IMG/VR virus record: IMGVR_UViG_3300022858_000603
Coordinates: 1 to 20,347 of that record
Source: a virus
DNA length: 20,347 nucleotides
Strand: one strand, 5' to 3'
A program made the position numbers and the translations under genes. The notes under the pieces are model-generated. The model saw nothing but the letters and a program-made list of their open reading frames with translations. It did not search any database and had not been told where the DNA came from. Numbering within the stretch: the first letter of the stretch is position 1; each line of letters opens with the position of its first letter. Positions 1 to 20,347 of this stretch are shown here, piece after piece.

Positions 1-198
1 GTAACGGCAAGCATCTACGACATTACCGTCGGTGGGACTGTCAAAGGTATTTTCTGCTGCGGCCTCGGGGCCGCCGCCGATACTAAGGGCGACCACGCCG
101 CTGACGGGATGCTTTGGGCGACCGCCTTGTTTAGCAGTGGCGACGTTGCAGTCGTACTTGGCGACCAACTGAAAGTAACTTACACCGTTAGCTGCTAA
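1..198 (+). CDS. C-terminal end of a phage virion protein (partial)
   Basis: Reading frame 1 is open from the first base to a TAA at 196-198, giving the last 65 residues of a protein that starts outside the window. The tail of the frame (LWATALFSSGDVAVVLGDQL, then KVTYTVSC) resembles the C-terminal beta-rich end of small head/decoration-type or minor structural proteins that lie just before tail genes in many siphophage-like genomes. That assignment rests on remembered sequence style and on position, not on a search. It is followed after 11 bases by the next + strand gene, whose ribosome-binding site AAGGAG overlaps this stop codon, so the two are probably co-transcribed. Confidence 0.6.
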   Translation, partial: VTASIYDITVGGTVKGIFCCGLGAAADTKGDHAADGMLWATALFSSGDVAVVLGDQLKVTYTVSC

Positions 199-209
199 GG
201 AGCAATGCT

Positions 210-1238
210 ATGTTGCTACTTGTTGAAGGCTTTGAAAACTACGGAACCGGAACAGGTGCCGCGCCCCAGCCCACTGGGGTGATGGGGCGGTATTATAATG
301 TCAGTGGCGAAGACAAATTTGATATTGAAACTGGTAGATTAGGGGGGTATAGTCTTGAGTTTGGTAACGCTGGTTGTGCATTTGCAGCTACAAATGTAAC
401 TACCGATTCAACATTAACTGTTGGCTTTGCAGTTAAATTCCCGTCTCTGCTTAGTTCGCCGACCTTCTTAAAACTCTATGACGGGGCTACGTTAGGGATA
501 AGCCTACGATTATCATTGGCGGGGGAAATTGTGTTGAAGCGTGCTGCCGTGATTTTAGGGACTTCTGCCGCAGTAATCCTGGCAAGTACTTGGTATTACA
601 TGGAGTTACAGGTAACTTGTGATAATGCGGCTGGTACTTATGAACTCAGATTGGGTGGCGTGAATATTCTCAGTGCCGCTGGCGTGGACACCCAAGCCGG
701 TGCAAATGCTTATCACGACAAGGTTCAATTTGACACAGATGTAAATAATTTCCCAACTTGGGATGATATCTACGTCTGCGATTCAACCGGTACGCTTAAC
801 AATGATTTTCTTGGCAATAGCCGAGTGGTTGGTATCCTCCCCAATGGGGCAACTGCCATCAGTAACTTTGGGACATCATCTCCAAGTGCTAATCACTTTG
901 AAAACGTAGACGAGAATCCTTGCGATGATGACACTTCTTACGTGGAAGACAGTACCTCGGGACGTATGGATTTGTATGATTATGAAAGTATGACGGGAGG
1001 TTTAGGCGGCATCCATGGGTTGCAAATTAAAACTGAATGTCGCGAAACTGATGCCAGTAACTTTGATGTTATTACACACATTTCCTCGGGCGGCGTAGGG
1101 GATGAAAGTGCGCCCGAAGCCATTGGGACTACTAACTATGTTACGCGGACAATGGTTAGCGAGACTGACCCTAATACTGCTATCGCTTGGACGGAAACTG
1201 GTGTTAATGCCGCAAGGTTTGGTATAGAAGTAGGTTAA
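210..1238 (+). CDS. LamG/concanavalin-like phage structural protein, 342 aa
   Basis: The start is set by AAGGAG at 197-202, seven bases before the ATG at 210. The protein opens with the hydrophobic MLLLVEGFENYG, a start common in phage proteins carrying a laminin-G/concanavalin-like jelly roll. It continues with alternating beta-type segments (for example STLTVGFAVKFPSL, WYYMELQVTCDN, TYELRLGGVNIL, then DDIYVCDSTG near residue 190). The WYYMELQV...YELRLGGV...DDIYV succession matches what I know of LamG-type folds. The C-terminal third (about 200-342) reads as a second beta domain, seen after such jelly rolls in tail or capsid-surface proteins. No signal peptide convinces me. It probably sits on the virion surface and binds glycans or another virion protein; that role is inference. 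The next gene starts 3 bases after its stop. Confidence 0.6.
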   Translation: MLLLVEGFENYGTGTGAAPQPTGVMGRYYNVSGEDKFDIETGRLGGYSLEFGNAGCAFAATNVTTDSTLTVGFAVKFPSLLSSPTFLKLYDGATLGISLRLSLAGEIVLKRAAVILGTSAAVILASTWYYMELQVTCDNAAGTYELRLGGVNILSAAGVDTQAGANAYHDKVQFDTDVNNFPTWDDIYVCDSTGTLNNDFLGNSRVVGILPNGATAISNFGTSSPSANHFENVDENPCDDDTSYVEDSTSGRMDLYDYESMTGGLGGIHGLQIKTECRETDASNFDVITHISSGGVGDESAPEAIGTTNYVTRTMVSETDPNTAIAWTETGVNAARFGIEVG

Positions 1239-1240
1239 AC

Positions 1241-2959
1241 ATGGTTCTGCGAGCATCGCGCCAAGCCGCTGAAATCTTAGCGGCTGGGGATGGAAAAGCT
1301 AGAGTTAGCCGCCAGGCTGTTGAAATCTTGGCGGCTGGCGATGGCGCGCTTAGGATTAGTCGGCAAAGTGTCGAAGTTCTAGCCGAAGCGGGCACATGGT
1401 TTCTCGACGCCGAGAGTCCAATCGCCTTTACTCAGACTGTCACGACGCTAGGGCCAATAAGCAAATCCTTAGAAAGTGCTATTACTTTTGCACAGTTAGC
1501 GCGCATTGGCGATGACTTAATTCATTCTGCCACGAGTGAATTTACATTTGCCTCTAGCCTAGTTTATAGTGGTCCGATCACCGTTGAGGCATCTTCAACA
1601 ATAACTTTTATAGACGCTGTGGATGCAAACTACCCACATCGCAGTCCAGTCAGTCAAGTATACTTTGTAAATACATGCAATGGGACCATTGAGTTTAACT
1701 CACCGAAACTTACTTCCGAGATTTCCTTTGAGCAGGGGGTTGAACTTTGGTATCCTCGACACTTGACAGGCTCAAGCGAGCTAGTATTTGAGCATGTGGT
1801 AGGTGGGACATACACATACTGGAAAGCCGCGACCAACAATATAACGGAAACAGAGTATGTTTGGGACGACGATGAGTATACTTGGACACTCACAGATATT
1901 GGACTGAGACAAGAAGCTACCATCTTACTAGAAGGCACAAAAACAGTAGCAAGCCCTATTACATTCCAGCAAGTAACAGTGGTCGGACACGCGAAGGCGT
2001 CCGCTCTGTTGGGGGATGCTGGAAACTTCATATCATTTGTACAGGAAGGCAGGCTATCGTTCTTTGAAGATGTGAGTCAGACATTGACATTTGTTCAGGA
2101 TGCTACGCCTACAAACACAAAGCCCGTAAGCAGCACAATTACGTTTAGTCAAGTTGCTACTAATATTGGCGTGTATGTTCCTGAGGCGGAAAGTACAATA
2201 GCCATTTATCAAGCGTTGACCTTTGAGCTTTATCGAGAAGGTGTTTTATGTACGTATTCACCATTCATTGGTACTAATGAAGACCCCGACGCTCCCACCG
2301 CCCCCGCTCCAACCGCGCCAACACTAGTCACTCACAACAACGTGCAATTAACATATCCGCTAATTGCTCCAACGGAAACTTTGACTTTGCGGGGGCCAGA
2401 ACTAGGAAACAAGGACAAACTAAGTTTTCAACGGATTAACAGAGAGACACGCGGTGGTAGGATGGTTGTTTTTGCGGACCCAATGTGGCCACAAACTCAG
2501 ACAATGGTCCTTGAATTTTATGGGTTATATGAAGCTGAAACCCAAGCTGGTTTGGCATTTGTTACGGCATCTTTAGGTAAACAGATCGGAGTTCGTGACT
2601 GGGAAGGAAGAGAGTGGAAAGGTGTTATCACTAACCCTGAGACACCTCTCATCCGTAACAGTAAAGATAATAACTCCATAACATTTGAGATAGACGCGGA
2701 GCTAGTATACCTCAATCAGTCCGTTGAAGACACTGTTGTCTTTGTTAATGCTGTTACGAGAGTATTCGTTCCGGCAGCGCCAGAAGGAAATATCCTAGCA
2801 ATAACAACCGACGCGACACGGTGGGCATTACTTAATAGAGAAGCTGAAAGCCCGATACTGTTTGTAAGTACTGGTTCGCACCCGCTTCTGACTTGGGAAG
2901 CATTTACAGAAGCCGAATGGGGTACGTTCAGTACCTTTGAATGGGATCGCTTCGCATAA
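1241..2959 (+). CDS. Repeat-rich phage tail protein, 572 aa
   Basis: The product has three parts. Residues 4-54 are three 17-residue tandem repeats with core SRQAVEILAAGDG. Residues about 57-330 hold about eleven beta-type repeats built on S-x-[IL]-[TA]-F-x-Q (ESPIAFTQ, ESAITFAQ, SSTITFID, ASPITFQQ, SSTITFSQ and others). After a Pro/Ala linker (APTAPAPTAPT-like, about 345-360), residues 365-500 form a compact domain with LTLRGPELGNKDKL and FADPMWPQTQTMVLEF, which recalls minor tail proteins. Two more repeat-like segments follow (ESPILFV, EDTVVFVNAV). It lies between a jelly-roll protein and the fibre, so a tail-tip or fibre-attachment role is inferred. The ATG at 1241 has only a weak AGTAGG-like site upstream and probably depends on coupling to the gene ending at 1238. 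Its stop lies in a tandem repeat that duplicates the stop codon. Confidence 0.65.
   Translation: MVLRASRQAAEILAAGDGKARVSRQAVEILAAGDGALRISRQSVEVLAEAGTWFLDAESPIAFTQTVTTLGPISKSLESAITFAQLARIGDDLIHSATSEFTFASSLVYSGPITVEASSTITFIDAVDANYPHRSPVSQVYFVNTCNGTIEFNSPKLTSEISFEQGVELWYPRHLTGSSELVFEHVVGGTYTYWKAATNNITETEYVWDDDEYTWTLTDIGLRQEATILLEGTKTVASPITFQQVTVVGHAKASALLGDAGNFISFVQEGRLSFFEDVSQTLTFVQDATPTNTKPVSSTITFSQVATNIGVYVPEAESTIAIYQALTFELYREGVLCTYSPFIGTNEDPDAPTAPAPTAPTLVTHNNVQLTYPLIAPTETLTLRGPELGNKDKLSFQRINRETRGGRMVVFADPMWPQTQTMVLEFYGLYEAETQAGLAFVTASLGKQIGVRDWEGREWKGVITNPETPLIRNSKDNNSITFEIDAELVYLNQSVEDTVVFVNAVTRVFVPAAPEGNILAITTDATRWALLNREAESPILFVSTGSHPLLTWEAFTEAEWGTFSTFEWDRFA
1250..1402 (+). repeat. Three 51-bp coding repeats (17 residues each)
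   Basis: Three consecutive 51-bp units (1250-1300, 1301-1351, 1352-1402) encode RASRQAAEILAAGDGKA, RVSRQAVEILAAGDGAL and RISRQSVEVLAEAGTWF. Units one and two are very similar in DNA as well; the third has drifted at its 3' end. Short modules of this kind at the N-terminus of phage virion proteins are known to me but have no named function. Confidence 0.85.
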
Positions 2960-2989
2960 GATCGCTTTGCATAAGATCGCTTTGTATAG
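2945..2989 (+). repeat. 15-bp tandem repeat x3 that duplicates the stop codon
   Basis: Three 15-bp units lie head to tail: GATCGCTTCGCATAA (2945-2959), GATCGCTTTGCATAA (2960-2974) and GATCGCTTTGTATAG (2975-2989). All three are in the frame of the upstream gene and each ends in a stop codon (TAA, TAA, TAG). Only the first is translated, as the last residues DRFA. The next gene's ribosome-binding site (AGGAG, 2988-2992) overlaps the last unit. Confidence 0.95.
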
Positions 2990-2998
2990 GAGAGCAAG

Positions 2999-5926
2999 AT
3001 GGCGTTTACAGATTATCGTGGCTTAAATATTTACAACGGTATACCTACTGGCCCTGCTGGCGTGGTATTGAATGACGACTTCAGTGAGCTAGCAAATCGA
3101 AGCGGGCCTATCCTTTCGGCTGCGTTTGACCCAACAGTCAATGATGACAGTTCAAATACCGCAGGTAATGGCAAGTTATATCAGTATTCAAAGTGGCTAA
3201 ACACTATGGATAATGGTTTATTCATTTGTGTGGACGACGCCCTGGGGGCCGCTGTCTGGCACCAAATACATTGGGATGGCATCGCGGCAGCCGATTTTAA
3301 TGAGACAGTCACATTTGATGGTACTCAAGTAATTTATCAGCCAGATCAGGTCGACTTCGCTTGGACTCTTATTGTCGGCGACGGCGGTGGTGCATTAACC
3401 CATGCTGGGGGGTCGGAAGGAAGATACAATACGGTTTTTGGTATTGATTCGTTTAACTCTACTACAACTGGCGACAGTAATGTTGTGGTCGGGCCGCTCG
3501 CCCTCCAAGACAACACTACTGGGAATCGAAACCTTGCTATAGGCTACGCAAGCCAGCAAAACTGCATCACCGGTAATTACAACGTGGCAATCGGCGACGA
3601 AGTACTGTTTACAAATACTGCTGGCGACAGGAACGTTTGTATTGGAACTCGGGCTGGGCAAGCCATTCAGGGGAACGACAATGTTTGTCTTGGACATATG
3701 GCGGGTCGCGCTGAAATGGGCAGTGATAAGCTGTATATCTCTAACACTGACACCACAAAGCCTTTGATTTATGGTGACTTTAACACCGACATTGTTAAGA
3801 TTCATGGCGATCTGTACGTACCCAGTGACAGTAAATTCATCTCATTAGGGGCAGTGTCTACTGATTGGCAATTGCAGTGGGACGGAAGTAATGCCGTTCA
3901 AACAATTGTTGCCGGAGAATTTAGGTTCGAGGGTGGTAACGTTAATTTACGTACAGATAACCAGAAAATTTACTTTGGTGACTCAGAAGATGCATATATC
4001 GAGTTTGACGGTAGCTCCTTGAATATCAAAGCGAATGAAGATAACATAAATGACACAATGACGTTGATTGGTGCAACAGTCCAAGTGGATGGTAAGATTC
4101 TAGCAACTGACAAAGTTCAATTCACGCAGACGGACGGCGATGAGTATATTGATTCGCTAGCTGATGGCTTCATGGATTATGGAGCCACAACGGCTCACCG
4201 CTTCCTCGCAGACGTGAAGCTCACAAGTGATACAGACAAGCTCTACTTCGGAGCCGGGGATGACGCAACAGTAACATTTAATGGTAGCGAACTAATAATT
4301 ACTGGAAACACAGTCTGTGCAACTGACACTGTACAGTTAGTAGGGACCACGATCACTAACACAGGTAAGATTCTAGCAACTGATAAAGTCCAATTCACGC
4401 AGGTTGACGGCAATGAGTATATTGATTCGCTCAACGACGGCTTCGTTGATTATGGGGCAACAACCGCTCACCGCTTCCTTGCAGACGTGAAAATCACAAG
4501 CGATACAGACAAGCTCTACTTTGGGGCCGGTGACGATGCAACAGTAACATTTAACGGCAGTGAGCTAATAATTACCGGAAACACAGTCTGTGCAACTGAC
4601 ACTGTACAGTTAGTAGGGACCACGATCACTAACACGGGTAAGATTCTAGCAACTGATAAAGTCCAATTCACGCAGGTTGACGGCAATGAGTATATTGATT
4701 CGCTCAACGACGGCTTTGTTGATTACGGGGCCACAACCGCTCACCGCTTCCTCGCAGACGTGAAAATCACAAGCGATACAGACAAGCTCTACTTCGGAGC
4801 CGGTGATGATGCTTCCCTCACGTACAATGGAACCGATCTACTAATCAATCCTCGCGCAGTAGGCTCGGGAAATACTTCCTTTACAGGAAATATTGGAGTC
4901 GGAACTGCTAACTGTGAGTATCTGGTGGATATGAATGCTACTGGCGCGGGCACAGAAGGAATGCGAATGTACAGCAATTCCTTTCTGGAATGGAAGATGC
5001 AAGTAAATAGCAACACGGCTGCCGCGCGTTCAATGTTTAGGGGAACACGTTCGCGTGGAACTAAAGCTACCCCCCTTGCCGTTCAAAGCGGAGACTATAT
5101 TTTCTCCTTTTTGGCAGATGGGTACGGAACCTCTTATGCTGGCGCTGGTGAAATTGATGTTATTGCTACTCAGAATTGGACCGTCGCGGCGCGAGGGAAT
5201 AAATGGGTATTTCAGAATGTGACAAACAATACCATTGCGCTGAAAGAGGCGCTCGTAATTGAGCATGATGGTGTTATTCAAACTATAAATAAAGTCTCAT
5301 TCACTCAGACGGATCAAAACGAGTATATTGATTCACTTGCTGATGGTTTTATGGATTACGGGGCCACGACTGCTCATCGTTTTGATAACGATGTGAAAAT
5401 TACTCAGGATAACGATAAACTATACTTAGGGGCCGGCGATGATGCGTCTATCACATATGATGGGGTAGACCTTCTAGTCGACCCCCGTGTAGCGGGTACT
5501 GGTAACACTGTCTTCACCGGGGATGTTAGCCAGATGATAACATTAGGTGGATTCAACCGCCGCATCTCAGAAGCAGTGGGGGTAGCTACGGCAAACACGA
5601 CGTTTGATATTCAAGTAAACGTCCCCACTGGCTCAAGGATACTAGGTTGCCAGTTGCGAGTTGACACTGCCTTGACATCTAGTGACGGTGGCGTAGCCTG
5701 GACGGCTGCCTACCTTACAGGGGCAACTCAACAGATAGGCACTGGGTTGGCCTTTGCTCAAAATACGAAGCACAATCAAATGTTCGATGCCAACGCCGCA
5801 ACGGACATCACGAGTGGTGAGGTAGATATCCAAGTAACTTGTGACGCTGCTAAAACATTCATTGCTGGCGGCGTCGTGCGGGCTATAGTTTATTATGAAA
5901 ACTTTACCACAATGGCTAATGTATGA
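2999..5926 (+). CDS. Phage tail fibre / receptor-binding protein with tandem repeats, 975 aa
   Basis: The start is fixed by AGGAG at 2988-2992. The N-terminal about 100 residues would be the virion-attachment part. Residues about 145-235 contain YadA-head-like left-handed repeats (NVVVG, NLAIGYAS, NVAIGDE, NVCIGTRAG, NVCLGHMAG), a fold of trimeric adhesins and phage fibres. From about 275 onward a roughly 91-residue unit recurs (core KVQFTQ, EYIDSL, DYGATTAHRF, DKLYFGAGDDA, TFNGSELII). It is near-identical in successive copies around residues 365-605 and diverged before and after. The C-terminal 120 residues form a separate beta domain (from GGFNRRISEAVGVATANTTF), perhaps the receptor-binding tip. 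I see no S74-type intramolecular chaperone. It overlaps the next gene by ATGA. The fibre role is well supported; the receptor is unknown. Confidence 0.85.
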   Translation: MAFTDYRGLNIYNGIPTGPAGVVLNDDFSELANRSGPILSAAFDPTVNDDSSNTAGNGKLYQYSKWLNTMDNGLFICVDDALGAAVWHQIHWDGIAAADFNETVTFDGTQVIYQPDQVDFAWTLIVGDGGGALTHAGGSEGRYNTVFGIDSFNSTTTGDSNVVVGPLALQDNTTGNRNLAIGYASQQNCITGNYNVAIGDEVLFTNTAGDRNVCIGTRAGQAIQGNDNVCLGHMAGRAEMGSDKLYISNTDTTKPLIYGDFNTDIVKIHGDLYVPSDSKFISLGAVSTDWQLQWDGSNAVQTIVAGEFRFEGGNVNLRTDNQKIYFGDSEDAYIEFDGSSLNIKANEDNINDTMTLIGATVQVDGKILATDKVQFTQTDGDEYIDSLADGFMDYGATTAHRFLADVKLTSDTDKLYFGAGDDATVTFNGSELIITGNTVCATDTVQLVGTTITNTGKILATDKVQFTQVDGNEYIDSLNDGFVDYGATTAHRFLADVKITSDTDKLYFGAGDDATVTFNGSELIITGNTVCATDTVQLVGTTITNTGKILATDKVQFTQVDGNEYIDSLNDGFVDYGATTAHRFLADVKITSDTDKLYFGAGDDASLTYNGTDLLINPRAVGSGNTSFTGNIGVGTANCEYLVDMNATGAGTEGMRMYSNSFLEWKMQVNSNTAAARSMFRGTRSRGTKATPLAVQSGDYIFSFLADGYGTSYAGAGEIDVIATQNWTVAARGNKWVFQNVTNNTIALKEALVIEHDGVIQTINKVSFTQTDQNEYIDSLADGFMDYGATTAHRFDNDVKITQDNDKLYLGAGDDASITYDGVDLLVDPRVAGTGNTVFTGDVSQMITLGGFNRRISEAVGVATANTTFDIQVNVPTGSRILGCQLRVDTALTSSDGGVAWTAAYLTGATQQIGTGLAFAQNTKHNQMFDANAATDITSGEVDIQVTCDAAKTFIAGGVVRAIVYYENFTTMANV
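4091..4812 (+). repeat. 273-bp tandem repeats inside the fibre gene
   Basis: Units start at 4091, 4364 and 4637, each with GGTAAGATTCTAGCAACTGA, at an exact 273-bp period. The third unit is only partly kept and diverges after about 4810. Where units two and three overlap, the differences I can see are scattered single bases at third codon positions (for example TTC/TTT, TAT/TAC, GCA/GCC). More diverged copies of the same protein unit lie before (about 3830-4090) and after (about 5280-5500). This is recent in-frame duplication, or homogenisation by recombination. Confidence 0.95.
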
Positions 5927-6288
5927 TAAAGCTTGAAGCCCCAGTTCCGGCTGTTGAAACGACCACGCTGTTGCCAAACCCCGCGTTTAGTGACAGCGAG
6001 GCTCTGGTCTCTGAACTGAGCCAGCACCGAACAATGGTTGGTGGCCTTTTCACTTACGTCAAATCAAAAGATGATCGGCGTAAGTTGACAATGCAGTTTC
6101 AAATAGACCGTTTGAAAGGATTAGAGTTGCGGGCGTTTTGCCTTGTATACTACCGCTCAAGAATAAGGTTGACTGACCACCTCGATGTAAAGTGGAACGT
6201 GTACTTAATGAATAATCCGTTTGAGTTTGACACAAAGATCGGCGAGCAACAGCTAATCCAATTGGAGTTTGAAGAATGCGCACTCTAA
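5923..6288 (+). CDS. Small phage tail protein, 121 aa
   Basis: The ATG at 5923 overlaps the fibre stop as ATGA and has no clear ribosome-binding site, so it is likely translated by coupling. The product is soluble, with alternating charged and hydrophobic segments (RKLTMQFQIDRLKGLELRAF, YYRSRIRLTDHLDVKWNVYL) and a final acidic strand (IQLEFEECAL). That pattern resembles small single-domain tail-completion or distal-tail-like proteins next to the hub in siphophage-like clusters. The next gene begins inside its last codons (13-base overlap), so the two products are probably made in fixed proportion and may interact. A specific family cannot be assigned. Confidence 0.6.
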   Translation: MIKLEAPVPAVETTTLLPNPAFSDSEALVSELSQHRTMVGGLFTYVKSKDDRRKLTMQFQIDRLKGLELRAFCLVYYRSRIRLTDHLDVKWNVYLMNNPFEFDTKIGEQQLIQLEFEECAL

Positions 6289-9062
6289 CAGCAAATGCCT
6301 TGGCTGAGATTACTACGAAGTTGGGCACCGAGCCAGTAACGATCATTGAAGTTCAATGGGCTATTGATGGCGCGATCTTCGAGTACGCTGATGCCTCGGT
6401 GGAAGGTATCTCCGGACAAATCTTAGAGGTCTCGGACCTTGATAACGTTGTGAGTATCTCAGATAGTGCAAGTTCACAAGAATTGAGTATCACGCTTGAC
6501 GATACTGACGGCCTTATCAAAACAATCATGGATGAAACTGACATCCATAAACGAGACGTTTGGGTTTATCAGTGGTTCAAAGGACTTGCGATCACTGACA
6601 AGTTTCTACTGTTCAGAGGTAAAATCAATACCCCAATTACTTGGAGCGAAGGCGCTCGAACAATTTCCTTCAGTGTGATCTCGCAGCTTGAAGATAAGGA
6701 AATAGGCTTTTCACCTGAAGAAGGACAATTCCCATTCATCCCAAATGACTTGATTGGACAACCATGGCCAATGATCTTTGGTACAGCGGTCGATGTCCCA
6801 TGTGTTCAAATAACCAAGGCGATTACTGGCACGTTGCTTGAAGGTGTAGGCGTAGTCGCCACTGGGTCATCAGCAGCAGGATTTACACCATCTCTGATGG
6901 GCTCCCATGATGGATGGGTGCCCCCACGAGAGCCGGATATTTCGTCAATCAACCAACAATATATGCACGTCGGACGGGTAGCATCGTCGTCTAGTGACCC
7001 TGTTCAGCGGGCGGCATTTCTAGACAAAGAAAGTGCCATTCAGCAACAAATCAGTGATACTTTTGCGGCTCATGGCCGGGCAACTACAGAGTCCTGGGAG
7101 AATTATGCTGAGACAGTTGAGAGTGCGCAAGATACTGGCGCGGGGCCTAGCAGCGTAAGAATTTTAGGGGGTGAGGACTTCCCACGCGGGGAAATTACTA
7201 TTGGGTCAGGCAGTAATAAATATACGGGACAGTTTGATGGCGATAGCGACACTTTCACCATACATTCGCGCTCAAACATTACTTTGGAAACGGAGATAAT
7301 CCAGGAAGAGAGTTATACACCGCAACAAGAAGAATTCAAACCAAACCAGGAGTACTTCTACCAGACCAAGGTTCCTATGGGCGATGGTGATGGTGGGATG
7401 TCGAGTGACACTATAACAACAAAAGGGTTTCTAATCTATGGGCGCGATGCAGCCTACTCGCGGATAAACCCATCGGCCGCCAAAACAAATATTGCAGTGA
7501 AGCAATCATGGAATGATGCTGGCTCGACTGTGACGTACTCATTTCCAGTCACGTATGTCGCAAGTATTATCCCCGGTACAGTTTTAAGTGTTAAAGCGTT
7601 CAAGAATTTTGATGGGTTGAAGAAGCTAATAGATGTACCAGACAGTTTATATGAAATTGAGACTAAAACGTATGGAACTATTCAGGCTGTCCAGATTACA
7701 TTCTCAAGTGTACTTAGTGCTATTCCCGATCAAGAGTGGAGTGACGAAGTTTATGTGACGTTTGAGTCTAGTATTGGGCCAAACATTGTAGACATTCTCA
7801 TTTACTTGATCCAAACTTACACTGACTTGAGCTATGATGTAGACACCTTTACCGAAACGTCGCTGGACTTGCTCGCCTTTCCAGCAAATTTTGCTTACTT
7901 AGACCGTAAGAACATTGTCAATGTTCTTCAAGAAATTGCCTTCCAGGCTCGCTGCGGCTTATATCTAAGCAACGGAATCTTTTATCTCAAATACTTGGCG
8001 AAAGAGCCAGTAGGCGTTGACACGATCTCTGAGCAAGACATAAAGACTCAAAGTATTGAGGTTTCAATCTCATCAACGGAAAAGATTGTTACAAAGTACA
8101 CGGCCGAATGGCAAATTAGCGGGGCTCAAGAGAAGCCGAACAAAATAATCTTACGGCACAATGTGAAAAAGTACGGAATTCAGGAAGAGACATACAATTT
8201 CTACATTTACAATCAGCCAGATATAATACTGAAAGTAGCGACTTTTTGGCTAATACGTAAGGCGAACTCCTGGAAGCATATCAAGTTTGAGACTTTCTTA
8301 AACAAGTTGAACTTGGAGACCTTTGATCCGGTGACACTTAGTTTTCAACAATCTTACGTTGCCAGTACTGCGGTTACCGCGTTGATTCAGCAAGCTAACT
8401 TCAATTCCGCCGATCAGACAATATCAATGGAATGTTGGCTGCCAGTAAAGTCTGGCAGCTTGGAGGTCTACGATTTTGCTTGGCCCGCGCAGGTGAGTGC
8501 AGATTATACCTTCCCAACGGACGCCGAGATTGATCTCGGTCTAGCTGGAGGAGATGGAATTGGTGCGGGAGCAGAGGGGGAGTTACCTGTTGGAGACACA
8601 TCTACTATAGGAGACGGCGAAGTAATCTTTATTGGTGGGCCTAACATTGTTTTCGGCCCTAACGCTGATTACGGTGACAGGAATCCATCGGACGTTGGTT
8701 TTATCCCTAAGAGTTTGAATATCCCCACTGTCGCGGGCACGTTAACGATCAGTAGCAAACCATATATCAACACACAACTGGCCGCCGTGCAAGAGGTAGA
8801 AGACCCGGAAATTACGGATTTGCCAAAGGATGTCTTCCAAATCAACTTGAACAAGACGCAAGTAATCTCAACAAGCACAGAAGATCAAGTAGAGTATCTT
8901 AGTGACGTTCTGGCAATAAGCGAAGGGCAAGCGGCTATATGTATCAGGACGTCGGCGTTGTTTGCCGAAACTGGGTCGCCCGACACCCACAAGGTATTTG
9001 ACTTCAAGTATGACACTGAAGGTGAAAAGTGGGGCGCTGGAACTGCCTTCTTACAAGATTAA
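6276..9062 (+). CDS. Tail-tip / baseplate-hub-like protein, 928 aa
   Basis: The ATG at 6276 lies 8 bases after GGAG (6264-6267), inside the previous gene. Residues 1-190 look like the N-terminal domain of phage tail hubs: several beta strands, then WSEGARTISFSVISQLEDKE and FIPNDLIGQPWPMIFGTAVD, a run I associate with hub/tail-tip proteins. Residues about 190-440 form a variable insert with short helices. Residues about 510-760 return to a hub-like pattern (NIVDILIYLIQTY, VNVLQEIAFQARCGLYLSNG, FWLIRKANSWKHIKFETFL, TISMECWLPVKSGSLEVYDF). The last 160 residues are Gly/Asp-rich and probably exposed. With the fibre upstream and a small tail protein in between, it is the best candidate here for the central tail-tip structure. 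The domain name is inference; a virion role is likely. Confidence 0.65.
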   Translation: MRTLTANALAEITTKLGTEPVTIIEVQWAIDGAIFEYADASVEGISGQILEVSDLDNVVSISDSASSQELSITLDDTDGLIKTIMDETDIHKRDVWVYQWFKGLAITDKFLLFRGKINTPITWSEGARTISFSVISQLEDKEIGFSPEEGQFPFIPNDLIGQPWPMIFGTAVDVPCVQITKAITGTLLEGVGVVATGSSAAGFTPSLMGSHDGWVPPREPDISSINQQYMHVGRVASSSSDPVQRAAFLDKESAIQQQISDTFAAHGRATTESWENYAETVESAQDTGAGPSSVRILGGEDFPRGEITIGSGSNKYTGQFDGDSDTFTIHSRSNITLETEIIQEESYTPQQEEFKPNQEYFYQTKVPMGDGDGGMSSDTITTKGFLIYGRDAAYSRINPSAAKTNIAVKQSWNDAGSTVTYSFPVTYVASIIPGTVLSVKAFKNFDGLKKLIDVPDSLYEIETKTYGTIQAVQITFSSVLSAIPDQEWSDEVYVTFESSIGPNIVDILIYLIQTYTDLSYDVDTFTETSLDLLAFPANFAYLDRKNIVNVLQEIAFQARCGLYLSNGIFYLKYLAKEPVGVDTISEQDIKTQSIEVSISSTEKIVTKYTAEWQISGAQEKPNKIILRHNVKKYGIQEETYNFYIYNQPDIILKVATFWLIRKANSWKHIKFETFLNKLNLETFDPVTLSFQQSYVASTAVTALIQQANFNSADQTISMECWLPVKSGSLEVYDFAWPAQVSADYTFPTDAEIDLGLAGGDGIGAGAEGELPVGDTSTIGDGEVIFIGGPNIVFGPNADYGDRNPSDVGFIPKSLNIPTVAGTLTISSKPYINTQLAAVQEVEDPEITDLPKDVFQINLNKTQVISTSTEDQVEYLSDVLAISEGQAAICIRTSALFAETGSPDTHKVFDFKYDTEGEKWGAGTAFLQD

Positions 9063-9071
9063 GGTTAACAA

Positions 9072-10448
9072 ATGAGTGAAACTCCATACACACGGGCCAA
9101 TTGGAATGAAGATGTCATTCAGGAGGTCAACGATCTAGCTGCAAATCCAGATGATGGGTGTACGGCTGTTGATCCTTTGGATGAAGTATCAGCCAATCAT
9201 ATCTGGACAAAGACAGATATTACTGAGGTCCACGACAAGTTAATAGAGATATGCCCTGAGAATGAATTTGACGACTTGAATGAAGATCAACTCTGGTCGC
9301 AATCTGATCTGCTAGACCCAATAGAAGCTGCGATTGCTGTAGGTTGGTGCGCCTGTACCCCCGAGGAAACCATCTATGATTTAGGTAGCTATGGTAAAGT
9401 GATTGTTGATTGTAGTCTTGCCAGCACGGCGTTTGGGCAACCTTGCCCAGGCGAGGCAGAGATCTGCGTTTGTGGATGTTACTATTGGGGTTGCCTCAGT
9501 CCGGTCTATGAAGCGCCGGATAACTCAGTGGTAGTTGCCGCAATCAAAATTTCAAGGGATAAAATAGTGATTTACCACAACGCGTATTGGGTGTTGAGTT
9601 GGGGTATTTATCACCTGCGAGAAGAGATTGAGACGCTTGAGAGTGAATTAAGAAATATTACAATTTATCTTACAAGCGCCGAAACTAGCTTGCCCATGGC
9701 TGAGACACAATTAGCCGAGGCTAAGCGTCAAAGGGACATTATTTGCAGTATAGGGCCGGGACCAGCTTGTAATGCGGAAGAGGCTAATGTGGCATCCAAG
9801 CAAGCGTGGGTTGACTACTGGACGGAGGAACTGGAGCGTTGGCAGGGGGAGTTTGATGAAAAGACGCAAGAGATAGCGGAAAAAGAAGCAGAAATAGAAG
9901 ACAAAAAAATAGAGCGGCAAGTACAGCGAGAGGCGTGGGATGAAGAAGCTCAAACATGGTGGAGATTGCAGGACGACCGCTTAATACTACTCCCGACTGA
10001 TATACAGCCACACACTTTGTTTCCGACGATGCACGAGCCTTGGGGGGATCATTATGAGGATTCAGAGAAAAAACCGAGTGGGTACCCATTTCCAAAGTGG
10101 AAATACTATCAGCACCTTGTGGGGCATACACTTACATGGACGACCACTGGGAGCTTTTCACCGGGGGGTTATCCGTACCGATATAACCGGACTGAACTCG
10201 CGAGCGTCATAAAAAGAACTTGTTGTGAATCGAGGCATTCATTTCAAACAGATTGTAGCTGCTATGCCTGGAAGTTTCCAGGGAAACCTTGCTTCGGTAA
10301 GGAAGATAGTTACCGGACGCCGATGCGATATTATTCCCACTGGATTTGGTACGGTTGGATGCAAGAAGAGGGGTGCGAGGGGCATGACGATGTTTGGCAA
10401 CTGTCATTGGAAGTGTTCCCGGCACCAGACTACACGAGGCCGACGTAA
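9072..10448 (+). CDS. Cys-rich protein with long central coiled coil, unknown function, 458 aa
   Basis: The start ATG (9072) follows AAGG at 9061-9064. Residues 1-95 contain two related acidic segments (ANHIWTKTDITEVHDKLIEI and DQLWSQSDLLDPIEAAIAV), suggesting an internal duplication. Residues 93-141 are Cys-rich (WCACTPEE, PCPGEAEICVCGCYYWGC) and could bind metal or form disulfides. Residues about 182-300 are strongly charged and helical, typical of a coiled coil, broken by a short Cys-containing loop (ICSIGPGPACN). The C-terminal 150 residues are rich in Trp, Tyr, His and Cys (TCCESRHSFQTDCSCYAWKF). It is the penultimate gene of the tail module and overlaps the next gene as TAATG. A virion-associated or host-contact role is possible, but I do not recognise the family. 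Confidence 0.55.
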   Translation: MSETPYTRANWNEDVIQEVNDLAANPDDGCTAVDPLDEVSANHIWTKTDITEVHDKLIEICPENEFDDLNEDQLWSQSDLLDPIEAAIAVGWCACTPEETIYDLGSYGKVIVDCSLASTAFGQPCPGEAEICVCGCYYWGCLSPVYEAPDNSVVVAAIKISRDKIVIYHNAYWVLSWGIYHLREEIETLESELRNITIYLTSAETSLPMAETQLAEAKRQRDIICSIGPGPACNAEEANVASKQAWVDYWTEELERWQGEFDEKTQEIAEKEAEIEDKKIERQVQREAWDEEAQTWWRLQDDRLILLPTDIQPHTLFPTMHEPWGDHYEDSEKKPSGYPFPKWKYYQHLVGHTLTWTTTGSFSPGGYPYRYNRTELASVIKRTCCESRHSFQTDCSCYAWKFPGKPCFGKEDSYRTPMRYYSHWIWYGWMQEEGCEGHDDVWQLSLEVFPAPDYTRPT

Positions 10449-10753
10449 TGAAATGCACTTACTTGAGGGAATTTGATATTGAGAAATACTGCTTAAAGCG
10501 TAAAATAGCAGTTACAAAGAAAATATGTCAAACCTGCCCCAAACGCAAACATAGTGGTGTAGTTGAACTTGCTAGCTCGGTTGCGAATATTGCACGGAAC
10601 CCTCGCTTAGCAACTGAAGATTTGAAAGAGAAGCGGGTGGGAATTTGTGAAGAGTGTCAACACTACACAGGTACGCGATGCATGGTTTGTGGGTGCTTTA
10701 TAAGTCTCAAGATTAAATTCCAAGTATCAAAGTGTCCTATTGGTTCATGGTAG
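10448..10753 (+). CDS. Small Cys-cluster (zinc-ribbon-like) phage protein, 101 aa
   Basis: I start it at the ATG at 10448, which shares the A of the preceding TAA (TAATG), rather than at an in-frame ATG 54 bases upstream that would overlap deeply with the well-supported previous gene. It has ten cysteines: C3, C15, a CQTC pair (27/30), a CEEC pair (67/70), then C78, C81, C83 and C96, ending in KCPIGSW. The CEEC...C-x2-C-G-C-F...K...CPIGxW layout matches a small Cys-cluster family I know from tail-end positions of phage genomes; zinc binding is inferred. A helix (ELASSVANIARNPRLA) joins the two Cys groups. It ends the + strand virion operon, and a long hairpin begins inside its last codon. Confidence 0.7.
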   Translation: MKCTYLREFDIEKYCLKRKIAVTKKICQTCPKRKHSGVVELASSVANIARNPRLATEDLKEKRVGICEECQHYTGTRCMVCGCFISLKIKFQVSKCPIGSW

Positions 10754-10800
10754 CCGAGACTAGCAAGTAGCTCCTCCTGCGTTAGCTAGTCTTGGTTACC
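10749..10800 (+). terminator. Long hairpin, probable terminator of the virion operon
   Basis: GGTAGCCGAGACTAGC (10749-10764) can pair along its whole length with GCTAGTCTTGGTTACC (10785-10800): 14 Watson-Crick pairs and 2 G-U pairs, with a 20-base loop. TCTCTTTT follows at 10801-10808. The stem includes the stop codon of the upstream gene. Position and 3' pyrimidine run fit a rho-independent terminator for the + strand operon; the loop is longer than usual. Confidence 0.6.
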
Positions 10801-10822
10801 TCTCTTTTAGAAAGATAGAACT

Positions 10823-10993
10823 ATGGCACGATGCACTGATTGTGCGGAAAAGGCCGCTGCCCGGCGAGTCAGGCGATCATTGCTTGGACTCCCACCTATA
10901 AGGTCCGCACGGGCTGCTGAGGCTCGTGCGCGGCCCGGCAAGCGTAAGGACCGAGTTGCGTTAGCTAAACGCACGCAAGAGGGCACGGTATAG
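10823..10993 (+). CDS. Possible small basic protein with CxxC, 56 aa
   Basis: An ATG at 10823 opens a 56-codon frame ending TAG at 10991-10993. The product starts MARCTDCAEKAAARRVRRSL and is very rich in Arg, Ala and Lys, with one CxxC pair. The GC content is clearly higher than in neighbouring genes. It lies beyond the operon hairpin, has only a weak purine stretch upstream, and its last 33 bases overlap the 3' end of the convergent exonuclease gene. It could be a nucleic-acid-binding phage protein, or a chance frame in GC-rich DNA. No promoter of its own is evident. Confidence 0.4.
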   Translation: MARCTDCAEKAAARRVRRSLLGLPPIRSARAAEARARPGKRKDRVALAKRTQEGTV

Positions 10994-11587
10994 CTGCGCC
11001 TCTGCCCTGGCGTCACATAGTGCGTCGTGAGCCCTCTCTATCTCGATGTTAAACTTCTTACACATCGACCCCAATGCCACGCTGGCAAAAGGCTGAGCTT
11101 TCCCATGATAGTTTGACACGTCATTTATAGATATGGCGAACGCCATCGAGTCGCGGGCCAACGGATGAAACAAGCTATTGTGCGTTTCAGGGCCGAGCCA
11201 ATTCGAGAGAAAACCCTTCTCGAACGCCCAATTATGGGCCAGTGGCACCATGCTTTTCCTAAATGGTAAATTGAGATTGATGAACCATTCATCAAGTAGG
11301 TCGGCGGCCCGCCATTGATCTGGGCAGTTATTGACCAAATTCTCAAGTGACAATCCGTTGACTTGCATGGATTTCTTGCTTGCTCGCTCTGGGTACTCTG
11401 GAGCGATGTCCATATAGAATGGCAGTATATCCTTCACGAACTCCAGATTGGAGTCTAAGGGCTGAACTGCTATCTGGACTATCTCATGCCAACCTGCAAT
11501 CAGGCCGGTCGTCTCTACATCGACGGCGCACAGTAGGTTGCCATTTAGGTTGATTAAGGATTCGGGAATGTAACATTCTTCGGGCAT
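10961..11587 (-). CDS. DnaQ-like (DEDDh) 3'-5' exonuclease, 208 aa
   Basis: The three exonuclease motifs of the DEDDh family are visible: Exo I CAVDVETTGL (D23, E25), Exo II PLAHNWAFEKGFL (residues 116-127) and Exo III ERAHDALCDARAEAQLY (H187, D192). In Exo II the usual Asp after the Phe is Glu (E123), a conservative but notable change at a metal-binding position. Such proteins remove nucleotides from 3' ends, as proofreading subunits or stand-alone repair/RNA-processing nucleases. No polymerase is in view, so the partner is unknown. The start overlaps the upstream gene's stop (TAATG), with AGAGGA 6 bases before it. It is the last gene of the - strand operon. Confidence 0.85.
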   Translation of the reverse strand: MPEECYIPESLINLNGNLLCAVDVETTGLIAGWHEIVQIAVQPLDSNLEFVKDILPFYMDIAPEYPERASKKSMQVNGLSLENLVNNCPDQWRAADLLDEWFINLNLPFRKSMVPLAHNWAFEKGFLSNWLGPETHNSLFHPLARDSMAFAISINDVSNYHGKAQPFASVALGSMCKKFNIEIERAHDALCDARAEAQLYRALLRAFS

Positions 11588-11838
11588 TAGTTGTCCTCTT
11601 CTTGTTTGTGCTCTTCACTAAGTCTGAAATGACCGGCCTCGCAAGCATGGAGCCAAACGAGAAGGTCGCCTTTAATCAAATTAATGTTTCGCCCCCGGCA
11701 AAAATCCGCAATTCTAACGTAAAGACGATCCGAGGAATAATCTTTACCAATAACTATAGGCGGCTCTGATTGGTCTAGATACTGTACTAAGTCACAAATG
11801 ATTGCTGAAACAAAGCCGTGAGTATTAGTGTCTGACAT
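11587..11838 (-). CDS. Hypothetical protein, 83 aa
   Basis: A small soluble protein between two recognised nucleotide/DNA-metabolism genes. The start lies 2 bases after the upstream stop and its own stop overlaps the next start, so it belongs to the operon. No strong ribosome-binding site is visible, which suggests coupling. It has a helical N-terminus (FVSAIICDLVQYLDQ), a beta-type middle (RLYVRIADFCRG) and a charged tail (SEEHKQEEDN) in which AGAGGA for the next gene is encoded. I do not recognise a family. Confidence 0.7.
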   Translation of the reverse strand: MSDTNTHGFVSAIICDLVQYLDQSEPPIVIGKDYSSDRLYVRIADFCRGRNINLIKGDLLVWLHACEAGHFRLSEEHKQEEDN

Positions 11839-11840
11839 GT

Positions 11841-12437
11841 TTATTTGTAGTGGTAAGTGTAAGGTAGTGGAAAACCAGATTCGTAAAAGTCAGCTAGTTT
11901 GTTGGCCCAAAATAACAACTCTTCCAACCTGCCTGAGTGACCGACGACACGGTCCCAATGTTCATAGTTAAGTAATGCCTTGTCAGCGACGGTATCTCGT
12001 GGTTCGTAGCCGGGGCGAATGACTTTGATTAGTGTGCCCCCTGCATATAAAATTGCGTCAGCTTCATTCTTGAATCTGACATCTGGGATTATAAGTACGT
12101 CAGCGTTATGATCTGTATTTAACAGGTAGTCGAGCCAAGTCCTGTCATAGACATTGTCTCTAACAGCTTTGGTGCCGAACGCTACCCAGACTTCTACGGG
12201 AGTCATACCTAAATCAGGTAAAACAATGTCCCGGTCCTTGGCTCCTTCTAATGTTTCGTAATGTTCGGGTGATTTCATCCCGGCCCATGCATACAGTTCA
12301 TAGGTGATCTGTTTCAGCTTCCATGCTAAAGGTCTCTTCAAGACACGAAAGCCACGGTCATGTAGTATGCGAGCCGTATAGTTGGCGAGTGTGTCTTTCC
12401 CTGTCCGTGAATAATGGCCTAACCCTAGAATGAACAT
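11841..12437 (-). CDS. Deoxynucleoside monophosphate kinase-like protein, 198 aa
   Basis: The N-terminus is a P-loop, LGHYSRTGKDTLA (G7 to T16, with K14), as in the AAA-type dNMP kinases of phages, of which the T4 gene 1 product is the known example. Further matches are GMTPVEVWVAFGTKAVRDNV followed by W101, and DVRFKNEADAI (D119, R121), both characteristic of that family. The enzyme phosphorylates dNMPs to dNDPs to feed phage DNA synthesis and can act on modified hydroxymethyl-type nucleotides; whether that applies here is unknown. GGAG lies 7 bases before the start, and the start overlaps the 58-residue upstream gene by 13 bases. Length is close to the family norm. Confidence 0.85.
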   Translation of the reverse strand: MFILGLGHYSRTGKDTLANYTARILHDRGFRVLKRPLAWKLKQITYELYAWAGMKSPEHYETLEGAKDRDIVLPDLGMTPVEVWVAFGTKAVRDNVYDRTWLDYLLNTDHNADVLIIPDVRFKNEADAILYAGGTLIKVIRPGYEPRDTVADKALLNYEHWDRVVGHSGRLEELLFWANKLADFYESGFPLPYTYHYK

Positions 12438-12601
12438 TCATCGTCTCCATCGTTTGAGATTACATAGAATTCCCCGTCAATTAATTCCATAAGTTCAGCA
12501 ATATCAGCGGGGATGTTAGGTCGCTCAAGAGTGTGAATTACTTCGGCTGTAACGACCGACCCACACTTATCAACAGACCGACAGATATCAATTGTTAGCA
12601 T
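12425..12601 (-). CDS. Small acidic hypothetical protein, 58 aa
   Basis: On the - strand an ATG at 12601 follows the primase/helicase stop by 3 bases and opens a 58-codon frame to TAG at 12425. The product starts MLTIDICRSVDKCGSVVTAE and ends GEFYVISNDGDDECSF. It is acidic with three Cys. The GGAG that serves the dNMP kinase lies in its coding sequence, and the two frames overlap by 13 bases. Without it there would be a 167-base gap inside an otherwise gap-free operon, so it is likely real. Function unknown. Confidence 0.65.
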   Translation of the reverse strand: MLTIDICRSVDKCGSVVTAEVIHTLERPNIPADIAELMELIDGEFYVISNDGDDECSF

Positions 12602-12604
12602 AGT

Positions 12605-15316
12605 TTATTTTCGTACTTTCAAGCGACCGTCGCTCAGGAAGAGCGGGGGTTGGTCACGATTTTCAGGGGGGTTAAGGGTGATGTTGCCAAAGTAACGTTT
12701 GTTAGCGGTGCCTTTTCCCATTGGACACTCTTTAGGCATGTTCTGGAGTATCTTAGGCTTTGTCCAGGTTATTTTCTCATAGTCCGTTAGGCCGTCGCGG
12801 AACCGATCAACAAAATCTTTGACCAGCACGAGTGAGCCTGGGTTAAGGTAGCAGCCATCTTGAAGAAAAGCTTGTAGTGGGTCTTGATTGGTCGCTTGGG
12901 CAGTCGTCTTGCCAAGGGTGTCAACAACTGGTATCCGCAATCTTGAATTTGATTCCGGAAGTGACAAACCCATAAGAGTTGCCATGAAATGTGGTGCTTC
13001 TTCTTCTAACTTTTGTAGTAAGGTATATTTAGGGATTTCCCTTTCCAGTGAAGCGACATGCATCATTGTAATTCGTGTGTCACCAGGAAAAATCGGGCAA
13101 GCATCCTTCTCGTTGGCTGTTTGGATAAAGTGTAGACAGTTTCGCTGCTGGTAGACTTGCAACCCTTTCGCGTGGATGCTAATGAACTGGCTTGTTGTCC
13201 ACTCTTTGATCTTGTTGTAGACAGCTGGGCCACGCTGCGCGATGTTGACTTCGTCAACGACTCCTAAGACGGCGTTGGCTAATTCACCATTGAAATCACC
13301 TTGGTTAGTCAATGCCCTATCAGCCTTGACAACGCCTCCAGTTGTCAAAATACTAATCGCTTCGTGGAAGATCGACTTCCCAGATTCTTGCGGTCCATAC
13401 ATAAAGAGATAAGGCAACGGCTCGAAAGGTTCTCGAATGAGGCACGCAAGCCACGCGACGAGGTATTCTTGCCCCGTCTGGATGCCCCAGTCTTTTGCCC
13501 ACTTCTGACGTTTGACAATTGAATCCAAGTCTTCTCCGCAATGCCCGAAAACCAAATCCCAGTGAGGATGCACTGGCGAAACGGTATCGGCGGGTAGGAA
13601 CTTCAACTGAGCGGCCCCGATATTCCATTGCCGACCTCCCGGATGCTCCGGGTGAAACGGCATATTAACCTTCGTCCATTGGCGAAGCACCGACTCGCCC
13701 AGGATAATATCTACCTCGGGGCCACCCAAGGCTTTGGTTTTGAGAACGTTCTTTACATTCTCGCGCGGGTGCTGAACCCAGACGCCTTCACCACTGATCG
13801 TTTTGACAAACCAGCCAGCATCTACATTCGAGGCTGTCTTGATCGAGCGAACGAGGCTATCATACTGAGTGTAGTCTCGTTCATTACCGGCAACGTCAGT
13901 ATTGATATTGAAGATGCGAACCCAAGTGCCCTTCTTCTCTTGCCAGTCGGAGAAACCACGGTCGCCCTTGTCTTTATCTATTTCGACGATTAAGCGGCCA
14001 TCTTTGTGCTTCTTTAGCATCGTGCCCCGCCCGGTGTAATCATTGTCATCCGGCAAGGTCAAGCTAGAACCGATAGCCTCGACACTTTGCCTGGCTTGCT
14101 CGGCTTCGCGAAATACGAACCCTCCTTTGACATCTTCTACGCCGCCAAGTGCCAATGCTGCTTCGGGTAGTGTAGGCTGTTTGTTGAACGCACAGTTTGT
14201 CCAACTCTTATCATCCTGTTTCCATAGCGGATGCTCGGCTACACCTTTGCCAAAGCGAAAGACTTGGAACGAACCTTCGGGACTAGGTATTAGGAAACAA
14301 TTAGGTTTGCCCTTGTCTGTACCAGTGGCAAGCGTATCAAAGAAGCCTTTTATTGGGTGCCCTTCTACCTCCCACTTGTCACATAGGTCTTTAACGGCTC
14401 TAGTATGTGTTTGCAGAAGATAATGATCCTGGAGCCAGAGAGTCGTATAACCTGATTGCTCTAATTCCTCGATGACTGCTTTATGTACATCATCAAGCGG
14501 CACGCGTGAGCGCGCGGAAGTCAAATCGTCGAGCGGGTCTTGTTCGTCATCAGAGATGCCCCGCACCCGTACCTTAGCAGTTGTGCCTTTAACGACGTCC
14601 AGATGATCTTTCCAGTTCGCAGGAATATCATCAGCAGATAGGGGTACTTTAGCCTTGCTCACCCACGCGAAACTATCCTTATTCATTTCATCGGCCCATA
14701 TCCATAGGACCGATCCGCAAACATCTAGGTGACTGCCAAACTGGAAGCCGACGTCCGCGCTCATCTTTGCAAGAACCGCTCTCGCGAGAGCAGCGTGCTC
14801 ATTATGGTTTGCTGTCTTAGGGGCGTTGGTTCGGTCGAATCTCACATGAAAGTGGAGACCGTTGCCACTTGTGGACTTGACGACATCCACGTACGGAAGT
14901 GACATGGCCTTGCTCTTTACTTCGGCTAACGCGTCGTCTGAGATGCCAGTGCCGGGGGCGTGACCAATGATTCCATCAAAATCGTAGCCTAGTGAATAGG
15001 ATTCACGATTGACCCAATTCCATCCGGTAATTCCGATACGGGCTGCATGTTGGTCTAATCTCCACGTCAGTTCTTTATCGTAGAACGTGGGCACGGTGTT
15101 GGCTTGATATGGTACACGTATGTGGCTCCATGTTTGCTTGCTATCAGTCCAAGTATTCCGTTTATCCTCTACGGGCTGACCACCAACCGCCGAGGCAAGG
15201 ATTTGTGTTTCGATTTGCTGGGAATACAAGAGGTCAATAAGCCCCGGATTCGGATGCGCGGCCTCCGGACTGTGAAGAAAATTGTCAACGGCTTGTATTA
15301 TATTTGTACCGGGCAT
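12605..15316 (-). CDS. AEP-type primase fused to SF3/D5-like helicase, 903 aa
   Basis: The N-terminal third looks like an archaeo-eukaryotic primase: motif I GYDFDG (D112, D114), motif II VKSTSGNGLHFHVRF (S150, H155, H157) and a candidate motif III around D198 (HLDVCGSVLWIWADE). After a long linker, the C-terminal part is a helicase: Walker A MYGPQESGKS (residues 639-648), Walker B LGVVDEVN (D688, E689), a sensor-type Asn in FIQTANEKDA (N735) and an Arg-finger candidate in GDTRITMMH (R748). This order fits superfamily 3 / pox D5-like primase-helicases of phages and plasmids, with a DUF5906-like helicase part. It probably primes and unwinds at the phage origin. The start follows the HNH gene stop by 6 bases, with no strong ribosome-binding site. 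Confidence 0.85.
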   Translation of the reverse strand: MPGTNIIQAVDNFLHSPEAAHPNPGLIDLLYSQQIETQILASAVGGQPVEDKRNTWTDSKQTWSHIRVPYQANTVPTFYDKELTWRLDQHAARIGITGWNWVNRESYSLGYDFDGIIGHAPGTGISDDALAEVKSKAMSLPYVDVVKSTSGNGLHFHVRFDRTNAPKTANHNEHAALARAVLAKMSADVGFQFGSHLDVCGSVLWIWADEMNKDSFAWVSKAKVPLSADDIPANWKDHLDVVKGTTAKVRVRGISDDEQDPLDDLTSARSRVPLDDVHKAVIEELEQSGYTTLWLQDHYLLQTHTRAVKDLCDKWEVEGHPIKGFFDTLATGTDKGKPNCFLIPSPEGSFQVFRFGKGVAEHPLWKQDDKSWTNCAFNKQPTLPEAALALGGVEDVKGGFVFREAEQARQSVEAIGSSLTLPDDNDYTGRGTMLKKHKDGRLIVEIDKDKGDRGFSDWQEKKGTWVRIFNINTDVAGNERDYTQYDSLVRSIKTASNVDAGWFVKTISGEGVWVQHPRENVKNVLKTKALGGPEVDIILGESVLRQWTKVNMPFHPEHPGGRQWNIGAAQLKFLPADTVSPVHPHWDLVFGHCGEDLDSIVKRQKWAKDWGIQTGQEYLVAWLACLIREPFEPLPYLFMYGPQESGKSIFHEAISILTTGGVVKADRALTNQGDFNGELANAVLGVVDEVNIAQRGPAVYNKIKEWTTSQFISIHAKGLQVYQQRNCLHFIQTANEKDACPIFPGDTRITMMHVASLEREIPKYTLLQKLEEEAPHFMATLMGLSLPESNSRLRIPVVDTLGKTTAQATNQDPLQAFLQDGCYLNPGSLVLVKDFVDRFRDGLTDYEKITWTKPKILQNMPKECPMGKGTANKRYFGNITLNPPENRDQPPLFLSDGRLKVRK

Positions 15317-15322
15317 GCTGTG

Positions 15323-16297
15323 CTATACTTGCATTTCTTGGATTGAATTCAGATTGGCAAATTCACCAAATAGTTCTTCGGCGGCTGTGTTGTATGCTTG
15401 GGCGGCATCTTCTTCGTTGTCGTGGAGTCCTAAATGTCTTTGCTTGCTATCCAGTTTGATGTAAGCTCGCCATTTCTGACTAGCTTTGTTCCAACTGACG
15501 CCTTTGTATTCGGAAGAGTATCCAAAGTATGCGGTGCGGTTCATCATGTTTTGGCGACGTGTCGCGGGGCGGAGGTTTTTACGCCTATTATTAGATGGGT
15601 CACGGTCACGGTGATCGCCATCTTGAAAATCAATAAACCCCATCCGCGCAAGAATTTCCCGGTGCATCTTTAACTTTTTACCATTAACATTCCTAGTAGG
15701 GTAGCCACCGGAAGCAGACCAGGAAAACTGCATAAGATACGCATAATCTTCTAAATCGACGCTAACGTAGCTGCCATCCGAGATGGGAATTTTCTTCTCC
15801 CCCGGTGACATATCGAGTGGCGGGTTAAGGTTGCTTCGGCAATAATCAAACTTTCCTTGGAGGTTTAAGTACCGTTTAGGCTTGTACCCCATACGGTCAA
15901 GAATGGCTACATACATCGGGAAATTCTTGCCCCCTTTGCTGCGGACAGCAAAGCCGTTCGAGGCGCACCAGCTCCACTGCATCAGATATTCATAATCCTC
16001 AAAATCAACCAGTGCTGCTTTGCCTTGGGTTAATGGAATCTCTTTCGGGCCGGGCGATAAATCCAGTGGCGGAACAAGAATATCGCGGCGGTAATCTAAC
16101 TTGTACCTGACATTAAGGCGTTTTCTCGGTGTATGGCCCATACGCTCAAGGATGACTTTATACATGCAAACCTGGGCACTCTTTTTACGCCGCTTAGCAT
16201 ACCCTTGACCGTAATACCACTTCCACTGCATCAAATAAGCATAGTCGCAGTCATCGACTAATGCGACTTTGCCTTGTGTTAGTTCAATCGTTTTCAT
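15323..16297 (-). CDS. HNH endonuclease with AP2 domain and triplicated N-terminal module, 324 aa
   Basis: Residues 1-83, 84-166 and 167-258 are three copies of one module: K-x-I-x-[LI]-x-x-G, [AS]LVD/SVD, DYxYLMQ[WF]xW, M-[YH]-x-x-IL-x-RMG. Only copy 3 carries an HNH centre: KMHREIL (H212), DGDHRDRDPSNN (H229, N236/N237), NLRPATRRQNMMNRT. In copies 1 and 2 the first His is Tyr (MYKVIL, MYVAIL) and the DGDH segment is replaced by LNVRYKLDY and LNLQGKFDY. Residues about 262-317 are an AP2 DNA-binding domain (YKGVSW, HLGLHDNEEDAAQAYNTAAE). HNH-AP2 proteins are usually free-standing homing endonucleases in phages. The start overlaps the upstream gene as ATGA; it sits directly before the primase gene. 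Confidence 0.9.
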   Translation of the reverse strand: MKTIELTQGKVALVDDCDYAYLMQWKWYYGQGYAKRRKKSAQVCMYKVILERMGHTPRKRLNVRYKLDYRRDILVPPLDLSPGPKEIPLTQGKAALVDFEDYEYLMQWSWCASNGFAVRSKGGKNFPMYVAILDRMGYKPKRYLNLQGKFDYCRSNLNPPLDMSPGEKKIPISDGSYVSVDLEDYAYLMQFSWSASGGYPTRNVNGKKLKMHREILARMGFIDFQDGDHRDRDPSNNRRKNLRPATRRQNMMNRTAYFGYSSEYKGVSWNKASQKWRAYIKLDSKQRHLGLHDNEEDAAQAYNTAAEELFGEFANLNSIQEMQV

Positions 16298-16482
16298 ACG
16301 GGTTCATCCGCAAATGGGTTCGGCAGTATCTCGAAGTCTGTTGACTCGAAACGATGCCACCCAAAGGCCATGCCCGTTTCCCAATGGTCAAATTGGGCTG
16401 TGACATGGTCAGTGTAGACTTGCACTAGGGCTTTTTCACCATATAACTTTGAACGCGTCCCGCGATAGATTCCTTGTAGCAT
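16294..16482 (-). CDS. Hypothetical small protein, 62 aa, first gene of the replication operon
   Basis: I choose the ATG at 16482 because GGAG (16490-16493) sits 7 bases before it. A longer GTG-start version from 16512 is open but lacks such a site. The product begins MLQGIYRGTRSKLYGEKALV and contains QFDHWETGMAFGWHRFESTD; it reads as a small beta-rich soluble domain (KLYGEKALVQVY, WHRFESTDFEIL) ending FADEPV. Its stop overlaps the HNH start. It is the first clear gene leftward from the symmetric control region, so probably expressed early. I do not recognise a family. Confidence 0.65.
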   Translation of the reverse strand: MLQGIYRGTRSKLYGEKALVQVYTDHVTAQFDHWETGMAFGWHRFESTDFEILPNPFADEPV

Positions 16483-16661
16483 GACTTTTCTCCAGGTTAA
16501 GTATTGTTTCACGCTGCACTATAACTGCAAGTCGCGTGCCAACAGGTATCGTTCTCAGTAATAGTGGTCTCCATACTACTTATAGTAGGCCAATTCAGCC
16601 TTTTCCGGCGCGGAAAGCAATAATAGTGTGGAAGTTTGTCTAAAGGATGGCCTCTACAACT

Positions 16662-16667
16662 ATTATA
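16662..16667 (-). promoter_or_regulatory. Candidate -10 element for the leftward operon
   Basis: On the - strand the sequence is TATAAT, an exact bacterial sigma-70 -10 consensus, beside the 15-bp inverted-repeat match. No good -35 box is found at 16-18 bases, so an activator or another promoter type may be needed. It would give a leader of about 170 bases before the first leftward gene. Confidence 0.35.
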
Positions 16668-16686
16668 ACCGTTCAGGTCGAAGAGA

Positions 16687-16726
16687 AGTAACCGTTGCAA
16701 GTAACGGAGTAACTACTGAGAGTAAC
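16687..16726 (+). repeat. Four direct AGTAAC repeats
   Basis: AGTAAC occurs at 16687, 16700, 16708 and 16721, with start-to-start spacing 13, 8 and 13 bases. Two of them extend to GAGTAACT (16707, 16720). The right arm has matching paired AGGTACTC at 17044 and 17058. Further single copies lie at 16922 (AGTAAC) and 16846 (inverted, GTTACT). They look like operator or iteron-type binding sites. Confidence 0.65.
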
Positions 16727-16731
16727 TCGGG

Positions 16732-16754
16732 AAGTCCTTGCTCTGCAAGGACTT
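16732..16754. other. Perfect 9-bp hairpin
   Basis: AAGTCCTTG (16732-16740) and CAAGGACTT (16746-16754) pair perfectly around the loop CTCTG. No T-run directly follows on either strand, so it is not an obvious terminator. It could be a protein-binding or cruciform site. Confidence 0.7.
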
Positions 16755-16795
16755 AGGAAAACTGCAATTTTTATAGTGCTCGCGTTGAATTGCTA

Positions 16796-16820
16796 TAACT
16801 TCAAATGCTGCTTGAAGTTA
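16796..16820. other. Perfect 9-bp inverted repeat
   Basis: TAACTTCAA (16796-16804) and TTGAAGTTA (16812-16820) pair perfectly around ATGCTGC. It could be an operator dyad or structured origin DNA. It lies 41 bases from the first hairpin. Confidence 0.7.
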
Positions 16821-17036
16821 CGTAAAATGTCGACGTAGAGGTACAGTTACTCGCCCAACTCAATCGCCATATAGAAAAACGTATTACTACTTTATAAAAT
16901 AAACCTTTACCGACTTGGTACAGTAACTAATTTGTTTTCCCTCAATCGTCACAAGTTCCGCCACTGTAAAGACTTAGCTCAATATCTGGAAAATGATGTA
17001 AAATTTACCATCTCCTAACCCCTTACCCTGCTTGAA

Positions 17037-17194
17037 CTTACCGAGGTACTCCGTTCCAGGTACTCTTGTTAACGGCCTTTGACCTGAACGGTTATGGCGA
17101 TTGTAAGGTCAACCCAGAGAAAAACTTTCCTATAAAACTCATTTTCCGCGCAGAAAAAGCTCCAAATGGCCGACTATAACGGTATGAGAACCGC
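17037..17194 (+). repeat. Right arm of long imperfect inverted repeat
   Basis: This is the counterpart of the left arm. The exact 15-mer appears as GACCTGAACGGTTAT at 17081-17095. The arm runs through the leader and about 29 bases into the ParB-like gene, so the matching left arm carries a degraded version of that gene's first codons (TTGGCC in place of ATGGCC). The arms are separated by about 300 bases. Confidence 0.8.
17079..17136 (+). promoter_or_regulatory. Candidate promoters for the ParB-like operon
   Basis: TTGACC (17079-17084) lies 17 bases before TGTAAG (17102-17107), a -35/-10 pair with a good -35 and a fair -10. A second -10-like TATAAA lies at 17131-17136 with a poor -35; it would give a short leader of about 20-25 bases. 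Both are in the right arm. No strong ribosome-binding site precedes the ATG at 17166. Confidence 0.35.
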
Positions 17195-18107
17195 TTTCCG
17201 TAAAATACCCGTCGACCAGCTTCGCGAGTGTCGCTTCCTGTTACGCGAACTTAACCCGCGCAGCGTCGAATACCGGGAACTCTATAACTCGATCAACTCT
17301 ATTGGGGTACTTGGCTCCTTACTAGTCAGACCAATGGGAAATGTATTTGAGATCGTTGATGGATACTGTCGGTTCAAGATCGCCAGTCGCTTGAAGGTTG
17401 ACGAGTTACCTTGTATTATACGCGAACTAACAGATGCAGAGGTCTTGACATTCCAGGTTCAAGCAAACGCGGTGGGGATAACCACAAAACCGTTAGAGTA
17501 CCTTGCCCGGCTTGAAATAATTATAGATGCCAACCCAGATTTCACCGCTGCCCAAATAGGTCACCTAGTAAATAAGAGCCCGTCATGGATGCGAGATATA
17601 CTGTCGTTGCGAAAACTCACCAAGGAAGCCGCAAAAGCAACGGCCCGTGGCGAGATGACTTTGCGAAACGCTTACGCCCTCGCCACCTTGCCGCCCAAGC
17701 TACAAGATGACTTCCTGCAACAGGCGTGCTACCTGCAAGGACGTGAATTTTGTAAAACTATCCAGATCGCGAGAAAAGCTTTCCGCGAAGCGGTGAAAAA
17801 TGGCAATATGGCCGACTATTATGCATCAATTGGGGAAGCAACCCCCTACCTGCGAACGTTCCGAGTCATTAAGAAGGAGTACTTTCATCCAGAAGCCATG
17901 CCGCAAGTTCTCACAAAAGTTGATGCAAAATCGCCAAAAGACGGATGGAATGCCTGTTTGGCATGGATTTTGCATCTTGATCCTGTTAGTATAACAACAC
18001 AGCAAAAAGACTTATTAAACAGACACCGTAAAATATTGGAGGGACAACAGACACGAAAAGCGAATAGAGACAAACTGAGACAGTTGCGTAAATCAACTAC
18101 TACGTGA
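17166..18107 (+). CDS. ParB-like DNA-binding protein, 313 aa
   Basis: Residues 12-105 match the ParB/Spo0J N-terminal domain: IPVDQLRE, ELNPRS, LYNSINSIGVLGSLLVRP, FEIVDGYCRFKIASRL, LPCIIRELTDAE, then VQANAVGITTKPLEYLARL. The canonical G-x-x-R-x-x-A nucleotide-binding box is kept in a modified form (GYCRFKIA). Residues about 125-175 are the helix-turn-helix (FTAAQIGHLVNKSPSWMRDI, LSLRKL, GEMTLRNAYALATLP). The C-terminal 130 residues are basic and less familiar, ending KANRDKLRQLRKSTTT. ParB-type proteins bind specific DNA sites for partition or transcription control. No ParA ATPase is in the window. The gene starts inside the right inverted arm, which makes that region a plausible target. The ATG at 17166 is likely; 17184 is an alternative. 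Confidence 0.85.
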   Translation: MADYNGMRTAFRKIPVDQLRECRFLLRELNPRSVEYRELYNSINSIGVLGSLLVRPMGNVFEIVDGYCRFKIASRLKVDELPCIIRELTDAEVLTFQVQANAVGITTKPLEYLARLEIIIDANPDFTAAQIGHLVNKSPSWMRDILSLRKLTKEAAKATARGEMTLRNAYALATLPPKLQDDFLQQACYLQGREFCKTIQIARKAFREAVKNGNMADYYASIGEATPYLRTFRVIKKEYFHPEAMPQVLTKVDAKSPKDGWNACLAWILHLDPVSITTQQKDLLNRHRKILEGQQTRKANRDKLRQLRKSTTT

Positions 18108-18136
18108 ATCAACAAATCTAGAACTGGAGACTGAGA

Positions 18137-18835
18137 ATGAGTGATGAAAAACTGGACCTCGTACCTTTTAATGCCAATCAGCTACCCGCAATGAATCTCG
18201 TTGGTGACAACGAACTGGCCGTGATTACTAAGGGAGCCGACTACTTGCAGCGATTGCAGCTTGTAACCAAGGGTAAGTACGTTGATACTGGGAAGATTGC
18301 CCCTGGTAGGTATGGAGTCCCGCAACCTGGTGGTGAAGAGATTACCGATCTCGGTCCTGAGATTGACCTTCTACCGTTGGCGGTTCGTGCCAAGGCACTG
18401 GATATGAATGACAAGGAAGCCATTATTGCCTGTTATGACGCTACCAAGCCCGAGTTTGCCCGCATCAAGGATGCCGCGAGTAAGCCCAATTCTGGCTGTA
18501 TGTATGGCCCCTCTTTTCTCATATTCGAGCGCTCAACTGGCGAGTTCTATGAGTATTTCATGGGCAACAAGTCAGCGCGTAACGAATCCGGCAAGGTCGT
18601 AGCCTTCCTGGCCACGGCAGAGCGTGGACCACTGCCTATGACTCTCCGCAACCGCTACGCCACGGCTGGGGATTATGGTTGGCATGTCCCCGTAGCTGTG
18701 AAATGCTCGGAGCCTTTCACGAATCTACCGCCTATGGATAAGGTAGTCGCGGTAATGGAAAAGTTTGCTGCCTCCAAGGAAGAGAATGAAGGCATGGAGA
18801 AAGTCGAAGAGCCCGCCACTGGGCGCGCTCGCTAA
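18137..18835 (+). CDS. Unknown phage protein, 232 aa, possibly abundant
   Basis: GGAG (18125-18128) lies 8 bases before the ATG, a good initiation site. The product has a disordered-looking N-terminus (residues 1-45), a globular middle (GKYVDTGKIAPGRYGVPQPG, EIDLLPLAVRAKALDM, SGCMYGPSFLIFERSTGEFY, GPLPMTLRNRYATAGDYGWH) and a charged low-complexity tail (EKFAASKEENEGMEKVEEPA). Such layouts, with an acidic tail and a position near replication genes, are seen in single-stranded-DNA-binding proteins, but I see no OB-fold signature and do not claim it. A strong hairpin follows. The gene lies 29 bases after the ParB-like gene, probably in the same transcript. Confidence 0.75.
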   Translation: MSDEKLDLVPFNANQLPAMNLVGDNELAVITKGADYLQRLQLVTKGKYVDTGKIAPGRYGVPQPGGEEITDLGPEIDLLPLAVRAKALDMNDKEAIIACYDATKPEFARIKDAASKPNSGCMYGPSFLIFERSTGEFYEYFMGNKSARNESGKVVAFLATAERGPLPMTLRNRYATAGDYGWHVPVAVKCSEPFTNLPPMDKVVAVMEKFAASKEENEGMEKVEEPATGRAR

Positions 18836-18848
18836 TCCAAGCTTGGTA

Positions 18849-18873
18849 GGGCGGGGATAACAAGTCCCCGCCC
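18849..18873 (+). terminator. GC-rich hairpin, terminator or attenuator
   Basis: GGGCGGGGA (18849-18857) and TCCCCGCCC (18865-18873) form a perfect 9-bp stem with loop TAACAAG, followed by GCCAATCTTTT. It lies just after the 232-residue gene and before a chain of small same-strand genes with no obvious promoter between, so it may allow partial read-through. Confidence 0.75.
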
Positions 18874-18899
18874 GCCAATCTTTTACTCAAAGGAATCAG

Positions 18900-19100
18900 A
18901 TGACTGGAATTTATATTTGCCCCGGCTGCGGCGAAGAAACTGTTATGCAAGACGCCCGCGCAGGTAGTTATTGGTGTTCAAATATGCAGTGCAACGCCAA
19001 ATTTACCCGCCCTACCGTTTTACCAGATAGGTGGGCTACAGACATTGAGAAAATGCTGACCGATACTTTAGTCCTGGTGCCTAGTGAGGTGTCGGTATGA
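18900..19100 (+). CDS. Small zinc-ribbon-like protein, 66 aa
   Basis: AAGGA at 18890-18894 sets the ATG at 18900. The first 35 residues are a two-pair Cys module (CPGCGEE near residue 7, then WCSNMQCNAKF near 25-35), resembling a zinc ribbon that could bind nucleic acid or protein. The second half is helical and acidic (RWATDIEKMLTDTLVLVPSE). Its stop overlaps the next start (ATGA). It lies after the GC hairpin in a run of small genes typical of phage early regions. Function unknown beyond the likely zinc site. Confidence 0.7.
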   Translation: MTGIYICPGCGEETVMQDARAGSYWCSNMQCNAKFTRPTVLPDRWATDIEKMLTDTLVLVPSEVSV

Positions 19101-19324
19101 TAGCATTAGTCTATACTGACGACGGGCCAGGCGGAATGTGCGCTCAGGCTTGTAGTGTAACAAGACCCGGATTGAAGGTCACGTTATTCGACACTGAGGA
19201 TGCTTTGCATGAATACTTGAGCGCTCACTCAGCGGATCGCACCGGGCGACGGGCACAATTTCGCATCATCTCCGACATAGACGACGATGGCTATGACACC
19301 TTTGAAGACCGGAGAACACATTGA
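19097..19324 (+). CDS. Hypothetical acidic protein, 75 aa
   Basis: The ATG overlaps the upstream stop (ATGA), with GAGG at 19084-19087 nine bases before. The protein has an alternating beta/alpha look (MIALVYTDDGPGG, LKVTLFDTEDALHEYLSAHS, FRIISDIDDDGYD), suggesting a small alpha/beta domain, and an acidic end. I do not recognise it. Its stop overlaps the TTG start of the next small gene. Confidence 0.65.
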   Translation: MIALVYTDDGPGGMCAQACSVTRPGLKVTLFDTEDALHEYLSAHSADRTGRRAQFRIISDIDDDGYDTFEDRRTH

Positions 19325-19485
19325 AAAACTTGCTTTACTATTTATTTGGCGTTTACGTTGGCGGCGGTCTGTGCGCTCTGAGTGACGCCATGGCGCTCGG
19401 GATGTGTTTCAGCGCGTCACCTGCTTTCATACTCAAGTACGTGGCAGCTTGGCCCGCACGTTTTATCGAAGTCTGGAATTTCTAA
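19321..19485 (+). CDS. Small membrane protein, TTG start, 54 aa
   Basis: A TTG at 19321 overlaps the upstream stop as TTGA and opens a 54-codon frame to TAA at 19483-19485. The product starts KNLLYYLFGVYVGGGLCALS after the initiator and is hydrophobic almost throughout (GMCFSASPAFILKYVAAW), so one or two membrane segments are expected. Stop/start overlaps on both sides support it despite the rare start codon and absence of an ATG. Function unknown; a holin-like or superinfection role would be speculation. Confidence 0.55.
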   Translation: MKNLLYYLFGVYVGGGLCALSDAMALGMCFSASPAFILKYVAAWPARFIEVWNF

Positions 19486-19649
19486 TGAAGATCAAGTTAA
19501 GCGAAGCAGAAGCATACACAGTTCTTGGGATGGGTGAGCAACTCACCAGTGAAGGCATAGCGACTGCTAGAGACTATGCCCTACTGATGAAGTTGAAGCA
19601 GAAACTTAACCTTGAAAATACAGACCTAGACGAAGTGGAGTATGACTGA
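19485..19649 (+). CDS. Hypothetical helical protein, 54 aa
   Basis: I start it at the ATG at 19485, which shares a base with the upstream TAA (TAATG). A longer in-frame version would overlap the preceding small gene. The product is soluble and helical: KIKLSEAEAYTVLGMGEQL, TARDYALLMKLKQKLNLEN, then an acidic end. Small helical proteins of this kind are common in phage early regions. Its stop overlaps the next start (TGATG). Confidence 0.6.
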   Translation: MKIKLSEAEAYTVLGMGEQLTSEGIATARDYALLMKLKQKLNLENTDLDEVEYD

Positions 19650-19855
19650 TGCTAGGGTGGATTGGCAATGCCCTGATTATATGTGGTTACGCCGTGGCTG
19701 CCCGGAGTGCCCGAGCCAGTTGGGCTTGCATCTTTGCTGGTAGTTTTCTGTGGCTACTATACGGCGTTCAGATTTTCCTCTGGAACATTGTATTCATCGA
19801 ACTTGTTTGCTGTTTACTGGCTTTTAGGAATTGGAGTTTGTCATGTCGGGAGTAG
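19649..19855 (+). CDS. Small membrane protein, 68 aa
   Basis: GGAG lies 8 bases before the ATG at 19649. The product has two or three hydrophobic segments: LGWIGNALIICGYAVAA, SWACIFAGSFLWLLYGVQIF and NIVFIELVCCLLAF. The G-W-x-G...Y...G-S-x-x-W-x-x-Y-G pattern recalls small phage and bacterial membrane proteins with a semi-SWEET-like repeat, but this is recalled rather than tested. Its 3' end overlaps the next gene by 13 bases. Transport or holin function is unproven. Confidence 0.65.
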   Translation: MLGWIGNALIICGYAVAARSARASWACIFAGSFLWLLYGVQIFLWNIVFIELVCCLLAFRNWSLSCRE

Positions 19856-20347
19856 CTCTAATAAGCGTGACGAAGCTCGACTTGGAAACCCTTCTACCTC
19901 TGGCGAGGAAAGGGTTGGGTTATAGTGTCTCGGCACAGGCTGACGCCCACACTCTCCAGCTTACGCCCCCGGCTCATACGTTGGCCATCCTTGCGGCTTT
20001 TAAGGATCAGTACACTAAAGCCGAATATAACAAGTCTCAATTACAACTATTCCAAGTGGGTTTTCTAATCGCGACCCATGAATCCGTGCTCCTTGACCTT
20101 TTAGAAGCCAGTGGCACGCCATTTGCAACATCTATGACTCAGGTTCGCGACACTAGGCTCGCGATAGTTATGGGATCACTCGAAGATTGGCGAAACGCCG
20201 TACGCCGGGGATGCCGAGCCGACGTAGATAGGGAGATACGAGAAATCTTCAACAAGATTTACACACAATTAGTACAGGCGGGGTTGGGGCATATCTTCAA
20301 GAACCGGAAGAAACAACCACTGGACGACAATACCTTCCTCCTGAAAG
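19843..20347 (+). CDS. Unknown protein, N-terminal 168 residues (cut by window end)
   Basis: GGAG at 19833-19836 lies 6 bases before the ATG at 19843. The frame stays open to the last base, so the gene continues outside. The product starts MSGVALISVTKLDLETLLPL and has a modest alpha/beta N-terminus (ARKGLGYSVSAQADAHTLQL), then long helices (LAILAAFKDQYTKAEYN, ESVLLDLLEASG, RADVDREIREIFNKIYTQLV) and a basic segment (HIFKNRKKQP). I do not recognise a family. It is the next member of the overlapping small-gene run. Confidence 0.75.
   Translation, partial: MSGVALISVTKLDLETLLPLARKGLGYSVSAQADAHTLQLTPPAHTLAILAAFKDQYTKAEYNKSQLQLFQVGFLIATHESVLLDLLEASGTPFATSMTQVRDTRLAIVMGSLEDWRNAVRRGCRADVDREIREIFNKIYTQLVQAGLGHIFKNRKKQPLDDNTFLLK

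Follow-up and report, generated by a model that had tools for sequence, protein, structure and literature searches.

In the sigma regulons of phages SPO1 (gp28 and gp34, for middle and late genes) and T4 (gp55), a phage sigma factor acts at a few promoters unlike those of the host, and large blocks of genes are switched in this way (PMC9429907). Phage HK022 carries two similar elements, putL and putR, for its two early operons, which are started by PL and PR; these elements act as RNA, downstream of the promoters (PMC9378689). In cluster K mycobacteriophages, SAS/ESAS elements are conserved beside start codons, the SAS being a 13-bp sequence that occurs 11-19 times per genome and the inverted-repeat part being variable between genomes (PMC3203893).

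The locus described here lies in a virus record of 20,347 bases, a fragment, which was analysed over its whole length and is referred to as the window. Its tail (late) genes are read rightward as far as ~10.75 kb, and a replication block is read leftward from ~16.5 kb. The block beyond, again rightward, has a ParB-like gene as its first, and the window ends ~3.2 kb past the parB start. Between the two divergent blocks are two arms that match each other in inverted orientation. We consider it probable that these arms are outward-pointing copies of one phage-specific promoter for the replication and parB operons, read by the same factor, likely a phage sigma factor.

As in the SPO1 and T4 regulons, a sigma-like protein and a few host-unlike promoters would switch large gene blocks, and a phage-encoded sigma-like protein was found in relatives (24 contigs), the window being a fragment. 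In contrast to those regulons, two of the promoters form a mirror-image pair here, at the divergence of the replication and parB genes, and no more than two or three were detected in each contig; every phage has promoter letters of its own, and the sigma-like proteins form a family distant from those known. The arms resemble putL and putR in being two similar elements for two operons, whereas the matched element here is DNA that ends at the predicted start site. They share with SAS/ESAS a position beside start codons and a sequence that varies between genomes, but there are two or three copies, with a -35/-10 layout. The SAS sequence GGGATAGGAGCCC is no commoner in the window than expected by chance, with a single match, at three mismatches, against an expectation of 3.7.

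In the T4 middle promoters (a MotA box plus a -10) and the lambda CII promoters, a phage-specific box takes the -35 position and the -10 is of the usual kind. The box serves an activator in those promoters, whereas in the arms the phage-specific letters extend to the bases beside the -10.

Mirrored arms in the window

An earlier note on this DNA had described inverted arms that align over ~160 bases. We aligned the reverse complement of 16520-16850 locally with 16900-17260 (match 2, mismatch -3) and obtained a score of 56, as compared with a mean of 18.9 and a maximum of 31 for 1000 dinucleotide-preserving shuffles, which confirms that the mirrored arms are real. BLAST of the window against itself returned the pair 16580-16683/17077-17179 with E = 5.5e-5. 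The strong core of the alignment (the two arms of the table) is shorter than had been proposed, 121 columns, and it grows to ~160-230 nt only under lax gap costs. The exact 15-bp match reported earlier was recovered as GACCTGAACGGTTAT (17081-17095 and 16665-16679), within a 19-nt block in each arm. These distal blocks sit ~77-95 nt upstream of the -10-like hexamers and are possible operators.

Features of the window, with the evidence for each assignment
Feature	Position	Strand	Basis
Right arm, putative promoter cassette of parB operon	17077..17189	+	71% identity to left arm; matched arms at homologous place in relatives
Left arm, putative promoter cassette of replication operon	16568..16683	-	same as right arm
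Distal conserved block CTTTGACCTGAACGGTTAT, right arm	17077..17095	+	95% identical to 16665-16683 minus
Distal conserved block CTTCGACCTGAACGGTTAT, left arm	16665..16683	-	matches 17077..17095
Spacer between strong arms	16684..17076		contains hairpin 16732-16754 and GAGTAAC/GGTACTC motifs
Predicted -35-position box CGCAGA, right promoter	17149..17154	+	conservation peak -23..-19; overlaps conserved TTTCCGCGC; unlike sigma70 consensus
Predicted -10-like hexamer GACTAT, right promoter	17172..17177	+	after TGGCC; identity profile
Predicted -35-position box CGCCGG, left promoter	16605..16610	-	identity profile
Predicted -10-like hexamer TACTAT, left promoter	16582..16587	-	identity profile
ParB-like gene	17184..18107	+	307 aa from proposed start 17184; ParB_N 3.6e-11
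Second right-operon gene, 232 aa	18137..18835	+	conserved beside parB; 25-61% identity in most relatives
First clear left-operon gene	16294..16482	-	ATG 16482 after CTGGAGAAAAGTC; phrog_27079 5.7e-6
HNH/AP2 homing-type endonuclease, left operon	15323..16297	-	phrog_99 4.6e-43, AP2 2.4e-7
Primase/helicase, left operon (DUF5906, SF3-like)	12605..15316	-	query that retrieved relatives
Deoxynucleoside monophosphate kinase, left operon	11841..12437	-	phrog_139 7e-24
Exonuclease, left operon	10961..11587	-	phrog_192 9.3e-22

The spacer had been described as A+T-rich, with hairpins. The first part stands, since 16735-17036 has 38% G+C as compared with 47% for the window; as for hairpins, one strong one was found (10-bp stem, z = -4.2). 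Its stem is a perfect palindrome closing a loop of 3 nt (AAGTCCTTGC TCT GCAAGGACTT), and it has no counterpart in the right arm. At the inner side of the arms, a cluster of GAGTAAC, GTTACTC and GGTACTC motifs (16699-16730, 16845, 16923, 17045 and 17059) is enriched relative to the rest of the window and represents candidate regulator sites. Elsewhere in the window, near-identical tandem repeats with a 273-bp period occupy 4091-4845, inside a long tail/structural gene (2999-5926).

The arms had also been taken for leader regions of the outward genes. This was not quite right: they stop at the start codons and have the appearance of promoters rather than of transcribed leaders. A start of the parB frame at 17166 would fall within the promoter. 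The closest relatives resemble this longer frame from about residue 14 onward, i.e. past 17184, so the start is probably 17184 and not 17166. The expected +1, ~7 nt past the right -10, is position 17184 as well, an ATG, and the parB mRNA may be leaderless, as predicted from this spacing. On the left, the frame of the first clear gene opens at GTG 16512. No Pfam or PHROG family matched the 232-aa protein of the right operon.

Matched arms and their promoter-like layout in relatives

A DNA search of viral contigs with the arm found no related locus; three pattern matches were examined and none was related. Peptide queries with ParB and the whole primase brought up no relative, apart from a contig of the window's own phage, which fell short of the region. 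The ParB, 232-aa and primase proteins of the window had no close match among 50,697 phage records, and isolate phages offered only remote primases, in Casjensviridae, with a different layout. The conserved helicase stretch within the primase served as the query that retrieved relatives; the second row of this query was an invented variant used solely to loosen the search pattern. It gave 80 loci, mostly fragments, the closest of which besides the window's own phage were 70-83% identical over the stretch. In most of the loci long enough to show it, homologues of the ParB-like and 232-aa proteins are encoded upstream of the primase in divergent orientation, and the region is therefore comparable across the lineage.

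For each distinct IMG/VR phage with this parB-primase divergence, the best inverted match in the parB-to-primase region was compared with equal-length windows of the same contig. Matched inverted arms were found in 40 of the 48 phages, a count that includes three (L033, L036 and L066) added with a smaller permitted gap, for which shuffled sequence was the yardstick; such a gap reveals matched arms in several short intergenic regions. Thirty-seven regions beat every control window of their own contig. A score of at least 35 was reached by 31 of the 48 regions vs 5 of 2639 control windows, and a score of at least 40 by 29 regions vs none of the controls. Phages that keep the gene order and lack the arms, the case that the earlier note had held to count against it, are a minority only (8 of 48). 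By BLAST, the arms of the window had no match to those of relatives. Judged from these comparisons, each phage has an arm sequence of its own, and what the lineage has in common is the matching of the two arms.

Other repeats were also seen in this region. In L044 (2443-2998) and L045 (5515-6070), the arms are ~240 nt long and contain tandem TTCAATTGTTCAT-type repeats mirrored in both, which could be a binding-site array. In the distant relatives L037, L041, L060, L090 and L095, the intergenic regions have palindromes of the form GATTTGATT...AATCAAATC within the arms or close to them, perhaps leader hairpins.

The outer ends of the relatives' arms hold an A+T-rich core such as GGCGTAATATAGAAGTATAGG, followed in many by a ribosome-binding site and start codon, and the matched element stops shortly before these signals of the outward genes. 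Motif EM over all arms gave TTTgGcgTAaTATA. Because it misplaced some phages, the identity profile was instead anchored by hand, on a TAnnAT hexamer. In 22 phages, arm-to-arm identity peaked at -23..-19 (0.87) and at -7..+5 (0.94), the second peak being partly selected, as anchors were chosen by eye, and the first not. Identity dipped to 0.59 in the spacer between the peaks (Wilcoxon p = 0.001) and was 0.42 upstream of the boxes. The two boxes are 17 bp apart, which is the spacing of a bacterial -35/-10 promoter. Features of sigma70-type promoters are present, a distance within 16-18 bp and a -10 near TATAAT, with the shared TAnnAT being the anchor chosen by eye. A -35 near TTGACA was not found in the arms; this box varies by phage, and is CGCAGA or CGCCGG in the window. 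Four bases immediately before the -10 are phage-specific too, and matched between the arms (0.95-1.0).

The arms of the window are among the weaker ones (71%), and their -35 boxes are less alike than the phage average. Their matched region reaches ~-95, beyond the need of a promoter. Within parB, AATATGGCCGACTATTATG at 17795-17819 (+) resembles the promoter core, with 5 mismatches at 25 informative positions, as compared with 8 for the best of the shuffles.

The two arms changed together between phages. Identity of the -35 box was 0.83 within a phage and 0.29, the chance level, between phages. In the 28 pairs drawn from eight phages in the closest group, positions -7..+6 contained 161 concerted differences and no arm-specific inherited ones, as compared with 23 arm-specific inherited differences upstream and 23 in the 5' leader, the counted cells being non-independent events.

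Whole contigs were then scanned with their own element, and a third copy was found in G004, G007, G008, G013 and G018; many relatives have no visible third copy. This copy stands immediately before an orthologous gene of ~180 aa in five of the seven contigs having that gene (G004, G007, G008 and G018, and also G011), and the G013 copy comes before a second ParB-like gene. The block behind the third copy of G007 includes terminase, portal and tape measure genes. The ~180-aa gene (L097 16362-16895, L107 948-1484 and orthologues) heads this third block; its product has the pattern RRCxAxTxxGQC...CxxH and no clear known family. The bipartite profile, the concerted change and the third copy support the suggestion, made in the earlier note, of a duplicated promoter/operator set that co-regulates two operons.

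A phage sigma-like factor or the host sigma factor as the possible reader

Matches to Sigma70 region 2 were found in G016 and, weakly, in G021 and G022. The sigma-like family was assembled by an iterated profile, followed by a profile search of the contigs. Most long relatives carry such a gene. It was tabulated for 24 contigs, all of which have it on the same strand as parB and 11-35 kb downstream of that gene, the distance being measured across the contig end in two of them. Many members match Pfam Sigma70_r2, Sigma70_r4 or Sigma70_ECF, mostly below the cut-off, with some above it, such as L163 (Sigma70_r2), L165 (Sigma70_ECF) and L086 (Sigma70_r4). For the model of the G007 protein (gene at 93,365-94,066; mean pLDDT 74), the best PDB matches were all entries for sigma factors or RNA polymerase initiation complexes, with a fold-search probability of up to 1.00 and a target-normalised TM of 0.77 for a region-2 fragment. 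Examples of this divergent family, which is present across the uncultivated lineage, are L137 1300-1989, L138 975-1616 and L147 3001-3705.

Neither the window nor the contig that overlaps it, both fragments, shows a sigma-like gene; that of the window's phage, if any, would lie beyond the window end. Presence of the gene does not discriminate, as it also occurs in phages in which arms were not detected (G030 and G045). Four arm-bearing contigs (G008, G013, G029 and G031) yielded no sigma-like gene. A T7-like RNA polymerase gene (PF00940) was not matched in 24 contigs, in a search made without a positive control.

In the mechanism that we propose, the promoter would combine a box at the -35 position with an extended -10 of the type NNNN-TAnnAT, separated by a 17-bp spacer, plus some upstream sequence. 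The left copy would start the leftward replication operon (the small gene, HNH, primase, kinase and exonuclease) and the right copy the rightward parB operon, so that both blocks would be switched on together. One specificity factor would read both copies, and for this reason the copies would be matched within a phage and change jointly between phages. This factor would most likely be the divergent sigma-like protein, whose gene follows 11-35 kb downstream in the operon of parB; with the gene in that position, the promoter pair would also act back on the factor. A further gene block would be started by the third copy in several relatives, and in G007 this block includes the virion genes. Alongside the matched arms, the bipartite profile, the third copies and the sigma-like gene with its position, which are features of the sequences themselves, we infer that transcription starts at the arm ends, that it depends on the sigma-like factor and that the blocks are co-regulated in time. 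Sigma dependence is suggested by the presence and position of the gene and by the logic of the co-changing boxes.

A serious rival is that host RNA polymerase with host sigma70 reads these promoters, with phage specificity conferred by an activator or repressor of the phage that binds the upstream blocks and the -35 position, as with T4 MotA or lambda CII. The ParB-like protein is one candidate for such a regulator and heads one of the operons, as autoregulators often do. The -10 resembles TATAAT and is the sole part common to the phages (partly through the choice of anchor), and the upstream blocks are matched to ~-95 in some phages, including the window. However, the phage-specific, matched bases just upstream of the -10 fit a private sigma factor better, and the sigma-like gene is at a constant place in 24 contigs. 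We give the host factor an appreciable chance of being the one that is used, though clearly a lower one than the phage sigma factor.

Other explanations for the matching arms

It is possible, but unlikely, that gene conversion or repeated duplication of inverted copies keeps the arms alike, with no special selection for matching. In L024 and L027, the two arms are indeed almost the same over 77-98 nt, even in parts for which no conservation is required. In contrast, L018 and L019 differ by GGCG to GAGC (or the reverse) beside the -10 (-3..-1) in both arms, while arm-to-arm differences in the flank, and some in the spacer, are common to both phages. Whole-arm conversion is disfavored because it would have wiped out these ancestral arm-specific differences. 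The bipartite identity profile and the match of the distant third copy, in another gene block, also argue against it.

A bidirectional replication origin and a centromere site for ParB had both been offered in the earlier note. We regard such a function as slightly less probable still, even though the arms are located between the primase/helicase and ParB-like genes, the short GAGTAAC/GGTACTC motifs are repeated there, and the long arms of L044 and L045 contain tandem repeats. The GC-skew check showed no switch at 16.8 kb, and the element recurs as an unpaired single copy before another gene block; an origin thus received no positive support. Similarly, the centromere was unsupported as the reason for the arms, since the matched part is promoter-like and not an array of palindromic sites, and the matched core showed no palindromic site common to the relatives.

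Transcribed leaders that share an RNA fold, for put-like antitermination or translational control, are very improbable: conserved stem-loops in such a leader were not found beyond a weak two-sequence signal (a consensus fold of the core with 2-3 compensatory pairs, z = -2.7, equalled by 4 of 500 shuffles), single arms fold like shuffles (z ~-0.9), Rfam gave no match, and an element directly upstream of a ribosome-binding site and start codon would be little transcribed. The long-range pairing that the consensus fold suggested was rejected, the single folds being ordinary and the promoter layout leaving little of the arms to be transcribed. A search for tRNAs found nothing.

Returning to copies of one phage-specific promoter, there is a broader picture that we hold tentatively, at somewhat short of even chances. 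It is of a large, uncultivated lineage with its own fast-evolving sigma-like factor and a promoter code private to each phage, in which two or three promoters, two of them mirrored, start nearly the whole genome. Factor and promoter would co-evolve so fast that the boxes of distant members are unrecognizable, with gene order and layout staying fixed. For finding promoters without transcription data, the approach would be to seek sequence that does not differ between the two arms of a phage but does differ from phage to phage. If the promoter reading is true, the arms would act as the chief switch of gene regulation in a group of phages whose ParB, 232-aa and primase proteins, as represented by the window, have no close match among 50,697 phage records, and the group would offer a natural series of matched promoter/factor pairs for the study of how sigma specificity evolves.
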